Below, in pieces: positions 1 to 64,000 of a stretch of 64,000 nucleotides of DNA. Within the stretch, counting starts at the first letter, position 1, and each line of letters begins with the position of its first letter. The translations under genes and the position numbers were made by a program. The notes beneath the pieces are model-generated. The model searched no databases, was not told where the DNA came from, and saw nothing but the letters and a program-made list of their open reading frames with translations. Source of the DNA: Halodesulfovibrio sp. MK-HDV (GTDB taxonomy: Bacteria > Desulfobacterota > Desulfovibrionia > Desulfovibrionales > Desulfovibrionaceae); assembly GCF_009914765.1 (NCBI RefSeq), contig NZ_WYDS01000006.1:62001-126000 (forward strand), read 5' to 3'.

Positions 1-330
1 GCAGGCGACTGTGTGCTCTATGCGGCTCTGAATTTTTGTGGGGCTGAATTGCACCTCAGCATTACATTCAGAGCACGCAAAGTTGTGCGCCATGGCATTG
101 TTCACGTCTTCCACGGGTTCGTTGCGGATGAGAATGTGTATGTTCTCGTCTTCTGTGGACTTGCGTCGAAACCTGTTCCCCACCTGATTGGCGAGGTTGT
201 CTATGTTTTCATTGCTGTTGGCTGCGTTGCAATGCGGACAGGTAACGCTGTGTACAGCATAGTTTTCAATATTCTTAACGGTGAATGAAACGGTAGAGTC
301 ACAGTTGGAGCAGGGAAATGTCGTCAGCAT
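1..330 (-). CDS. Twin zinc-ribbon protein, 3' end cut by window
   Basis: The frame is open for 110 codons from an ATG at 330 and runs off the window, so the C-terminus is missing. CxxC pairs lie at residues 7/10, 31/34 and 86/89, and a further Cys is the last codon visible at 110. The spacing within the first pair of pairs (20 residues) recurs in the second, so the protein looks like two zinc ribbons joined by a charged linker. A GGAG about 10 bases upstream supports the start. The function is unknown; small zinc ribbons of this kind occur in the leftward early operon of the prophage further right, and it lies beside a phage-type repressor, so it is probably part of phage remnant A. Confidence 0.65.
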   Translation of the reverse strand, partial: MLTTFPCSNCDSTVSFTVKNIENYAVHSVTCPHCNAANSNENIDNLANQVGNRFRRKSTEDENIHILIRNEPVEDVNNAMAHNFACSECNAEVQFSPTKIQSRIEHTVAC

Positions 331-614
331 ATGTATTATCTCCGTGTGGTGATTACGTTCACTTGGGATTGCCTGAACAATAGGGCTTAGTTTGATAGTA
401 CGTAAATAGGGTGGGAGTTGTACAGATGAAAGTGGGCTGATGCTGCTTTGAATTCTTTTTCGGTAGAAAAGTAAGGATTTTGTTGTGCTGGCACATCAAA
501 ATGCTGTAAGTAAGGACATGCGCTGCATAACAGGGGATGGTTGTGCGTGTGGGTTGGTGTAAATAGGTAGAGATAGGTGTAGAGCACTCCGTTACCGGAG
601 CACTCAATGGATTT

Positions 615-1157
615 TTACTCTATACTTAGGGGGGTGTTGTTTGCTTCTTTCGCAGCTCTTTTCAGTACGATAGAAGCGTTGATTTCTATGGCTGTACATA
701 TGCCGTACAGCTGCTCAGGGGTCGCAGCAGTTTGACCGGAAAAGACAGCGTTGATCTCGTTGGCTGAGAGGTTGGCTGTGGTTGCGATGTCTGTAGCGGA
801 CATGTCGCTGTCCTGTGCGAATTCTTGCAAGATATCGCCAACAGTGCGGTTGTACGCAGACACGCAGGCCGAGTTACAGGGGGTTCCAAGAAGCTCTTCA
901 AAAGGTACTTCCAGTGCCTTTGCATATCGGAGCATATCTCCAAAAGTAGTTTTTTCACCGCCGAATTCTTTGCTTATCCAGCGGGAGACGGTATCGCGTC
1001 CAACGCCGAACAAGTTGCCTATTTGCTGCATCGTCTTGCCTTGCGCTCGTAGAGCCAAAATCTTTGCCATAATAACAGCCCATGCCTGAGCATTTTCAGG
1101 GTCATGTTTGGCGACGGTTTTGGAGGCTGTGCGCGTTTTGTCTTGTTGTCTTGGCAT
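615..1157 (-). CDS. Phage-type transcriptional repressor with two HTH regions
   Basis: 180 residues. An N-terminal helix-turn-helix (about residues 38-62, GKTMQQIGNLFGVGRDTVSRW) is followed by a conserved GGE-TTFGDMLRYAKAL block and a second XRE-like helical region near residues 115-160. It is clearly related along its length to the prophage repressor at 25875-26429, which shares the DPENAQAWAVIM block and the RYAKAL block. By family logic it represses early phage genes by binding operators. No cro-like partner is present upstream; instead there is a long AT-rich gap holding a 30-bp dyad that the prophage also has. It is intact, so it could still act in immunity, but this is inference. Confidence 0.75.
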   Translation of the reverse strand: MPRQQDKTRTASKTVAKHDPENAQAWAVIMAKILALRAQGKTMQQIGNLFGVGRDTVSRWISKEFGGEKTTFGDMLRYAKALEVPFEELLGTPCNSACVSAYNRTVGDILQEFAQDSDMSATDIATTANLSANEINAVFSGQTAATPEQLYGICTAIEINASIVLKRAAKEANNTPLSIE

Positions 1158-1704
1158 AGGGCTTGACTTTTTTTGTTGTGTTGACGCATCATTAATGCAT
1201 GAACGATGTAGTTGATCGGTTATCCGAAGGACTTAGAGTAATAAACGTCAGAAAAAAATTGATACCACACTGCAAAGAGCAGTGTCAAAATGGCTTATGA
1301 AAATATATAAATGTATATGCTCAGTTAAGAATCAAAATAATAAAAAAAAGCACAGCAATAAATTATTAAATAGATAAAATGTTGAATAAAAAAGCATATC
1401 TTCACTATATCAAAATTGTGAATAAGTGTTATATATCAGTGAAAATATTTTATTAAATAAAATGTTGTAGTTCTAATGCATCGACAGTGCATAAAAAGAA
1501 CTCATAGCAGCCGTATCAGCATTCGTTCTGTTTATGTGTTGCATTTGGAATGAGTATTTTCTTAATGAAAAAATATATGTAAGAGGTGAATCCTGCATCT
1601 TTTTTGGAAACAACTCAGGATGTTGATACAAATATCTATGTAAGATGCGGATAGTGACGTGCTATAAGCACAGGCAGTACACTTTATAACATAGGAGATT
1701 TGGG
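1158..1704. other. AT-rich gap upstream of the remnant repressor
   Basis: About 550 bases with no convincing gene. Very AT-rich from about 1290 to 1560. It contains the dyad at 1259-1288 listed separately. By comparison with the prophage, the cro-like gene and the whole replication segment are missing here, so this looks like a deletion scar or a regulatory region left after phage decay. Confidence 0.5.
1259..1288. promoter_or_regulatory. 30-bp dyad shared with the prophage
   Basis: The left arm TTGATACC (1259-1266) and right arm AGTGTCAA (1281-1288) form an imperfect inverted repeat. The prophage has the same arms with the same 30-base span at 26668-26697, where the right arm is GGTGTCAA. 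In both places it lies on the side of the repressor where rightward early transcription begins, so it is a candidate regulator-binding site. Confidence 0.5.
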
Positions 1705-1899
1705 ATGTTGTTATGTCCTGTCTGCGGAGCAAAAACACATGTTCCGCGCTCAAACGTGTCAGACGACAATTGTATCGTGCGTCAACGTGTTTGCAAGCAA
1801 TGTGGACACAAGGAAATATCGGTTGAGGTATATTTATCTTCAATGCGAAAAGGGCTTAATTTTCTGGTGCAGAAAAAAGAAGAATCTTTACAACAGTGA
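1705..1899 (+). CDS. Small zinc-ribbon protein, NrdR/Ogr-like
   Basis: 64 residues with two CxxCG motifs (CPVCG near residue 4 and CKQCGH near residue 31), a spacing like the zinc ribbon of NrdR and of phage Ogr/Delta activators. AGGAG sits 7 bases before the ATG. It is a close relative of the protein at 32088-32276 in the prophage, sharing the THVPRSN block and the EISVE-YLSSM block. A nucleic-acid-binding regulatory role is likely from the fold. It belongs to phage remnant A; the genes that separate repressor and zinc ribbon in the intact prophage are absent. Confidence 0.7.
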   Translation: MLLCPVCGAKTHVPRSNVSDDNCIVRQRVCKQCGHKEISVEVYLSSMRKGLNFLVQKKEESLQQ

Positions 1900-2050
1900 G
1901 ATAATTTTACGTTTATGCGGATACATATGTATGCACATAGCGCTCCCTACTGTGTTGTGATATTTGTATGTCCATAAAATAATAGTGCTGCTCGTATTAA
2001 TAACAATGCCATTAATATCGGCTAGTCTATAACATAGTAAAGGGATTATA

Positions 2051-2278
2051 ATGAGTGCTCAGGAAACGATTAATGTCATTGCTGCGGGGTTGGGATTAGG
2101 TATCAAAGCATATGAAAGTGCACGTCGTATTGAAGCGGCGGGTTATACTGTCCCTAATTTACTTGAGTTTGAAAACCGTATTGTAAAATTGCACAGATTG
2201 CCCCGTAAGACGGCATCGCCATCTGGCAGTGGAGGTTCACCAGCTCAATTGCCGACGGATTATGCAGGCCATGCATAA
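2051..2278 (+). CDS. Small conserved phage protein (paralogue of 33019-33225)
   Basis: 75 residues. The N-terminal 55 residues match the prophage protein at 33019-33225 (shared AGLGLG-KAYES and AAGY-VP blocks). Here the C-terminus is a Ser/Gly/Pro-rich tail ending AGHA. In the prophage the homologue is translationally coupled to a holin gene, so it may take part in the lysis region, but no function is known. The gene ends 13 bases before a strong terminator. The lipoprotein/holin-like gene that precedes it in the prophage is missing in this remnant. Confidence 0.65.
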   Translation: MSAQETINVIAAGLGLGIKAYESARRIEAAGYTVPNLLEFENRIVKLHRLPRKTASPSGSGGSPAQLPTDYAGHA

Positions 2279-2291
2279 ATAATGTGAAAAG

Positions 2292-2318
2292 GAGCTGTCT
2301 TAGACAGCTCTTTTTTTT
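2292..2318 (+). terminator. Rho-independent terminator after remnant A
   Basis: Eight-pair stem GAGCTGTC/GACAGCTC with a TTA loop followed by eight T. Confidence 0.85.
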
Positions 2319-2604
2319 GTCCAAAGTTTAAGCGCATCTTTACCATGATTACGAATATAGTATTCGGCAGTTATTAAATAATTTGTAGTTTCCGTGTGTT
2401 TATATTCAATGTGCGCGTCTATATGTACTTTTTGCTTGACTTGCCGCAGGTATTTCTGTTGGTGAGTGTGTACTATTTTTTGTTGGGGGATGAAAGATAG
2501 TAGCACTATGCATAGTTATTTTGCGAAATATAGTCGTTGCCATGCAGTGCGCTCAGGGGGATGCTTTTACGTCGTTATAGAATGATAACAAAAGGTGTTC
2601 AATA

Positions 2605-3867
2605 GTGTTTTTTACTTTGCCTACTGTATCGAGAATGACTCCACTGCATATGTTGCTGCTACTCATTGTGGTTCCATGTGCATATGCAAGTAACACTCTA
2701 CAGAGTAATTGTAACATTGCTACAGGGTTTGTTTCTTCTTTACAAAAACAACACGCAGGAGACACCGTACGTCTCAAGCGATTGCGCAACAAGGTCGCAA
2801 GTCTCGGTATACAACGTTTTTCGGGAACTGTGCATTCTGTTAGAGATTTCAGCATTAAGCTGCCGCTTGGTAATACATTGATTCCGTTTGCCAACAAGGC
2901 TCTCGGGCTGCGATTCGACGGGCTTTGCGCCACAAATACAACAGCCGGAGCATCGTTCTACGATGTAGATTACGGCGCTGCCATTGTGGCAGTCATTCCG
3001 GATTCAAAGGATGCCGTTCAATGGGAACGTTTTCTTACCTCTACCGTGCGTTCGCCAGACGATATTCTTTTTCGTGAACCGGATGGAGCCATCTATTATG
3101 ATTACAAAAGTAACGCGCTCGTTGCAGTATACCATCAGTATACTGCAATCTCCGGCCTTCATATAGTCGGCAGGTCCGTTATTTCCGGCGTTTCATGTGC
3201 CGCTGAAACAAACGAGTCTGCAAAGGATATCTCCACCGTTAGTAATGGAGAAATTCCACTGAATGTGGATTGTTGCAACAAAGATGTGCAGCCGTGCAGT
3301 GTGGCACTCACAGATGCAGCAGTCGTAGGTTCCGGCTTATCCGCTGAAGCAGATATGCCGCGTGAGTCTGCGACCATGATAGCAACAGCCGGAATTGCAT
3401 CTGCAAACGCCCATAGCAGATGCTCGCATAGGCAGCCTCGAACTGGTGGTATTAAAGAAATTGTTCGCCTCTATTCTCAGTTGCGAACCTTGAATCCGCA
3501 GAATCGTAACGGGGCAGACACCTATTCCAAGGCATACAGCATCAACAATTTTGGTGTGAAGAATGCCTACATTGTCTGGAATAACAAAAAAGAGGGTGGT
3601 GTGCTGCTAGGTGACGGAACTGTAATTGTTCCGCCAAAATATTGCAGCCTTTATGTCGACACCTTCGGATACGTAGTAACAGACGATGACGGGGTAGGAA
3701 TATTGGATTTTTCTGGAAATACCGTATTGCCCTGCAAGTACACGCTCTTTTCACTTAGTGATGACGGGCTGCTCAAGGTTGGCAAGCAAAAGGCTCCAGA
3801 AAGAAAAATGCACTACGGACTCTATGATCTCCAAAAACGCATATGGGTTGAACCAATCAAGATGTAA
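2605..3867 (+). CDS. Secreted WG-repeat protein
   Basis: 420 residues from a GTG start with AAGG about 10 bases upstream. A signal peptide is visible (hydrophobic stretch about residues 14-28, cleavage after AYA). The middle part (30-290) is unrecognised and Cys-containing. The C-terminal 100 residues hold at least three WG/KWG-type repeats, recognisable by G-V/I-L-D-x-G-x-x-V-x-P-x-Y patterns. WG repeats are beta-rich modules of unknown ligand found in bacterial envelope and secreted proteins. A periplasmic or surface location is likely. The first ATG at 2638 is an alternative start that keeps the signal peptide. It stands alone and ends before a strong terminator. Confidence 0.65.
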   Translation: MFFTLPTVSRMTPLHMLLLLIVVPCAYASNTLQSNCNIATGFVSSLQKQHAGDTVRLKRLRNKVASLGIQRFSGTVHSVRDFSIKLPLGNTLIPFANKALGLRFDGLCATNTTAGASFYDVDYGAAIVAVIPDSKDAVQWERFLTSTVRSPDDILFREPDGAIYYDYKSNALVAVYHQYTAISGLHIVGRSVISGVSCAAETNESAKDISTVSNGEIPLNVDCCNKDVQPCSVALTDAAVVGSGLSAEADMPRESATMIATAGIASANAHSRCSHRQPRTGGIKEIVRLYSQLRTLNPQNRNGADTYSKAYSINNFGVKNAYIVWNNKKEGGVLLGDGTVIVPPKYCSLYVDTFGYVVTDDDGVGILDFSGNTVLPCKYTLFSLSDDGLLKVGKQKAPERKMHYGLYDLQKRIWVEPIKM

Positions 3868-4096
3868 TACATCATATTTATTGTACGTACAAAATATCAG
3901 TACAGTCCAATCTTGCTATTGTAAGCAGGCAGCGTGGTGCCAAGCTTAATGTCGCCAAATAGTAATTGGTAAAGACTATGCGCTGTGAGCAAAACAACCC
4001 CAAAAAGCGATTGTTACAATAGATTTAAAAAAACTCACACGACAAGCCATTCGGCTGATTGTTGTTTTTGGTTTATATTACAAAAAAACATGAGCA

Positions 4097-4155
4097 AAAA
4101 GCCCCATGAACAAAAAAGCCCCGGAACATCTTGTTCATGGGGCTTTTCAATTTTT
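4097..4155 (+). terminator. Long hairpin terminator
   Basis: AAAGCCCCATGAACA pairs with TGTTCATGGGGCTTT across a 17-base loop that itself carries a second AAAAGCCCC; a T-rich run follows. The interval 3868-4096 shows no other feature I can support. Confidence 0.75.
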
Positions 4156-4263
4156 AGCAACGTATGACCAAAATGATAAAATGGTTGACCGCACCAGTAT
4201 TTCATAGTCCAACAGCGCGACTTTAATGTTATGCTATAGAGAAATTTTTGTGGGAGAGAGCCG

Positions 4264-5154
4264 TTGATTGAAAGAGTTTTACAGCGAGTTGCGCCAAATC
4301 TGACAGATAATCAAAAAGGCGTGTGCTTAGCACTTATTTCTACGGCAGTGATTTTGTGTGTTGCCATCGTGGTACGCCTTGTCAGTGATCGTATCCATGT
4401 GTTTCAGATTGTATTTTTCAGGCAACTTGTCCTTATTACGTTATTGCTTCCCGCAATATGTCGCAATGCAAAGACATTCCGGCATTCCAAAAATCTACTT
4501 CCGCATGCTTTTCGTGTTGTCGGAGCATTTAGTGGGCTTTGCTTAGGGTTCCTTACAGTAAGCAACCTCCCTTTAGCAGAAGCAACGGCACTAAGCTTTA
4601 CCAACATATTGTTTGTGGCTGTGCTTTCAACTGTAGTGCTGGGTGAGTACGTCGGCTGGAGCAGGCGGTTGACTATCGCCATAGGATTCACCGGTGTTGT
4701 ACTAGTTGTACAGCCTTCATTTGATAATCTGACGCTGACCTACACGCTGACAGGACTTGCCGGTGCCTTTGGTGCCTCAATTGCTGCCATATCTATCAAA
4801 TGGATTTCACGTACAGAGCCAGTATTGTCACTGATGGTGTATCAAGCGGTGTTTGTTGGTCTGCTCGCCTTTATACCAACCTTGTTTGTGTGGCAGTGCC
4901 CCACAATGGAAGAACTGCTTTTGCTGCTCCTAATTGGTGGGTTAGCATCTCTAGGACAATGGATCTCTATGACAGCTCTTAGTCTTGGTGAAGCTAATAT
5001 TATTATCAACGTGCAGTACATAAAAATTGTGTACTCAATGGTGTTGGGCTATCTGATCTTTGCTGAAACACCCAACAACTTAGCCATACTTGGTGCAGCG
5101 GTTATTCTTTGCAGCGGCATAATTCCCGTGGTTCGCAACAGAATGAAAAAGTAG
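4264..5154 (+). CDS. EamA/DMT-family inner-membrane transporter
   Basis: 296 residues, about ten hydrophobic helices in two repeated halves, as usual for drug/metabolite (EamA) exporters, whose length is typically 290-310. The PLAEATALSF region after helix 3-4 and the second-half GEANIIINVQYIKIVYSMVLGY segment match the family. The start is TTG, chosen because GGGAGAGAG lies just upstream. The substrate cannot be told. It is a single gene followed by its own terminator, and could be either ordinary host or accessory. Confidence 0.8.
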   Translation: MIERVLQRVAPNLTDNQKGVCLALISTAVILCVAIVVRLVSDRIHVFQIVFFRQLVLITLLLPAICRNAKTFRHSKNLLPHAFRVVGAFSGLCLGFLTVSNLPLAEATALSFTNILFVAVLSTVVLGEYVGWSRRLTIAIGFTGVVLVVQPSFDNLTLTYTLTGLAGAFGASIAAISIKWISRTEPVLSLMVYQAVFVGLLAFIPTLFVWQCPTMEELLLLLLIGGLASLGQWISMTALSLGEANIIINVQYIKIVYSMVLGYLIFAETPNNLAILGAAVILCSGIIPVVRNRMKK

Positions 5155-5213
5155 CGCACTCAGCAGGCTCCTGCCGTTGATTAACGAGAGATACTTAAAG
5201 AATATTTTTTCAT

Positions 5214-5253
5214 AAAAAAAGCTCCAGAACATATTGTTCTTGGGGCTTTTTTT
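5214..5253 (+). terminator. Terminator after the EamA gene
   Basis: AAAAAAGCTCCAGAACA/TGTTCTTGGGGCTTTTTT stem with a 3-base loop and T run; the A-rich 5' side makes it usable on both strands. Confidence 0.8.
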
Positions 5254-5268
5254 ATGTGCAATTGTTTT

Positions 5269-5328
5269 GCCTCCGGCGGGTAAGGGGACTTCCCCTTACA
5301 TCCCCGCAAGGGGGGCGCCCCCTTGACC
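5269..5328. repeat. REP-like GC-rich element, copy 1
   Basis: A GC-rich block containing CCTCCGGCGGG, then imperfect hairpins AAGGGGACTTCCCCTT and AAGGGGGCGCCCCCTT. The same block occurs inverted at 7965-8023 inside a coding region. This looks like a dispersed intergenic repeat (REP/BIME type) of the host. Confidence 0.6.
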
Positions 5329-5393
5329 GCGAGGTTGTACTCCCCAATTTTCGAGGTTGAATTCCCTGTTCGCGCGGTTGTACTCCCTGTTTA
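5328..5393. repeat. Three imperfect tandem repeats of about 22 bases
   Basis: Units share the pattern CG-GGTTG-A-TCCC: CGCGAGGTTGTACTCCCC, TCGAGGTTGAATTCCC and CGCGCGGTTGTACTCCC. They directly follow the REP-like block. The rest of 5394-5652 shows a G run at 5401 but no gene. Confidence 0.5.
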
Positions 5394-5652
5394 TTGTTAT
5401 GGGGGGGGGAGCTAGTGGGTTTATGCAGGAGCAGGGATGTGTTTTGAATCGTAGAGGTGAAATAGGTCTGAGGGGGGAGCCTTAGAAGTCTATGGCGATC
5501 ATAGACTCTTCAACCAAGAGAGTGGTTCTCTTTGGGCGTGTGAGATGGGTTCTTTTTGGGATTGGGAGGGATTTACTTTTTTGAGTTGGAGAATGTTTTT
5601 TTGGGCGTGGATGGGTGTTTTTTCGTGAAAATAGTGTTTTTTAGCCGGAAGC

Positions 5653-5680
5653 ATTGAAAAAGCCCTCATGCGAGGGCAGT
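5653..5680 (-). terminator. Terminator of the cystatin-like gene
   Basis: On the minus strand GCCCTC-GCAT-GAGGGC is followed by TTTTTC. Confidence 0.7.
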
Positions 5681-5692
5681 TTTTCAATGTAA

Positions 5693-5962
5693 CTAAGGCT
5701 TGATAGGTAGCTCTTCTATCTCGATTTGGTTAGGATCGAATTTTTGCGAGCCTTGAGGCAAATATGCATAAATTTTGTATGGTCTAGCAGGGCTGTCGGG
5801 CGATATGACTGTACCGTTACAGTAAAAGCAGTAATTCGTACCATTAACTACTTGGGTTGACACAGATAGCGGCTGGTATTGAACACCAATGCCTAGTACT
5901 TGTTGAAGTTTGGAGCATTCACCGTCTGTGCATGGCCTAAATTGTGTCCATTTGCCTGACAT
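5693..5962 (-). CDS. Cystatin-like small protein
   Basis: 89 residues with GGAGG upstream of the ATG. The stretch STQVVNGTNYCF near residues 35-46 carries the QxVxG motif followed by TNY, the hallmark loop of cystatins and stefins, which inhibit papain-like cysteine peptidases. A later KIYAYLPQG segment fits the second hairpin of the fold. Four Cys are present (CTDGEC near the start, CFYC after the QxVxG loop). No signal peptide is visible, so it should be cytoplasmic. Bacterial cystatin-like proteins exist, but the target here is unknown. It is monocistronic with its own terminator. Confidence 0.6.
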   Translation of the reverse strand: MSGKWTQFRPCTDGECSKLQQVLGIGVQYQPLSVSTQVVNGTNYCFYCNGTVISPDSPARPYKIYAYLPQGSQKFDPNQIEIEELPIKP

Positions 5963-6152
5963 AGAAATCCTCCTGTTCTTGAATGTATAGTTTTGGGTTA
6001 GCGTTTGATGAGGCGCTGTATTATATATAGACTAATCTTGTAGTTAGTGAATGATAACTTGCTATGAAGATGCGTTCTAATTTTCTACTCTATTGAAGTC
6101 ACTTACTGTTGAATGTCTTTTTTATGCATCTTGTATGATATAGGAGCGTTAC

Positions 6153-6620
6153 ATGTATTGGATATTTGTTGTCATTGCAGTTATTGCATTAGCTTTTAAT
6201 AGCTGGTGGCGTAGAAGTATTGCACGTAACTATAGAGAATTAATTGCAGAGATCGTAGCAAAGCGGCCTGAAGTAGTGAAAGATGTGCATGTTGCGGCAC
6301 GTAAGCGTAAAAAATACGCGAACAACCGTGACTGGGATTCAGAACTGACTGTGTTGTGGGCTACTGATGAAGGTTTTCCCATGGATTTTGAATACACCCG
6401 TAAGCGCGCGGATGCGGAAAACATAAAATTTACGTTGAAGTCAGTTGTGCAGGATACAGGCGGGAACGTGTATTTGCAGGGAGCGGACAGGGGCAGTAAA
6501 GAAGAGCGACTCATCGATATTACAACGCTGGCATCGCATCTGAAATTGCCTATGTATAAGGTCATTCCACTGGATGAGTTGCTGGAAACCGTCTGCGGAT
6601 TGCGCCTGCATTACAAATAG
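6153..6620 (+). CDS. Membrane-anchored protein of unknown function
   Basis: 155 residues. One transmembrane helix at residues 2-17, then a basic segment (RKRKK) and a soluble domain of about 130 residues. The segment with NVYLQGADRGSKEERLIDI vaguely recalls the beta core of WYL domains, but this is a weak resemblance. GATATAGGAGCG upstream gives a ribosome site. It is followed by a strong terminator at 6747. The cytoplasmic-side topology is inferred from the positive charges after the helix. Confidence 0.5.
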   Translation: MYWIFVVIAVIALAFNSWWRRSIARNYRELIAEIVAKRPEVVKDVHVAARKRKKYANNRDWDSELTVLWATDEGFPMDFEYTRKRADAENIKFTLKSVVQDTGGNVYLQGADRGSKEERLIDITTLASHLKLPMYKVIPLDELLETVCGLRLHYK

Positions 6621-6746
6621 CCGAAAGTGATGGCAGGGGAATCGCACAACTCGTTTACTTAGTAACGCTTAATCAGCGTTGGTTGCTTTTCTCAGTTTTG
6701 TATTTCAGGCACAGAATGTGTGCCGGTGGTATTATGGATACAAAAA

Positions 6747-6780
6747 AACCGCTTCTACTTAGGTAGAGGCGGTTTTTTTT
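6747..6780 (+). terminator. Rho-independent terminator
   Basis: AACCGCTTCTAC/GTAGAGGCGGTT stem with eight T after it. Confidence 0.8.
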
Positions 6781-7227
6781 ATGAAAGATATGGGAAATGA
6801 GCACTGCTTCCGAGTTTAGAGCAGGTGTCAGCAGTGGTTATTCAAAAAATATACAGGTCTGGCGTTGTGGAGCCATTACTGAAAATAAGCGGAAGAACTT
6901 AATACAAATAGAAAGGTTACAAAAAGAGTGAAGGACAGGACACAGTTACTGATCAGTAATAAAAATCTATTTAGCATGTTCACCTCGCGAGTGACCTTAA
7001 TGATTCATGCGTAAAAGTTCAATATCAGATTGATAAGAAAAATAGATTTTTCTGTACGGTTGCTGTGTTGGGGGTGTTAAAAAAGCAAATGCACCTTCGC
7101 GGCGGTCATAAGGGGGTGATGCGATGGTACTAGCATGGCGTGGCATATCTTACTGAAAGGCTTTCGTTAGGGTATCTTGTTGATTGGAAGACCTTTTCTT
7201 CTGCAATTCAACAAGATTGGGCTATGT
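6781..7227. other. Gene-free interval before remnant B
   Basis: About 450 bases without a supportable gene. It holds a perfect 14-base palindrome TTACTGATCAGTAA at 6946-6959, which could be an operator. Nothing else is recognised. Confidence 0.5.
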
Positions 7228-8562
7228 ATGGGAAAAAGACGGTATCGAAAGATTTCTGTGTGTATTTGGAACGATGCTAAATTTTTGGCGTTGTCGCATG
7301 ATGCTAAGCTCGTGGTGTTTTTTATGCTTACGCATCAGGATTTGACGCAGCTTGGGGCCTTGCGGGCAACTATTCCGGGGCTTGCGTGTGAACTGGGGAT
7401 GAAACTGGAAACCTTTGGCAAAGCTTTTGAGGAAGTGTTGCACCAAGGGATTGTGGAGTATGACGAAAAGCTGTTGTTCTGGTTTCCTAACTTTTTGAAG
7501 CATAACCTTCCTGAAAGCCCGAATGTGGTGAAAAGCTGGCATTACGGATACCGCCAGTTGCCGGAAACACCACTACGTTCGGAGATCCTCTTGGGCGTAA
7601 GGGAACTGGTAGCAACACTTACACAAGGCTTTCGGGAAGCTTTCACATGTACTTTTGCGGAAGAACTTGCGGAAACTTGTCCTAATCAGAGAGCAGAGAA
7701 CAGGGAACAGGAGAAAGAAAAGAGAGTCGGTGACTCTCCGGCTCCCTCGTCACAACCCGCTTCACCCAATGCTTCCCCTGATACTTATTCACCTCCCAAA
7801 CAGAATGTTCAGTCACTGAGCTCCTTTGCTGTGAAACCTAAAAACTTGTCTAACCCTTTTACTCCAATGAAAATTCACCCAACGTCACTAACGGAGCTAC
7901 CCAATGAAACCTCCCCCCAAAACTTCCATGAATCCTCCCTAACTCCCGATAACCATAATCGCAGTCGAGAGGGCGTCCCTCTCGCGGGGATGCAAGGGGA
8001 AGCCCCCTTGCCCGCCGGAGGCAATAAATCTGCCGCAGGCAAAATAAGTGCCGTAGGCAATAAGCCAACCACAGACGATAAAAACATCGCAGGCGATATA
8101 AACACGATAGACAACAAAACAACCTCAGACATAAAAAATACCGAAGAAAATCCCTCTGCTTCAGGTGCTAAAACCTCACCCCCAAATGTGCTGGAACCCC
8201 GCATTCCATGCCCATATGAAAGGATTCGGGAAGCTTACAATGTGACGTGTACGAGGCTGCCAAAATGCAGAGAAATTACACCGTTAAGAAAGGCTCGGCT
8301 AAAATCTGTATGGAACTCTGGTTTAGACCGAAAAAATCTGGCATGGTGGGAACGTTATTTTGCCTTAGTGCATGAAAGCGCTTTTTTGGCAGGTGAAAAT
8401 GATCGAGGGTGGACGGCAAACTTTGACTGGATTGTGAAGCCTGCCAATATGATAAAAATAGAAGAAGGTAACTATCTGCCTAAGCAGGGGAAGCCGCAGA
8501 AGGGGGCTGGTGTTAGTGCAACGAACCGCGCTGTGTATGAATCTATGATGCAGCGGGGATAG
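7228..8562 (+). CDS. Phage replication initiator/organiser (remnant B)
   Basis: 444 residues from ATG 7228, the position matching the start of its prophage paralogue at 27347. The N-terminal 150 residues (RRYRKISVCIWND onward) form a DnaD/replisome-organiser-like winged-helix domain. The C-terminal 90 residues (WW-RYF-LV near the WTANFDWIVKP segment) match the usual end of phage replication initiators. The central linker, about residues 150-325, is much longer than in the paralogue and contains a REP-like block at 7965-8023 and seven hexapeptide repeats at 8020-8145. Both ends are intact, so the frame is preserved despite the insertions. It heads a three-gene replication cassette. Confidence 0.75.
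   Translation: MGKRRYRKISVCIWNDAKFLALSHDAKLVVFFMLTHQDLTQLGALRATIPGLACELGMKLETFGKAFEEVLHQGIVEYDEKLLFWFPNFLKHNLPESPNVVKSWHYGYRQLPETPLRSEILLGVRELVATLTQGFREAFTCTFAEELAETCPNQRAENREQEKEKRVGDSPAPSSQPASPNASPDTYSPPKQNVQSLSSFAVKPKNLSNPFTPMKIHPTSLTELPNETSPQNFHESSLTPDNHNRSREGVPLAGMQGEAPLPAGGNKSAAGKISAVGNKPTTDDKNIAGDINTIDNKTTSDIKNTEENPSASGAKTSPPNVLEPRIPCPYERIREAYNVTCTRLPKCREITPLRKARLKSVWNSGLDRKNLAWWERYFALVHESAFLAGENDRGWTANFDWIVKPANMIKIEEGNYLPKQGKPQKGAGVSATNRAVYESMMQRG
7965..8023. repeat. REP-like element, copy 2, inside a reading frame
   Basis: Reverse-complement match to 5269-5328: GAGAGGGCGTCCCTCTCG hairpin, CGGGGATGCAAGGGG, and CCCGCCGGAGGC. It is translated in frame as part of the initiator linker. 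Confidence 0.6.
8020..8145 (+). repeat. Seven 18-bp tandem repeats encoding hexapeptides
   Basis: Consecutive 18-base units begin GGCAATAAA, GGCAAAATA, GGCAATAAG, GACGATAAA, GGCGATATA, GACAACAAA and GACATAAAA. They encode G/D-N/D-K/I-x-x-x hexapeptides. The run starts exactly where the REP-like block ends. Confidence 0.75.
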
Positions 8563-8565
8563 GGG

Positions 8566-9213
8566 ATGGACTGGAATAATATTGCGGAACGTGACGTGTT
8601 CCTCCAACGTTTTTTGGGTCTGTGCGAGTTGTTCGGCGTTGCTGCTGACGAGTTTAAAACAGAATTGTATTTTCGGGCGCTGAATCGTTTTTCAGCGCAG
8701 GAAGTGGCACGGGGGATTGATAGAGCCATCACGCAGTGCCGTTTTTTTCCAAAGCCTGTGGAGCTGCTGGAGCTTATTCAGGGATGCCCTGAAGACATAG
8801 CCGAGGTGGAAGCGGGTAAGGTTATTGAAGCGGTAAAGCGTGTGGGGTCATGGAAATCTGTAGTCTTTGACGATGCTGTTACGGCTGCTGCTATTGAACA
8901 GGGGTTCGGCGGCTGGGTGAAGCTTTGCAGCGAAATGACTGCCAGAGATGAAAAGTGGTTCCGTAAAGACTTTTGCAAACTGTATGTCAGCTTTGCACGG
9001 CAGAATGTTCAGTTTAAGGGCGCGTTGGCAGGGCAGGCTGCCATTGCTAACGACGCGCACTGCAACGAGCATGAAGAGCCGGTGGCACTGGTGGGCAATG
9101 TGCGTAAAGCGCAGACGATGCTCGAAGCCGGAGTCATAAAGCAGGGAACCCCGATTGCCATGCTGACAGGCCGTGTCGGCAAAAAACTCGCAGTGGAGGC
9201 ACTGGATGGGTAG
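8566..9213 (+). CDS. Phage replication protein, second gene (remnant B)
   Basis: 215 residues, starting 3 bases after the initiator. The N-terminal segment ERDVFLQRFLGLCELFG and the ARGIDRAITQCRFFPKPVELLE motif match the prophage protein at 28345-28953 through most of the length. The position directly after an initiator and the helical N-terminus suggest a helicase-loader or partner protein, but this is inference from gene order. Its stop overlaps the ATG of the next gene, so the three genes form a tight cassette. Confidence 0.65.
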   Translation: MDWNNIAERDVFLQRFLGLCELFGVAADEFKTELYFRALNRFSAQEVARGIDRAITQCRFFPKPVELLELIQGCPEDIAEVEAGKVIEAVKRVGSWKSVVFDDAVTAAAIEQGFGGWVKLCSEMTARDEKWFRKDFCKLYVSFARQNVQFKGALAGQAAIANDAHCNEHEEPVALVGNVRKAQTMLEAGVIKQGTPIAMLTGRVGKKLAVEALDG

Positions 9214-9748
9214 TATCTATATTCCGCAACATTTTAGCATTGATGAGCTGCTGCCGCCGCCTGCTTTGCTACCTGCGTCCTTTGAGACTGTGTACCATAA
9301 GGATAAGGCCGCGCTGTTTCGTTTGTTCGATTACCGTATACTGGTAACACTGGACAGACTGCGTGAGCGTTATGGGGCGTGTTCGATTAACAATTGGCAT
9401 AAATTTTCTGAAGTGGAATGGGTAGACGGCGTTCCTTCTATGTTTCGTTTTTCTGGCTGGCGACCTGTTGATTGTTGTGAAGGCGCGGCGTTGTCTGAAC
9501 ATAAGCTGTTTCGCGCTATGGATTGCAAATTCAGCCATACTACACCGGATGAGGTGTGGGATGAAATGCTTGTGGATGCTAATGCGCCGCAGTTTGAGTA
9601 CATGCAGCGCATTGAAGCCTTTGGCGGTATGTCGTGGTTTCATTTTGATATGGGACAACACGCCCGTTACGGAAAGGCGATTTACGTAATCAGTAACCGC
9701 GGCGATCGTGCCGGTCTGCCAAGGCAGATTGAAAGGGTCGGCGGATAA
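9206..9748 (+). CDS. M15-like zinc peptidase (remnant B)
   Basis: 180 residues from ATG 9206 (GGAGG 8 bases upstream), overlapping the previous gene by 8 bases. The SEHKLFRAMD segment (near residue 97) fits the SxHxxGxAxD zinc-binding motif of M15 D,D-carboxypeptidase/endolysin enzymes, with G replaced by F. The SWFHFDMG segment near residue 149 supplies the third ligand (WxHxD). The prophage paralogue is at 28955-29446. A peptidoglycan-cleaving role is likely by family, although it lies in a replication cassette and not in the lysis region. No signal peptide is seen. The C-terminal 25 residues differ from the paralogue. Confidence 0.65.
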   Translation: MGSIYIPQHFSIDELLPPPALLPASFETVYHKDKAALFRLFDYRILVTLDRLRERYGACSINNWHKFSEVEWVDGVPSMFRFSGWRPVDCCEGAALSEHKLFRAMDCKFSHTTPDEVWDEMLVDANAPQFEYMQRIEAFGGMSWFHFDMGQHARYGKAIYVISNRGDRAGLPRQIERVGG

Positions 9749-9796
9749 AATCTCGGAACGCAGAACATGGCTGGTTCTGTCGATGAGGTAACGAAT

Positions 9797-9832
9797 AAAA
9801 AGCCCCTGAAACGTTGTGTTTCAGGGGCTTTG
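9797..9832 (+). terminator. Hairpin after remnant B cassette
   Basis: AAAGCCCCTGAAAC/GTTTCAGGGGCTTT with 5-base loop; only a short T run follows. It also faces the minus-strand gene ending at 9841. Confidence 0.65.
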
Positions 9833-9840
9833 CTGTGGTT

Positions 9841-10038
9841 TTATATGTGGGTATCTTTTTCTACTTCTGCCGGTTTACTCATTTTACGTTTGATAGTGAT
9901 GTGAATTACTGTCGCAAGAATACCGATGGCAATGCCCGGGAATATGGCATCAGTAAATTGATTCAGACTGAAAAGGTGCTGAAAGATCAGTGTTCCAATG
10001 CCGATGTATACAACTAAAAGTAAAAATATAAGTCTCAT
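9841..10038 (-). CDS. Small two-helix membrane protein
   Basis: 65 residues from the ATG at 10038, preceded by AAGGAAG. Two hydrophobic helices (about residues 2-20 and 32-49) and a charged C-terminal tail (KRKMSKPAEVEKD). Not recognised. It ends at the remnant B terminator and could be host or accessory. Confidence 0.55.
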   Translation of the reverse strand: MRLIFLLLVVYIGIGTLIFQHLFSLNQFTDAIFPGIAIGILATVIHITIKRKMSKPAEVEKDTHI

Positions 10039-10161
10039 GTGTGCTTCCTTAGGTAGCATGGTGCTATGGGGGGGACGAGGTGTGAGGATCGTCTCCTGTT
10101 TAAAATTTTTGCAAAGGCTTAGGCGCTAATCTCCATGCTAGTAGTCTATCTGCCGTGTTAG

Positions 10162-10566
10162 TCACACTATATTCTCAGTTAGGATGGTAAAGCGGAGAGT
10201 CGCTTCCGGTTGTGTGAATGTTTTTGTGCAGCTTAAGCCCAGTTTCGTGCTTGGTGGAAGGACGAGCAGAAGCTCTCGCGAAAATGTCTCTTCATCTATT
10301 GTTACGTGCACGTTTAGAGTTATTTCGAACTTTTTTTCATGATCCGGATTAATCAGATAGGCGATTCTGCCTGTGTTGTGCGCTCCGCAACAGCCATCGT
10401 ATCTAAGAAAACATTGATGTTTGCTTTGATGATCTTGGGGTGATTGATTGTTGCATTTGTTTTTGCGGTCGTCACAGAGTACGCGATCAGCTTCTGTGAA
10501 TCGCACTTTGCTTCCAAAGTCCTGAGATATTACATCAAAAATTTCTTGTGGAGTAAGGTGCTGCAT
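10162..10566 (-). CDS. Cys-rich hypothetical protein
   Basis: 134 residues from ATG 10566 (GGGA upstream). Five Cys lie between residues 31 and 60 with a CC pair (DGCCGAHN), so a metal site is possible. The C-terminal half is beta-type (FEITLNVHVTI then ELLLVLPP). A KVRF-x-EADRVLC start is seen after the first 30 residues. No family recognised, no signal peptide, and no co-directional neighbour close by. Confidence 0.5.
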   Translation of the reverse strand: MQHLTPQEIFDVISQDFGSKVRFTEADRVLCDDRKNKCNNQSPQDHQSKHQCFLRYDGCCGAHNTGRIAYLINPDHEKKFEITLNVHVTIDEETFSRELLLVLPPSTKLGLSCTKTFTQPEATLRFTILTENIV

Positions 10567-10822
10567 ATAGTTCCCTGCATTTGCCGCCAAAGGTTATGAG
10601 AGGATGTTCGAACCATGATTCTACAACAAGCTTTGGGTTGGTGGAATTGTTTTGTGGAAAAAATGTGGTGCTGCCGTGTGGGGTGACTGCAAAAAATAAA
10701 ACCCTTGTTTGAGCTGGGGCAGGTTGTCGCTTGTGCGGGATTTGGAGAAATTTCGTATAAAAGTCAGGCTGTGGACGAAATGAAGCCGTGAGTGATGGTG
10801 ACGTAGTTGACGTCGAGCCGAC

Positions 10823-10850
10823 TAGACAAAATAGCCAAGTGGACTATATT
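10823..10850 (+). promoter_or_regulatory. Sigma-70 type promoter of the Septu-like operon
   Basis: TAGACA (10823-10828), 16-base spacer, TATATT (10845-10850), 60 bases before the ATPase gene. The surrounding 10591-10909 interval shows no gene. Confidence 0.5.
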
Positions 10851-10909
10851 AGTCATAACAAATTAGTTTATTAGCGCGGGCTGCGCTGTATATATTTTTC
10901 ACGGAGAAG

Positions 10910-12265
10910 ATGATGATCAAAACTCTTGAGCTTAACAACGTGGGGCCTTCCGAACATCTAGAAATAGAGTTCGGGGACAGACTCACCGTGTTTACGGGTG
11001 ATAACGGCTTGGGAAAGAGTTTTGTTCTTGATGTTGCATGGTGGATGCTCACAAAGGAGTGGGCTGGCGAGATGGCAATGCCGGAATCGCTGATTACTGC
11101 TTCCTACAATAATAGTGACCAGCCGGAGCCGGTTATTCGCGGCCAATTTGATTCCATTAATAAAATGGATGTGGTGCAGCATTATGTTTTTCAGCCTCTG
11201 GGACAGGTGTGGAGCTGTAATTCGAATGAAGACGAACGGATTATAGAAGGCAACTCCCCGAGCGATTCTATTGTGCTGTATATGAAGTATGACGGAACCG
11301 TGGCTATGTATGATCCGGTTAAAGCGCAGGCAGATGAGTTTGCACGGGCGCTTGTACAGGAACGTGCGCGGCATTATGAAAACGTGAGCATTTCTTTTAC
11401 GCAAAAGACTACCCGTATATATTCTCAAGCAGAACTTTGGAACGGTGTGCAGAAGCGCCGCAGGCAGGAGTTCAACGGTCTGATTGCAGACTGGGGCGAC
11501 TGGCAGCGTGAAGACAGCTTTGCCTATGAGTGCTTGAAGAAGGGCGTACGTCATTTATCCCCGAAGGGTGAGCCGTTTTCCATTGGCAGTTTGCGCAGGG
11601 TTAAAGCAGACGACAGCCGCAAGTTTCCTACAATCAAGTCTGAGTTCGGCAAAGAAACCCCACTCATCTATGCATCAGCAGGTATCCGCAAAATTTTATC
11701 TCTTCTTTATGCTATGACATGGGTATGGAATGAGCACATTGAGCTGTGCGAAAAGTACAACATGAAGGCAGCCTCAAAAATTGTTCTCATGATCGATGAG
11801 GTGGAAGCGCATCTGCATCCGCAATGGCAGCGAAGTATTTTGAAATCTCTCGAATCCGTCATGGGCAGCCTGCTCACAGGGTACGATGTTTCTACGCAGC
11901 TTATTTGTACTACACATTCTCCGTTGGTTCTGGCGTCCCTTGATCCTATTTTTGATGAAGAGGAAGACGCGCTCTATACTTTTGATATGAACAAAGAAAA
12001 GTGTGAAATAGAGTTGAAAAAAGAGGAATGGGTACGACGCGGATCTTCTGCAGCGTGGCTTACAAGCCCTGTTTTTGGATTAGAGACAGACTCTTCAGAA
12101 CAGCGTGAAGAAGCGATTAAAGAGGCTAGGCTGGCAGTGCGTAACCGCGTTAGCGAAGCAGAGGCCCAAGTTGTTCATCAAAAACTGGTTGCCGCGTTGC
12201 ATCAGGCCGACCCGTTCTGGTCATTCTGGCGTACCCGTGCAGAGAAACGGGGCTGGAATTTATGA
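10910..12265 (+). CDS. ptuA: Septu-like ABC/AAA-family ATPase (PtuA-like)
   Basis: 451 residues. Walker A GDNGLGKS at residues 30-37 directly follows a short N-terminal strand, as in SMC/ABC-type ATPases. Walker B lies near residue 290 (IVLMIDEVEAHLHP), and a TTHSPLVLAS segment contains the usual switch His. The gene overlaps by 4 bases (ATGA) with an HNH-type nuclease gene. ATPase plus HNH in this order is the composition of Septu (PtuA-PtuB) antiphage systems, where the ATPase assembles with the nuclease. A CGGAGAAG ribosome site precedes the ATG. The system assignment is inference from architecture; other OLD- or AAA15-type defence ATPases look similar. Confidence 0.65.
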   Translation: MMIKTLELNNVGPSEHLEIEFGDRLTVFTGDNGLGKSFVLDVAWWMLTKEWAGEMAMPESLITASYNNSDQPEPVIRGQFDSINKMDVVQHYVFQPLGQVWSCNSNEDERIIEGNSPSDSIVLYMKYDGTVAMYDPVKAQADEFARALVQERARHYENVSISFTQKTTRIYSQAELWNGVQKRRRQEFNGLIADWGDWQREDSFAYECLKKGVRHLSPKGEPFSIGSLRRVKADDSRKFPTIKSEFGKETPLIYASAGIRKILSLLYAMTWVWNEHIELCEKYNMKAASKIVLMIDEVEAHLHPQWQRSILKSLESVMGSLLTGYDVSTQLICTTHSPLVLASLDPIFDEEEDALYTFDMNKEKCEIELKKEEWVRRGSSAAWLTSPVFGLETDSSEQREEAIKEARLAVRNRVSEAEAQVVHQKLVAALHQADPFWSFWRTRAEKRGWNL

Positions 12266-12909
12266 TCCCAGTGACCCGCGCTCCGGAGCCAGGAAGTTTC
12301 AATAAAAAAGTCAGAAAGCCGGGGAGAATGTTTTTAAGGCGTCACCATGTCAAACAGGGTGATCCTCCACCTGCAAATTTCCCATGGAGAAGGTTCTGGA
12401 GTCGAGCCATACCCATGCTCCATAGAAGCTACCACGATATTTGTGCGTACCTTGGCGTCTATCTCGATCCAGATACCGACGGTTCAGGAAACCGCGAAGG
12501 CAGCGTAGAGCACTTTATTCCGAAAGCGCAGAATGCATGGCAGGCATACGAGTGGCGGAACTATCTTCTTGCGGACAGGCGCGTAAATTCCAGCCGTGGA
12601 CAGGAGACGTTGACGTGTCCGTATGATTTGGATTTCTATCCCTTTGAGCTGATGCTGGATACCGGCATGATCGCGGTTTCTGAAGAACTGACAATGGAGC
12701 AGGAAGACAAGGCTTACGAGATTTTGGATGCCTTGAGTCTGGATAAAGAAATGTACGACATAGAACGCGCAGAGTATTACGCTCGCTATAAAGATCGCAC
12801 CCGTGATGATGCCCTTACAAACGCTCAGATTGCCCGCTACGCTCCATTTATCTGGTATGAGATACGACGGCAGGGTTTTGTTGTTAATGAGAAGAAGAGG
12901 CGCAAGTAA
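12262..12909 (+). CDS. ptuB: HNH-type nuclease (PtuB-like)
   Basis: 215 residues. SVEHFIPK at 81-88 supplies the catalytic EH-F-PK motif seen in PtuB and related HNH proteins; the following AYEWRNYLLA and RVNS segments give the conserved Asn residues (about 100 and 109). The zinc-type Cys pairs common in other HNH enzymes are absent (ADRRVN stands where LAC-xxCN is usual). Translation is coupled to the ATPase by the ATGA overlap. Together the pair probably forms an anti-phage complex that cleaves nucleic acid on infection. Confidence 0.65.
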   Translation: MIPVTRAPEPGSFNKKVRKPGRMFLRRHHVKQGDPPPANFPWRRFWSRAIPMLHRSYHDICAYLGVYLDPDTDGSGNREGSVEHFIPKAQNAWQAYEWRNYLLADRRVNSSRGQETLTCPYDLDFYPFELMLDTGMIAVSEELTMEQEDKAYEILDALSLDKEMYDIERAEYYARYKDRTRDDALTNAQIARYAPFIWYEIRRQGFVVNEKKRRK

Positions 12910-12977
12910 CGCGACCAGTGCGGCCTGTTCGAATAAGCAACCAGTTCGAATAAGCGACTGGACGAAGATAAAAGAAA

Positions 12978-13009
12978 AACTCTCATCAGTTGATGGGAGT
13001 TTTTTTTTG
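12978..13009 (+). terminator. Terminator of the Septu-like operon
   Basis: ACTCTCATCA/TGATGGGAGT stem with a long T run. Confidence 0.8.
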
Positions 13010-13149
13010 TGATCGCATCACCTGATTAGGTGACGGCAAGCGAGGGCGCGTGGTAGCTGCTCTGGTTACGTGTGGAGTTGCTTGAGCGCTATTGGGTTTT
13101 ATATAAATTCGGTTAATGCAAAATGTAACTAGCCATCGAAAACATACGA

Positions 13150-13213
13150 AAAAAGCCCTGCTAATTTGTCTGCATCCTGTGAGAAGGGCAGGCAAATTAG
13201 CAGGGCTTTTTCT
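13150..13213. terminator. Bidirectional long hairpin
   Basis: AGCCCTGCTAATTTG pairs with CAAATTAGCAGGGCT, with A-rich and T-rich flanks. It lies between the convergent Septu-like operon and the PH-domain gene. Confidence 0.8.
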
Positions 13214-13222
13214 TTCTCTTTT

Positions 13223-13600
13223 CTAGCTCAGGATTTTTGTTGCAAGGAGTTTCTGGATCCCCACAACGTCGCTGCCTTTTTTGAGCTCTTTTTTGATTGG
13301 CGCATGGCGACCGGAAACCCACAAGGTGAGTTCTGAGTCCATGTCGAAATGGCCTGCGGTTTCAACGGAGAAAGTGCTGATCGATTTGTATGGAATGGTC
13401 AGGTAATCAACTTTTTTACCGGTCATACCTTGCTTGTCGATCAAAAGAAGGCGTCCTGAAGTAAATATATACATGTCCCGGATTACTTTGAAAGCGCGTT
13501 CAATCTCTTCGCCTTCAACCATAATCGGCTCTAAATCTTTATATAGTTTTTTAGCATCAACTTCGGATGCATTGCCTAATAAGGCATCAAAAATTCCCAT
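13223..13600 (-). CDS. Bacterial PH-domain protein
   Basis: 125 residues, the usual length of the family. The N-terminal helix is followed by a beta barrel with the VIRDMYIFTSGRLLLIDKQG segment and KVDYLTIPYKSISTFSVE, typical of bacterial pleckstrin-homology domains. These are cytoplasmic proteins of poorly known role that form ring-like oligomers. AGGAG lies upstream of the ATG. Monocistronic, ending in the bidirectional terminator. Confidence 0.75.
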   Translation of the reverse strand: MGIFDALLGNASEVDAKKLYKDLEPIMVEGEEIERAFKVIRDMYIFTSGRLLLIDKQGMTGKKVDYLTIPYKSISTFSVETAGHFDMDSELTLWVSGRHAPIKKELKKGSDVVGIQKLLATKILS

Positions 13601-13682
13601 AGTATTCTCCTAATAATCTGCGGAATAAGCAGCGAGAACCTATAGTCAAAATTGTTTTAAAAGAAAACCTATAAAATTATTT

Positions 13683-13772
13683 AAAAAAGCCCTTACAAGT
13701 TACTGTAAGAGCTTTTTACATTCGTATGTGGAAAGTAAAAAAGTCCTCTACAATTAAGCAGAGGACTTTTTA
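13683..13772. terminator. Two consecutive hairpin terminators
   Basis: AAGCCCTTACA/TGTAAGAGCTT at 13687-13712 and AAAAGTCCTCT/AGAGGACTTTT at 13739-13770. The second ends the minus-strand gene that stops at 13776. Confidence 0.75.
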
Positions 13773-13775
13773 TTG

Positions 13776-14015
13776 TTACGCTTTGTCTGCTGCGGCAATA
13801 TTTAATGAAATATTTGGGCAAGCATATTCTGATACAAGCTCTGCTACTGCAAAGTTGGTTTCGGACATGTTTGCAATAACTTTTAAGCTGGAACCGGATT
13901 CGTTTGCAACAGTGAGGAGCTGTTCAAGCTCTTCTGGAATGATGTCGCAGGTGGAAACAGTTAATGATGAGCCTTTGGAAAGTAGAAGTATTAACTTATT
14001 AATTGGGTATTCCAC
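13776..14015 (-). CDS. Small hypothetical protein
   Basis: 79 residues from a GTG start with GAGAG upstream. It is mixed alpha/beta, with alternating hydrophobic residues (KLILLL, LKVIANM) and a final LNIAAADKA. There are no recognisable motifs. The terminator placed directly after its stop supports it as a real gene. Confidence 0.45.
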   Translation of the reverse strand: MEYPINKLILLLSKGSSLTVSTCDIIPEELEQLLTVANESGSSLKVIANMSETNFAVAELVSEYACPNISLNIAAADKA

Positions 14016-14518
14016 TGTAGTCTCTCTGTTTTTTTAAGCACATGATGATGCATGTAGTCTTATAGGAAATTTGTATAATTTGTAGCAAACAATATTGCTA
14101 TGCTTGAAACTTTTTTTAGCGTGTGAGTACACTCGGTATCTATTAAAAAACTCTATCGTTTTTTCTGTGCCCGTCAAGCATACGAATAAATATCTGGAAC
14201 AGAGCTTTATTGCTCCTCTCGTTTTTGTCTAGCGTATGAATAAGTTGTGAAAAAACATCTGTGGGTTGTATCGTCTCCACTAAATTTTACAAAGAGAGTA
14301 GGCGGAGTTTGCTATACTTTACAGGCAGAACTGTCAGGGTAAGGATAGGAAGATGCATACAATACGAAAAAGGAATCTTTTGCTATAAGCCAAAAGACGA
14401 TGTTTCTACTTTGAATAACTGACTAATTATTCGGTGTTGTTATGCTTTTTTATACATGATAGTTGATTCACCCCTTAGCGAAGACTGTCTTCATCAACTA
14501 ATTACAAAGGATATTGCA
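14016..14518. other. Gene-free interval
   Basis: About 500 AT-rich bases. An 11-codon frame with a good ribosome site (GGATAGGAAG, ATG at 14353) could be a leader peptide for the next gene, but nothing else supports it. No RNA gene recognised. Confidence 0.35.
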
Positions 14519-14971
14519 ATGTATGATTATGCTCCCAGTCATAGTGACTGGATTGAGAGAATGGATTCTTTTATGCGTTCAGGCAGAACGTTGGAAGGAA
14601 CATTCGAGGAACATTCAATCAGCATTTGCCCTGATGAAAAGAAAGTATCCTACGGTGTGAAAGTTGATGGCTGGCTCGTGAGTTCTAGTCGGGAAGCTGC
14701 AACTGTTTTGTCTTTCATAATTGAAGCTTATGAAGAAACGATTATTGAAGAAGAGATTGAAGCTGAAAGAGAAGATGCGATAGAATTGGCTAAAGACTGG
14801 GCAAAAAGTGAAGCCTTGAAGGCAGACAAAAAGCCTGAAGATGTTGCCAAGGCTATTTTGGAAGCTGCTGTAAATGCGGAGTCTGAAGCATATGAAGTCG
14901 ACCCCGAAGAGATAACAGCTCTTGTAGCTGAGAGAATAGAAGAGATTCTTGATGCTTGCGAAAGCGAATAG
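14519..14971 (+). CDS. Acidic helical hypothetical protein
   Basis: 150 residues from ATG 14519, chosen because AAAGGA lies 8 bases upstream; an ATG at 14456 would add 21 residues without a ribosome site. The N-terminal half looks globular (GTFEEHSISICPDEKKVSYGVK). The C-terminal half is a long, strongly acidic helix rich in E and A. Not recognised. Followed by a perfect terminator. Confidence 0.55.
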   Translation: MYDYAPSHSDWIERMDSFMRSGRTLEGTFEEHSISICPDEKKVSYGVKVDGWLVSSSREAATVLSFIIEAYEETIIEEEIEAEREDAIELAKDWAKSEALKADKKPEDVAKAILEAAVNAESEAYEVDPEEITALVAERIEEILDACESE

Positions 14972-14989
14972 ACAATAGAATGTAATTAA

Positions 14990-15022
14990 GAAGCCCCCTA
15001 GTACGGTAGGGGGCTTTTTTTA
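14990..15022 (+). terminator. Rho-independent terminator
   Basis: AAGCCCCCTA/TAGGGGGCTT with seven T. Confidence 0.85.
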
Positions 15023-15041
15023 TTAGGTACGCCTAGTTGTG

Positions 15042-15059
15042 CGGTAACATGTGTTACCG
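15042..15059. promoter_or_regulatory. Perfect dyad, possible operator
   Basis: CGGTAACA/TGTTACCG separated by two bases. The loop is too short for an RNA hairpin, so it is more likely a protein site. It lies between convergent genes, which is an unusual place for an operator. Confidence 0.3.
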
Positions 15060-15088
15060 TACTTCTTTGTTCTACTTACTACCTGTTA

Positions 15089-15406
15089 TTACATAATTGG
15101 TTTCCAAACATTAGCTTTTGCTAATTGGAGCATACATATTTTAGCATTGCTCAGAGTGGTCCAATATACATAACTTCCAGCTAAATTTGCGCCTTCAAGG
15201 TTTGCGTTAGTTAAATTAACGTCCTGAAGATCGCAGTTAGCAAGAGTAGCGTGTTGTAAGTTGCAACTATGTAAATTGTATCCACTCAAGTTCTTTTCAG
15301 ATAAATCGGCAGAAGATAGATCTGGTTCTACTTCCGGGTACTCGTTTCTCCAGTTGTTCCAAGCTCTTGATCCATTTGACAGCAGTTCAAAATGGGATTG
15401 TCTCAT
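15089..15406 (-). CDS. Pentapeptide-repeat protein
   Basis: 105 residues from ATG 15406 (TGAGGT upstream). Residues about 30-85 contain roughly ten A/C/S-N/D-L-x-x repeats (DLSEKNLSGYNLHSCNL and on), which form a right-handed quadrilateral beta helix. Some members of the family mimic DNA and protect gyrase; this one is short and its role is unknown. No signal peptide in this version. Confidence 0.7.
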   Translation of the reverse strand: MRQSHFELLSNGSRAWNNWRNEYPEVEPDLSSADLSEKNLSGYNLHSCNLQHATLANCDLQDVNLTNANLEGANLAGSYVYWTTLSNAKICMLQLAKANVWKPIM

Positions 15407-15950
15407 TTTTATGACCTCATATTTTAGTAGAAACACTAACTCAGATGTTACAAGCACTGTTTGCATGTAAAATAAGTGCAAATTCAATGTGTAAGTGTCT
15501 AATCGGATGCAGTAGAAAAAATGTTATAGTCAAAATCAATTTTTTTACTATACGCAGTGCTAAACTTATAATGCATGTCAAAAAACTAACATCATTAAAT
15601 CTTTTACTGTGAATTTATAACCAACATTATTTATTCACGAATTTAGTGCTGTAGGGTGAGAGTGAGAAGCTAAAAAAAGTTAGTAAATACACCTAAACTT
15701 TTTTTTACATTTTTCTGTTTAGAGTGATTGCTCTTTTTTAAGCTTTTTATGTGCAAAGCAATGCAAAAATGGAAAGCGTTTAGAGCCTAAAACGCAAGAA
15801 AGCCTAGGCGGCTGGGCTTTTGCTATGCCTTGTGCATTGTGCGTTGTGCTGTGTTAGATTTTTGACAGCGGCTAAAATAAAAAGCTCATAACCTTTTAAA
15901 AGTTATGAGCTTGTTTTTTTGAAGTAATGTGAGAAACGTAAAGCTATGGT
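15407..15950. other. AT-rich interval with a bidirectional terminator
   Basis: No supportable gene. At 15881-15912 AAGCTCATAAC pairs with GTTATGAGCTT; an A run before and T run after allow termination from both sides, including for the channel gene that ends at 15951. Confidence 0.6.
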
Positions 15951-16595
15951 CTAGCTTGGTTCGTCTTCTGCTGTTTTAGTCATAAAGCAATCTGGAACAG
16001 AGAGTTTCCAGTGAATCGCAGCAGAGCGAATCCCAAAAATGGTGACTATACAGATAGATCCCAATGTAGCTCTGTGTTCAGGGAAAATGTGAGTGACAAT
16101 AGAATAGAGTATGCAGCCTGAGAGTACAGGCGTTGCATAGAGTTCTCGTGTCATAATGAGTGTTGTACGCCCCGCAACCACGTCACGGGTTACACCGCCC
16201 CCGACAGCTGTAATAACACCCAGTAAGATAGGGCCAACAGGCATCGCAAAGTCTAGTGCAGAAACTTTATCCATTGCCTGTATCGCAAAAAGAGATACAC
16301 CAAGTCCATCGATGTACAACATAAGTGAATAGATGAATCTTCGCTTGAAAAAGGGAGTCGCTGCAAACGTGATTAGGCTTGAAACAAGACCAACCCAAAT
16401 GTAGTTCAGGTCGTTTGCCCAAAAGACGGGTACATCAAGAATTAAATCTCTGATGGTGCCGCCGCCAATGGCTGTGATAACTCCGAGTACGCATGCGCCG
16501 AATAAAGCGATGCGTTGTCTGGAAGATTCAAGCACAGCAGTTATTGCAAAGGCCGCAGTTCCTATCATCCCAAGTGTGTAACTTACTATATCCAT
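15951..16595 (-). CDS. TRIC-family membrane channel (UPF0126/YadS type)
   Basis: 214 residues from ATG 16595 with GGAAGGA upstream. Seven hydrophobic helices in two pseudo-repeats, each carrying the family signature: AIGGGTIRD near residue 40 and AVGGGVTRD near residue 125. Prokaryotic TRIC homologues are homotrimeric cation channels of the inner membrane. Length is normal for the family. The gene is alone and looks like ordinary chromosome amid accessory DNA. Confidence 0.85.
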   Translation of the reverse strand: MDIVSYTLGMIGTAAFAITAVLESSRQRIALFGACVLGVITAIGGGTIRDLILDVPVFWANDLNYIWVGLVSSLITFAATPFFKRRFIYSLMLYIDGLGVSLFAIQAMDKVSALDFAMPVGPILLGVITAVGGGVTRDVVAGRTTLIMTRELYATPVLSGCILYSIVTHIFPEHRATLGSICIVTIFGIRSAAIHWKLSVPDCFMTKTAEDEPS

Positions 16596-17327
16596 CCGTT
16601 TTTCCTTCCGCAATGTGCCAGCACATGCAAATTGTGGCATGAACAGTTGGGTACCTTTGGTTGTATGAGGTAAAGCTGTTCATCATTATGTTGTCATCGG
16701 TAAATCTTACGGTGTTCCAGTGCCTGCGTTGCAGCAGGGCACCCGTTACCAACAGTTTCATTGCAGTGCGAATACGGCGCACTTCATGGTGTTGGTTTAT
16801 ATTGCCCACAGATTCTTCAATGTTTTATTTTACAGGGTCACTTGTAGGTTGTTCTTTTTATTCACGTTGAACTCATCATGAATTTGTTGGAAAGGACTGC
16901 GTCCGTTAACAAAACAAGTTGCGATGGTGCAAGTGTTTTTGTGCTGAGAATGAAATTTTCTGTTCTAGGATGGGGATAATTGCCACAAAAAGTATTGTCT
17001 ATATCATAAGTTACGAGTGAGTTGATTGCTGAGGACAGAGGAATAGTTTTGATTGGATCGATAGGTAGTTCCCTATCGATTTGGTAGACAGCGAGGTGAG
17101 AGTTTTATCGGAAAATGCGTTGTTGGTGAGGCTATGGAGGTTGTGCCCGTTGCGGCGGTGTGAAGTTCTTTTTTATCAGCTACAAAGGGAGGATAATTCC
17201 TCTCCGATAGCAGGTAAATTGCGAATGTTTTTAATCTCTTATAATCGCAATCATGATTATCATCTTGTTTTCTCTCTATTTTTTGAGACGATAATAGTGT
17301 GGAATAACTTTTTACCAGGAGGCAGGT
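16596..17327. other. Gene-poor interval with an inverted repeat
   Basis: About 730 bases. Short frames exist on both strands but none has a ribosome site and recognisable protein character. At 17057-17080 ATCGATAGG and CCTATCGAT form a 9-bp inverted repeat around six bases, a possible operator 250 bases before the next gene. Confidence 0.45.
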
Positions 17328-17582
17328 ATGCCTACCATTAAAAATAATTCCCTTATTGTTCCAAGAAAAATGCAGTATCGCGAGAAGTATGACCCAAAAG
17401 TGCAGGAGACTTTTTTCTACCATATCCTGCCCGGCACCTATCCTATCCAGATGGCGTGGACTACCGCTTATGTTCATGCTGATATCATGGTTGAAGACGG
17501 AACTACCCACACAGGAACCGTTACCCACCTAGCTGTGCCTCTCTATGAGGTTATCTACTCATCAGTTCATCGAGAAGCATAG
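17328..17582 (+). CDS. Small hypothetical protein
   Basis: 84 residues, ATG with AGGAGG 7 bases upstream, so translation is well supported. Sequence is rich in aromatic residues (ETFFYHILPG, AYVHADIMVEDG) and likely beta-type. Not recognised. Followed by a hairpin terminator at 17680. Confidence 0.55.
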   Translation: MPTIKNNSLIVPRKMQYREKYDPKVQETFFYHILPGTYPIQMAWTTAYVHADIMVEDGTTHTGTVTHLAVPLYEVIYSSVHREA

Positions 17583-17679
17583 TTCAGACACTACGTTTGA
17601 CGTGATCGTACGCAGCACTTGATCTTATATATTCAGTCCTAATATTCTGTCGATTCTTAGAGCGGCAACCGAGCATGAA

Positions 17680-17727
17680 AGAGGTACCAGAATGATTGTT
17701 TTCAATTACATTCCGGCACCTCTTTTT
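17680..17727 (+). terminator. Hairpin terminator
   Basis: AGAGGTACCAGAATG pairs with CATTCCGGCACCTCT with two mismatches, then TTTTTG. Confidence 0.65.
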
Positions 17728-17750
17728 GTAACTCTGCCTGTATTCAATGA

Positions 17751-17888
17751 TGGGAAGAATTCGGCGATAACTACCCAGAGTTAATATTCATCCTCCAATC
17801 CATGGAAAAGGCCGTAGAAGACTTCGCCGCCACTTCGACGGAATGGAAGAACGGGTTAGAGAATAGAATAAAATTTGAAAGCAAATAA
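17751..17888 (+). pseudogene. Possible gene remnant (C-terminal fragment)
   Basis: An open frame without start encodes WEEFGDNYPELIFILQS and ends in RIKFESK before TAA. It has coding character (amphipathic, charged) but no upstream gene body. Together with similar short coding-like stretches at 18122-18197 and on the minus strand near 18950-19000, it suggests decayed genes next to the attachment site. Identity unknown. Confidence 0.3.
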
Positions 17889-18326
17889 GAGGCCCTCTGT
17901 CAAATTGATAGGGGCTTTATTTTATTATGCCATTAAGTTGCCAGAACTTCTTATAGGGAAAATTTGCATTTTGGTTTGTAAGCTTCCTTTAAAAAGACAC
18001 ACGCCCAAATAGAGTTTACTGCAACCTTCGTCTGAATCAAAAACGCAGAGCAAAGAAAGGGCTTCTAAAGCGGATAAAATAACTTCCCTGGTGGAAGTTA
18101 CAATGAGGAGCGCCCACAAAGCCTTCTCGACGGGCTTACCGCGTCAGAATTTCTATCTATTAACGTAGAAAATTCTAATTTTGAACTGTCAGCTTGATGG
18201 AAGAGTTTACAACAACTGCTTTCCTATTGATTTCGATAGTATTACGGCATTTGTTTTTCTATTATATCTCTCAATAAGTGATCTTAATATATCAAATTAA
18301 TTAACATTTATTACAGGAGAAAAGTA

Positions 18327-18725
18327 ATGCCTACCCAAATTCATACAGAAGACATTTTATCACATATCGTTATTGAAGAAAATGCAGAGAAAACTTTAGA
18401 CCAGACTCTATCAAATGTTGAAGGATGTATGACGATTCTTAATGCAGGAATCGGTAGTATTAAACTGTGTTATGAAGTGCATGGTAATAGTGTTACTGTT
18501 TCTGCGAAAGCGTGTACGTCTGTGAAAGACTTCTCACTTGGCAGTGCTACATTATCAATTGGTGCATGTGAGACATTGTCAGGTAAGGTGAAAGTTCTTT
18601 TTGCTTGGGCAAAAGGGGAAGTAAAGGTTTGCTTTACGAAAGATTTTTATTTGACCTATGAGGCAAAACTTAGTGCCTCTGGCGCAGGAAGTGTCTCAAC
18701 TTCCGGTAAAATTCATCTGATTTAG
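18327..18725 (+). CDS. Hypothetical beta-rich protein
   Basis: 132 residues with AGGAGA 8 bases before the ATG. After about 25 residues the sequence is alternating and Ser/Thr/Gly-rich with five Cys (including GCM, KLCYEV, KACTSV, GACETL, KVCFTK), compatible with a small beta domain. No signal peptide. A terminator follows directly. Not recognised. Confidence 0.55.
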   Translation: MPTQIHTEDILSHIVIEENAEKTLDQTLSNVEGCMTILNAGIGSIKLCYEVHGNSVTVSAKACTSVKDFSLGSATLSIGACETLSGKVKVLFAWAKGEVKVCFTKDFYLTYEAKLSASGAGSVSTSGKIHLI

Positions 18726-18756
18726 AGTTGGCGCTGAATTTTAGTCTTGTTTGAAA

Positions 18757-18789
18757 TGGGGCTTCAGTGAGAGCTGAAGCCCTTTATTG
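18757..18789 (+). terminator. Terminator
   Basis: GGGCTTCAG/CTGAAGCCC with 6-base loop and T-rich tail. Confidence 0.75.
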
Positions 18790-19016
18790 TTCCAGAGCTA
18801 CTCATTCTAATATGATTTAGAATGAGAGCTTTCCTTCATTTTCCCGAATCCTCTAATTTCAGCAAGTTCGGTACATCTTGATTCATGTTTAAATTGTTCA
18901 GATATCTTTCTGGCGTAGATTGTCATGTCAATTTAAACACTTGATTCAATCCGAATTATTTCAAGAACTTCATGGTTGTTCGAAAATAAAGTTTATTTTT
19001 GGAGTGGTCGTTTTTA
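18790..19016. other. Remnant-bearing interval left of the prophage
   Basis: Holds a perfect 10-bp hairpin CTCATTCTAA/TTAGAATGAG at 18801-18826. On the minus strand a 39-codon ATG frame (18926 to 18807) and, upstream of it, a C-terminal-like fragment ending IIRIESSV look like decayed coding sequence. No gene can be named. Confidence 0.35.
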
Positions 19017-19056
19017 AAAAATAAAAAGGGTGTTAACCGACTGGTTAACACCCTTT
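19017..19056 (-). terminator. Original tRNA-Ser terminator, displaced by the prophage
   Basis: AAAGGGTGTTAACC pairs with GGTTAACACCCTTT; on the minus strand it is followed by a T-rich run. It lies just beyond the leftover tRNA 3' half in attL, the position expected for the terminator of tRNA-Ser before integration. Confidence 0.7.
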
Positions 19057-19058
19057 TC

Positions 19059-19132
19059 TTATTCACTATATGGCGGAGAGGGAGGGATTCGAACCCTCGT
19101 TAGGCTTTGAGACCTAAGCACGATTTCGAGTC
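19059..19132. other. attL of the prophage
   Basis: 74 bases matching 57550-57623 with one substitution (G at 19109 for A). It contains the tRNA-Ser 3' half from the anticodon loop to CCA plus 12 bases downstream. Prophage size from repeat to repeat is 38,491 bases. Confidence 0.9.
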
Positions 19133-19226
19133 AATCCAAGCAATTTGCTATTCATACAAAATCTAGGAATAGCGAGGGCTGTAGCGGAATAACAGATTGT
19201 CTAAAGTAGTCTGTTTTAAACTCTAC

Positions 19227-19243
19227 CGAGTCAAAATCGAGTC
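19227..19243. promoter_or_regulatory. Candidate integrase arm-type sites, left
   Basis: CGAGTC occurs at 19227-19232 and 19238-19243, 11 bases apart. Three further copies lie near attR at 57465-57500, and the same hexamer closes the core repeat. This fits arm-type integrase sites. Confidence 0.45.
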
Positions 19244-19256
19244 GCAAGCAACTTCT

Positions 19257-20453
19257 CTAATTTTTAAAATCAGTTTCGTATTTATGCATTTTGCAAATGT
19301 CTTCTAACTCATAGGAAGGAGCACATGTTGCATTGTATTTGGCAAGCAATAAAGCTGCGAAGGCTTTGTCTTGAACTCTGTTAGTAAGATATTGCATTAG
19401 ATTATAGTATTGAGTTGGGTATGAAATGGCATAAAGCTTTTCATCATGATCCGGATTACCGACTTTTTGGGCAATGTTTACGGGAGTATCAAGTGGGGTA
19501 AGTAAAATGTAATTACGAATAGATGGTCCTCGCACTTCAACTGCTTTTAGTTTCCCATTTGCCGTCTTAACTTCCTTCATTGCATAGAATTTACTGGTCT
19601 TATTGATATTGTCGGTTAATGAGATTGAATAAAAAGTGATGGACTCATCGGTTTTAGTGGGAAAGTTCCATATTATTTCAGCTGGCTTATTTTCTTGCTT
19701 AGGAATGGTCTTGGTTAAATGATATAGCTGAGCGATTCTTTCTTCCTCTTCAGACTTAAAGCAAGCTGGAGTATCTGGGTGACGGTTCAAGTAGTTACTG
19801 TTGATGTTTGGAGCACTAGTCGTTGTTGTTAATATATGAGGATTAAGTTGCTTTAAATCAGTTACTTCTCCAGCCTTAATAAGATTGGAAAGATCATCGT
19901 TGCATATACATCCCGTCGTACTCATGCCATGATCTGACCATTTAAGAGTGTAAATATCTTCAGAGTAATGAGAAACAGAAGCTACAGCTCCTGTGTTTAT
20001 GACACGTTTTTTTTTGTAACGTCTATGGTTGATGAGGTCTTTTCTAGAGTTGAATAACACATGTTTTCTTATGAAAACGTAGTGTTGCATTGATCCCAGT
20101 TTTGAGGAGAACTTATTTCTAGAGATTACTTCAGGCTGAAGGTAAATTGTAATTCCGTCTTGAGTTAGAACTTTATGATAGATCGATTTATCTGGAGAAA
20201 TCTCTGGCGGAAGTATTTCGGCTTTGTTTGGATCATAGTCAAAAAGTAAGAACATATATGGGATGAATGTATAGTAAGTTCGGTTTTTTTCTTTGTCCCA
20301 TATGACTCCAGTAGCATTTTCGTATGTATAATGAGCGCTTTGCAATAATCCGTCGTGATGGTTTTGCGCCTGTGATGCGATGGTGCTTGCGATGCAGAAA
20401 GTCATCACTACAAGTTGTAGGCAACATTTTGTTATATTATTGTTAATTCGCAT
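19257..20453 (-). CDS. Secreted hypothetical protein, prophage cargo
   Basis: 398 residues from ATG 20453 (GAGGA upstream), overlapping the previous gene by 11 bases. An N-terminal signal peptide is visible (hydrophobic residues about 11-25, cleavage near SQA). The mature part has beta-rich segments and five Cys but no motif I recognise; a TGAVASVSHY segment weakly recalls an SH3-like domain. It is likely periplasmic. It lies between attL and int, the classic place for lysogenic conversion genes, and is more AT-rich than the phage structural genes. Confidence 0.55.
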   Translation of the reverse strand: MRINNNITKCCLQLVVMTFCIASTIASQAQNHHDGLLQSAHYTYENATGVIWDKEKNRTYYTFIPYMFLLFDYDPNKAEILPPEISPDKSIYHKVLTQDGITIYLQPEVISRNKFSSKLGSMQHYVFIRKHVLFNSRKDLINHRRYKKKRVINTGAVASVSHYSEDIYTLKWSDHGMSTTGCICNDDLSNLIKAGEVTDLKQLNPHILTTTTSAPNINSNYLNRHPDTPACFKSEEEERIAQLYHLTKTIPKQENKPAEIIWNFPTKTDESITFYSISLTDNINKTSKFYAMKEVKTANGKLKAVEVRGPSIRNYILLTPLDTPVNIAQKVGNPDHDEKLYAISYPTQYYNLMQYLTNRVQDKAFAALLLAKYNATCAPSYELEDICKMHKYETDFKN

Positions 20454-20985
20454 TGGATGTATCCTCAAATACGCTACGAAGTTTTTCTTTCATACATTCT
20501 TTTGCAGCACTTATAGTCGCCGAATATCCATTTTTTACGTCAATAATCGCAATCGCGTACTCTGAGCTATGAGGAGTAGTTTTTAAATTGTATAATATTT
20601 GAGCATTATTAACTAATAAGTCTGATGTAGGTGCAGTTTCTTGGCAATAGCTTGTTAAAATATAAAGGGAGTCGATGAAGTTATCATGAGCTATTTTAAA
20701 GGCTGAAAGCACTTGGCCCGGAGGTTGACCCTGAAAGTTGGTTCCTTCGATGGGAAGTGCGACAGCAAGTAGCTTGCTATAGGCGTCATCTACATTTTCC
20801 ATTCTTGTTGAGATCGTGTTTGCTTCAAATTGTGCATAATGCTCCAATGTTGTTTTAGCACGCTGATGGTCGTCATAACTATCTTGAATGAAATAGAAAC
20901 CTAGAAGCATTACAATGAGCGGTATAGTAACGTTAGTGAGAGCAGATAAAAGAACAGTGCTGAAGGACAGGCGAATCGGTTTCAT
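20443..20985 (-). CDS. Membrane-anchored hypothetical protein, prophage cargo
   Basis: 180 residues with AGGAGTGAGAA before the ATG. One transmembrane helix at about residues 9-31, then a periplasmic helical domain (KTTLEHYAQFEANTISTRM onward) of 145 residues. Translation is coupled to the secreted protein gene downstream. The pair may act in the envelope, for example in superinfection exclusion, but that is inference from location and topology only. Confidence 0.55.
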   Translation of the reverse strand: MKPIRLSFSTVLLSALTNVTIPLIVMLLGFYFIQDSYDDHQRAKTTLEHYAQFEANTISTRMENVDDAYSKLLAVALPIEGTNFQGQPPGQVLSAFKIAHDNFIDSLYILTSYCQETAPTSDLLVNNAQILYNLKTTPHSSEYAIAIIDVKNGYSATISAAKECMKEKLRSVFEDTSNAN

Positions 20986-21140
20986 TTCTCACTCCTATTA
21001 TTTTATTTTATATAATTATTTTAATGATAACGATTTTTGAATCGAATGATAATTATTATGGAAGAGAGACTTTTAAGTAAAAAACGGGAAGTTAGATTGC
21101 ACTGTTCGTATTCAACAGATGCTACCTATTTGAATTGTAA

Positions 21141-21176
21141 TAAAAAGGGCTTCATCCTGTTGGATAAAGCCCTTAA
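21141..21176 (-). terminator. Terminator of the int operon
   Basis: AAGGGCTT-ATCC hairpin (ATCC/GGAT and AAGGGCTT/AAGCCCTT) followed on the minus strand by TTTTTATT. Confidence 0.8.
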
Positions 21177-21196
21177 GTATTATGATGAGCAACAAA

Positions 21197-22234
21197 CTAC
21201 GTTCCTTTTTCTTCCAACTCCTCCAGCGTGAGCAGGTGCGGAACGTCCCGATCTACGGCGAGGTCATGCAAGTATCGCTCTGTAGTAGAGTGGTTCATAT
21301 GCCCCAAGAATGCTTGAATTTGATAAGAGGTTGCTTGTCTACTATCTTTAAGCCGTGTTGCTACGTGGTGGCGTATTCCGTGAGCAGTGAATTTGGACAC
21401 CTTTGCCTTGTGGCAGTTCCTAGAAAATAGACCAACTAGAAAGCTTCCGGAGCGCGGTTGCGGGTTCCCGTATCGTGTTGGAAAAACCAGATCAGCGGTG
21501 CGGCGTTGGTTTCTTCTTTCAAGCATTTCTCTAAACGCTGGCGAAATAGAGAGCGTTCGCGGCTCATGATTCCCTCTTTTTCGCTTTCGCGTGTAGAGCG
21601 TAATGGTGTTCAGCTCAAAATCTATGTCATCCCATTTTAGATTCGTAATCTCGCCTATCCGTGCGCCAGTGTAGTAGAGCGCATCTATCCAGTCTCGTTC
21701 TTCATCAGTCGCAACCTCTCGAACCTTTAGAATGTCTCCCAGTGTTGGGACATGTCGAATAAATTTTTCCTCTGGAAAAGGCTCGGCAGCCCTCCAAGGA
21801 TTTTTTTGGATATGGTTTCGACGTATCGCCCAGTTCCAGAGGATTGAAAGTTCTTTGCAATGCCTGTTAGCAGTCTTGCCACTGGCGGCTTGTTTCAGGT
21901 GTACAAGGTAGTTTTCAATTGTTGAATCTGGAAGCTCCTCAATAATAAAATCGCCTCCTAGAAACTCCAGAAGGCGATTAATTACGGTGCGCTTGTATGC
22001 GAAAGTCTGAGCTTGCCGTCGTTCCTGCATGAAGTCGAGATAACCGTTAGCCACAAAGCCGAAGCTCGTGCCTGTCGGGGTTTTCATAGTACGTTTTCTT
22101 GTTTCCGTCTGTTCCCACTGACGAGCCACTTTTTTGGTTAGAAACCCTCGTTTTGTTTTGACCACGGCTCCGTCCAGATACAGAACGGCCTTGTAACGTC
22201 GCCCCTTCTTGGTTTGGTAGGCTGTTACGGACAT
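21197..22234 (-). CDS. int: Prophage integrase, tyrosine recombinase
   Basis: 345 residues from ATG 22234, chosen because ATGGAGGATTCG provides GGAGG six bases upstream. An N-terminal arm-binding region, a SAM-like core-binding domain (about 60-150) and a catalytic domain with ARIGE (first Arg), HGIRHH (His-x-x-Arg), LGH and the tyrosine in TTERYLH near the end. It catalyses integration at tRNA-Ser(CGA). Last gene of the leftward early operon. Its first 188 bases overlap the excisionase frame. Confidence 0.92.
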   Translation of the reverse strand: MSVTAYQTKKGRRYKAVLYLDGAVVKTKRGFLTKKVARQWEQTETRKRTMKTPTGTSFGFVANGYLDFMQERRQAQTFAYKRTVINRLLEFLGGDFIIEELPDSTIENYLVHLKQAASGKTANRHCKELSILWNWAIRRNHIQKNPWRAAEPFPEEKFIRHVPTLGDILKVREVATDEERDWIDALYYTGARIGEITNLKWDDIDFELNTITLYTRKRKRGNHEPRTLSISPAFREMLERRNQRRTADLVFPTRYGNPQPRSGSFLVGLFSRNCHKAKVSKFTAHGIRHHVATRLKDSRQATSYQIQAFLGHMNHSTTERYLHDLAVDRDVPHLLTLEELEEKGT

Positions 22235-22439
22235 CGAATCCTCCATTTTCATATAGATAGGCAATCACATCGGCAGGGATGAACCGTGCGCCTTTGGCGT
22301 TTCTTCCGGTACCCACGTAAAAGTGAGGCCATTGTTTCCATACACCAGCCAGACTACCTTTGCTCATTTTAACAAGCTCGGCCATTTCATCAAGATTAGC
22401 AATAGGGGGAAGTTGTTGTGTGGTAATTGAGTGGTGCAT
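22047..22439 (-). CDS. Excisionase-like HTH protein
   Basis: 130 residues from ATG 22439 (GGAGT upstream). Residues about 12-65 form a winged-helix/AlpA-type domain (NLDEMAELVKMSKGSL, then HFYVGTGRNAKGARFIPAD and VIAYLYENG). The remaining 60 residues are Ser/Gly/Arg/Asn-rich and are read from the same DNA as the integrase N-terminus in another frame, so they may be a by-product with no folded domain. Position directly before int suggests a directionality factor. Confidence 0.6.
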   Translation of the reverse strand: MHHSITTQQLPPIANLDEMAELVKMSKGSLAGVWKQWPHFYVGTGRNAKGARFIPADVIAYLYENGGFDVRNSLPNQEGATLQGRSVSGRSRGQNKTRVSNQKSGSSVGTDGNKKTYYENPDRHELRLCG

Positions 22440-22466
22440 GGTGACTCCAAAATTCAAGAGCTATGG

Positions 22467-22664
22467 TTAGTGGTCAAAGTCGCAGGTAAATTTTTCGCCG
22501 CATTCAGGGCAGTAAACTTCTTGGTCTTTTAAAAAGAGAATTGAGAAGTCGTTTGGTCTGTCTTCCCAAAAATCGCATTCGGTAAGCAGATCCACTTCTT
22601 CGTTGCAGTGTGGACAATTAACATTGAGTTCAAGCGTCCAATCTGCTGTTAGCTTTTCTGCCAT
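22467..22664 (-). CDS. Small zinc-ribbon protein
   Basis: 65 residues from ATG 22664 (GAGGGG upstream). CPHC at 17-20 and CPEC at 52-55 make a zinc ribbon, with an acidic middle (ECDFWEDRPNDF). Early-operon protein of unknown role. Neighbours on both sides are also very small, and the spacing is operon-like. Confidence 0.6.
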   Translation of the reverse strand: MAEKLTADWTLELNVNCPHCNEEVDLLTECDFWEDRPNDFSILFLKDQEVYCPECGEKFTCDFDH

Positions 22665-22666
22665 GC

Positions 22667-22897
22667 TTAACAACCCCTCGGCATACAGCGGGTGCACCAT
22701 ACGCCGTGGTTGTTGCTGGTGTGTACTTCGCCTTCGCAGATTAGGTGACCGCAGCAGTCGCAGTGGGCAATTACCGGAATACCTGCAACTGTATCTACTT
22801 CGAGATAGTAGGGTGAGTTGTGCAGATTGCCTCGAAATTGTTCGGCAAGGCCGGAGAGTTCGAGCTGACCTGTTTGATTCAAAATTGTTGCTACCAT
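22667..22897 (-). CDS. Small zinc-ribbon protein
   Basis: 76 residues with AAAGGAGC before the ATG. The N-terminal 40 residues are not Cys-containing; then CDCCGH near residue 46 and CTRC near residue 68 could bind zinc. Two bases separate its stop from the next gene's start region. Function unknown. Confidence 0.6.
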   Translation of the reverse strand: MVATILNQTGQLELSGLAEQFRGNLHNSPYYLEVDTVAGIPVIAHCDCCGHLICEGEVHTSNNHGVWCTRCMPRGC

Positions 22898-22918
22898 TTT
22901 CTTTGCTCCTTTGGTTAT

Positions 22919-22945
22919 GCCGGATGCATTCCCGTTGCATCCGGC
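22919..22945 (-). repeat. Intercistronic hairpin
   Basis: Perfect 10-bp stem GCCGGATGCA/TGCATCCGGC with 7-base loop between two genes of the early operon. No T run follows, so it is more likely an mRNA stability or processing hairpin than a terminator. Confidence 0.6.
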
Positions 22946-22965
22946 GCAGTGTATGGAGGGGGAAG

Positions 22966-23742
22966 CTAGGCGATAACTTTTACTTCTTCCGGCAGGTTTT
23001 CGCGGAGCCAGTCAGCAATGGATTGCATAGCGGTGATCTTCCATGCGCCGCCGTCGGCTTCGATAAGAGCGCATTTTGCGCCGTTCTCGCCGCCTTTAAA
23101 ACGGAGCGTCATTTTTCGACCGGGCTGAGCAACCTCTGTGAATGTGGAGAACGGATAAAGAATTACAGGGTTTGGCACTTCGGTTAATTCTTTAGTAACT
23201 ACACCAGCGCGAGTTGTGACGTTCTGCTTCATACCGTCGTCCTGCTGCTGTACTTCTGCAGAAGTAGAGATATTGCCGCAGACTTGAATTACGTCGGTCA
23301 GGTGGTCGCCTTCCGTCTCTACAAAGCAGGACTGCATGTATGGCAGGAATTGCTCTGGAGAGTGGTACTCAGGGCGTGTAGCACTGGAGAACATATGCAC
23401 TGGAACAATAGCTTCGGCTTGCATGAACGTAGGGCGTTGCTTGTGCGGGCCGTATGGAACGGAGCGGATAAGTACGGTGTCGTGGCTTACGACATGCACC
23501 ATGAGTTCGTCGTAATCGAGCTTGTCGGGATTGCTTTCGAGATAGTCTTTCAAGCCTGTGAGAGTGTGGATGTGCAAGCTTTCGGCTTCCGGTTTGTAAA
23601 GCTTGTTCCAGTTGCCTTTGATGTATGGGCGGCCTTCGTGCTCGTGCACAACGAAAGCATTTTCGTTTTTCAGCTCTTCGCGCGCCAGTTCCTTGCCAGT
23701 GTTAATGAGGAGTTCCGCAGTTTCAAATGTATTGCTTTCCAT
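22966..23742 (-). CDS. YfdQ-like phage protein (DUF2303)
   Basis: 258 residues. The C-terminal part, with NPVILYPFSTFTEVAQP and later LIEADGGAWKITAM, matches the conserved end of the YfdQ/DUF2303 family of prophage proteins, which are about 270 residues long. The central RPTFMQAEAIVPV region also fits. Function is unknown; the gene is regularly found in early operons. Here it is in the leftward operon upstream of int. Confidence 0.65.
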   Translation of the reverse strand: MESNTFETAELLINTGKELAREELKNENAFVVHEHEGRPYIKGNWNKLYKPEAESLHIHTLTGLKDYLESNPDKLDYDELMVHVVSHDTVLIRSVPYGPHKQRPTFMQAEAIVPVHMFSSATRPEYHSPEQFLPYMQSCFVETEGDHLTDVIQVCGNISTSAEVQQQDDGMKQNVTTRAGVVTKELTEVPNPVILYPFSTFTEVAQPGRKMTLRFKGGENGAKCALIEADGGAWKITAMQSIADWLRENLPEEVKVIA

Positions 23743-23773
23743 GGTTATTTCTCGAAGTAGTTAGAGGGTGAGG

Positions 23774-24169
23774 TTAGTTTGCGTTCGCAGCCGATCTGAA
23801 CGGAGTTACGTTCTCAGCTATGGGCGCGGTCTTTTCGCCAGAGGATGTGCTTTTCTGGTCAATTGGCAGCTCGTTCTGATTTGGATTCATGTATTCAGAA
23901 GCAGTGGCTATTCCGTCGCTGTCGGTGCCAATGTTTACGTGTGCAGATACCGCAGCCTGAGAAGCTAGTTTCTTTTCAACAGCAATGCTTACTGGTGAAC
24001 TTGCGCGGTCTTGTGCTGGTTTAAATTCGATTTTCATAACCACAGAACGCTTTGCTGTGGCGTTTGTGTTCGGATCAAGGACGTTTGCCCATACTTCTTC
24101 AAGGGCGTTGTTCACCATCTCAACAGCGGCTCCGCCTTTAAGACTTTCGAGGGTTACTTCGTAACTCAT
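23774..24169 (-). CDS. Conserved phage early protein
   Basis: 131 residues with AAGGA before the ATG. The N-terminal 80 residues (LKGGAAVEMVNNALEEVWANVLDPNTNATAKRS split around DPNT) match a widespread prophage protein often labelled replication terminator-like, a name without proof. The C-terminal third is Ser/Pro/Asn-rich and probably disordered. Upstream neighbour of the YfdQ-like gene, a pairing common in prophages. Confidence 0.55.
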   Translation of the reverse strand: MSYEVTLESLKGGAAVEMVNNALEEVWANVLDPNTNATAKRSVVMKIEFKPAQDRASSPVSIAVEKKLASQAAVSAHVNIGTDSDGIATASEYMNPNQNELPIDQKSTSSGEKTAPIAENVTPFRSAANAN

Positions 24170-24175
24170 AATTCC

Positions 24176-24298
24176 TTACCTCGTTAAAATTTCGCCATAA
24201 CTGAGCAGGGCAGCAAAGCTAAGTGCCAAAATGCCAGCTATGAACAGGCGGTTAATAAAAGCCGTCGTAGGCCATTCTTTTGATCTGCTTGCGTACAT
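24176..24298 (-). CDS. 40-residue single-helix membrane protein
   Basis: ATG at 24298 with GAGAGGGC seven bases before it; stop overlaps the ribosome-site region of the next gene. A basic N-terminus (RSKEW) leads to a hydrophobic helix (LFIAGILALSFAALL) and a short tail. It is the first gene of the leftward operon. Function unknown; phages often place such peptides in early operons. Confidence 0.5.
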   Translation of the reverse strand: MYASRSKEWPTTAFINRLFIAGILALSFAALLSYGEILTR

Positions 24299-24319
24299 GC
24301 AGCCCTCTCGTTTTTTAGT

Positions 24320-24357
24320 GGTGCAGCCTTACAGCCGTTATTTTGCAAGGCTGCACC
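24320..24357 (-). repeat. Inverted repeat in the early leader
   Basis: GGTGCAGCCTT and AAGGCTGCACC, 11-bp perfect arms around 16 bases, in the leftward leader before the first gene. No T run follows. It may be an antitermination or attenuation structure. Confidence 0.5.
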
Positions 24358-24509
24358 GCAGCTAGTCAGCATTCTTACCAGTATCACCAATAGCCATATC
24401 CATTGCACCGCTATGCGTATGCCGCAGACATGCACCCAAGAAGTGACGGACTAACAACGGTGCTATACTCGCGTTGCGTTTGGTCTTTTTTCTTTCGGTG
24501 TGAAGAAAG

Positions 24510-24525
24510 GTTAGCGCACGGTAAC
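24510..24525. promoter_or_regulatory. Operator-like palindrome 1
   Basis: On the minus strand GTTACCGTGCGCTAAC, symmetric except for two pairs. Centre lies 35 bases from the second site. It lies immediately downstream of a TTGACA on the minus strand. Confidence 0.6.
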
Positions 24526-24531
24526 TTTCCA

Positions 24532-24537
24532 TGTCAA
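24532..24537 (-). promoter_or_regulatory. -35 box of the leftward early promoter
   Basis: TTGACA on the minus strand; a weak TAACCT lies 18 bases on, overlapping operator 1. Repressor bound at the flanking palindromes would block it. Confidence 0.5.
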
Positions 24538-24544
24538 CAAAAAA

Positions 24545-24560
24545 GTAAACGCGCGGTAAC
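24545..24560. promoter_or_regulatory. Operator-like palindrome 2
   Basis: On the minus strand GTTACCGCGCGTTTAC, same consensus as site 1 (GTWACCGYGYGYTWAC). Confidence 0.6.
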
Positions 24561-24610
24561 TTTTTTGATAAAAATAATGCCACAGTGAAAGTGGCAGATT
24601 GAGAAAGAAC

Positions 24611-24641
24611 AAAAAAAGCCCCCCCGCCGGAGCGGGGGGGG
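24611..24641 (-). terminator. GC-rich terminator of the repressor operon
   Basis: GCCCCCCC-GCTCCG-type stem (GCCCCCCCGC/GCGGGGGGGC) followed on the minus strand by seven T. It insulates the lysogenic operon from the early leftward promoter. Confidence 0.85.
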
Positions 24642-24740
24642 CAAGGAGAAGGAGATTGATCTAGATTCCACTTCAACCTTAGGGGTCTTTGTCGTATGAC
24701 TATAATCCTACGACAAAATTCTTATAGGAAAATTGAAATG

Positions 24741-25850
24741 TTATGCGTCATAAGCGAGTGCCCGCTCTTTTAATTGATCAGCAAACTGGAAAATTTCGTT
24801 AAGCTGCTCAATTGGGTGGCGAGTTTCATTTTTGTCGTCATCTAATAAGCCAAGGTATTTTTGTGTAGTATTAAAGTGTAATCTGCAAAGTGGCTTGCGA
24901 TTGTTATCATCAAGTAAAATGCCGCAGTAGGACTTTCGATCGCGCATGATAACGCGTTCTGGCGCGATTACTTGAGATAAAATTGCTTTAACAGTGAGGT
25001 AGCCTTCGATTTCTTCCTCAGTGGTTATAATTTCGGAATCAGAGTCTGCTGGCTCAACGTCATCTGCAGGGGCAGAGGTGGCTTCTTCTGGCTGAGTTGG
25101 TTGTTCAGCAGGCTGGTTGATAACAGGTTTTGCACCACCAAACATTGCTGACTGCAAACGTTCTTGAATTACATCATTAATATGACCTTCGAGAGCGGCG
25201 GTTACGCGTTCTTTGAAGTCTTCAACAACATTAGCGCGCATAGAGCCAGAGTACACTTTAGAAGCAAAATGTTTAATAAATGCGTCTGTAGGTTCAGCTA
25301 ATTCTTGCTTGAAAAGCTTTTTGATTTCACGAGTATATTTGAGGTTTTGTGCTGCACAAAGTGCAGTGTCTACGTCAAACTTGTCGTTAGTAAGTTTTTT
25401 GAGATCTTCGAGCAGGGACTCATCAAAGTGGTTGAAGTCGATGTCCATGAAAGGTTTTTCGTCCATGACATTTGGCTTATCGAGATCAGAGAAGAATTTG
25501 TAGCGGACTCCATCAGTTAAGATGCCAACTCTTGCAGATGAAATATTGTGAAAATAGCGGTGGAGCTGAGCAGCTTTGCCTTCGTCTAATGGATCACCAA
25601 TGTTTTTGCATTCAATAAGCATAATTGGATTATCATCTTTGACGATAGCGTAGTCTACTTTTTCACCTTTTTTTGTACCAATGTCGGCAGTAAACTCTGG
25701 CACAACCACGCGTGGATCAAAGGCATCGTATCCTAGCGTCTGCAAAAATGGCATAACAAGCGCACTCTTAGCGGCTTCTTCAGTATTAATATGGCCACTC
25801 ATGCTTTCCACTCGATCTGTGAAGCGTTGGATGTGATCTGCAAAATCCAT
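24741..25850 (-). CDS. HsdR-N-like PD-(D/E)xK nuclease-type protein
   Basis: 369 residues. Residues 1-130 resemble the N-terminal nuclease domain of type I restriction HsdR: PFLQTLGYD, VVVPEFTADIG, KVDYAI and LIECKN give the D...ExK active site. No helicase motifs follow; instead a helical region, a Pro/Glu/Thr-rich linker near 245-280 and a C-terminal beta domain (YCGILLDDNNRKPLCRL). Such stand-alone proteins are common in prophages and genomes. Downstream of the repressor on the same strand with a 24-base gap and a good ribosome site, so it is probably made in the lysogen and may act in exclusion. Confidence 0.7.
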   Translation of the reverse strand: MDFADHIQRFTDRVESMSGHINTEEAAKSALVMPFLQTLGYDAFDPRVVVPEFTADIGTKKGEKVDYAIVKDDNPIMLIECKNIGDPLDEGKAAQLHRYFHNISSARVGILTDGVRYKFFSDLDKPNVMDEKPFMDIDFNHFDESLLEDLKKLTNDKFDVDTALCAAQNLKYTREIKKLFKQELAEPTDAFIKHFASKVYSGSMRANVVEDFKERVTAALEGHINDVIQERLQSAMFGGAKPVINQPAEQPTQPEEATSAPADDVEPADSDSEIITTEEEIEGYLTVKAILSQVIAPERVIMRDRKSYCGILLDDNNRKPLCRLHFNTTQKYLGLLDDDKNETRHPIEQLNEIFQFADQLKERALAYDA

Positions 25851-25874
25851 TGATGTGTCCCCCCTTGGGGTTTT

Positions 25875-26429
25875 CTATTTAGTTTCAGTTTGGATAAGCT
25901 TGTCAGCTTTTTTGAATAAAATTGATGCGCCCACTTCCACAGCACTGCAAATATTATGAAGAGCAGCTCCAGTAATTGGAGTTTGAGCAGTGAATATATT
26001 GCTAATTTGAGATTCAGTTAATCCGGTTTTCTTCGCAAGATTTGAAACAGATAGGTCTGCGTCTTCTGATGCTTGTTTAAGAACCGTCGCTAACGCTTTG
26101 TCAAAGCAAGTGATCTCAAGTGGTGGTATGCTGTGAGGAACCCCCATTAACTCAGCGTAGGGAATGTGAAGTGCTTTGGCGTAGCGTAGCATATCACCAA
26201 AGGTAGTGCGTTCGCCCCCACGATCTTCACTAAGCCAGCGACTCACAGCAACTTTCGTTACTCCAAGTTTTTTGGCAATCGAAAGCTGAGTGCTACCAGC
26301 GGCATACTCTTGACGGATTTTATCCATAATAACTGCCCATGCTTGGGCATTTTCTGGGTCGTATTTAACCATACGTTCTTTACTAAGTGGCTTTGAGTAA
26401 CCGTGTGTTAACTTTTTTGATTGCTTCAT
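25875..26429 (-). CDS. Prophage repressor
   Basis: 184 residues from ATG 26429 (GAGG upstream). N-terminal HTH near residues 45-70 (GSTQLSIAKKLGVTKVAVSRW), then GGERTTFGDMLRYAKAL, then a second XRE-like helical domain near 125-170. There is no LexA-type peptidase domain, so induction is not by simple self-cleavage. It is a homologue of the remnant repressor at 615-1157. Divergent from a Cro-like gene only 28 bases away. An operator-like palindrome lies inside its own first codons (26397-26412), which suggests autoregulation. Confidence 0.8.
   Translation of the reverse strand: MKQSKKLTHGYSKPLSKERMVKYDPENAQAWAVIMDKIRQEYAAGSTQLSIAKKLGVTKVAVSRWLSEDRGGERTTFGDMLRYAKALHIPYAELMGVPHSIPPLEITCFDKALATVLKQASEDADLSVSNLAKKTGLTESQISNIFTAQTPITGAALHNICSAVEVGASILFKKADKLIQTETK
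26397..26412. promoter_or_regulatory. Operator-like palindrome 3
   Basis: GTAACCGTGTGTTAAC fits the consensus of sites 1 and 2 at 24.5 kb; it lies within the 5' end of the repressor gene facing the Cro-like gene. Confidence 0.5.
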
Positions 26430-26457
26430 GGTGTAACCTCGTGGTATCTTTCTCGGC

Positions 26458-26652
26458 ATGACAAACGTTATTGAACAATTACGGCAGGAAAAGGGGCTTA
26501 CTTTTGCCGCTCTTGGCAGGGAGTGTGGACTCACTAAGACCGCAGTTCTTCGGCATTGTAAGGGTGAGCGTAATATCGGAGCCGAAGCAGCCTTACGTTA
26601 TCACGTAAAGCTCGGCATCCCTTTGCAGAATTTACGCCCTGACTTGTATTAG
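26458..26652 (+). CDS. Cro-like HTH protein
   Basis: 64 residues. An XRE/Cro-type helix-turn-helix spans residues about 13-35 (LTFAALGRECGLTKTAVLRHC) in an otherwise minimal protein, typical of phage Cro. It is the first rightward gene and divergent from the repressor. No clear ribosome site is seen in the 28-base gap. It probably drives the lytic choice by repressing the repressor promoter. Confidence 0.7.
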   Translation: MTNVIEQLRQEKGLTFAALGRECGLTKTAVLRHCKGERNIGAEAALRYHVKLGIPLQNLRPDLY

Positions 26653-26667
26653 GGACAAAGAATTGGA

Positions 26668-26697
26668 TTGATACCGCACTATAACATTTGGTGTCAA
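26668..26697. promoter_or_regulatory. 30-bp dyad shared with remnant A
   Basis: TTGATACC (26668-26675) and GGTGTCAA (26690-26697). Same arms and span as 1259-1288. Lies between the Cro-like gene and the next rightward gene. Confidence 0.5.
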
Positions 26698-26756
26698 AAG
26701 GTGCACAGATAATGTGTGCGTGTATATTCACTGATTAGATCGAAAAGGTGGAGTCT

Positions 26757-27206
26757 ATGGTTATGCTTGAGCCGTGGGAACTTATGAGTGCGTCAAAAGA
26801 TGTGCTTGGTATTTCTGCGCTAGAACGAATTTTGAAGGTTGGTCACAACCAAATATATCGGCAAGTGCGAAACCCAGAGTTTTCGGAAGACTGTGTGCGT
26901 TCGCCTATCCAGAGAATCCGGACGTTGACCTATGAACTGGATCAACGAGGAGAGCGTGAGCTTGCAGAAGGCATTCTCAACTACATGGCAGAAGGTGCAG
27001 ACATGCACGTAACGCCGAACAGTTGTAAGCAGCCGGATAAGGACAGCATCGAGGGCGAGTGTTTAGACGATTACCCGCCGCTTATGGAACTGCACGAAGC
27101 AATTCGAAATGGTGCGGATCTGCGAGAGCTTGAACGGCTTGCAGAACATGCGAAGTCAGAAATTGAAGAGACTGTTACCGCCGTGAGGATGGAGCGGGAA
27201 GGGTAA
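26757..27206 (+). CDS. Phage early protein, possible regulator
   Basis: 149 residues from ATG 26757, with GGTGGAG just upstream (a GTG at 26748 is the alternative). Residues 12-75 look like a helical DNA-binding unit (ILKVGHNQIYRQVRNPEFSE), in a position where CII-type activators stand in lambdoid phages. The C-terminal half is acidic and helical. No family can be named with confidence. Confidence 0.5.
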   Translation: MVMLEPWELMSASKDVLGISALERILKVGHNQIYRQVRNPEFSEDCVRSPIQRIRTLTYELDQRGERELAEGILNYMAEGADMHVTPNSCKQPDKDSIEGECLDDYPPLMELHEAIRNGADLRELERLAEHAKSEIEETVTAVRMEREG

Positions 27207-27211
27207 AAGAA

Positions 27212-27241
27212 AAGCACCCAGTGCTGTCACACTGAGTGCTT
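27212..27241 (+). terminator. Weak terminator-like hairpin
   Basis: AAGCACCCAGTG/CACTGAGTGCTT with only a short T stretch; possibly a site for antitermination before the replication genes. Confidence 0.4.
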
Positions 27242-27346
27242 CTGTACAAAAACTCAACTTGGGGGTTAAGTCCGTGCATTATGCCGCAAAGCAGCACTGT
27301 GCGCAAGAAATTAACTCGCAACGCAACAAATTTAGTGAGTAAATTC

Positions 27347-28342
27347 ATGACTAAACGGCGTTACCGTAAAATATCTGTGTGCATTTGGAATGATGCAAAG
27401 TTTATGGCCCTGTCTAACGATGCAAAGCTGATTGTTTTCTTCATGCTTACGCATCCGGATCTGACTCAGCTTGGAGCGTTACGGGCAAATGTTCCCGGTC
27501 TGGCGTGTGAGCTTGGTATGGAGTTGGAAGCCTTCACGAAAGGCTTTGAGGAAGTCTTAACGCAAGGGATTGTTAAGCACGACGGGAAGCTGCTCTTTTG
27601 GTTCCCCAACTTCTTACGGTACAACCTGCCGGAGAGTCCCAACGTGGTTAAGAGCTGGCATTATGGATACATGGAGCTGCCAGAAAGTGAGCTTCGCACA
27701 GACATACTTGTTGGCGTTAAGTCGTTGGTAGACGGACTCTCGCAAGGCTTTCGGGAAGCCTTCCTTAAAACCTTTGCGGAAGAGCTAACGCAAGCTTCCC
27801 TTAATCAGAGAACAGAGAGCAGAGAACAGAGAGAAGATAATACATACGTCAAAAGCCCTGACGAATCGGAATCCGATTCTGGTGTGCATATCGAATCCGA
27901 ACCAGAACCGATTTCTGAATCTGAAGCCGTGAAGGGTAAAACCAAGGCGCAGGAAGAAGCCGAATTTTTCGACGACGTAGCTGCAATGTACAACCGTGTG
28001 CTCGTGGATGAACAGCCGGAAGGCAGAGCATTACCGAAGCTGATTAAGCTTGATGGTAAGCGTAAGGGCATGATCCGAGCACGTATGAAGGCGGATTCTC
28101 AATTCCGCACACTCGAGGGCTGGGAAAAGTATTTCCGTCTCGTAGCATCCTGCCCGTATCTCATGGGCGAAGTGAACGAATGGACTGCACAGTTCAACTG
28201 GCTGCTGAACGTGGGCAACATGCTCAAAGTCCAAGAGGGCAATTACCTGCCGAAACAGGGCAAGGGTAATGCTAAAAAGGCAGGCTCCGTGAGTAGAAAT
28301 AATCAGGACGTGTATAAAGCTTTGATGAGCAAGGGAGCGTAG
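27347..28342 (+). CDS. Prophage replication initiator/organiser
   Basis: 331 residues from ATG 27347, where homology with the remnant B protein begins. N-terminal DnaD/replisome-organiser-like winged-helix domain (RRYRKISVCIWND, LTQLGALRANVPGLACELG). A short acidic Ser/Glu linker at about 185-225, and a C-terminal domain ending WTAQFNWLLNVGNMLK and EGNYLPKQGK. It probably binds the origin and recruits the replicative helicase. First gene of a three-gene cassette that recurs as a copy at 7228-9748. Confidence 0.75.
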   Translation: MTKRRYRKISVCIWNDAKFMALSNDAKLIVFFMLTHPDLTQLGALRANVPGLACELGMELEAFTKGFEEVLTQGIVKHDGKLLFWFPNFLRYNLPESPNVVKSWHYGYMELPESELRTDILVGVKSLVDGLSQGFREAFLKTFAEELTQASLNQRTESREQREDNTYVKSPDESESDSGVHIESEPEPISESEAVKGKTKAQEEAEFFDDVAAMYNRVLVDEQPEGRALPKLIKLDGKRKGMIRARMKADSQFRTLEGWEKYFRLVASCPYLMGEVNEWTAQFNWLLNVGNMLKVQEGNYLPKQGKGNAKKAGSVSRNNQDVYKALMSKGA

Positions 28343-28344
28343 GC

Positions 28345-28953
28345 ATGGATTGGGAAAACATCGACGAACGAGACATGTTTTTACAGCGATTTCTTGGGCT
28401 TTGTCAGTTTTTCGGGATCGAGGCTGACGAACTCCGTCCGAAAATTTATTTCCGTGCATTGAGTCCGTATCCTGTGCAGGACGTGGTGAAGGGGATAGAT
28501 AAGGCCATTTCAAAATGCCGCTTCTTTCCGCGACCTGTGGAGCTTCTGGAGTTCATTGAGGGCAAGGTCGAAGATAGAGCCGAAGTAGAGGCGGGAAAGG
28601 TCTATCAGGCGATTGTCGAAGTCAGTGGCTCTAAAGCGGTTGTTTTCGATGATCCTGTAACAGCGGCGGTTGTGGCGCGTGGTTTTGGTGGCTGGGCGCG
28701 GCTGTGTTCTACGCTGAGAGAGTCCGAATTGACGTGGTTCACTAAAGACTTTTGCCGACGCTATGTCAGCTTCACGCACCAGAACGTAGAGCACTTGGGT
28801 GCATTGCCTGGGCGAAATGGGACAGAGCAAATTGCTCTTGTGGGCGATACTGCCAAGGCGCAAGCCGCGCTTGTTGCAGGGAATGCAAGGCAGGGAGCTA
28901 AGATCACGATGTTAACAGGCGGCATGGCTAAAAGCATGGCGATAGGAGCTTAG
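28345..28953 (+). CDS. Prophage replication protein, second gene
   Basis: 202 residues, two bases after the initiator stop. ERDMFLQRFLGLCQFFG at the start, then KGIDKAISKCRFFPRPVELLEF and a C-terminal TMLTGGMAKSMA segment. It is the homologue of 8566-9213. A helicase-loading or initiator-partner role fits its place but is not shown by any motif. Confidence 0.65.
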   Translation: MDWENIDERDMFLQRFLGLCQFFGIEADELRPKIYFRALSPYPVQDVVKGIDKAISKCRFFPRPVELLEFIEGKVEDRAEVEAGKVYQAIVEVSGSKAVVFDDPVTAAVVARGFGGWARLCSTLRESELTWFTKDFCRRYVSFTHQNVEHLGALPGRNGTEQIALVGDTAKAQAALVAGNARQGAKITMLTGGMAKSMAIGA

Positions 28954-28954
28954 A

Positions 28955-29446
28955 ATGGGAAGTACTTACGTGCCAAAGCGGTTTGCAATTGAGGAACTAA
29001 TCCCACCGCCGGAGCTGCTGACGGTTCCGATTCGGGATGTGTTCCGCAGGGACAAGAATAAGCTCTTTCGCCTGTTCGACTACCGTGTGCTTGTAACGCT
29101 GGATCGGCTGCGAGAGCGATACGGAGTATGCAGCGTGAACAACTGGAACCTGTTCAACGAGTCGGAATGGTATGAGGCTCCGTACGTGTTTCGCTACTCC
29201 GGTTGGCGGCCTTTGGATTGCCCAGAGGGTGCAGAGTTATCCGAGCACAAGTTTTTCCGCGCTATGGATTGCAAATTCAAACACACAACCCCGCCTGAGA
29301 TCTGGGCAGAGCTTCGCAAAAATAAAAATGCGCCGGAGTTTGAATACATCCAGCGCATTGAAGCTTTCGAAGGTATGAGTTGGTTCCATTTCGATATGGG
29401 ACAGCATGGTAGGAATGGGGAGTGGGTGAGGGTGTTGGGTAAATAA
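28955..29446 (+). CDS. M15-like zinc peptidase of the prophage
   Basis: 163 residues, one base after the previous stop. SEHKFFRAMD (near residue 97) and SWFHFDMG (near residue 150) give the H, D and H zinc ligands of the M15 peptidase family. A conserved FRLFDYRVLVTLDRLRERYG segment precedes them. It could be the endolysin that cuts peptide cross-links, since no other endolysin is seen in the prophage. It lies in the replication cassette, away from the holins. Confidence 0.7.
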   Translation: MGSTYVPKRFAIEELIPPPELLTVPIRDVFRRDKNKLFRLFDYRVLVTLDRLRERYGVCSVNNWNLFNESEWYEAPYVFRYSGWRPLDCPEGAELSEHKFFRAMDCKFKHTTPPEIWAELRKNKNAPEFEYIQRIEAFEGMSWFHFDMGQHGRNGEWVRVLGK

Positions 29447-29462
29447 GAATGATTGGGAGGAG

Positions 29463-30338
29463 TTAAACGGGGTGATATGGTGAGAGTATAAGGCGAGTGA
29501 GAGCGTAAATGAGAAGAAAGCAAGTAAGAATACCAAAGAAAGTCCCTCCAAGGGCTTCAACATAACACATGGTTAGAGTCCAAATTTCTTTACGAGAGTT
29601 GTCTTTCTGTACTTTTATTTCATCGTGAAGCAAAGGGTAGAGTCTGAATAGATTCTTTATAAGTAAAGAGTAAGAAGACTTAGAAATGGTTACTTCTTTA
29701 TTAGGAAATGTACGGCTCTCAATTTGAGAGTTGCCGGTTTCGAGCAAGGTGTATTTTATGTTAAGTTCAGTTTCGATCGTTTCACAAATGTTAGATGATA
29801 CGTTGCTTATAAGATTCTCATCTCGTGTTGGAGATATTGTCCGCAACAATTGTTGAAAGCTGTATAATATATTCAACGAATCTACATTAGAATTGAGGGT
29901 GTTATGTCTTTTACTAATAACATAGGGACGTCTAGTTTTTTCTATAAAAGTTGGGTCATAGCGATCTAATGCCCAAAAAGATTCTCTATACTCTTTAGAA
30001 TGGTGTTGAGAAAGAAACTTTCTGATGAGTTCCTCAAGTTCAATGAGTGTGTAAAAACGAAAATGTAAGAGGAAAGGGACTTCTCTTGGTGAGTTTGGAT
30101 GAAAAAGAAAGTCAAAGATTGAGCGGAGAATCAATAGTGCCAAAGCAGATAGTAAAAGTAGTACCAGTGAAATACTGTGAAATTTAAAAATATATGAAAA
30201 CCAAAATGTGAAAATGCTGTTGTCAGGTAAATAGTAAAATGGAGAAGCAATTAGGCTTCCACCGGTTGAGTGTAAATCAGAAATGATGGTTATGGCAGAT
30301 AGGCTTATTAAAGATATAAATATGATATTACGACGCAC
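29463..30338 (-). CDS. Three-helix membrane protein, prophage cargo
   Basis: 291 residues from a GTG start with an A-rich leader and no clear ribosome site. Hydrophobic helices at about 4-22, 45-75 and 262-285 surround a soluble domain of about 180 residues (ELEELIRKFLSQHHS onward). AT-rich and on the strand opposite to the phage genes, the typical look of a cargo (moron) gene. No family recognised. It may act in superinfection exclusion. Confidence 0.6.
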   Translation of the reverse strand: MRRNIIFISLISLSAITIISDLHSTGGSLIASPFYYLPDNSIFTFWFSYIFKFHSISLVLLLLSALALLILRSIFDFLFHPNSPREVPFLLHFRFYTLIELEELIRKFLSQHHSKEYRESFWALDRYDPTFIEKTRRPYVISKRHNTLNSNVDSLNILYSFQQLLRTISPTRDENLISNVSSNICETIETELNIKYTLLETGNSQIESRTFPNKEVTISKSSYSLLIKNLFRLYPLLHDEIKVQKDNSRKEIWTLTMCYVEALGGTFFGILTCFLLIYALTRLILSPYHPV

Positions 30339-30419
30339 TTTTTTTTATTGAATTCGTTGGGTCTATCACTTCCGCTGCTGTAGGCGCTGTCATGTCACTG
30401 CCCTTATATTAGGAATTAA

Positions 30420-30497
30420 ATGTCCGGTTGTAGACCATTAACACAAGAAGAAGCACAACAGTGCTCCAACGCCTTTCAGGGGCGGTATCGCATCTGA
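30420..30497 (+). pseudogene. Decayed copy of the first 25 codons of the small recombinase
   Basis: ATG then 25 codons aligned with the start of 31278-31895 (MSGCRPLTQEE, CS-AFQGRY), ended by TGA. Several silent and four amino-acid differences, so it is a diverged allele and not a fresh duplication. Confidence 0.85.
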
Positions 30498-30522
30498 GAG
30501 AAGGCTACTAAGCTTTTTTATG

Positions 30523-31239
30523 TTAAGAGGGAATTGGCAAGGGGACATTTAATGTTGAAAGTACAACAATTTGCTTTGCCCCAGAGTAATAAAGAAATAT
30601 ATTCCACGCATTAGGGAGAGATACAGATATCGCAATGCTAATAACTATGCTTGTTATGCAGAAGCTAACAATGAACCTTAAACGAGAATATCTAGTAAAT
30701 TTCCGATGGTATTCAAGCAGCTTTTTTTCACAGGCAAGCTTTCGTTTAATTTCAGTATATCGTTTAAGTTGAACTTCTAAAGAAGATAAATTGGAATTTA
30801 TTTCATCAAGTTCGTCTTTGCTAGGTTCTTCTTTAGCTAAGTTTAGTTGGTCATCAACTCGCAAATTTTCTGAATCAAAATTTTGTTTTTCGAGGGCATA
30901 TTCTTGTTCAAGTCTTTCGATTTCATCAATTTTTGGGAATTCTTTTTTGATTGCATTGGCAGATTCTTCTTCCAATTCACAGACAGAAATAAAATATGAC
31001 CCAAAAAAATGTATTGTTAGAAACGCTAAAATGAAAAAGAGAAATCCTAATACGAGACTTGGAACAATGCACAATAATGTTTTTATAAGCTCGCTGTCTA
31101 AAAGACTAAGCAATGGCTGTTGGAGGATAGTGGAGCTAGTGTGTATAACGATAATCGTAAAAGACACAAAAACCACATTCCTCGAGATGATTGAGAGTTG
31201 TGGGTTTGTTTCAAAAATTGGAAGTAATTTATCGATCAT
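30523..31239 (-). CDS. Membrane protein with coiled coil, prophage cargo
   Basis: 238 residues from ATG 31239 (a GTG at 31248 is the alternative). Two or three hydrophobic helices before residue 90, a strongly charged coiled coil at about 93-165 (EEESANAIKKEFPKIDEIE onward) and a final transmembrane helix near 195-215. AT-rich and opposite to the phage genes. It lies exactly between the decayed and the intact copy of the recombinase start. Function unknown; exclusion or defence is likely from context. Confidence 0.6.
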   Translation of the reverse strand: MIDKLLPIFETNPQLSIISRNVVFVSFTIIVIHTSSTILQQPLLSLLDSELIKTLLCIVPSLVLGFLFFILAFLTIHFFGSYFISVCELEEESANAIKKEFPKIDEIERLEQEYALEKQNFDSENLRVDDQLNLAKEEPSKDELDEINSNLSSLEVQLKRYTEIKRKLACEKKLLEYHRKFTRYSRLRFIVSFCITSIVISIAISVSLPNAWNIFLYYSGAKQIVVLSTLNVPLPIPS

Positions 31240-31277
31240 ATGTGTCACTTTAGCTTATAGGTTAATTGTGTGTCGTT

Positions 31278-31895
31278 ATGTCCGGCTGTAGACCACTAAC
31301 ACAAGAAGAAACACTACAGTGTTCCAGTGCTTTTCAAGGTCGTTACCACATTCGTGATAAGTGCCTTTTTGTGCTTGGCGTACTGGCAGGTTTCCGTATT
31401 AAAGAAATGCTGTCGCTTCGTGTGAAAGACGTTGTTGTAAATAAGCGTATTCGTAATACAATTCAAGTGAAACGCCGTTTTATGAAAGGCAAGCATGAGT
31501 CGCGTAGTGTGTATCTGGCTCCGGCGGCTCGTAGTGCGATTCTTGAGCAGGTTAAGGCGATGGTGTGGGCGAGTCCTGAAACGTATCTGTTTAAAGCACA
31601 GGGTGATACCAATAAGCCTATTAGTTACGAGCGGGCGCGGATGGTTCTTATAGAGGCAATGCAGCGGGTGGGCGTTGTCGAAAATGTGGGAACGCATACA
31701 CTGCGTAAGACATTCGCCAATATGATGTATGACGAATTTATTGCTATGCGGCAGCGCGGTGAACACATAGATCCGTTTATGGAACTGAGCCAAGCGTTAG
31801 GTCATAAAGATCCTAAGAGCACCACACACTACATTACGTTTAGAGATCACTACCGCAAGAATGCTATTGCAGAGCTTGGAGGCATGTTTGATTAA
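31278..31895 (+). CDS. Catalytic-domain-only tyrosine recombinase
   Basis: 205 residues. It starts directly at the catalytic domain: GFRIKEMLSLRVKDVV holds the first Arg, GTHTLRKTF the His-x-x-Arg, LGHKDPKSTTHYI the last His and Tyr. There is no core- or arm-binding domain, so it is about half the size of an integrase. It is not the integrase for tRNA-Ser (that is 21197-22234). Coupled by overlap to an HTH gene. It might process or invert phage DNA; no inverted repeats of tail genes were seen to support inversion. Confidence 0.75.
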   Translation: MSGCRPLTQEETLQCSSAFQGRYHIRDKCLFVLGVLAGFRIKEMLSLRVKDVVVNKRIRNTIQVKRRFMKGKHESRSVYLAPAARSAILEQVKAMVWASPETYLFKAQGDTNKPISYERARMVLIEAMQRVGVVENVGTHTLRKTFANMMYDEFIAMRQRGEHIDPFMELSQALGHKDPKSTTHYITFRDHYRKNAIAELGGMFD

Positions 31896-32085
31896 TTACT
31901 TGAGCACAAAGGAAGTTGCAGAGCGGCTTTCTGTATCGTCTAAATGGGTACGCGCTGCCATTGCTTCGGGTGAGCTGCCAGCGGCAAACATGAGCAAGGG
32001 CGAACGAGCTGTGTACCGCGTGAATGAAGGTGATTTGATTGCATTCATGAATGAACGAGCCGTTACTGGTATAGAAGGGGGGTAA
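31888..32085 (+). CDS. Excisionase/MerR-like HTH protein
   Basis: 65 residues from TTG 31888, chosen for GGAGG eight bases upstream and the overlap with the recombinase stop. YLSTKEVAERLSVSSKWVRAA is a HTH_17/excisionase-type helix-turn-helix and the rest fits the short wing. It may serve as accessory factor of the small recombinase. Confidence 0.65.
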   Translation: MINYLSTKEVAERLSVSSKWVRAAIASGELPAANMSKGERAVYRVNEGDLIAFMNERAVTGIEGG

Positions 32086-32087
32086 GC

Positions 32088-32276
32088 ATGTTATGTCCTT
32101 CATGTGGCGGCAAGACGCATGTGCCGCGTTCGAATATCTCCGATGAAAAGTACATTGTCCGGCATCGGATCTGTAAGCGGTGCGGACATAGTGAGATTTC
32201 CGTAGAAATTTACTTATCTTCTATGCAAAACGGATTGGAGCTTCTTACTCAAGAAAAATTATCTGATATTTTGTAG
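32088..32276 (+). CDS. Small zinc-ribbon protein, NrdR/Ogr-like
   Basis: 62 residues, two bases after the HTH gene. CPSCGGKTHVPRS and CKRCGHSEIS carry the four Cys, spaced like NrdR and Ogr/Delta. Paralogue of 1705-1899. P2-like phages use Ogr-type zinc fingers to activate late genes, so a late-regulator role is possible here, beside the Mor-like activator. Confidence 0.65.
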   Translation: MLCPSCGGKTHVPRSNISDEKYIVRHRICKRCGHSEISVEIYLSSMQNGLELLTQEKLSDIL

Positions 32277-32405
32277 TTAAATTTACTAGTTGTCTGTGTA
32301 TACATGTGTATGCACAGGCTTTTTTTATGCATAACTACTATTATGGCATGTACTTACTTTGGTACATGCCTTTTTTATTATCTTAACTAGTTTGGAGAAT
32401 GTTCT

Positions 32406-33017
32406 ATGAACGAAGTTAAAGGATTATTGCAGTCAAAAACAGTATGGGGTTGTGTTGTTTCAATCCTATGTATTGTTTTTATGCAAGTTGGAATTGAAGT
32501 TGATGAAAGCTCAAAAGCCGAACTTATAAATCAACTTGCAACGCTTGGAGGTGTAGTTGCGTCATTTTTTGCAATTTATGGACGATTAAAAGCAGATACA
32601 AAAGTTCAGGTGAAGAAAGTTAGTCCAAAACAAAAGGCTAACTTGATGATTGTGTCCATGCTGTTAACGCCTCTTATGGTTTCTGCATGTGCGTTCAAGA
32701 ATCTAACACCAGACCAACAGGCACTTGCAGCAGGGGAAGAGCTACGGTTGCAGTACGCGTCCCTGCATGGCGAGTATCTGCAATTGTACAACGATAAAAC
32801 GACTAGCCCGCAATTGAAGCAACGTATGTCTACGATGGTCGCGCCCGTTCTGAATAGAACCAAGGGCGCAGTCGTTCTGTATCGAGATGCCGCATACATT
32901 TACGCCGCGTACAAAGAGAAACCGGATAATTATGATCGCCTGAGAGAAGGTGCGCAGGACGCATTGAAAGACGCTGCACGGCTGATGCTTCAACTCACCA
33001 GTAAGGAGGACAAATAG
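32406..33017 (+). CDS. Holin-like protein with internal lipoprotein start
   Basis: 203 residues. Residues 8-66 resemble short phage holin-like proteins (SKTVWGCVVSILCIVF, then a second hydrophobic stretch up to AIYGRLKAD). After a basic linker, residues 81-95 read MIVSMLLTPLMVSAC, a lipoprotein signal peptide with lipobox VSAC, and the rest is a helical domain of about 105 residues. An ATG at 32646 with AAGG nine bases before it would give that lipoprotein alone (123 residues), possibly an outer spanin. So the frame may make two products. Lysis region, directly before the holin genes. Confidence 0.6.
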   Translation: MNEVKGLLQSKTVWGCVVSILCIVFMQVGIEVDESSKAELINQLATLGGVVASFFAIYGRLKADTKVQVKKVSPKQKANLMIVSMLLTPLMVSACAFKNLTPDQQALAAGEELRLQYASLHGEYLQLYNDKTTSPQLKQRMSTMVAPVLNRTKGAVVLYRDAAYIYAAYKEKPDNYDRLREGAQDALKDAARLMLQLTSKEDK

Positions 33018-33018
33018 C

Positions 33019-33225
33019 ATGGCTATGAACACACAGGACACAATCAATTTGATCTCCGCAGGGCTTGGACTTGGCATGAAAGCCTATGAGTCCGCAGTGC
33101 GCCTTTCTGCTGCTGGATATGAAGTGCCGGGGCTTGATGAGTTCCAGCGACGTACTTTGCAGCTCCGCAACCTTCCGGATCTTCCTGAAGGCAATTCCCC
33201 TTTACCCGCAGAGGCGCGTGTCTGA
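33019..33225 (+). CDS. Small conserved protein of the lysis region
   Basis: 68 residues with AAGGAGG before the ATG. SAGLGLGMKAYESAVRL and GYEVPGLDEFQRR are shared with 2051-2278. Its stop overlaps the start of the LydA-like holin gene. Unknown role; conserved with lysis genes. Confidence 0.65.
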   Translation: MAMNTQDTINLISAGLGLGMKAYESAVRLSAAGYEVPGLDEFQRRTLQLRNLPDLPEGNSPLPAEARV

Positions 33226-33527
33226 TGCCTGAAAAGGATCTGCTTGCGCAAGCATGGGGGCTTTTGCCCCCTATCGTCATCTCGGTACTAGGCGGCCTTG
33301 TTCGGGCGGTGCGAACCAACTGCACTTTTAGAGCCGCGCTGGTGGCTATGTTGGTGGCTGCCTTTACTGGCGTTGTGGTTTCGCTGTTTTTGCAAGATGT
33401 GGCGTTTCTTACTCCGGATCAGAAGGCAGCGGCTACCGGATTGGCAGGATACAACGGCGGCAAGCTTCTGGATATTTTATCCAAGAGAACATGTGAATTC
33501 GCCGAGAATATCAAACTCAGAAAGTGA
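33225..33527 (+). CDS. LydA-like phage holin
   Basis: 100 residues with GAGG upstream. Hydrophobic helices at about 15-30, 38-58 and a weaker one near 65-80 (VISVLGGLVRAVRTN, then ALVAMLVAAFTGVVVS), and a GLAGYNGGKLLD segment typical of the LydA/phage_holin_3 family. It forms the lesion in the inner membrane that times lysis. Ends with a charged tail. Confidence 0.7.
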   Translation: MPEKDLLAQAWGLLPPIVISVLGGLVRAVRTNCTFRAALVAMLVAAFTGVVVSLFLQDVAFLTPDQKAAATGLAGYNGGKLLDILSKRTCEFAENIKLRK

Positions 33528-33538
33528 TGGGGGTAGGT

Positions 33539-33919
33539 ATGCAGCAACAAGCAACTTTACCAGCAACAGCACAGGCCATTGCGGACGTTATCGGTATAGA
33601 GAAGACAATGGAGCTGGTGCGGGGCAAGCAGCAGGACAAGTGCCGGAATATATACGTGCCAGCGCCTAGCCGTATGAGGGCTTCTCATTGGCTCATACAG
33701 ACCATCGGGGAAGATGCAGCGCGTGAGCTGGCGGCAGAGTATGCGGGCGAACCGTTGAGCATTCCTAAATGTTCGGGACTGATTAAGCAGCAGCGTAATA
33801 GGCAGATTATCCAGATGAGGTGTGAAGGGCTGACGCATTTAGAAATAGCTCGTGCAATGGGTATGTCTGTGTCGTCTGTGAAGACGGTCTATTATCGTTG
33901 GTTGAAGGCGCAGAATTAA
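33539..33919 (+). CDS. Mor-like transcription activator
   Basis: 126 residues from ATG 33539 (GGGGGTAGG upstream). The IADVIGIEKTMELVRG start, HWLIQTIGEDAARELAAEYAGE and IPKC motifs, and a C-terminal HTH (THLEIARAMGMSVSSVKTVYYRW) match the Mor/C activator family of phage Mu. It probably turns on the virion operon, whose first gene starts 236 bases on. Confidence 0.8.
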   Translation: MQQQATLPATAQAIADVIGIEKTMELVRGKQQDKCRNIYVPAPSRMRASHWLIQTIGEDAARELAAEYAGEPLSIPKCSGLIKQQRNRQIIQMRCEGLTHLEIARAMGMSVSSVKTVYYRWLKAQN

Positions 33920-34155
33920 GAGCCAAGAAGCGTGCAGAAGCCGAGAAAGGTAGAAACCTACAACTTTCCCTAAAACAAAAAGGTTTGAATCAATGAGGGA
34001 CAATTACGGACGTTCTTTCCCTTTATAGGTTCTTCCCGAGGGGGGTGCTCTGTGGGTGAATGGCTATCGCGAGTTTCGCATTGTGCGTGGAGTTTTGAAA
34101 CGGCTTTCTGTTGTTTACGTGTGAACCCTGTGGATAACCGGATTAAGGTCTTGAA
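33920..34155. promoter_or_regulatory. Probable late promoter and packaging-site interval
   Basis: 236 gene-free bases between the activator and the small terminase gene. In lambda-like phages the cos site lies just upstream of this gene, so it is expected here; the GC-rich segment CCCGAGGGGGGTGCTC near 34037 stands out. No defined site can be proven. Confidence 0.35.
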
Positions 34156-34698
34156 ATGGCAGCGGATAAGAAAAAGAAAAAACAGAAAATTGAGAGCACT
34201 CTCATACGGCAGTTTGTGGACATGAACACGCTTGCGCAGGTGTTTTCTATGAGCCTTCCTACTCTTCGTGCTCGTATTCGTGAAGGGATGCCTTTTGTCG
34301 AGGAAGGGGGACTAGGCAAGTCGTGGCAGTTTGACCTTGCCGAGTGCATCCAGTGGAACACCCAGCGCGAAGTTAACCGAAGTGCAACTGTGCTTGATGA
34401 CGGCATGACGAAGGGAGATCTTGAAATGGAATCTCTGCGGCTCAAAGTTCAACGTGATCGGCTTGAGGTTGCTAAGTTGCTCGGTGAAGTGGCCCCGCTG
34501 GAAGAAGTAGAGCGGGCATTATCCACTACGTTCGTGGAAGTTCGGCAAGCAATGCTGTCCATTCCTGACCGTGTGGGCGGGCGAGTACTGGCCTGTGATG
34601 ATGTGGTTTCAGTTAAAGAGCTGCTTGAATCTGAAATAGATTCTGCGCTCTCCGGATTGTGTGAGCAAGAGCTGCTGGAGGATGCTGTGGATGAGTAG
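34156..34698 (+). CDS. Terminase small subunit (Nu1/DUF1441-like)
   Basis: 180 residues. A Lys-rich start, then a HTH (MNTLAQVFSMSLPTLRARI near residue 24) and a WQFDLAECIQW segment like lambda Nu1; the LRLKVQRDRLEVAKLLGE coiled coil is the usual oligomerisation part. It recognises the packaging site and recruits the large subunit, whose start overlaps its stop. Confidence 0.75.
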   Translation: MAADKKKKKQKIESTLIRQFVDMNTLAQVFSMSLPTLRARIREGMPFVEEGGLGKSWQFDLAECIQWNTQREVNRSATVLDDGMTKGDLEMESLRLKVQRDRLEVAKLLGEVAPLEEVERALSTTFVEVRQAMLSIPDRVGGRVLACDDVVSVKELLESEIDSALSGLCEQELLEDAVDE

Positions 34699-36625
34699 CG
34701 CAGTGCAGGAAAATCCGCTTTCAAACTGGCAAGGCGTGCTGTCGGTTTTTAAAAAATCTATGAGGATGCTCAAGCCGCCAGTGCGGATGAATATTTCAGA
34801 GTGGGCCGATAATTTTAGAATCATTGGTGCGGCCAATGCAACACCCGGACAATGGAAAACGGATAACGCTCCGTATCAACGTGAACCGATGGATTGTATG
34901 AGTGACCGCAGGACTCGGCGTGTTTCGCTTATGTGGTCTGCACAGGTTGGCAAAACTGAAATTGCCAACAACGTGGTGGGCTACCATATCGGACAGAATC
35001 CTATGTCCGTCATGTTCATGCAGCCTACGCAGTCAGACTTGAAAACGTGGCAGGAAACAAAGCTTACTCCGCTGCTGACAGATACCAAACAAATTTCGGA
35101 AGTGGTTGCAAAACCGCGTAGCAGAGACGGCGTAAACAACCAGCTCATGAAGTCGTACCCGGGTGGCTTTCTCATGTTCTCGTGGTCGGGATCTGCGAAC
35201 ACTATGCGCGGGCGATCTGCTCCAATTATCGTATGTGATGAAGTGGACGGCTACAGCGTGACGGAAGAAGGCGATCCGGTGCAGCTTCTTCACCAGCGCT
35301 CCGCAACCTTTGGCGATCTGAGTAAGTTGCTTGAGATCAGCACTCCTACAATCAAAGGTTTCTCCCGAATCGAAAAGGCGTTTGAAGCTGGGGATCAGAG
35401 ATATTTTTACGTGCCGTGTCCGCATTGCGGCGAGTTGCAGCGGTTCCAATGGGGGCAGGTTAAGTGGGAGAAGGGCGAAGATGGAACGCATCTACCGCAT
35501 ACCGCCTTGTATTTCTGTGAACACTGCGGCGTTGGGATTGAGGACAAGTACAAATACGGGATGCTGCAAAAAGGTGTGTGGATTGGCTCCAAGCCATTCA
35601 TGGGGCATGCCTCTTTTCATTTGAACGAGATGTACAGCCCGTGGAGAACGTGGGCGCAGATTGCACAGTCATGCATAGATAAGAAAGCGGCGGGCGATTC
35701 GCAGTCATTCGTAAACGTCTCTCTTGCTGAAACGTGGGAAGAGGACGGCGAGACAATTAACGAATCTACTTTGATGAGCCGCAAGGAAGAATACGCGGCA
35801 GAATGTCCGCAAGGCGTAGTTGTTCTTACCGTGGGCGTAGATGTTCAGCCAGATCGTCTTGAGCTTGAGCTGGTCGGCTGGGGGATGCATGAAGAAAGTT
35901 GGTCCATTGCTTATGCAGTTCTTCCGGGCGACCCTGACGACTTCGGAGAGCATAGCGTATGGAATGCGTTGGATGACTTATGCGATTGTAAGTTTATGCA
36001 TGAATCCGGTGTAGAGCTTTCTATTCTCGCAACGTGCATAGACTCTGGCGGTAACAACACGCAATCGGTCTATAAGTATTGCGCCAAGCGTAAAAGCTCT
36101 CGCCGTTATGCCATCAAAGGACAGGGCGGCGTTGGGGTGCCGATTGTTTCTGCTGCTAAGAAAAAGAAATCCGGCAAGCGCGGGCGGCCTGTTGATCTAT
36201 ACATGGTGGGCGTAGATCAGTGTAAAACGCTGCTGTATCGCCGCTTGGAGAAAGAGGTGGGCACAAAGGGCAGTTGCCATTTCCCCGACCATTATCCGGA
36301 TACATATTTCGAACAACTTACCGCAGAAAAGTGCATTACCCGCTACATTAAGGGATTCCCAAAACGTGAATGGGTGAAGATCCGTCCGCGTAACGAAGCC
36401 CTTGATTGTCGTAACTATGCCTATGCTGCGTTGAATATTATGAACCCTTCCCTTATCCGCTATCAGAAACGAATCGAAAAGCGCGCCGCAGAGCTGAAAT
36501 CAGTTGAAGAGTTTCAAACCACACTGGAATCGGAAAACGAAACCGAGATACAACAGCGTAAAGTTAAAACAACAACTAAGCGCAAACGCCGAACCCGTAA
36601 AAGGAGCGGCTTTGTATCAGGATAA
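34691..36625 (+). CDS. Terminase large subunit (lambda GpA type)
   Basis: 644 residues from ATG 34691 (GGAGG upstream), usual family length. The ATPase part has WSAQVGKTE (Walker A variant) near residue 84 and IIVCDEVDGY (Walker B) near 180. A CPHC/CEHC zinc site lies near 250-285, as in GpA proteins. The nuclease part has LTVGVDVQPDRLELE near 385. It cuts and pumps DNA into the prohead. GpA type suggests cos packaging. Confidence 0.92.
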   Translation: MSSAVQENPLSNWQGVLSVFKKSMRMLKPPVRMNISEWADNFRIIGAANATPGQWKTDNAPYQREPMDCMSDRRTRRVSLMWSAQVGKTEIANNVVGYHIGQNPMSVMFMQPTQSDLKTWQETKLTPLLTDTKQISEVVAKPRSRDGVNNQLMKSYPGGFLMFSWSGSANTMRGRSAPIIVCDEVDGYSVTEEGDPVQLLHQRSATFGDLSKLLEISTPTIKGFSRIEKAFEAGDQRYFYVPCPHCGELQRFQWGQVKWEKGEDGTHLPHTALYFCEHCGVGIEDKYKYGMLQKGVWIGSKPFMGHASFHLNEMYSPWRTWAQIAQSCIDKKAAGDSQSFVNVSLAETWEEDGETINESTLMSRKEEYAAECPQGVVVLTVGVDVQPDRLELELVGWGMHEESWSIAYAVLPGDPDDFGEHSVWNALDDLCDCKFMHESGVELSILATCIDSGGNNTQSVYKYCAKRKSSRRYAIKGQGGVGVPIVSAAKKKKSGKRGRPVDLYMVGVDQCKTLLYRRLEKEVGTKGSCHFPDHYPDTYFEQLTAEKCITRYIKGFPKREWVKIRPRNEALDCRNYAYAALNIMNPSLIRYQKRIEKRAAELKSVEEFQTTLESENETEIQQRKVKTTTKRKRRTRKRSGFVSG

Positions 36626-36628
36626 AAA

Positions 36629-37135
36629 TTGTTGCGTTGCATACCTAAAAAACTCGTTGCGAATACTCCAGCGGAATGCCTGATTACACCGGACGGATTC
36701 CCGCCGTCAGCAGGGTACAGCCTTGTGCTTGCCCTGCGTGGTGTGGGCGCGGCTACTGTTCTCAGTCAGCCGGAAGGTGATGCACATAAGATTTCGTTAC
36801 CTGCGGATCTGCAAGCTGGTCGGTATTACTGGCAGCTTTTTGCAGAACGTGAGGAAACAAAAGTACTCCTCGAAAGTGGCGCGTTGAATGTAAGTCCGAA
36901 CCTCCTGAATGAAGGGGCAGGCTTTGACGGTAGAACCGATGCTGAAAAAGGATTGGATGCCGTTAAAGCTTGCCTCGCAGGAAAGGCAAGCAAAGACCAG
37001 TTAAGTTACACCATCAAAGGTCGTAGCCTCACCCGTTACAGCGTCGATGAGCTTTTGAAGCTACGAGCGTTTTATGTAACGCTTGTTCGCAAAGAGCGCG
37101 GTATTAAACCGAAACCTGTGCGGGTGTGGTTATGA
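36629..37135 (+). CDS. Head-tail joining (gpW-like) protein, extended
   Basis: 168 residues from a TTG start (AGGA upstream). The C-terminal 60 residues (ACLAGKASKDQLSYTIKGRSL, then DELLKLRAFY) match the small gpW-type connector. The N-terminal 100 residues are an extra beta-type domain (LITPDGFPPSAGYSLVLALRG) common in related head modules. The order terminase, W-like, portal is as in lambda. Stop and portal start overlap (ATGA). Confidence 0.65.
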   Translation: MLRCIPKKLVANTPAECLITPDGFPPSAGYSLVLALRGVGAATVLSQPEGDAHKISLPADLQAGRYYWQLFAEREETKVLLESGALNVSPNLLNEGAGFDGRTDAEKGLDAVKACLAGKASKDQLSYTIKGRSLTRYSVDELLKLRAFYVTLVRKERGIKPKPVRVWL

Positions 37136-38706
37136 GTCTATTTGATTTCTTTCGAGGTAACAACGGCACTGCACAGGTATCCGCAAGCTCCGGCGCATCG
37201 ATGCCTAAGTTCTCCCGCATTGGTGGCGGGGGAAATCTTGGGCGTGGTTTTGGCACCGCTACAGGTGCACTTGCTGCGGCAGATGCGGACAGACTAACTA
37301 CCGGATGGACGACTACGCCAGTAAGTCCATATTTTCTTGTTGAACACTGCTGGCAACCTGTCTGCGCTCGTGGACGTGAAGCAGCTCGCAACAAACCCCA
37401 TGCTAAAAAGTTCCTTCGTCTGTGTACCACCAATGTCATTGGTCATAAGGGAATGCAGATTTCTCCGGCTGTTTCTTACAACGGCAAAGCGGATACTCTT
37501 GCGCGTGAGGCTCTTAAATCAGCGTTTGCAGATTGGGGTAAAGATCCGGAAGTAACAGGGCTGTACTCATGGCATGAGCTGGAAAAGCTAGTCATGCGTA
37601 CCGTTGCTACAGATGGGGAAATATTCATTCGTAAGCTACGCGGTAAAGGCTTCGGCAAGTACCGCTATCAGCTACAGGCTATTGATCCGACCCGCGTACC
37701 CGTGAATCTCAAGAAAGAACTTTCCAACGGCAACCGTATCTTTGCTGGTATTGAATACACCCCGTACGGGCGACCAGTTGCCTATTATGTAGTCAACGAA
37801 GATCCGCACTACATGCACGGAGTGACCAGCTATCAGGAAGCAACCCGCGTTTCCGCAGAAGACATGATTCATTTGTTTGCTGCGGAGATGATCGGACAGA
37901 AACGCGGCTTCTCTTGGCTGGCTGGTTCACTGCCTCAAATGCACCATTTGGACAAATACACGGAAGCGTCGATTGTTAACGCTCGTGTCGGTGCGTCTAA
38001 ACAAGGCTTTTTCGAGCTTGATCCTGACAAAGTAGATCTTCCCGATGAGGACGACGACGCGGAAGACATTCCAATGGATGCAGAGCCGGGCACGTTCGAT
38101 GTGCTTCCGGTGGGCTACAAGTTTGCAGAGTGGAGTCCACAGTTTCCGCAGGGCGAGTATCAGCAGTTCATTACAACAAACCTACATATTATCGCCGCTG
38201 ATTTGGGCGTTTCGTACGCTTCACTTTCCGGCGATTTGTCACAGGTTAACTTCTCTTCAATTCGTGCGGGAGTTCTTCCGGAACAAGATTTCTGGATGGA
38301 TGTGCAGGAATGGCTCAAGGATCGCTTTTACTCTGTTGTGTATCGGGACTGGGTAGAACAGGCAGTACTGCATAAAACCATTCGTATTGGCACTACGCCG
38401 CTTAAGATTGAGCGCATCGATCAGTATGAACAGGCCAAATACAACGGCAGACGTTGGAAGTATGTGGACCCGATTAAGGAAGTGAACGCGGAACGCTTGC
38501 AGCATAAAGGAATGCTCAAAAGTATTTCGCAGACTATCCGCGAACGTGGAGATGAGCCGGAAGAAGTGTTCAAAGAGATAGCAGAAGACATAGAGCGCGT
38601 TGCCAAGGAAATTGGCGTGTCCTCAGAGGCGGCAGCCGTCTTGCTCGGATTTGTTGTGAACAAAGGAAAACCAAATGACAACACAAGTCAAACCAACAAA
38701 AGCTGA
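37132..38706 (+). CDS. Portal protein (lambda family)
   Basis: 524 residues. The segments HCWQPVCARGREAARN, AVDGEIFIR-type (TDGEIFIRKLRG) and DLGVSYASLSGDLSQVNFSSIRAG are family hallmarks. It forms the dodecameric ring through which DNA enters and to which the tail connects. Its 3' end overlaps the protease-capsid gene by 32 bases. Confidence 0.92.
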   Translation: MSLFDFFRGNNGTAQVSASSGASMPKFSRIGGGGNLGRGFGTATGALAAADADRLTTGWTTTPVSPYFLVEHCWQPVCARGREAARNKPHAKKFLRLCTTNVIGHKGMQISPAVSYNGKADTLAREALKSAFADWGKDPEVTGLYSWHELEKLVMRTVATDGEIFIRKLRGKGFGKYRYQLQAIDPTRVPVNLKKELSNGNRIFAGIEYTPYGRPVAYYVVNEDPHYMHGVTSYQEATRVSAEDMIHLFAAEMIGQKRGFSWLAGSLPQMHHLDKYTEASIVNARVGASKQGFFELDPDKVDLPDEDDDAEDIPMDAEPGTFDVLPVGYKFAEWSPQFPQGEYQQFITTNLHIIAADLGVSYASLSGDLSQVNFSSIRAGVLPEQDFWMDVQEWLKDRFYSVVYRDWVEQAVLHKTIRIGTTPLKIERIDQYEQAKYNGRRWKYVDPIKEVNAERLQHKGMLKSISQTIRERGDEPEEVFKEIAEDIERVAKEIGVSSEAAAVLLGFVVNKGKPNDNTSQTNKS

Positions 38707-40549
38707 CCTGCTTTCGCAACAGGCGCGGGCGGATCTTCCGATAACGGGAACGCGTGTTCTTAGTGAGGAAGATCGGACAGTAGAGCTTTCGTTCTCCTCG
38801 GATGCTCCAATTGAACAATGGTGGCGAACGCTGCTTGTGCTCGAGCATACACCGGAAGCGTGTAACCTAACTCGTCTGCTTTCTGGTGGGCCGCTGCTGT
38901 TCAACCATAATCGAGACAAGCACATAGGCGTTGTGGTTGCAGCGCATGTTGATGCAGACGGCAAAGCGCGTGCTACGGTTAAGTTTGGACGTTCCGTGCT
39001 GGCAGAAGAAAAATTTCAAGACGTTAAGGACGGCATTCTTTGCAATGTCTCCCTTGGCTTTAATACAGACGAAATCAAATTGGTGGAAGAACGCGAGGAC
39101 GGTGTGGACGTGTACCGCGCGACTAAATGGACACCGTACGAAATTTCCCTGGTAACTATTCCGGCAGATACAAATGTAGGCGTTGGGCGATCTGCTCCCG
39201 AGCCGATAACAACAAATCAACCAACTGGAGAAAGAGCTATGCCTGACCCTAACAACCCTAAAGAGCCAACCGGAGAAGGTGCAACCCGTCAGCAGGGAGC
39301 ACCACCAGCACCTACAACTCCTCAATTTAGCACCGCCGATATTCAAAAAGCGGAACGTGAGCGCATTGCAGCTCTTACCCGTTTGGGTAGCCGTTTTGAT
39401 TGTCCGGAAGATGCAGAAACATTTATTCTTGAAGGTCGTTCTATCGATGCCTTTAACGCGCATTTAGTGGAGCGGCAGGGCAAGAAAGAAGATACTCCAA
39501 CAGAGGAAGAGATCCATAAGCCTGTTGGTATGTCTGAGCGTGACTTGCAACAGTACTCTTTCCTGAATGTCATTCGTGCGTTGGCGTTTCCAGAAAACAA
39601 ACGCTATCAGGAAGCAGCAGCGTTTGAGCGAGAAGCTTCTCGAGCTGCTGCGGATCTGTCTGGTAAAGAGCCGGATGGTATTCTTGTTCCTGTGGATGTG
39701 CTTACCCATTCCGGTAGCCGTGCAATGACCACAGCGGGCACCAGTGCAAACATTATTGCGGATAACCTTATGCCGGGTTCGTTCATCGAAACACTTAAGA
39801 AAAAGTGTTTCATTATGAATGTAGGCACTAAGCTTACTGGTCTTGTGGGTAACGTGACTATTCCTAAACAGCTAGGTGACGGTGCAGCTCACATCGTGGA
39901 TGAAGAAGAAGTTCCGGACGAATCCGTTGCGGGCTTCGGGCAGATCAAGCTTAACCCTCGTACGCTGGCAGCTCGAGCAGAACTTTCCCGCCGTTTCATT
40001 ATTCAGTCTTCCATCGATGTTGAAGCCTTTGTACGCCAGATGCTTGCAACAGCACAGGCACAGAAGCTTAACCAGCTTGCATTGTATGCAGATGGTGCGG
40101 ACGATCTGCCTAAAGGCGTAAAGTACTTTACGGGTGTGAATGCTGTGTCCTTTGCCTTAGCAGGTAAGCCGACCTTTGAAGAACTGGTTGCGCTTGAAAC
40201 AGAGATTGCAGCAGATGATGCCGACATTGAGGGCATGGCTTATGTGCTGAATGCCCGTATGCGCGGACATTGCAAATCTACTCAGAAAATGCCGAATACT
40301 CCTTCTATGATCTGGGAAGCGGGTAATACAGTGAACGGCTACAACACTATTACAACTAACCACGTTGCTAACGGTGATGTGTTCTTTGGTAACTGGGCCG
40401 ACATGTTGATTGGCTTATGGGGCGGTCTGGATATTATTGCGGATCCGTTTACTAAATCCACTAGCGGCGTAACCCGTATTACCGCGTTTCAGGATTTTGA
40501 TTTTGCCGTTCGTCGTGCGGAATCCTTCTGCGTCGGAACAAAGGCATAG
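38675..40549 (+). CDS. Prohead protease fused to HK97-fold major capsid protein
   Basis: 624 residues. Residues 1-185 resemble an S78-type prohead protease (GGPLLFNHNRDKHIG with the catalytic His, CNVSLGF with the Ser, then KWTPYEISLVTIPAD). A Pro-rich linker (about 190-215) and delta-type helical region follow. From about 330 on is the HK97-fold capsid (DVLTHSG, GSFIETLKKKCFIMN, LSRRFIIQSSIDVEAFVRQ, WADMLIGLWGGLDII). The protease presumably cleaves itself off during maturation. Such single-gene fusions are known in phages. Confidence 0.9.
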   Translation: MTTQVKPTKADLLSQQARADLPITGTRVLSEEDRTVELSFSSDAPIEQWWRTLLVLEHTPEACNLTRLLSGGPLLFNHNRDKHIGVVVAAHVDADGKARATVKFGRSVLAEEKFQDVKDGILCNVSLGFNTDEIKLVEEREDGVDVYRATKWTPYEISLVTIPADTNVGVGRSAPEPITTNQPTGERAMPDPNNPKEPTGEGATRQQGAPPAPTTPQFSTADIQKAERERIAALTRLGSRFDCPEDAETFILEGRSIDAFNAHLVERQGKKEDTPTEEEIHKPVGMSERDLQQYSFLNVIRALAFPENKRYQEAAAFEREASRAAADLSGKEPDGILVPVDVLTHSGSRAMTTAGTSANIIADNLMPGSFIETLKKKCFIMNVGTKLTGLVGNVTIPKQLGDGAAHIVDEEEVPDESVAGFGQIKLNPRTLAARAELSRRFIIQSSIDVEAFVRQMLATAQAQKLNQLALYADGADDLPKGVKYFTGVNAVSFALAGKPTFEELVALETEIAADDADIEGMAYVLNARMRGHCKSTQKMPNTPSMIWEAGNTVNGYNTITTNHVANGDVFFGNWADMLIGLWGGLDIIADPFTKSTSGVTRITAFQDFDFAVRRAESFCVGTKA

Positions 40550-40557
40550 GTGTACGT

Positions 40558-40746
40558 ATGGCTAAACATAAAAAAGTAATGGTGAATATCAAGATCGTTG
40601 CTGAAGAGTCCGCAGGGATTCTTGTAGATGGTGACTTTGTGGGTAATGGCGAGCTGCTGACTTTGGATGAACAGACCGCACATAACTTGATTAACCGAGG
40701 ACGTGCAAAGCTGTATTCTGAATCCAAAAATACTAAGAAGAAGTAA
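40558..40746 (+). CDS. Small head protein
   Basis: 62 residues, basic at both ends, with a short beta core (MVNIKIVAEESAGILVDGD) and LDEQTAHNLINRGRAKL. It follows the capsid gene closely. Proteins like this occupy the slot of a head completion or decoration factor; exact role unknown. Confidence 0.6.
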   Translation: MAKHKKVMVNIKIVAEESAGILVDGDFVGNGELLTLDEQTAHNLINRGRAKLYSESKNTKKK

Positions 40747-40750
40747 GGCC

Positions 40751-41044
40751 ATGCAGGAAGACTTTTCAGACTTCCTTGATTTAGATGAATTTGCCGTAGA
40801 GGTGTCCCGTGAAGACGGGACTACCTTTGCGGCAATTTTTGATAATGAGGGGGAAGTTGTAACTATAGGCGGTGCGGTTGTTGAAAGCTCTAAACCATAT
40901 TTGATGTGCCGTGTGGAGGATGTAGAAACACTGGAGTGGGAAAAGAGCGTTGTTTCTATTGAAAAGGCTGGAGAGTTTTTAGTTATATCTATCAAGCCCG
41001 ACGGTACAGGTTTGGCATCGGTAGAGCTTGGCTATGCAGATTAA
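40751..41044 (+). CDS. Head-tail attachment protein (FII-like)
   Basis: 97 residues from ATG 40751 (AGTAAGG upstream). FSDFLDLDEFAVEVS at the start, then beta strands and VEDVETLEWEKSVVSI, match the lambda gpFII type of head-tail joining proteins. The following gene starts inside its end. Confidence 0.65.
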   Translation: MQEDFSDFLDLDEFAVEVSREDGTTFAAIFDNEGEVVTIGGAVVESSKPYLMCRVEDVETLEWEKSVVSIEKAGEFLVISIKPDGTGLASVELGYAD

Positions 41045-41567
41045 TCTCACAATCGAAAAGGGCAGAGCGGACGATTTTAACGAGCTTGTTGCAGACCTGA
41101 TTGCCTCGCCCAAAGTGGTGCAGAAAAGCATTATTTCTGCCCGTAGAAAGACCGCAAAATGGCTACGTACGCAAGTTGTGCGTGCTTTGAGTAAAGAAAC
41201 CCAGATACCCGCAAGCGTACTGCGTAACAGGGTGGTGCTCTCGCGGATCTCGATCAAAGGAGAGGTCTTTATAGGGCTGAATTCTGTATCCGTTTCTCGT
41301 TTGCAGCCAAGGCAGACTAAATCGGGCGTTAAGGCAAAAGGTGGGCTGCATGTGCAAGGAGCATTTGTTGTGGACTCTATGGAATCGCATCCGGTGTTTA
41401 AACGTGTTACAGATCGCGCGTATCCGATTGAGTACCAACGTAGAGACCTAGAAAAAGAAGCACAGCGCATTATTGCAGGCGATATTCTGCCAAAACTTTC
41501 CGACAAATTATATGACCTTTTGGAGCACGAACTAAAATGGCGAATCCTGTACAAGCAAAAGAAATAA
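41034..41567 (+). CDS. Minor tail protein Z-like
   Basis: 177 residues from ATG 41034, overlapping FII by 11 bases. Starts with a helical region (ADDFNELVADLIASPKVV) and a Arg/Lys-rich helix ARRKTAKWLRTQV typical of gpZ; LSRISIKGEVFIGLNSV follows. The lambda gpZ family acts at the tail top. Overlaps the next gene by 31 bases. Confidence 0.7.
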   Translation: MQINLTIEKGRADDFNELVADLIASPKVVQKSIISARRKTAKWLRTQVVRALSKETQIPASVLRNRVVLSRISIKGEVFIGLNSVSVSRLQPRQTKSGVKAKGGLHVQGAFVVDSMESHPVFKRVTDRAYPIEYQRRDLEKEAQRIIAGDILPKLSDKLYDLLEHELKWRILYKQKK

Positions 41568-42118
41568 CAATTGAAGGCTTGCAAGAAGCCATAGAGGAAG
41601 CCTTACGCAAAGCCTTTCCGAAAGCAAACGTGTGTGGATACGAAGCCCTTACGCAAAGGAAAGGCGCAGGAAGAAAGAAGCTTTCCCTACCTGCTTTGGT
41701 GTTGTCGCTCGGTTCCTTTGAATATGATGTGCCGACAGCTACGGAGCAGCTAGCCGTAACCCTTCGGTGGGAATTGCGTGTGGTGTGTTCCAAAAAGGGA
41801 GGCAAAGCAGAAGTTGAAGTACGTGAATTTGCAGCCCATGCCGCAAGTTTTCTTAACGGCAATCGGTTTGGACTCAAAGTTAAGGGAGCACAATTCGTTG
41901 CGGCGGGGGAAGATCAATTTTCGCCGGAGCTGGTCGGGCTGGAACCGTGGTTAGTGGAGTTTGAACAGTCTGTGTGTCTTGGTACTTCATGTTTTGACGA
42001 CGACTTTCTTACGCCGGATGAAGTGTATGTTTCTATGGCTCCAGAAATAGGACTTGAAAATATTGAAAAATATGACTGCGTAACAGAGGATGTAATAGAT
42101 GAGCTTCCCGCTAGCTGA
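41537..42118 (+). CDS. Tail terminator-like protein
   Basis: 193 residues. ITIEGLQEAIEEALRKAFP opens an alpha/beta fold seen in tail completion proteins (lambda U / Mu gp37 type). The PSELVGLEPW-type acidic end is unassigned. Position between Z and the baseplate spike supports a tail-end role; the family match is weak. Confidence 0.55.
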   Translation: MANPVQAKEITIEGLQEAIEEALRKAFPKANVCGYEALTQRKGAGRKKLSLPALVLSLGSFEYDVPTATEQLAVTLRWELRVVCSKKGGKAEVEVREFAAHAASFLNGNRFGLKVKGAQFVAAGEDQFSPELVGLEPWLVEFEQSVCLGTSCFDDDFLTPDEVYVSMAPEIGLENIEKYDCVTEDVIDELPAS

Positions 42119-42779
42119 GCTCCAACGCCAGTTCAATAACCTTGTACGGATAGGCACGGTTCATTCTGTTGATTACCAGCAGAACACCGCGCGCGTGGAG
42201 TTTGGAACAGTAGTTACGGACTATTTGCCGTGGCTTACCACCAGAGCCGCAGGGAACCGCACGTATGACTCCTTGGAAGTGGGCGAACAGGTATTCGTCA
42301 TTACTCCCCCCGGTCAAGCCTTGGGTGTGATTGTCGGTGTGCTGAATCAAACCGCGTTCCCTGCTCCAGATCACAGTCCCGAAATACAAAAAACCGTCTA
42401 TAAAGACGGCTCTGAAGTTTCGTACGATAGGGAAGCCCATGTGCTGACTGCGGATATTAAGGGCGATGTGAAGGTTTTTGCGACTGGCAATATTCAAGCA
42501 GAAGCAAAAAAGGATATTTCGGGCAAGGCGACTAAGGCAGTTTCTTTGGAGGCCGGAACTGCTGCAACCATTACTGCGCCAAAGATTACCCTAAACGGCA
42601 TCATTACTTTGAATGGTCCTCTCTCTCAAGGTGGCGGCAGTAATGGTGGCAATGTGTCCTTTAATGGCTCGCTGCATACTACAGGCGATATTACAACCAG
42701 TAGCGACGTTGTGGCACGTGTGTCTTTGAATGAACATACGCATGGTTGTCGGAATGGGGGCACGGAGGGGCCTAATTAA
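42099..42779 (+). CDS. Baseplate spike protein (P2 gpV-like)
   Basis: 226 residues. An N-terminal OB-like part (VRIGTVHSVDYQQNTARVEFG, WLTTRAAGNRTY) and a C-terminal beta-helix rich in G, N and T ending with NEHTHGCRNGG, where the HxH pair can bind the iron of the spike tip. It is the membrane-piercing tip of the contractile tail. Followed at once by a terminator and by cargo genes. Confidence 0.88.
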   Translation: MSFPLAELQRQFNNLVRIGTVHSVDYQQNTARVEFGTVVTDYLPWLTTRAAGNRTYDSLEVGEQVFVITPPGQALGVIVGVLNQTAFPAPDHSPEIQKTVYKDGSEVSYDREAHVLTADIKGDVKVFATGNIQAEAKKDISGKATKAVSLEAGTAATITAPKITLNGIITLNGPLSQGGGSNGGNVSFNGSLHTTGDITTSSDVVARVSLNEHTHGCRNGGTEGPN

Positions 42780-42812
42780 AAAGAGAGGACAGATGTCCTC
42801 TCTTTCTTTTTA
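42778..42812. terminator. Bidirectional terminator
   Basis: AAAGAGAGGACA/TGTCCTCTCTTT with a short loop, between gpV and the convergent cargo operon. Confidence 0.8.
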
Positions 42813-42980
42813 ATCGTCGTTTTTGAGAATTGTGTCGAAACGTTCAAACTCGTTAGTCTTAACTTTATCAGCAGTTTGAATGATACGATGTGTACGCTGT
42901 GATTTAGTTGTTGGCTGAGGACGAGGTGGTTTTTGTTGTGGTTGTTGTTTTGGTTGCGGATTTTCTTTTTTTTCAGTCAT
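42810..42980 (-). CDS. 56-residue Pro/Gln-rich small protein, cargo
   Basis: ATG at 42980 with AAGGA nine bases before it, directly after the stop of the membrane protein gene. The first half is Pro/Gln/Lys-rich and disordered-looking (PKQQPQQKPPRPQP); the second half is a charged helix ending ILKNDD. The tight coupling suggests it works with the four-helix membrane protein, perhaps as partner or antitoxin-like regulator. No family known to me. Confidence 0.55.
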   Translation of the reverse strand: MTEKKENPQPKQQPQQKPPRPQPTTKSQRTHRIIQTADKVKTNEFERFDTILKNDD

Positions 42981-42981
42981 G

Positions 42982-43653
42982 CTAATTGTCCTTAATTATG
43001 AAGTAGATGGAGAAACCAATTATGGTTGGACCGAACGTTATCAGTATTATTAAGCTAGAGAGCGAGATTTTTATTATTGGAAGCAGTAGAAAAGCGATGG
43101 AAAATAAACCTGTTACGGCTGATGTAAGTAGTAACTGTGACATTTTTCTCAACTTTAAACCGTTACAGTTGGCTAAGGTTGAGCGTTGGTTAATGCTGGT
43201 TTCAAGTTGTGTTAAGAGTTTTTGATACAGCTCAAATGAGTCGTTCTCAAAAGCGTCATCATATGCATTAACCATTTCTGTTTCAAAGTTTTTGTAGGGA
43301 ACCTCTAGTGTGTTCCTACCTCTAAGTGTGTCTACGGCGAATAGGAAAACACATACTGCACAATAAAGGGAAAGAATAAGGAGTAAATAATATGGGGTAG
43401 AAATTGAATCAATTTTCATTGGTGTGAAAGTCGTCAATAATTTAAAATCATCTTTTATAATTGATAAGTAAAAAGAGGTTTGTGCTGTGAAAATGATTGA
43501 GGCAACCCATAGGTATGTCTTTATTAGATTATGCTGATGATCAAGCATGTCCGTTTCATAAAGCAAGTATTCTGAATTGCCTAACTCTACGAGGAATTTT
43601 AAGTCATCTCGGTACTGCCTACGAGTTCGTTTATGATCGTTAGTGCTATCCAT
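42982..43653 (-). CDS. Four-helix membrane protein, cargo
   Basis: 223 residues with AGGAAAC before the ATG. Two pairs of hydrophobic helices (about 45-66 and 85-110; 172-195 and 198-218) around a cytosolic segment (NTLEVPYKNFETEMVNAYDD). The layout recalls SLATT or Pycsar-type membrane effectors, which open the membrane on phage infection, but no diagnostic motif is visible. Opposite strand and AT-rich, so cargo. Coupled to the 56-residue protein. Confidence 0.6.
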   Translation of the reverse strand: MDSTNDHKRTRRQYRDDLKFLVELGNSEYLLYETDMLDHQHNLIKTYLWVASIIFTAQTSFYLSIIKDDFKLLTTFTPMKIDSISTPYYLLLILSLYCAVCVFLFAVDTLRGRNTLEVPYKNFETEMVNAYDDAFENDSFELYQKLLTQLETSINQRSTLANCNGLKLRKMSQLLLTSAVTGLFSIAFLLLPIIKISLSSLIILITFGPTIIGFSIYFIIKDN

Positions 43654-43757
43654 TAATAGAGTTTCCTTTAGTCAAGGAAAGCCATATTGAGAGTTTCTCG
43701 TCAAGCCTTAAATGTTAAAAGCCCTATAAGAGCGGTATGTTCAGCCTGTTTTTATCA

Positions 43758-43937
43758 GTAAGTGGTGTTGATAAGGTAACCGGGGATCGACTCTCCGGTT
43801 TAGCGCATTTAGGCAGTCTATTGCCGATATTCTATCAATTAGAATTGGTACTCGTGTTTTAAATCGTGAGTACGGTTCACGTTGCCCTCCTTATTTATGC
43901 GCTAGGTAGTCTCAACATGCCTCGAACTTTATACAGG
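43758..43937 (+). pseudogene. Decayed copy of the 5' half of the baseplate W gene
   Basis: About 180 bases aligned with the start of 46204-46542: the region CGACTCTCCGGT, GCAGTCTATTGCCGATATT and GGTACTCGTGTTTT are shared. The start codon is GTA, with small deletions and an in-frame TAG. Weaker similarity (GTCAAGCCTT) continues upstream to about 43700. Confidence 0.9.
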
Positions 43938-44156
43938 TTAAGTGTTGAGATGTGCTTTTCTTAACATCACGTTTTAAATGACAAAAAAAAAGAATGGGCG
44001 TAAGCGATTTCGGTTGACTAATATAATCGTTTTCTAATTTTTTTATAGTTTGACTATAGAGTAAAGCCTCTAGCGCGTGCGTAGTTGTTTTACGTTACGT
44101 GGTGTTTCACTATTTTTAGCGAAACTAGTGGGTGTTTGCTTTGTATGGGGGGTGTT

Positions 44157-44666
44157 ATGACTAAACGCATTGTCTTGTTGTTTGTTTTAATTTGCATTTG
44201 CGCTGCTGGTTGTGTGAAAAAAGTAATGATGAATCCAATTAAGGATAACGCAATTTCCTTCCAATCTGTTCCATTTGAAATTCAGGTTTCAGATAAAATT
44301 TACTACATCGGGGGAGGAGATGAGATTGGAAAAACTGGGGTTGATAATGTCACCTGGGGCGGAGGCGTTATTCACAAGTGGCGGACTTATGACAGTACTG
44401 CTTATTTGTATGTAAACCACCTGCATAAGGATTCAAAAAGGATATGGCTAACGACTGCAAACGGCGAAGGTCGAGAGCTTCTTATGATTGATGGTGTTAA
44501 ATTCTGGCATAAGAAAGAGAAAGTAGTACTGCAAAATGGTAATTCATACTGGGAAGAGCTTTGGCTTTACCATAAAGGGGCAGATCGAATTTATGTTCAG
44601 ATTACTTCTAAATATGAACATGTTGGTTTTGATCTTGTGAAGTTTAAATCCTTAACTGATTCATAA
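44157..44666 (+). CDS. Lipoprotein, prophage cargo
   Basis: 169 residues from ATG 44157 with GGGGGG upstream. Lipoprotein signal peptide (KRIVLLFVLICICAAGC, lipid attachment at the Cys). The mature domain is beta-rich with an aromatic-rich core (WGGGVIHKWRTYDSTAYLYV). Membrane-exposed lipoproteins encoded by prophages often block superinfection, but no family is recognised. Confidence 0.6.
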   Translation: MTKRIVLLFVLICICAAGCVKKVMMNPIKDNAISFQSVPFEIQVSDKIYYIGGGDEIGKTGVDNVTWGGGVIHKWRTYDSTAYLYVNHLHKDSKRIWLTTANGEGRELLMIDGVKFWHKKEKVVLQNGNSYWEELWLYHKGADRIYVQITSKYEHVGFDLVKFKSLTDS

Positions 44667-44879
44667 AGCTACCGTATCACTATACAGAAAAGAGGTTGGA
44701 TTAAGTTTCCGCCTCTTTTTTATTTTTCTTTCATATAGCGCGTAACATGTTCAATGCGTTCGTACTCAATTCGATATATGTGTAAGGGGTGCAGGTAAGA
44801 ATGTGGGATGTACTAATTAACTGTCTTGTAAAAGAAATGGCAAAAACGTATCGAGCCTGTTGATACAAAATAAGGAGCA

Positions 44880-45749
44880 TTGAAAGTGCAACAGGATATT
44901 CTTTTGGACTTCATTCATAAACGATGTAGCATTGTTAAGTTTTTTAGTAATCGCGGTGTGACTATTAAAAATGACTCTGGCTATACAAGAATGTTGTCAA
45001 TTAATGCAAGGGTTGGTTGTTGCATGGAGCCAGCGCATATAGACATAGCAGTAGTTCTATATCATAGCTTGTTAGATATGTATCTTACCAGCTTGTATGG
45101 AGGTGAAAATACGGGTTTTTATACTAAGTATAAGAATGTACTGCCTTCTGCTTCTAGTGTTCAGTGTATTGTTCGAGAATGTTTTAAAGTTTTATCACTT
45201 TTCCGTAATTCATTAGTTCATTCCACGAACTCTCTTGATAAGGATTGCCGAGGGTATGGGAAAAGTATTAAAGGTAATACTTTTTTGGCTATTACTTCAA
45301 CAAGCCATGCTCTTTCTCATTTGTTTACGATAATGGAGCTTTATTTTGAGCGTGCTAGATATTCTGCTAAATATTTAGAAGGTGCCTTGGCATATTGTTA
45401 TCAAGAACTTTGCCGCAGTACTGTTGTAAGAGATAGGAGATGGGGAAAGCTCAAAGTTTTAAACAAGACATGTTTTAAATTTGAGCGAAATATACGTGAG
45501 AGTTTTTTATACAGCCAGTTTGAGGTAAAGAGTAATTTTCTATTTTTTGAAGATAATTGCCGCATTAATCTTAAATATGATGTTGTCGATTCTATTCGTA
45601 GGACGGATTATTGCTTTGTGTATAATGGGCAGACTTATAGAGTCCCTGAAGAAGCTTTGGCTGAAAGGAAAATAGCGTTAGATGGTTTAGCAGAGTGGAC
45701 GACGAATGAAGTTATTGGCGAAGATAGTATTGCCTTTGAGAAATCTTAA
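44880..45749 (+). CDS. HEPN-motif protein, prophage cargo
   Basis: 289 residues from a TTG start (AAGGAG upstream). FRNSLVHST gives R109-N-x3-H114, the RxxxxH signature of HEPN domains, many of which are RNases in defence and toxin systems. Mostly helical around it, with a Cys-rich character; the C-terminal 80 residues are beta-type (RINLKYDVVDSIRR). Its end overlaps the convergent gene by 4 bases. Toxic or defence activity is inference from the motif. Confidence 0.55.
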   Translation: MKVQQDILLDFIHKRCSIVKFFSNRGVTIKNDSGYTRMLSINARVGCCMEPAHIDIAVVLYHSLLDMYLTSLYGGENTGFYTKYKNVLPSASSVQCIVRECFKVLSLFRNSLVHSTNSLDKDCRGYGKSIKGNTFLAITSTSHALSHLFTIMELYFERARYSAKYLEGALAYCYQELCRSTVVRDRRWGKLKVLNKTCFKFERNIRESFLYSQFEVKSNFLFFEDNCRINLKYDVVDSIRRTDYCFVYNGQTYRVPEEALAERKIALDGLAEWTTNEVIGEDSIAFEKS

Positions 45750-46081
45750 TCTAAATCTAAGTCTGATTTGATGACAAGTTGTAGTTGTTCGGTGACATGG
45801 GGTGCCATATTGATGTCATCAAATGACAGAAAGTCATTAATAGCCTTAAGAACAGATGGTGTACCAACCAGATCACATCGTAGTTTCCAATAGCCAAGCT
45901 TGTGATGGTTTTCAGGAGTGACGCGGTTTGCAAGGTTCTGGCATGCTTCTAGAAAACCAAAATAAGCCTCTTTCTTTTCAGCATAAATCCTTTCTCTTTT
46001 TTCTTTTCGCTTGTCGAAGAAATCTTTAATTATTGCCCCAAGAAGAATGCCGGCTAAGAGAAATGCTGTTCTTTCGTACAT
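45746..46081 (-). CDS. Small membrane-anchored protein, cargo
   Basis: 111 residues. One transmembrane helix (5-20), then a very basic/acidic helix (KDFFDKRKEKRERIYAEKKE) and a helical soluble part. Small proteins of this shape (TM plus KxEAY helix) are common near defence genes. It converges on the HEPN gene. No function known. Confidence 0.55.
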   Translation of the reverse strand: MYERTAFLLAGILLGAIIKDFFDKRKEKRERIYAEKKEAYFGFLEACQNLANRVTPENHHKLGYWKLRCDLVGTPSVLKAINDFLSFDDINMAPHVTEQLQLVIKSDLDLD

Positions 46082-46203
46082 AGAACCTCCTTGTATGTTA
46101 ATAAGTTAAAGTCATAATTAAGGCCTTTAGTCAAGCCTTCTCCATCCCCTTAAAGTTTCAAACCACACTGGAACCACCCACCTTGCCCTGATAATTTGGG
46201 CGC

Positions 46204-46542
46204 ATGAATGGTATTAATAAGAAAACCGGAGAACGACTCTCCGGTATAGCGCATTTACGGCAGTCTATTGCCGATATTTTATCAACCAGAATTGGTACTC
46301 GTGTTTTGAATCGTGAGTACGGTTCTCGGTTGCCCTCCCTTATTGATGCGCCAGTTAATGCCGAAACATCCCTTGAATTTTATGCAGCTACAGCGGAAGC
46401 ATTAATCCGTTGGGAACCGCGTTTTGAGCTTACGAGCGTTCGCATTGCGTCTGCTCTTGAGGGCGTTGTCGTGCTTGATTTGGTGGGTGTGTACCTGCCG
46501 AACGGCAGGCAGATCACGCTTGAGGGGGTAGAGATCAAATGA
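46204..46542 (+). CDS. Baseplate wedge protein (P2 gpW / gp25-like)
   Basis: 112 residues. IAHLRQSIADILSTRIGTRVLNREYGSRLP is the conserved start of the gp25-like family (first half at residues 15-44), and LITLNGRRI-type end reads LPNGRQITLEGVEIK. It begins sheath and baseplate assembly. Its 5' end is duplicated in decayed form at 43758-43937, with cargo between. Confidence 0.9.
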   Translation: MNGINKKTGERLSGIAHLRQSIADILSTRIGTRVLNREYGSRLPSLIDAPVNAETSLEFYAATAEALIRWEPRFELTSVRIASALEGVVVLDLVGVYLPNGRQITLEGVEIK

Positions 46543-47435
46543 GTGCATTCAACGCTATCGATCTTTCTACTCTTGCGCCGCCTAAAATTATTGAAGAGCT
46601 GAGCGTTGAGCAGATCTTACTAGAGATGATTGCTTACCATGCGGAGCTTGATTCTGAATTTACGGCTCCGCTGCCTTCCGATCCTGCCTATAAAATCTTT
46701 GAAGCAAATGCATATCGTGAGTTTTTGCTGCGTCAGCGTATTAATGAGGCGGTTAAGGCCGTGCTTGTTGCATATGCTGAAGATGAAGATTTAGACCATC
46801 TCGCCGCTGGTGTTCCGCTTAAACGTAAAATGGTGGATGCTGGCGATCCTACAGCATACCCGCCTGTACCGCCTACATATGAATCCAATAACGATTTTAG
46901 AAAGCGCGTTGTGCTTGCTCCTGAAGGATTCAGCACAGCGGGGCCGGATGGCGCGTACATCTTTCATGCAATGTCTGTAGTGGGCGTAAAGGATGCCTAT
47001 CCAGCTTCTCCGGCTCCGGTTGAAGTGCATTTGTATATCCTTTCTAAAGTTGGAAACGGCGTACCGAATCAGGCGTTGCTTGATGAGGTGAATACTGTTT
47101 TTAGCGGTGATGTTCGTCCATTCACAGACCATTTGCAGATTAAACCAGCGGCAGTGAAAGAGTACCAAATAGAAGCAACTTTGCACTTTATGCCGGGGCC
47201 GTCTGTTAAATCAGTTCTCGATGAAGCACGGAAGAATCTGGAAGCTTACGTTGCTAAAAGCCATGCACTCGGTATGTGCATTGCTCGTTCTGGCATTGAT
47301 GCTGCCTTGCATATTGCGGGTGTGTACCGTGTGGAAATTACACAGCCAGCCGAAGATATTGTAAATGGAAAGAATGAGGCCGCATACTGTGATCCAGAGA
47401 ATATTGATCTGCATAGTAAAGTGAAGGCGGTTTAA
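46539..47435 (+). CDS. Baseplate protein J
   Basis: 298 residues, ATGA overlap with W. The RINEAVKAVLVAYAEDEDLDHL, PRKRR-type VVLAPEGFSTAGPDGAYIFHAM and VHLYILSKVGNG segments are typical of P2 gpJ. It forms the baseplate ring. Length normal. Confidence 0.92.
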   Translation: MSAFNAIDLSTLAPPKIIEELSVEQILLEMIAYHAELDSEFTAPLPSDPAYKIFEANAYREFLLRQRINEAVKAVLVAYAEDEDLDHLAAGVPLKRKMVDAGDPTAYPPVPPTYESNNDFRKRVVLAPEGFSTAGPDGAYIFHAMSVVGVKDAYPASPAPVEVHLYILSKVGNGVPNQALLDEVNTVFSGDVRPFTDHLQIKPAAVKEYQIEATLHFMPGPSVKSVLDEARKNLEAYVAKSHALGMCIARSGIDAALHIAGVYRVEITQPAEDIVNGKNEAAYCDPENIDLHSKVKAV

Positions 47436-47989
47436 TGTCGTCATTACTTCCAGCCAATGCCACCAAGTATGAACGCGCTCTCGAAAAGACGTGTGCACGT
47501 TCGTTCTCCCTGCCTGTTCTCATAGATAGAATTCGCAATCCCTATAATTGTCCTCTGCCGACGCTTCCTTGGTTGGCTTACGAGCGTTCTGTTGATGAGT
47601 GGAACGAGGCGTGGAGCGACGAACAAAAGCGGCAAGTAACAGCTCGTTCTATCAGTGTGCACAAAAAGAAAGGTACATGTGGAGCTGTAGAAGAGGCTCT
47701 AGGCGCACTGGGAATTGGTGTCCGTGCAATTGAATGGTGGGCAACTGAGCCGAAAGGCGTACCAGCAACATACGATTTAGAAGTGCAGCTCCCAGCCGGA
47801 TACAAAGCAGACGAGGCAACCTATCAAGAGGTTGAACGTGTTGTGAACTCGGCAAAAAACTGCCGCTCTCACCTTGGCAAAATTTCTCTTACTCCAGCAG
47901 CGTTGACACAGCAGCCGATTGTATCCGGTGCTGTGTTCTGCGGTGAAGTTGTGACCATTTATGAGCTTGGTCGAATTAAAGCGAACTAG
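47435..47989 (+). CDS. Tail protein I
   Basis: 184 residues, TAATG overlap with J. TKYERALEKTCAR, PWLAYERSVDEWNEAW and KKKGTCGAVEEAL are the family hallmarks of P2 gpI. Connects baseplate and fibres. Confidence 0.9.
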   Translation: MSSLLPANATKYERALEKTCARSFSLPVLIDRIRNPYNCPLPTLPWLAYERSVDEWNEAWSDEQKRQVTARSISVHKKKGTCGAVEEALGALGIGVRAIEWWATEPKGVPATYDLEVQLPAGYKADEATYQEVERVVNSAKNCRSHLGKISLTPAALTQQPIVSGAVFCGEVVTIYELGRIKAN

Positions 47990-47997
47990 GAAACGGA

Positions 47998-49413
47998 ATG
48001 CCTGATTTTTACACCGTAGTGACAGACATAGGACTCCAAGCATTAGGACTTGCTTCCACACAGGGACAGAGCTTTTCTCTGACTCATGCGGTTGTTGGTG
48101 ACGGAAATGGTCTTGCTGTTGTTCCCAATAAGGGAATGACAAAGCTTGTACGCGAAGTATGGCGGGGCAGGGTTGCAGGGATCAAAGTTGATCCTAAAGA
48201 ACCCAACACCTACATTTTTGAGTTTGCCATTCCTGCCGATACAGGCGGCTTTACTATTCAAGAAGTCGGCTTGATGGATGAGAGTGGAAAGCTGTTTTGT
48301 ATTGGCAACTTTCCAGAGACGGAAAAGCCCGTTGCCGTTGATGGCTCCGTGCGTGATCTGGTTGTTCGTCTGCCTTTGCATTTTGAAAATGCGGACGTTG
48401 TAAATTTGGTTATCAATGCGGCAATTGTTCTAGCAACAAAGCAGGACGTAGTAGATCACAACGAAGATCCACAGGCGCACCGACTGGCAACAATAGCACA
48501 AACAGGTTTTGTTCGTCTCGCAACAGTTGAAGAGCATAAAACTAAAACTGCACAGAATCTTGCTTGTACTCCACTTGGTGTGTGGGAGTTGATCAAGTCT
48601 TTAAGAAGTAGCGCGTACACATCGACAAACACGCTTCTATTAGCAACACCTAAAGCTGTGAACGAGGTGTATAAGCGGTTTGTTGCGCATACGGAAGCAG
48701 ACGACCCGCACGGTCTAGTGGAGAAAATTAAAGCTCTGTTGAGTAGTTCAGATTCCAATTCCAGCACAACAACTTTTGCCTCACCGAAGGCCGTTAAAAG
48801 CGTTAATGACAAGCTGAATGCACACAAAGGCACAAACGATCCACACGGTGTTGTTGCAAAGGTTAGGGCGTTGTTGAGTAGTTCCATTACCAGCACAAGC
48901 ACAACGACCTTTGCAACCCCGAAGGCTGTGAAGACGGTTCGCGACTTGATTGTTGGGCATACTGGAGATGCTGAAGCACACTCTTCCGGTATCCACGGCG
49001 GATGTATCTGGTTTGATGGTACTGTGAACTCTGCTGGTAGGCCGATTGATGCTAAAACAGGTCAACAAGATTTAAATTACGGTGTGTGTGATGGGCGAAC
49101 GTACACAGCACCAGATGGTCGAAGTGTCACAACAATTAACGCGCGAGATAGATTTCTTGTTGTTGCTGGCGGGAAATATTCGGTTGGTAGTAAGGGGGGC
49201 GCAGAAAAAGTGGCACTGACAGAAGGTACCGGCTTTATCCACGATCACACAATCACATATGAAATGGGTAACGACCTATCCGGTTCCACATATCACAACT
49301 TTAACAGCCGTAACACTGGCGATAATGATGATGGGACGAATCTTTCTGGCGGTGGGCAATCCCATGAAAACCGCCCTCCATACGTTGGCTTATTTCTCAT
49401 TAAACGTCTCTAG
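47998..49413 (+). CDS. Tail fibre protein (gpH-like)
   Basis: 471 residues. The N-terminal 150 residues (FYTVVTDIGLQALGLA, FAIPADTGGFTIQEVGLMD) are the baseplate-attachment domain of P2-like fibres. The middle has three collinear repeats of about 50 residues with LLSSS and FA-PKAVK-V motifs and DPHG. The tip ends SHENRPPYVGLFLIKRL, the usual receptor-domain end. Confidence 0.88.
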   Translation: MPDFYTVVTDIGLQALGLASTQGQSFSLTHAVVGDGNGLAVVPNKGMTKLVREVWRGRVAGIKVDPKEPNTYIFEFAIPADTGGFTIQEVGLMDESGKLFCIGNFPETEKPVAVDGSVRDLVVRLPLHFENADVVNLVINAAIVLATKQDVVDHNEDPQAHRLATIAQTGFVRLATVEEHKTKTAQNLACTPLGVWELIKSLRSSAYTSTNTLLLATPKAVNEVYKRFVAHTEADDPHGLVEKIKALLSSSDSNSSTTTFASPKAVKSVNDKLNAHKGTNDPHGVVAKVRALLSSSITSTSTTTFATPKAVKTVRDLIVGHTGDAEAHSSGIHGGCIWFDGTVNSAGRPIDAKTGQQDLNYGVCDGRTYTAPDGRSVTTINARDRFLVVAGGKYSVGSKGGAEKVALTEGTGFIHDHTITYEMGNDLSGSTYHNFNSRNTGDNDDGTNLSGGGQSHENRPPYVGLFLIKRL

Positions 49414-49422
49414 GAGTTACAA

Positions 49423-49896
49423 ATGCGCGTGACAGTTATTGCACCTGATAAATTAGTATCGGTTAATGGTGAGACTCTTAAGCTTCCAGATTTCTATTTT
49501 GACGAATCCCTTCACGCTATCCAGTTCGACGGATTGCAAGGGCATATTGAATTTGAAGCCTCGGACGGTGGCGTAAATACCGCACCTGTATCAGACTTTG
49601 AAGTACAGCCGTATGTTGAGGCATGGAATGCTGAAAGAGCACGGCTTGACGCTATTATGCCACCAGAGCCTACAGAAACCGAAAAAGCCCAACAACGCAT
49701 TGCCGAAATTCAACATCAACTCACCACCAATGACCTTGTGTCTGTACGTCCACTACGCGCAAAAGTAGCAGGTACAGCAACCGAATTTGACGAAAACCGT
49801 CTTGCAGAACTTGAAACACAAGCACAAGCCCTGCGTGCAGAACTCGTAACGCTCACCACAAAACTACAAGAACTTTCAGACCAAACTACAGAGTAA
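49423..49896 (+). CDS. Fibre-associated protein, possible assembly chaperone
   Basis: 157 residues. Beta-type N-terminus up to about 65, then a long Glu/Gln-rich coiled coil (TETEKAQQRIAEIQHQLTT). It follows the fibre gene, where a chaperone stands in many phages. No Caudo_TAP motif is certain. Confidence 0.6.
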   Translation: MRVTVIAPDKLVSVNGETLKLPDFYFDESLHAIQFDGLQGHIEFEASDGGVNTAPVSDFEVQPYVEAWNAERARLDAIMPPEPTETEKAQQRIAEIQHQLTTNDLVSVRPLRAKVAGTATEFDENRLAELETQAQALRAELVTLTTKLQELSDQTTE

Positions 49897-49908
49897 GGAT
49901 TGTAACCC

Positions 49909-51111
49909 ATGAGTACAGACTTTTTACATGGTGTCGAGTTTATCGAGATCGACGAAGGCGGTCGCCCAATTAAGGTGGTGCGTTCTTCTGTTATCGGTGT
50001 TGTCGGCACGGCTCCAGATGCGGATGAAACAGAGTTCCCGCTTGATACTCCGGTATTGATTTACGGTAGCCCGCGCAAGGCCGCTAAGCTTGATACAAAA
50101 GGCAGTCGTGCCGGAACACTCCCGAATGCAATGGATGCAATTTTTGACCAGCACCACGGGCTTGTGATTGTTGTTCGTGTTGCAGAAGGCGCAGGCGATG
50201 CCGCTACCATGACAAATGTTGTCGGTGGGACAACTAACGAAGGCATGAAGGGTGTACATGCTTTGCTTGGTGCTAAATCTAAATGCACCGTGAAACCGAA
50301 AATTTTGATTGCTCCGGGCTTTACACATCAGCGTTATGAAGATCCAGAGAACGTTGGAACCTACTTTAAAAACCCTGTAGCTGCTGAACTTGAATCTATC
50401 GCTGATAGACTCAAGGCTATTTCCATTAAAGATGGCTGTAATACAGACTCAGAAGCAGCAATGCAGGATGCCAAGTTGTTCGGCTCCGCTCGTGTCTACA
50501 TCGTAGATCCGTTTGTTACTGTGTATCGCAATGGCGTGTTTGTAGATGAACCTGCTTCCGCGCGTGTGGCGGGTGTAATTTCTCGCACCGATGCAGAAAA
50601 AGGTTTTTGGTGGTCGCCTTCTAATAAACTGATTAACGGTATTTCCGGCACTGCGCGACCTATACCGTTTGAGCTGGGCGATACTGTTAGCGAATCGAAC
50701 GTGCTGAACGAAAACAAGGTTGCCACAATCATTTGTGAGGATGGTTACAGACTGTGGGGCAACCGTACTACGTCCAGCGATGCGCGTTGGTCGTTCCTTG
50801 CTATCCGACGCATTGCAGACATGATTAACGAATCTATCCAACAAGCGCACTTGTGGGCTGTGGATAGACCTGTAGGGCGCACGTATTTTGAAGCTGTGCA
50901 GGAGTCAGTAAACCAGTTCTTGCGCACTATGCAGCAGAAAGGCGCGATTTTGGGCGGTAAATGTTGGGTGGATGCAGAAATCAACAGCGCAAGTGAAATT
51001 GAGCAGGGACATACCTACTTTGATTTCGACTTTACTCCTGCATACACGGCAGAGCGTGTGACTTTCCGTAGCCGTATGACAAACGGTTATGTTGAGGAGG
51101 TATTCAACTAA
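49909..51111 (+). CDS. Tail sheath protein (FI-like)
   Basis: 400 residues. LHGVEFIEIDEGGRPIKVVRSSVIGVVG at the start (first half shown in GVE-IEI), VWGNRT-type GYRLWGNRTTSSD, and FDFTPAYTAERVTF near the end are sheath hallmarks. It is the contractile cylinder. Followed by the tube gene with stop-start overlap. Confidence 0.93.
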   Translation: MSTDFLHGVEFIEIDEGGRPIKVVRSSVIGVVGTAPDADETEFPLDTPVLIYGSPRKAAKLDTKGSRAGTLPNAMDAIFDQHHGLVIVVRVAEGAGDAATMTNVVGGTTNEGMKGVHALLGAKSKCTVKPKILIAPGFTHQRYEDPENVGTYFKNPVAAELESIADRLKAISIKDGCNTDSEAAMQDAKLFGSARVYIVDPFVTVYRNGVFVDEPASARVAGVISRTDAEKGFWWSPSNKLINGISGTARPIPFELGDTVSESNVLNENKVATIICEDGYRLWGNRTTSSDARWSFLAIRRIADMINESIQQAHLWAVDRPVGRTYFEAVQESVNQFLRTMQQKGAILGGKCWVDAEINSASEIEQGHTYFDFDFTPAYTAERVTFRSRMTNGYVEEVFN

Positions 51112-51620
51112 TGGCAGTTGCAGAAAATATTTTAAAGAGCGCTAACTTGTCCGTGGATGGGCAAGGGTTTGCTGGCAATATTAAAGAAGTGAAGCTGCCG
51201 GAGCTGAGCTTAAAGCTTGAACAGTTTCGCGCTGGAGGCATGGATGCTCCGATTTCTCTTGATAAGGGGATGGAGGAGCTAGTTGTTACCTTCTCTACCA
51301 CTAAGCATTGCGTGAAAACTCTAAGCCTGCTTGGAGTTAGTAAAGACGGTGGAGTGCGACTTACAGCACGGGCCAGCCTTGAAAGCTATGACGGTACAGT
51401 AACACCTGTAGTGGTTAACATGACTGGCAAGGTTACTAAGATTGCTCCCGGTGCTTGGTCGGAAGGTGGCGAGAGCGCAACGGAATACACCGTAAACTTA
51501 GGCTACTACAAGTATACGCAGGACGGCAAAGAGGTGCACGAAATTGACGTGCTGAACATGAAACGAATTATTAACGGCGTGGATCAGCTTGCACAGCACC
51601 GCGCTAATCTCGGCTTATAG
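51111..51620 (+). CDS. Tail tube protein (FII-like)
   Basis: 169 residues. NLSVDGQGFAGNIKEVKLPEL and MELTFSTT-type LVVTFSTTKH, YKYTQDGKEVHEIDVLN match P2 gpFII. It forms the inner tube through which DNA passes. Confidence 0.92.
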   Translation: MAVAENILKSANLSVDGQGFAGNIKEVKLPELSLKLEQFRAGGMDAPISLDKGMEELVVTFSTTKHCVKTLSLLGVSKDGGVRLTARASLESYDGTVTPVVVNMTGKVTKIAPGAWSEGGESATEYTVNLGYYKYTQDGKEVHEIDVLNMKRIINGVDQLAQHRANLGL

Positions 51621-51628
51621 GAGTCACT

Positions 51629-51871
51629 ATGCGAACTACACAGATTGAACTGAAATATCCGGTTACTGTTGAAAGTCATGAATATAAAGTGATTACTATG
51701 CGTGCGCCTAAAGTGCGCGACCAGATTGTTGCACAGAAAGCAGCAGGTAAAGAAGAAATGGAACTGACTCTTTTTTCAAACCTGTGCGAAATTTCAATTG
51801 CGGTGCTGGAAGAGCTGGAGCTTGCAGACTATAATCAGTTCCACACCGCGTATCAGGATTTTTTGTCCTAA
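51629..51871 (+). CDS. Tail assembly protein E (unshifted product)
   Basis: 80 residues ending at TAA 51869. MRAPKVRDQIVAQ and LCEISIAVLEELELADYNQ match P2 gpE. The gene contains the slippery heptamer TTTTTTG at 51859-51865, two codons before the stop, so a longer form is also made. Confidence 0.88.
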   Translation: MRTTQIELKYPVTVESHEYKVITMRAPKVRDQIVAQKAAGKEEMELTLFSNLCEISIAVLEELELADYNQFHTAYQDFLS

Positions 51872-52008
51872 CGCCGGAAGTGGCGCGAAATTATGTCCTA
51901 TACCTCGCTCGTTACACACGGTGGGGCTATGCAGATCTGATGAACATGTCTGCTGAAGAGCTTGTTATGTGGATTAACGAAATACCACGGGATACCAATG
52001 GCAACTAA
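51629..52008 (+). CDS. Tail assembly protein E+E' by -1 frameshift
   Basis: After decoding T-TTT-TTG at 51859-51865 in the gpE frame, a shift of -1 continues as VLTPEVARNYVLYLARYTRW and ends at TAA 52006-52008, adding about 47 residues. The same heptamer and layout is used by phage P2 for E+E'. The product is a tape-measure chaperone. The stop overlaps the ATG of the tape measure gene. Confidence 0.85.
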
Positions 52009-53953
52009 AAAACATGCTGCAATAATTGAGATCGGGGGCGCGGTAGCGTCCTCGTTCAAGTCTGTAACGCAGACGGTAAAAGGTGACTTTTCAGAGGTCG
52101 GGGATTCAATTCGTGATCTTAAAAAGCAGCAGGACATGCTTGAAAAATTTAATCCGGATGAGGTGCGTCAGGCAGGGCGTGAATACCGGAATCTTAAGCG
52201 TGAAGCCGACAAGCTTGAACGTGCGTTTAAACGTGCCGCAAAACCTACCCGCAAAATGGAGCGGGATATGCTTAAAGCCCGCCGTGCTGCTGACAAGGCG
52301 GGCTCTGCTTATAAGCACCAAAAATCTAAATTAGATGCCCTTGGTAAAGAGCTGAAAGACGCGGGTGTTGATACTCATAAGCTTGCATCTGAGCAAAAGC
52401 GGTTGGCAAAGTCTCTTGATAAAGCAAAAGCCAAAATGAAAGCCATGCAGAAGGCAAGCGCGGCGATGCAGGATGTGGGTGATAAGTTTTCCCACGCAGG
52501 ACAGCAGGCCGGACGGATGGCGGTAGGTGTCGGGGCTACTGTAGCAGCGTTTACTGCGGGTGTTTCCGTTGTAAATGCGCAGACCGCAGAGCAGGTGAGG
52601 CTTGCGAAAGCTCTTGGTGTTTCCGGTGAAGCTTTTAGTGCATGGGGCGGCTTAGCAAAAGAGGCTGGGTTTGAGGCTGATGCTGTTGGTGATCTTATGG
52701 AAGAGATGACCAACAAGCTCGGTGAATCTAAAGGGCTTGGTGAGATTACCCCTGTTACTGAATCGCTCCAGATGCTCGGGCTTGCCTTTGAGGATCTGGA
52801 GAACCTTTCTCCAGAACAGCAATTCGAAACGATCAGTAGCGCCATTAAGAATATGGACGATGCGCAAAAAGCGCAGTCTGCGGCTGATATTCTTATGGGT
52901 GGCGAGGCTAATAAGTTCTTCGGCTATCTGCGTAGCCGTAAAGAGGGCGTAAAAGAGCTGCTGGATCAGCAGAAACAGCTTAACCTGATGTCTGATGAAG
53001 GGCGAAAAGGTGCGTTAAAGTATTCGCAGTCCGTGGGTAAGCTTGGAAATATTGTTTCCAGTGCTGCTGGTGAATTTTCTGGCCTTATTGGTGGCGTGTT
53101 GGCTCCATATATAGAGGGCTTGGCTCCTAAGATCGGGGCAATGTTTGAGGAACATAGGGACGACATTAAAGCCTTTGGCGAAGGCTTAGGCAAAGCCTTA
53201 CCCAAAATAGGCGAATTTGCTTTCGCTATGCTTAAAGTCATGACTTCCGTTGGTAATGCTATCAACTGGGTTGCAGAGGCTGTTGGTGGTTTCGGGAATC
53301 TGGCGGGGATAGTTGGCGCAATTATTGGTGCAAAGTACGTCTATTCCGGTGTGAAGATGGCGAACACAATGTGGGAGGTGGGCCGTTCTGTTTTACCACT
53401 TATTACTACTGCTTTTCCCGGGCTTATTGCAGGGATTAAAGCGGTCGGGGTTGCTTTTATGACGAACCCAATAGGGCTTGCTATCGGCGCAATAGTAATA
53501 GCTATTGGGCTAGTGTATTTAAAGTGGGATTCCCTTAAGCAGTACTTTATTGCAGGGTTAAAATTGCTCGGACGTGCTTTTAAATATAGCCCCATAGGAC
53601 TGATTGTTGGGGGGATAGCATCGGCTATTGATACGGTAATTGTTAAATGGGATGCGCTTAAAAAGTCTCTTACAGGAGGAATGATAGGCAAAATTGCCGC
53701 AAAAGTTTTTGGTGTTGGGGGTAATGCGGAAGGGGCGTCGAAAAAGAGTGAGGCACAACGAACTCAAATAAAGCAGGACTTGCCACGGATGGACTTGCCG
53801 ACTGCATCCACTACCAATTCCCAACAGCTAGCAGATAACCGCAAGTACAATATTACCGTTCATGCTGCTGAAGGACAGAACCCGCAGGACGTCGCGCGAC
53901 AGGTAGGCTCTCATGTGGATGATTCCGGCTTCCTGTATGATGGAGTGTGTTAA
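51998..53953 (+). CDS. Tail tape measure protein (P2 gpT-like)
   Basis: 651 residues from ATG 51998 (GGGA upstream). A charged coiled coil at about 35-160, then a hydrophobic and Gly/Ala-rich middle, and hydrophobic helices at about 430-540 (AGIVGAIIGAKYVY, LAIGAIVIAIGLVYLKW, GLIVGGIASAI) that may enter the host membrane. An IVHAAEGQNPQDVA-type end follows. It sets tail length (short tail). Stop overlaps the U start (TAATG). Confidence 0.9.
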   Translation: MATKKHAAIIEIGGAVASSFKSVTQTVKGDFSEVGDSIRDLKKQQDMLEKFNPDEVRQAGREYRNLKREADKLERAFKRAAKPTRKMERDMLKARRAADKAGSAYKHQKSKLDALGKELKDAGVDTHKLASEQKRLAKSLDKAKAKMKAMQKASAAMQDVGDKFSHAGQQAGRMAVGVGATVAAFTAGVSVVNAQTAEQVRLAKALGVSGEAFSAWGGLAKEAGFEADAVGDLMEEMTNKLGESKGLGEITPVTESLQMLGLAFEDLENLSPEQQFETISSAIKNMDDAQKAQSAADILMGGEANKFFGYLRSRKEGVKELLDQQKQLNLMSDEGRKGALKYSQSVGKLGNIVSSAAGEFSGLIGGVLAPYIEGLAPKIGAMFEEHRDDIKAFGEGLGKALPKIGEFAFAMLKVMTSVGNAINWVAEAVGGFGNLAGIVGAIIGAKYVYSGVKMANTMWEVGRSVLPLITTAFPGLIAGIKAVGVAFMTNPIGLAIGAIVIAIGLVYLKWDSLKQYFIAGLKLLGRAFKYSPIGLIVGGIASAIDTVIVKWDALKKSLTGGMIGKIAAKVFGVGGNAEGASKKSEAQRTQIKQDLPRMDLPTASTTNSQQLADNRKYNITVHAAEGQNPQDVARQVGSHVDDSGFLYDGVC

Positions 53954-54362
53954 TGCCAATACCTATGATGAAGCTCGGGAACTTTGTTTTTCCCTTGATA
54001 CCGCCGCGTATCAAAGCATGAACCGGACAAGTAAATACAATTGGGCAGAACAGGCTCGGATAGGTCGAAATCCTGCCTTACAGTATACAGGGACAGGTGC
54101 AGACACATTAAGTTTACCGGGTATAATTTATCCCACCTTTAAAGGGGGACTCGGGCAAGTAGAAGCCATGCGTGCCGAAGCAAAGACGGGCAAGCCGATT
54201 TTGCTGATAGATCTTTACGGGCTTAATGACGAGAACCGGAATATTTTAGGCTATTGGTGCATCACAACAGTGAAAGAAAAATCCAGTGAGTACTTAGCTG
54301 GTGGTATCCCGCAGAAGATCGAGTTTTCTCTTGAGCTAAAATATTTCGGTGAAAAGATATGA
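53953..54362 (+). CDS. Tail protein U, apparent frameshift near the start
   Basis: The expected start is ATG 53953 with GGAGTG upstream, reading MPIPMMKLGNFVF, the usual gpU beginning. The frame then breaks at GTTTTTCCC (53986-53994); the remaining SLDTAAYQSMNRTSKYNW and on to GIPQKIEFSLELKYFGE is in the -1 frame. A missing T, a sequence error, or a -1 slip on the T5 run would restore a 137-residue gpU. An unbroken frame from 53913 exists but gives an N-terminus unlike gpU. gpU joins the tape measure to the tail end. Confidence 0.8.
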
Positions 54363-54559
54363 TCTATAGAACCAAGCAAGGTGATGTGCTGGATGCTGTC
54401 GTTTTCAAGTATTACGAGGGGCAGGCCGGAGCACTTGAGCAAGTGCTGGAGGCAAACAGAGGACTTGTAAAACACGATCCGATACTTCCCGCAGGGCTTG
54501 CCGTTGTCCTTCCGGATCTGCCGAAGCCAAGACCCAAAGAGTGCGTGACCTTATGGTAG
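54359..54559 (+). CDS. Tail protein X
   Basis: 66 residues, ATGA overlap with U. TKQGDVLDAVVFKYYEGQAG and LPAGLAVVLPDLP form a LysM-like domain as in P2 gpX. Usual length. Confidence 0.88.
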   Translation: MIYRTKQGDVLDAVVFKYYEGQAGALEQVLEANRGLVKHDPILPAGLAVVLPDLPKPRPKECVTLW

Positions 54560-55542
54560 TTGAGTACGCTTTAGATTATCGCGTTGAGGCAAACGGAAAG
54601 GATATTACGAAGTTGCTTCAAGGGCAGAACGAACAGATAACAATTACAGATGAGGCCGGATACAAGTCTGACAAGTTGAGTATCACGTTAAGTGATTCAG
54701 GAATTGCGTTGCCGGACTCTGGTGCAGAATTGACCGTGTACATGGGCTACAGGGATAACTTACGGCTTATGGGTAAGTACGTTGTTGATGAAGTGACGCT
54801 AAACTTTCCACTGGATAGCATGACGATTACCGCCAATGCAGCACCACTTAAAAAAAGTAACTCCGGCTTTACTCCGCTACAGTCACAAAAGTCCCGCTCC
54901 TTTCCTGTTGGCACGATCGGCGATTTAGTAAGTGCTATTGCAAACGATCACGGCCTTGCTCCGGCAGTGGCTTCCAGCTTGGCAAAAGTGCCACTGCCCC
55001 ACATTGACCAGATCGACGAATCGGACATGAATGTACTTACTCGAGTAGCAAAAGAACACGATGCTATAGCCAAGGCTAACGGTGGTAAATTGCTGTTTGT
55101 AGAGCGTGGTGAGGGTAAGAACATTAGAGGGCAGCATATGCCCACTATTACGATTACAAAGCAGCAAGTAACGAGCGGTTCTGTGAAACTCTCCCAACGT
55201 CAAGCATACAAAAGCGTAACAGCAACGTATCGAGATACAGCAGCCGCTAAAGACATAGAAGTACACGCCGGAGCTGGTGAGCCCGTGTTTCGACTCAAAG
55301 GTATGTATGCCGATAAAAAAGCCGCAACTACAGCAGTGCAGAAGCGGCTTAAATCTTTTGTACGTGGCAAATCAACTCTATCTCTTTCACTTCCCTTCAC
55401 GCCGGATCTGGTTGCAGAGTCTCGCCTAATACTGCAACAATTCCGTACTGGCATTGATGGCGAATGGAGCGTTACTAAGGCAACGCATACCGTGAATAGT
55501 AGTGGCGGAGTGACTAGTGTTGAGGGGGAAGTGTTAATATGA
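54553..55542 (+). CDS. Late protein D (gpD-like baseplate hub)
   Basis: 329 residues from ATG 54553, overlapping X by 7 bases; a GTG at 54541 would add four residues. ITKLLQGQNEQITITDEAGYKSD and the SDMNVLTRVAKEHDAIAKANGGKLLF segment match the P2 gpD/phage late control family (first parts only quoted). It forms the hub under the spike. Last of the virion genes. Confidence 0.9.
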   Translation: MVVEYALDYRVEANGKDITKLLQGQNEQITITDEAGYKSDKLSITLSDSGIALPDSGAELTVYMGYRDNLRLMGKYVVDEVTLNFPLDSMTITANAAPLKKSNSGFTPLQSQKSRSFPVGTIGDLVSAIANDHGLAPAVASSLAKVPLPHIDQIDESDMNVLTRVAKEHDAIAKANGGKLLFVERGEGKNIRGQHMPTITITKQQVTSGSVKLSQRQAYKSVTATYRDTAAAKDIEVHAGAGEPVFRLKGMYADKKAATTAVQKRLKSFVRGKSTLSLSLPFTPDLVAESRLILQQFRTGIDGEWSVTKATHTVNSSGGVTSVEGEVLI

Positions 55543-55935
55543 GAGGCGCTTCTTTTTCTGAGGTTGGGTTGAGTGATCTATGCACGTTGTATTGTCAACA
55601 GGCGGACAAATATCAATTGCGAATTTTACACGAGACACCGTTTCATTTGTATCCTTTTTCTCTGTCGTTGCGTCTACCCCAATTGACCACACTTTAAGTT
55701 TCCCACCAGCCTCAGTACCAGTTTTAGAACTGGCTGTAATAGCAATGTCAAAATCAACCCTTCTTATTGGGTGCTGTTGGCCATTCACGATAACAACGCT
55801 ACTTTTGTTGTTGCTGCCATATTTGGGGTTGGCTGGGTTTAGGATACCGCCTGCTTCATTGATGTCACTTTGAGCGTCTGAAACGCCTTTTGCGATTTGT
55901 GTAAGTGTTTCTTTGATGAATTCCTGTAGTTCCAT
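55534..55935 (-). CDS. Trypsin-co-occurring-domain-like protein, cargo
   Basis: 133 residues from ATG 55935 (AGAGAG upstream). LQEFIKETLTQIAKGVSDAQ opens a helix, then a beta part with VDFDIAITASSKTGTEAGG and LKVWSIGVDAT. This pattern (helix, FD-A-V, GG-LKVWSLG) recalls the family called trypco2, known from bacterial conflict-gene neighbourhoods. A role in defence is inference. It converges with gpD, overlapping its end by 9 bases. Confidence 0.5.
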   Translation of the reverse strand: MELQEFIKETLTQIAKGVSDAQSDINEAGGILNPANPKYGSNNKSSVVIVNGQQHPIRRVDFDIAITASSKTGTEAGGKLKVWSIGVDATTEKKDTNETVSRVKFAIDICPPVDNTTCIDHSTQPQKKKRLSY

Positions 55936-55951
55936 AATTCTCTCTATAATT

Positions 55952-56188
55952 TTATTTATTAAACAATGATGGATGGATGGTGGCAAGTAATTCTTGAAAC
56001 AAAAAGAATTGTTGTTCTGTATGAGCCTGGTAATGGTTCACGCCTTCTCTACTAGATGATTCTTTTAGTATATGCAGGCAGGTGTTTTGAAGGTCTTTAG
56101 CAAGAACAATTACGTCGGGGTGTAACTCTACATTGGGATTTTCTAACCAATTGGTTACTTGGGAAAGTATGTCTTCTACAGTCATCAT
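55952..56188 (-). CDS. Small helical protein, cargo
   Basis: 78 residues with AAAGGA before the ATG. Helical, with LSQVTNWLENPNVELHPD and a final LLATIHPSLFNK. Upstream of and close to the trypco2-like gene, likely one operon. Not recognised. Confidence 0.5.
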   Translation of the reverse strand: MMTVEDILSQVTNWLENPNVELHPDVIVLAKDLQNTCLHILKESSSREGVNHYQAHTEQQFFLFQELLATIHPSLFNK

Positions 56189-56365
56189 GATTTTTCCTTT
56201 TTTTAAATTTTAGAAGAGAGGGACAGAATCAGTTGATTTACTAACGAGTACAACCCAATACTATCGGTAAAAATACAAAATTTAAAAATTTGTTGCCCGC
56301 TGTAATAGTTTTGTTAACATATGCTTCTCTTTCACTTTTATATACGCTGTTGAATCGAGGTGCAC

Positions 56366-56572
56366 ATGAAAAGTCAAGACAGTACAGAGACTACAATATT
56401 ATATGCCATTACATGCATCAGCCAGCTTGAAAGTGGTTTGAATTATGTAATTAAAAACACAAGTGACGATAATGACACAAAAGAAGTTCTGATCATCATC
56501 AAAGAACTTGCAAAAGTAAAAGCTGATATGCTGGAACGTAAGCTAATTAAGATTACAACAGTCGCAGCATAG
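56366..56572 (+). CDS. Small hypothetical protein, cargo
   Basis: 68 residues from ATG 56366 with GAGG upstream. Helical (TILYAITCISQLESGLNYV and KELAKVKADMLERK). No family. Ends in a strong terminator facing the HEPN-like gene. Confidence 0.5.
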   Translation: MKSQDSTETTILYAITCISQLESGLNYVIKNTSDDNDTKEVLIIIKELAKVKADMLERKLIKITTVAA

Positions 56573-56576
56573 TATT

Positions 56577-56611
56577 AAAAAGGAAGTTACATTGAGTAAC
56601 TTCCTTTTACT
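56577..56611. terminator. Terminator between convergent cargo genes
   Basis: AAAAGGAAGTTAC/GTAACTTCCTTTT with 5-base loop. Confidence 0.85.
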
Positions 56612-56627
56612 TAACTCATTGATACAG

Positions 56628-57416
56628 CTATTCTGGTTGGATGTAAGGAACTGTTAGTAGGTAGTCTGCGAATGAGCATGAAAGGGTAAATAGTTTGTTC
56701 CAATCATCAAGAATGGTTTTGTGAAACATGACAGGCTCGCTTTCGTGAGCAAAAGAAGGAATAAGATATGGCGCAGGTGATCCTAGGGTTTCTAGCTGAG
56801 CATACAATGTTTTGACTGTATTAAAATTGCCATTTGAATATTCTGAATTGATTTGCTCTTCAATGTTACGATAAGTCCTGTCATCTTCTGTTGATAAGCA
56901 TGATGGAGGAATGTACGGTGGGCATTTGTGGGCACAAGCATGCCGAAGAGGGGATAGAAATTCCTTATTCCATCTGTCAATTTTTTCGAGTGTTAGCAAA
57001 ATCTCATCAGGAAGACTGTCCCTAACATACTTGTTATTTTTTCCTAACCCAACCTGCATTCCTTTTAGTTGAGTTTCATTTTTGCCTTTAACATCCATTG
57101 CAACAACCCATGTCCACGCAATGTTGTCGAGAGCACCATAAATATTGATTAATGCAGAATGAATATAGATTTCAAGATCTGTATTATCTTCACCTGACAA
57201 TTTAGCTGTTAATTCAATAGGGAAAATAGAAAAAGTTTTTTGTATGCATCGTTGTATGAGCTTAAGTCGTCTCAGAAATCCGTAAAAAGAATATTCCTTT
57301 GTTTCGGGATATCGTTCGGAAACCTTACGAAACAAAGATAACATTTTGCTATATTGCCATGTAGTACAACGAAGTTTTTCATTTAATTCGTATTTATCTT
57401 GAAGTGAATATTGCAT
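56628..57416 (-). CDS. HEPN-like protein, prophage cargo
   Basis: 262 residues. LRHACAHKCPPYIPP carries R158-H-x3-H163, an RHxxxH-type HEPN-like signature followed by the PxYIPP typical of a widespread helical protein family. The rest is helical, for example SALINIYGALDNIAWTW. Enzymatic activity is not certain. Last gene before attR on the right side; AT-rich. Confidence 0.55.
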   Translation of the reverse strand: MQYSLQDKYELNEKLRCTTWQYSKMLSLFRKVSERYPETKEYSFYGFLRRLKLIQRCIQKTFSIFPIELTAKLSGEDNTDLEIYIHSALINIYGALDNIAWTWVVAMDVKGKNETQLKGMQVGLGKNNKYVRDSLPDEILLTLEKIDRWNKEFLSPLRHACAHKCPPYIPPSCLSTEDDRTYRNIEEQINSEYSNGNFNTVKTLYAQLETLGSPAPYLIPSFAHESEPVMFHKTILDDWNKLFTLSCSFADYLLTVPYIQPE

Positions 57417-57464
57417 ATTTAGGGAACTGCTTACTTAACGTTGATAGTTCATTTTTTACAAAAT

Positions 57465-57500
57465 CGAGTCACAAATCGAGTCACATAAATATTTCGAGTC
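57465..57500. promoter_or_regulatory. Candidate integrase arm-type sites, right
   Basis: CGAGTC at 57465-57470, 57477-57482 and 57495-57500; contexts ATCGAGTCACA (twice) and ATTTCGAGTCAA, the last identical to the edge of the core in attL. Confidence 0.5.
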
Positions 57501-57518
57501 AAAAAATGCGCGTAAAAA

Positions 57519-57551
57519 AGGCTTTAGTCAATAGACTAAAGCCTTTTTATT
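57519..57551 (-). terminator. Phage-supplied terminator for tRNA-Ser
   Basis: AAAGGCTTTAGTC/GACTAAAGCCTTT with T-rich sequence on the minus strand, just downstream of the tRNA. It replaces the displaced one at 19017-19056. Confidence 0.8.
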
Positions 57552-57623
57552 ATTCACTATATGGCGGAGAGGGAGGGATTCGAACCCTCGTTAGGCTTTA
57601 AGACCTAAGCACGATTTCGAGTC
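57550..57623. other. attR of the prophage
   Basis: Direct repeat of 19059-19132, from the anticodon region of tRNA-Ser to 12 bases past its CCA end. Confidence 0.9.
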
Positions 57624-57656
57624 GTGTGCGTTACAGCCGGACTTCGCTACCTCTCC
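57562..57656 (-). tRNA. tRNA-Ser(CGA)
   Basis: 95 bases on the minus strand. GGAGAGG acceptor 5' strand pairs with CCTCTCC before G-CCA; the anticodon loop CTCGAAA lies between CACGA and TCGTG, giving anticodon CGA. The long variable arm (TTAGG/CCTAA stem) and GGTTCGAATCC T-arm fit class II tRNA-Ser. The 3' CCA is encoded. Its 3' half is the prophage attachment core; the tRNA is restored intact. Confidence 0.93.
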
Positions 57657-57720
57657 GTTGATGGTTGTTTATGCAATTTTATGCAGCATTGCAAGTTGTT
57701 AACTGCACAATTGCGAATTG

Positions 57721-58281
57721 TTACGATGTACTCTGAGCTTTTTGGGCTTCCTTGGCAGCTTTTATCTGGTTCCTGCGTTTTTTGAAAAAGGCGGAAAGCA
57801 TGCTGCTGCATTCTTCTAACAAGACGCCGGAAGTGTGCCATATTGCATGGTTGTGTAGCGGCAGTTCAAAGCTGTTCAGCTGGGAATCTAGTGCGCCGGT
57901 TTTATGATCCGGAGCGCCGTACACTACGCCTCTTACTCTAGCGTGAACCAGTGCGCCGCTGCACATAAGGCAGGGTTCCAATGTTACTACGAGCACTAAG
58001 TCTTCTGTGCGGTAGTTTTGCAGTAGATCGCCTGCTTTGCGTAATGCCAGAATCTCCGCGTGTGCTGTGGGATCATTGTCGATGATGGTTCTGTTGTATG
58101 CCTTGGCTACAATTGCTCCATCCGGTGCCACAAGCAGCGCGCCCACGGGTACTTCGTCTATGGCTTCGGCTTTGCGTGCCTCTTCCATGGCTACCCGCAT
58201 TAAGTCGTCCCAGCTTGCCCAGCCTTGCGGCAGGGCGGTCAGGGCATCGTAACAATGGTCTAATTCGCGTCTGGTCGTCAT
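57721..58281 (-). CDS. tadA: tRNA-specific adenosine deaminase
   Basis: 186 residues. The deaminase signature is complete: H74-A-E76 for the first zinc ligand and proton shuttle, and PCLMC (C104, C107) for the other ligands. It converts A34 to inosine in tRNA-Arg(ACG). The N-terminal 25 residues are longer than in E. coli TadA. Three bases from the gene upstream, so they form an operon. Confidence 0.9.
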   Translation of the reverse strand: MTTRRELDHCYDALTALPQGWASWDDLMRVAMEEARKAEAIDEVPVGALLVAPDGAIVAKAYNRTIIDNDPTAHAEILALRKAGDLLQNYRTEDLVLVVTLEPCLMCSGALVHARVRGVVYGAPDHKTGALDSQLNSFELPLHNHAIWHTSGVLLEECSSMLSAFFKKRRNQIKAAKEAQKAQSTS

Positions 58282-58284
58282 TAT

Positions 58285-58950
58285 CTACCCTTGCAGGCTC
58301 GGTGAATGTTCCATGATATATTGAACCACCTCTTCCGGTGTGTCTAAAATAACCATGGCATCCAGTTCTTCTTCGCTAATGTATCCTGCAGAAACCATCT
58401 GCTCGCGTGTCCAGTCTAATAAACCTTCCCAGAATTTGCTTTTGTACAGAATAATCGGGAATGGTTTAATTTTGTTTGTCTGGCGCAGAACAAAGGCTTC
58501 TGATAGCTCATCCAGTGTGCCAAAGCCACCAGGCATTACTACGTACGCCATGGAGTATTTGATAAACATGAGCTTGCGTACAAAAAAGTACTTGAAATTA
58601 CACTTAACATCTATAAATGGATTGGAGTCCTGCTCCATCGGCAGGTGGATGCATAGGCCGGCAGATACGCCGCCTGCTTCCTGAGCCCCTTTGTTACCTG
58701 CTTCCATAATGCCGGGACCGCCACCAGTTATGACACCGTAACCACCCTCACAAAGGAGCCGTGCAATTTCTTCGGCTTCCTGATACATAGGGTGGTCTGA
58801 TGGGGTGCGTGCAGAACCAAAAATGGATACGCAGTTTGTTAGGTCGCTTAAGTTTTCGATTCCGTCTACAATCTCAGACATAATGCGGAAAAGTCGCCAT
58901 GACTCCTGCGTGGACAGAGAATCAATCACATATTGTTTTGCTGTGCTCAT
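58285..58950 (-). CDS. LOG-family protein (TIGR00730 type)
   Basis: 221 residues. Rossmann fold with GGGPGIMEAGNKGA and PGGFGTLDEL, the signature of LOG phosphoribohydrolases, which release adenine-type bases from nucleoside monophosphates. Often mis-named lysine decarboxylase. Length at the long end. It stands upstream of tadA in one transcript. Confidence 0.85.
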   Translation of the reverse strand: MSTAKQYVIDSLSTQESWRLFRIMSEIVDGIENLSDLTNCVSIFGSARTPSDHPMYQEAEEIARLLCEGGYGVITGGGPGIMEAGNKGAQEAGGVSAGLCIHLPMEQDSNPFIDVKCNFKYFFVRKLMFIKYSMAYVVMPGGFGTLDELSEAFVLRQTNKIKPFPIILYKSKFWEGLLDWTREQMVSAGYISEEELDAMVILDTPEEVVQYIMEHSPSLQG

Positions 58951-59145
58951 AGTAGCTCCGTAAGTAGGTCTGGGGAATAGGTATTCGTCAGACTTGGAAA
59001 TTGTTTTCGCAACGTGTAGTCTAGGTGAATACGCGCAACCGGTTCTGTATCGGCTAGCAATTGTTGTTCATAGTATGGCAAGAAAGAAAAAGTAAATATA
59101 CCCTTCTGATTAAGTTTTAGGGTAGTGTAAGGATATTATATAGTT

Positions 59146-59718
59146 ATGCGTATTATTGCAGGTGAGTACCGAGGACGAGTACTCAAAACCACCAGTGCAC
59201 CGGGGTACCGACCAGCAACTTCTAAAGTGCGTCAGGCAGTCTTTTCCATGCTTGAGTCACGTGGCGTGTACTGGCCGGAATCTAGAATTCTGGACTTGTT
59301 CGCCGGTAGCGGATCTTTAGCTTTTGAAGCGTTAAGCCGCGGCGCAGAGCAGACTTGGTTTGTTGAAATGAACAAAACCGCTGCTAAATTGATTACTGAA
59401 AATGCAGAAAAGATTGGTATTCCACCACATCGCTACCGTGTTATCGCAGACGATATGTTCAAAGTGATCTCACGTAGAGCAGTGGAGCCGTTTGATGTAA
59501 TTTTTATTGACCCTCCATACGGAAAAAACTTCTTAACACCCGCTCTGAAAGCTGTGCTTAAGAATGGTTGGTTGGCAGAAGGCGGCATTCTTTGTGCTGA
59601 AGTTGAAGCTAAGCTCCCGCTACCGCCGGAAGCAGACCATTCAGACCTCGAACTCATTGCTAACAAAGCATATGGCCAGACAAGGATTTTGCTATGGACA
59701 ACAGGGGAGAGCGAGTAG
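59146..59718 (+). CDS. rsmD: 16S rRNA (guanine966-N2)-methyltransferase
   Basis: 190 residues. MRIIAGEYRGRVL opening, RPATSKVRQAVFSML, LDLFAGSGSLAFEALSRGA (SAM site) and FIDPPYG (catalytic DPPY) are complete. Overlaps coaD by 25 bases, a common pair in bacteria. Confidence 0.93.
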   Translation: MRIIAGEYRGRVLKTTSAPGYRPATSKVRQAVFSMLESRGVYWPESRILDLFAGSGSLAFEALSRGAEQTWFVEMNKTAAKLITENAEKIGIPPHRYRVIADDMFKVISRRAVEPFDVIFIDPPYGKNFLTPALKAVLKNGWLAEGGILCAEVEAKLPLPPEADHSDLELIANKAYGQTRILLWTTGESE

Positions 59719-60203
59719 CCGTTTATCCCGGCACATTTGATCCCATGACTATGGGACATGTGAGTCTTATCAAACGCGGCTGTGAAATTTTTGATCGTGT
59801 AATTGTTGCGGTGGCTAACGACACTCCGAAGTCGCCGTTGTTTTCAATTACAGAACGAGTGGCGATGGCGGAGGAAGTATTTAAAGATACTCCGGAAGTA
59901 ACTGTGGAACCTTTCTCCGGTTTGCTTGTGGAATATGCAGAACGCCGCGGCGCGCACGTAGTATTGCGTGGGCTGCGAGCTGTGTCCGATTTTGAATACG
60001 AATTTCAGCTTGCATTGATGAACCGTAAACTCAAAAAGCATATTCAAACTGTCTTTTTGATGACGGATTACCAATGGCTGTACATCAGCTCTACCATCAT
60101 TAAAGCAGCAGGTAAGCTGGGCGGCGATATCAAAGGTCTTGTGCCGGATAACGTCTACCGTAAGCTTCGCGAAAAATATGGGTACCCGTACCCGCTGAAC
60201 TAA
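59694..60203 (+). CDS. coaD: Phosphopantetheine adenylyltransferase
   Basis: 169 residues. VYPGTFDPMTMGHVSLI contains the nucleotide-binding TxxGH, and ISSTIIKAAGKLGGD the ISSTxIR motif. Penultimate step of coenzyme A synthesis. Start overlaps rsmD. Confidence 0.95.
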   Translation: MDNRGERVAVYPGTFDPMTMGHVSLIKRGCEIFDRVIVAVANDTPKSPLFSITERVAMAEEVFKDTPEVTVEPFSGLLVEYAERRGAHVVLRGLRAVSDFEYEFQLALMNRKLKKHIQTVFLMTDYQWLYISSTIIKAAGKLGGDIKGLVPDNVYRKLREKYGYPYPLN

Positions 60204-60209
60204 ATATAT

Positions 60210-61130
60210 ATGTCTAAAAAAATTCCTATTGTCTGCCTGGTAGGCCCTACCGGAGCAGGGAAAACTGCTGCGTCCTTTAACCTTAGCCGTACCTTTAACG
60301 GCGGTGTGGTTAATCTGGATTCCCGTCAGGTGTACCGCGATTTTCCAATAATCACAGCACAGCCGACAGCAGAAGAACAGCAGGTGTGTCCGCATAAACT
60401 CTATGGTTTTTTAAAAACTGAAGATAAAATTGATGTGGGCAAGTTCATGGATATGGGGACGGAAGCTATTCTCCAAACCCGCGAAGAAGGTCTGCTGCCG
60501 CTGCTTGTAGGCGGAACAGGCTTTTATTTGAAAGCATTACTGGAAGGCTTGGCGCAGATTCCTCGAATCGACCAGTCATATACAGATGTTGCTGAAGCGG
60601 AAATGGCAGAACGTGGCTCCGCGCCTATGCATGAAGACCTGACGCAGATTGATCCGGATTACGCTGCGAAGATTCACTTTAATGACAGCCAGAGAATTTG
60701 TCGTGCATTAGCCGTGTATAGAGCCACAGGTAAGACTTTTACATGGTGGCATGCCCAGCCGATGACTCCGACACCGTTCCGCGGCATACGCCTTGGTATC
60801 GATGTAAGTCTGGACGAGCTGACGCCGTTGCTTGGCAAACGCATTGATCTTATGATTGAAGCCGGAGCCATTGAAGAAGCCCGTGAGGCGTTAAAGCTTA
60901 ACAATGATCCAGAATCTTCAGGCTGGTCGGGCATTGGCTGTGCAGAACTGTATCAGTACATTACCGGTGCTATGTCTTTGGATGATTGCAAAGCGTTGTG
61001 GTTGAAAAACACCAGAGCGTATGCAAAACGGCAGCTTACTTGGTTTAGAAAAGATAAAGAAATTATCTGGGTTAAACCCAAAGATTTTGAAACGATGAAT
61101 CGTGAAGTTACTCAGTTTTTAGCTGAGTAG
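60210..61130 (+). CDS. miaA: tRNA dimethylallyltransferase
   Basis: 306 residues. Walker A GPTGAGKT, NLDSRQVYRD (substrate contact) and RAYAKRQLTWFRKD near the end identify MiaA, which adds the isopentenyl group to A37 of tRNAs reading UNN codons. Seven bases after coaD, same operon. Confidence 0.95.
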   Translation: MSKKIPIVCLVGPTGAGKTAASFNLSRTFNGGVVNLDSRQVYRDFPIITAQPTAEEQQVCPHKLYGFLKTEDKIDVGKFMDMGTEAILQTREEGLLPLLVGGTGFYLKALLEGLAQIPRIDQSYTDVAEAEMAERGSAPMHEDLTQIDPDYAAKIHFNDSQRICRALAVYRATGKTFTWWHAQPMTPTPFRGIRLGIDVSLDELTPLLGKRIDLMIEAGAIEEAREALKLNNDPESSGWSGIGCAELYQYITGAMSLDDCKALWLKNTRAYAKRQLTWFRKDKEIIWVKPKDFETMNREVTQFLAE

Positions 61131-61285
61131 AGAATGTTTTGTCTCCGACGTTGCGGCGGGGTTTAACGAGGTAGTCCTTGCCTTTCTTCCGTAAAGGGGA
61201 ATTTCCTTGATCCTGAACAGCTTTCAGGTATGCCAGTAACGTTTAGTGGAAATTCATTTAGTGACAATTCATGATGACCGCATGT

Positions 61286-61320
61286 AAAAAGGGTGAAGTA
61301 TGTAACTTCACCCTTTTTTT
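61286..61320 (+). terminator. Terminator of the rsmD-coaD-miaA operon
   Basis: AAAAGGGTGAAGT/ACTTCACCCTTTT with seven T. Confidence 0.85.
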
Positions 61321-61359
61321 GTATCTACTATTTAGCACTGTAGATAATCAGAAAACTTG

Positions 61360-62973
61360 TTAGCGCGAGATCTTCATCTTTTTTATTCGCGTTGCGAGTG
61401 TTGTAGGCTTCATTCCTAGCAGGTGCGCTGCTCCGGTTTCTCCGTAGATTTTTCCGTTACAGCGCTTTAAAGCCCTTTTTATGTTTTTCACTTGAAGTCG
61501 AACCATCTCTTCTTCTGTAAGTAACTGGTCGCCATCTACAGCACCTGTTTCAGGACTATCAGGCGACGTTTTAGTAAAGCCGTCTGTAAGATCCAGTTGT
61601 GCAGATTCTGAAATAGAAGAAATCGCAAATCGCTCCACGATATTTTGCAGTTCTCGAATGTTACCCGGCCAGTTGTATGTGGAGAGGGTAGCGAGTTGGT
61701 CTGAAGAAAATTGAACAACAGGGCGCTTCATGACAGTGAGCGAGCGTTGCAGGAAATGATTTGCAAGAGGCTCAATGTCATCTTTACGCTTTCGAAGCGG
61801 CGGAACGGTGATTGGAAATACGTTGAGTCGAAAATACAAATCTTCTCTAAATCTTTCCGCCTTAACTTCTTCCAGTAAGTCACGGTTGCTCGCAGCAATA
61901 ATGCGTGCATTTACCTTGCGGACTTTTTCTTCACCTACCCGTTCGTATTCCCCTTCCTGCAAGACTCTAAGCAGCTGAGCCTGTAATTCGAGTGGGATTT
62001 CGCCTACCTCGTCTAAAAAGAGCGTTCCGTTGTGGGCAGCACCAAATTTACCTTCGCGGTGGGTGTGCGCGCCGGTGAAGGCTCCTTTGGCGTGTCCAAA
62101 GAATTCACTGGCAAACAGTTCTTTAGGGATCGATGCGCAGTTAACTTTAATAAGCGGTTCTGAGCTTCTATTGCTTCTTCTATGCAATTCTCTGGCTACA
62201 AGTTCCTTCCCTGTTCCAGATTCCCCTTGAATGAGTACGTTTGCTTCTGTAGGCGCTACAAGATCAATTTGCTGAACGATTCTTTGCAGTGCTGCGCTAT
62301 GTCCGATAAATCCGCCGTGGAGGCTGGATTCAGACAATTCTTCGCGTAAATATTTGTTTTCTTTTTTAAGCTGAGTGGTGAGTTCTTCAATTTTTTCGAA
62401 GGCTCTGGCGTTAGCTAGTGCTGTGGCTGAATGGTTTGTTATGATATTCAGCTCATCGAGAATAGGTTGGGTTATTTGAGACTTGGTAAAAACAGCCAAT
62501 ACTCCCAGAACCTCACCATGAAACTGCATGGGATGCCCCGCGAAACCATTTATTCCCTCTCGTTTTGTCCATTCCCTGTCAACAATCCACTTGGAATCTT
62601 CCGAGACGGATTTAACGATTACTGGCTGGCCGGATGCGGCAATGTGTCCCACCTTTCTAAAGCCCATGGGGAATCTGCTGAATTTTCCGTTCAGGCGCGA
62701 CCAGTCTTCATTTTTATTTACGACAGAATGACCCGCACTGGCGACAAGGTGCAGGCAGGTATCCCTTTGCTGACATTCTTTGAGCATGCGGCAAGATGAG
62801 CATATGTCGCCTTTTTTAACGAGCCATATGCGTACAAGTGATACATCATCAAACTGGAACAGTCGGTTAACAATAAGACTGAAGAGCGAGCTTGTTGATC
62901 GCTGCTCGCCCATTTCCAGAAGAAGTGATTGTAGTTCCATATTTTTTAAGTGGAATGTTTGCTTACCAGTCAT
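61360..62973 (-). CDS. Sigma-54 activator with GAF-type sensor
   Basis: 537 residues. The N-terminal GAF-like domain (about 15-190) carries an unusual Cys cluster CSSCRMLKECQQRDTC, able to hold an Fe-S or other redox cofactor. A coiled-coil linker leads to the AAA+ domain with GESGTGKE, GAFTGA (sigma-54 contact) and LFLDEVGEI, and a Fis-type HTH at the end (GAAHLLGMKPTTLATRI). It is an enhancer-binding activator, related in layout to NorR/FhlA. The neighbouring CooS-like gene is a plausible target. Confidence 0.88.
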   Translation of the reverse strand: MTGKQTFHLKNMELQSLLLEMGEQRSTSSLFSLIVNRLFQFDDVSLVRIWLVKKGDICSSCRMLKECQQRDTCLHLVASAGHSVVNKNEDWSRLNGKFSRFPMGFRKVGHIAASGQPVIVKSVSEDSKWIVDREWTKREGINGFAGHPMQFHGEVLGVLAVFTKSQITQPILDELNIITNHSATALANARAFEKIEELTTQLKKENKYLREELSESSLHGGFIGHSAALQRIVQQIDLVAPTEANVLIQGESGTGKELVARELHRRSNRSSEPLIKVNCASIPKELFASEFFGHAKGAFTGAHTHREGKFGAAHNGTLFLDEVGEIPLELQAQLLRVLQEGEYERVGEEKVRKVNARIIAASNRDLLEEVKAERFREDLYFRLNVFPITVPPLRKRKDDIEPLANHFLQRSLTVMKRPVVQFSSDQLATLSTYNWPGNIRELQNIVERFAISSISESAQLDLTDGFTKTSPDSPETGAVDGDQLLTEEEMVRLQVKNIKRALKRCNGKIYGETGAAHLLGMKPTTLATRIKKMKISR

Positions 62974-63179
62974 CCCGTAACGCTAAACCAAAGGGGGCTA
63001 CATAACAACAGTAAGTTAGGTATTGCGGAGGGATTAAAGGTGACGCCTTCATGCACAGAACAGTGACGTACAGTGTGGGTGATGGTGAAATGGCACTGCC
63101 CGCCCTTAAGTGGTGGGCAAGGGCAGGCAGTGCAGAGTCTGCTGACGAAAGGACTATGTGATCGCGTTGCTGGTGGGGA

Positions 63180-64000
63180 CTAACGCCAGCAAAGCGTGGA
63201 TCTCGCGTTGTTAAAGTCAGTAATGATCATGGTTGCAAGTTCCTCAGGAGTAGGAACTACGTGCATGGATGATCCGAGTTGATCCTTTACACCATCGTAC
63301 AGAAAATGCTGAACATTTTCTGCCTGCTCTAATACAGGAGGAGTGAAGTGATAGGTGTCAAAGCCTGACATGCGGAATGCGAGTGTTGCGCCAAGTCCTT
63401 CTTCATGAGGCCATTCTGGAATGACAGCAGCAAAAGGAAGATCTTTCATTTTATGACCGGCATATTTAGCAATCTCTCTAAAGGTTGCCAAAGGCTGTGC
63501 GACATCAGTGCCTTCGCCAAAGTGCCATACCGGCGGCATGGTTGCATCAAGGAAGAGCTGAAGCATATCGCCGCATTTTTCGCGTGCTTTACTGGAGCAG
63601 AAACCCTGAATTGCCATAGAGAAGGCAGGGTCGCCGTTTGCGAAAACCAGCACGTTATTTTCAAGCAAGGTATTCACGAATGTAGCAAGATTTTTTGCAG
63701 ATTCAGCGTCGGCAGGAGAACCGCCTGAAAGGCTGACGATACCTTTAATTTTTCCATTAATTACACCGGAAGCGATAACCTCTATGCACCCAAAATGCTT
63801 ATCGATTGTATCAAGGGTGAAACCTACCTGAGCGGTGATAACTTCCGCAGGAAGGACTCTTTTGATAGCACGACGGTTTTTGAAGCTTTCAATTGCACGT
63901 GTGACAATGGCTTCTGCCAAAACATCGAGTGATTCATTTGGGGCGCCAATGAATTCAGCATTGGAAAAATGACTTGATTCATTGGTTGTTACGATGGCGG
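63180..64000 (-). CDS. CooS-like protein, 5' end cut by window
   Basis: 273 codons are visible; the frame is open to the window edge (a TTG at 63920 is internal). SNAEFIGAPNESLDVLAEAI, VITAQVGFTLDTI and LPFAAVIPEWPHEEGLGATLAFRMSG match the C-terminal domain of Ni-Fe carbon monoxide dehydrogenase CooS. But where CooS has Cys ligands of the C-cluster (after VxLxGC, GC-A and GSCVD) this protein reads SLSGGSPAD, ANGDPAF and HFGEGTDV. So it is probably a CooS paralogue without CO dehydrogenase activity. It is co-directional with the sigma-54 regulator gene that follows it. Confidence 0.7.
   Translation of the reverse strand, partial: AIVTTNESSHFSNAEFIGAPNESLDVLAEAIVTRAIESFKNRRAIKRVLPAEVITAQVGFTLDTIDKHFGCIEVIASGVINGKIKGIVSLSGGSPADAESAKNLATFVNTLLENNVLVFANGDPAFSMAIQGFCSSKAREKCGDMLQLFLDATMPPVWHFGEGTDVAQPLATFREIAKYAGHKMKDLPFAAVIPEWPHEEGLGATLAFRMSGFDTYHFTPPVLEQAENVQHFLYDGVKDQLGSSMHVVPTPEELATMIITDFNNARSTLCWR

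Follow-up and report, generated by a model that had tools for sequence, protein, structure and literature searches.

A REP-like palindromic element lying in frame within the linker of a prophage replication initiator of Halodesulfovibrio, with a hexapeptide array at its tail

GTAG/CGTC REPs are short palindromes, most of which are found close to the 3′ ends of genes, between ORFs that converge or run the same way, and PMC3733652 also describes a minority within ORFs, several of those being replication and repair genes; REPs inside ORFs are reported there for several species, many of them in genes of DNA synthesis and repair, and two Xanthomonas recB genes carry different REPs at about one site. 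Rickettsia palindromic elements (RPEs; Ogata et al.) are about 150 bp long, often intragenic, and sit in frame within genes whose proteins are functional, with 44 insertions in R. conorii according to PMC10969869. Furthermore, an origin of replication can lie inside the gene of its initiator, as is described for lambda and its gene O in PMC5043065.

In the 64,000-nucleotide stretch of Halodesulfovibrio sp. MK-HDV DNA analysed here (hereafter the window), a preliminary description had noticed that the linker of a replication initiator holds an inverted copy of an intergenic block followed by seven 18-bp units, all in frame, and had read this as an intergenic repeat becoming coding. Indeed, the 75 nt at 5258-5332 are 83% complementary to those at 7959-8033, and the 444-aa ORF of the initiator crosses the element and the units without a stop (Table 1). 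The locus is similar to RPEs as an in-frame palindromic insert, which is a likeness of behaviour rather than of compared sequence; unlike RPEs, the Halodesulfovibrio element has a single orthologous coding locus as opposed to 116 intergenic copies. With GTAG/CGTC REPs it shares the short palindromes, the usual site near gene 3′ ends, and the occasional presence within a replication gene, but its unit is of two hairpins and about 65 bp with no fixed tag seen, no Y1 transposase was found in the genus (PF01797, 10 genomes), and the host gene is a prophage initiator in which the insert can be traced through three species to a relic. An intergenic repeat turned coding is a known phenomenon, of which this locus is a clear example: the in-frame copy of a genomic family bears out the preliminary description, while precedents for such a change are already published (PMC3733652 and PMC10969869). 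Among the titles listed on Desulfovibrio REPs and on Halodesulfovibrio genomes or repeats, none describes this element family.

We consider it likely that a single two-hairpin REP-like element entered the interdomain linker of the prophage initiator before three Halodesulfovibrio lineages split, that the initiator came to be translated straight through the captured element, and that the GCCGNAGGC motif of the tail (Ala-x-Gly) was duplicated together with an A-rich spacer in multiple-of-three steps and drifted into the hexapeptide array. The locus offers a series for the passage from repeat to protein, which runs from an intergenic family through two intact orthologues in frame, with unequal arrays, to a decayed relic, all in one conserved gene order.

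Table 1. Positions in the window of the initiator gene, its linker, and the repeats discussed in the text
Feature	Position	Strand	Basis or remark
Intergenic element copy	5258..5339	-	3′ of the 296-aa ORF at 4264-5154; profile E 7e-15
Phage replication initiator, lambda-O-like C-terminal part and DnaD-like N-terminal part, 444 aa	7228..8562	+	PHROGs matches
Linker, predicted to be disordered, residues 155-324 of the 447-residue model	7681..8190	+	pLDDT <50 nearly throughout
Candidate iterons, ~7-bp direct repeats CAGAGAG CAGAGAA CAGGGAA CAGGAGA	7687..7714	+	opens the linker
In-frame palindromic element, two hairpins and GCCGGAGGC tail	7951..8028	+	profile E 7.6e-22
Seven 18-bp units, GNKSAA GKISAV GNKPTT DDKNIA GDINTI DNKTTS DIKNTE	8020..8145	+	codon-shuffle test

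A family of two-hairpin elements

A profile was built from 16 other copies, two of which were later found to overlap a called ORF, with both the coding copy and the copy at 5258 excluded. In loci of six Halodesulfovibrio genomes, this profile detected 131 distinct copies, namely 42 in the genome of the window (G000), 30 in G008, 24 in G002, 16 in G001, 11 in G009, and 8 in G005. The number is a lower bound, as the scan covered the fetched loci with L034-L093 left out of the count, and six of the 114 matches in a search of the genus (10 genomes, E 0.001) fell outside them (four in G007 and one each in G002 and G008). Three of the ten genomes gave no match in the latter search, and the four in G007 were all partial. 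A BLAST search of the own genome with the coding copy gave at least 38 matches including itself at E 0.001 and likewise at E 0.01, with 40 candidates scored each time. In Desulfovibrionaceae (E 1e-4), matches were found in at least 38 of 149 genomes and at least 15 of 44 genera with at most six candidates scored per genome, and those outside Halodesulfovibrio mostly correspond to part of the element. The genome-wide search for further copies, the absence of which would have refuted the claim by the preliminary description's own measure, thus returned a family; given the 42 copies in G000 and the E-value of the coding copy against the profile, a chance similarity of two G+C-rich palindromes is exceedingly improbable and was rejected.

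The consensus drawn from the profile alignment begins with TCGCAGTC, which is followed by hairpin 1, CGAGAGGG CGT CCCTCTCG or variants, and its 3′ part consists of GCGGGGATG, hairpin 2 (CAAGGGG..CCCCTTG), CCC, and a tail that reads GCCGGAGGC or GTCGGAGAC. As to which strand might fold as RNA, in stems that had been picked for best pairing, mismatches of the G.T type outnumbered those of the A.C type by 17 to 2 in hairpin 1 and by 44 to 33 in hairpin 2. Also, 247 of 288 cells were paired in hairpin 1 against a shuffled mean of 123, a covariation control that is unfair because pairing had been the basis on which the stems were chosen, and the 36 distinct arm pairs with at least six pairs were the only ones retained.

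By a home-made ORF call, 116 of the 131 copies are intergenic, and transcription of the gene next to their tail runs towards the element in 93 cases and away from it in 18, with no gene called there in 5. The family therefore consists of many palindromic copies that are mainly extragenic and usually sit near gene 3′ ends, and in this respect the wording “REP-like” of the preliminary description was apt; the strict, RAYT-associated sense was not upheld, since the Y1 transposase (PF01797, a single Pfam model) was detected in none of the ten genus genomes, with the control search being positive in 5 of 14 control genomes. By this one model, a RAYT-driven REP in the strict sense was rejected. As for the tag letters, CGTC occurs somewhere in 66 of the 117 full-length copies and GTAG in 7, and by eye CGTC lies in the loop of hairpin 1 or in a tail variant and forms no fixed tag. 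Of the 702 reading frames through these full-length copies, 612 are open.

Identity with a known Rfam RNA was also rejected: no match reached the gathering score, and the best, RF02937, scored 20.1 bits when 58.6 were required. Collections of phages and plasmids gave no match to the element at the sensitivity applied; among viral contigs, an exact 29-position pattern hit a single record, which also carries a 100% copy of the initiator gene of the window. A home-made scan of 120 nt for terminators on the tail side of the copies was positive on the expected strand in 13 of 115 and on the other strand in 5 of 115, while the far side gave 28 and 33 of 114 on the two strands, and in windows 400-520 nt away either strand gave 2 of 111. 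The surroundings of the copies are richer in terminators, but we claim no rule.

Leaving the coding pair aside, there were 42 cross-species pairs of copies with both flanks matched, which overlap one another, some loci holding several copies, and their element identity ranged from 48/68 to 63/64; the element family is thus old and resident. In G002 (C39, 41576-42231), six element matches of alternating orientation occupy ~660 bp like a composite repeat array, with three similar full-length copies on one strand and three partial copies on the opposite strand. Beside the intergenic copy of the window, positions 5328-5391 hold three 21-bp units (CGCGAGGTTGTACTCCCTGTT); GGGAGTACAACC immediately precedes the element copy of L014 and nearly so that of L022.

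The initiator gene and its captured copy

The initiator matches phrog_345 (replication initiation O-like) over residues 271-419 at E 2.9e-25, phrog_25711 at E 3.7e-24, and the DnaD-like phrog_1701 at E 8.2e-17, its N-terminal part matching DnaD-like or unnamed phage families. A tblastn comparison with O of phage HK97 aligned residues 259-419 at E 2e-6, and it is by this homology and that to phrog_345 that the protein is regarded as lambda-O-like. In the phage collection, 122 records were found, none of which covers 80% of the protein, with lambdoid O among the best. Searches of Pfam and NCBIfam returned no family for the initiator, a fold search of PDB gave no match at E 0.001 (the weak leaders including several winged-helix regulators and a replication initiator, 4pta, at E 0.27), and when PDB sequences were searched with a profile, a single weak match at E 0.61 resulted. 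The ATG at 7228 was chosen from the conserved MGK of homologues. A structure model based on 8 sequences has a mean pLDDT of 66; its confident parts are the N-domain, at about residues 9-150, and the C-domain, at about 333-418, with block means of 82-94 and 66-95, respectively, and the linker between them is predicted to be disordered.

In the 447-residue numbering of the model, which starts three residues before the ATG, the element and the array encode about residues 245-309. An RNA fold of 7959-8028 has -34.5 kcal/mol (z -2.44) with both hairpins formed. This copy is open in all six frames, and its orientation within the gene is the rarer one of the family. Flanks of at least 100 codons of one frame on both sides were found for only 2 of the 131 copies, namely this one (258 open codons before the element and 177 after) and its syntenic orthologue in G009 (233 and 152). 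Both belong to the 15 copies that overlap a called ORF; the other 13 were judged by how long the frames run in the flanking sequence (up to 1200 nt, less at contig ends) and not by the homology of each, and they look like N-terminal over-extensions or short or antisense ORFs.

In the comparison of G000 with G009, dN/dS was 0.07 for the N-domain, 0.11 for the C-domain, 0.66 for the linker before the element, and 0.75 for the element, where changes are few. Both protein domains are thus under strong purifying selection, in line with the two conserved protein ends that had been proposed; with its open frame and these domain values, the locus behaves as an in-frame insertion in a protein that would stay functional. 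The preliminary description had spoken of a remnant, a word that may fit the small locus, but the frame of the gene is open and its domains are under purifying selection. The protein is presumably made with the segment in it. Such an insertion would have been tolerated because most reading frames through the element are open and because the linker, predicted to be disordered, would allow changes in length.

The orthologues in G009 and in a third species, Halodesulfovibrio sp. N3, are syntenic, with the following genes in common. At the same place and in the same frame, the N3 gene holds a relic of the element, which gave 40 matches in 61 ungapped positions, whereas the best of 5000 linker codon shuffles gave 33, and which scored 14.0 bits (E 0.00047) against the profile among 16 homologous gene records, some of them the same gene twice. 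In these records, profile matches at E ≤10 were strong in G000 and G009 and did not exceed 1.6 bits in the homologues of G005, G007, and G004, both paralogues, an uncultured Desulfovibrio, and five viral records; two further homologues of the family gave no profile match to the element. The linker comparison that had been suggested therefore places the element in G000 and G009, a relic in N3, and nothing above that level in the other homologues; homologues that lack the element are open frames encoding 327-382 residues as against 463 here. A single insertion would account for all three species, with the second hairpin and the array being largely lost in N3.

The pace of change within the element calls for another explanation to be weighed, namely that the site was hit more than once or that the coding copy was repeatedly overwritten by gene conversion. 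While the drift of a tolerated insert predicts faster change, pS between G000 and G009 was 0.15 in the element (21 codons) as compared with 0.55 and 0.60 in the domains around it (Fisher test on rounded counts, p 0.004), which would mean that the DNA of the element is either constrained or refreshed from other copies. Also, the best other match of each coding copy is a non-coding copy in another genome; the two coding copies agree with each other at 57 of 66 positions, whereas each has a closer non-coding copy, at 62 and 64 of 66, so that conversion or repeated insertion has to be taken into account. On the other hand, the orientation, the frame, and an alignable flank (PDxxNRSRE) are common to G000 and G009, and the N3 relic sits in the same place and is unlike the full-length copies of its own genome. 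The other two flank-matched pairs between G000 and G009 are identical at 64/72 and at 62/66 (the G000 member of the latter overlaps the start of a called ORF), and as these are as conserved as the coding pair (63/75) or more so, the coding copy changes at about the slow pace of its family, which reflects either constraint on the DNA or exchange between copies. We regard repeated insertion or conversion as improbable.

It is, in our view, highly improbable that the translated segment gained a function of its own, for example in helicase loading or DNA contact, and was selected as a peptide: PLAGMQGxxPLPxG is recognisable in G000 and G009 and PVAGM...LPA in N3, but the dN/dS of the element is like that of the preceding linker, no structure is predicted for the segment, and homologues manage without it. 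The segment probably has no role at the protein level.

Just 5′ of the start codon, positions 7174-7217 of the window hold an inverted repeat, ATCTTGTTG...CAACAAGAT, and the orthologue of G009 shows a similar one. At 10910-12909, the window carries a PtuA/PtuB pair of the Septu defence system (PADLOC E 1.9e-125 and 1.4e-45), homologues of which lie near the initiator in G009 and N3 too.

The hexapeptide array

The seven 18-bp units resemble one another more than codon shuffles do; their mean pairwise identity was 0.603 in comparison with 0.355 in codon shuffles, none of 20,000 shuffles being as high, and the same held for units 4-7 alone (0 of 20,000), the phase of the array having been set by eye from the sequence before the shuffle test. 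TRF reports just 2.8 copies of the 18-bp unit because the later units have decayed. The array differs in length between species: G000 has 7 units, while by eye G009 has about 3 and N3 about 1.

The order of events that had been proposed, insertion followed by repeat expansion, holds in part. Particular to the initiator gene are the spacing of 18 bp and the later units, but the motif that founded the array is the element's own tail. Indeed, a further tail motif, G[CT]CGNAG[AG]C, is found within 140 nt after 38 of the 131 copies (17 of the 42 in G000), and within 60 nt it lies downstream of 23 of the 131 and upstream of only one; since the motif also follows many other copies, the array would have begun as the tail of the element. 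Two or more motifs are listed for 33 other copies, and of their 42 spacings 9 are divisible by three and 18 measure 11, whereas the spacings in the G000 gene are 18 and 18; that of the strict motif in G009 is 30 (by eye 15 and 15, then 18). Our reading is that the element came with its tail and that only frame-keeping spacings and duplications survived, which suggests the repeat's own tail motif, rather than a fresh event, as the seed of a peptide array.

A candidate origin in the linker

The linker opens with a tract of ~7-bp direct repeats, in which a periodicity of 7 nt goes beyond the constraint of the peptide (p 0.002, with codons redrawn from the codon use of the window). Such a tract opens the linker in 7 of 9 homologues tested and exceeds the peptide constraint in 6 of these 7; the p values were 0.0000-0.0047 in five other genes and 0.076 in the seventh. 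The remaining two homologues have a 6-bp repeat that is largely explained by the peptide EQEQ (p 0.41 and 0.04). These values are uncorrected, lags 6 and 7 having been tried on nine related genes after the repeat was noticed by eye. In G002_par and the viral record L165, CAGAGAR is replaced by CATAGAR/CATATAA, with the same change throughout the four units, as would be expected of candidate iterons that follow their initiator.

In lambda, the stretch of O that holds the iterons lies between its DNA-binding part and its C-terminal part. The present locus is reminiscent of the lambda origin in that a lambda-O-like initiator carries repeats within its own gene; unlike the lambda iterons, which are 19-bp inverted-repeat units, those here are candidate 7-bp direct repeats known from sequence alone. 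We thus propose the tract only as a candidate phage origin inside the initiator gene, and it points to a testable origin within this initiator family.

This candidate bears on a further explanation of the insert, namely that the element was kept for its DNA and not for its peptide, the linker holding the phage origin as in lambda O (PMC5043065) and the palindromes and A-rich 18-bp units being drawn into that origin for initiator binding, strand opening, or gyrase action. The tract itself and the concerted change of its units would be consistent with this idea, and so would the low synonymous change in the element and a perfect 9-bp hairpin in a new register that the N3 relic holds (L064, 6575-6595) despite its decayed element sequence. 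The 7-bp tract is, however, also present in homologues without the element, so the element is not needed for the tract, and no such tract is seen by eye in the more distant relatives L168, L169, and L180. Moreover, changing slowly seems to be a trait of the whole family, and N3 is largely without the second hairpin and the array. A role as DNA is therefore an unlikely reason for the retention of the insert, and that the captured element is now a working part of an origin inside the initiator's own gene seems decidedly unlikely. If that were true, a dispersed bacterial repeat would have given both linker codons and origin DNA, the same bases being read as protein and bound as origin.

A second initiator, an element-free paralogue, lies at 27338-28342 of the window, and one IMG/VR record yielded both L163, which is 100% identical to the first initiator, and L164. 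CAGAGAR-type 7-bp direct repeats, again exceeding the constraint of the peptide and again candidate origin iterons, are found in this second initiator as well, at 27806-27837, where its linker starts.
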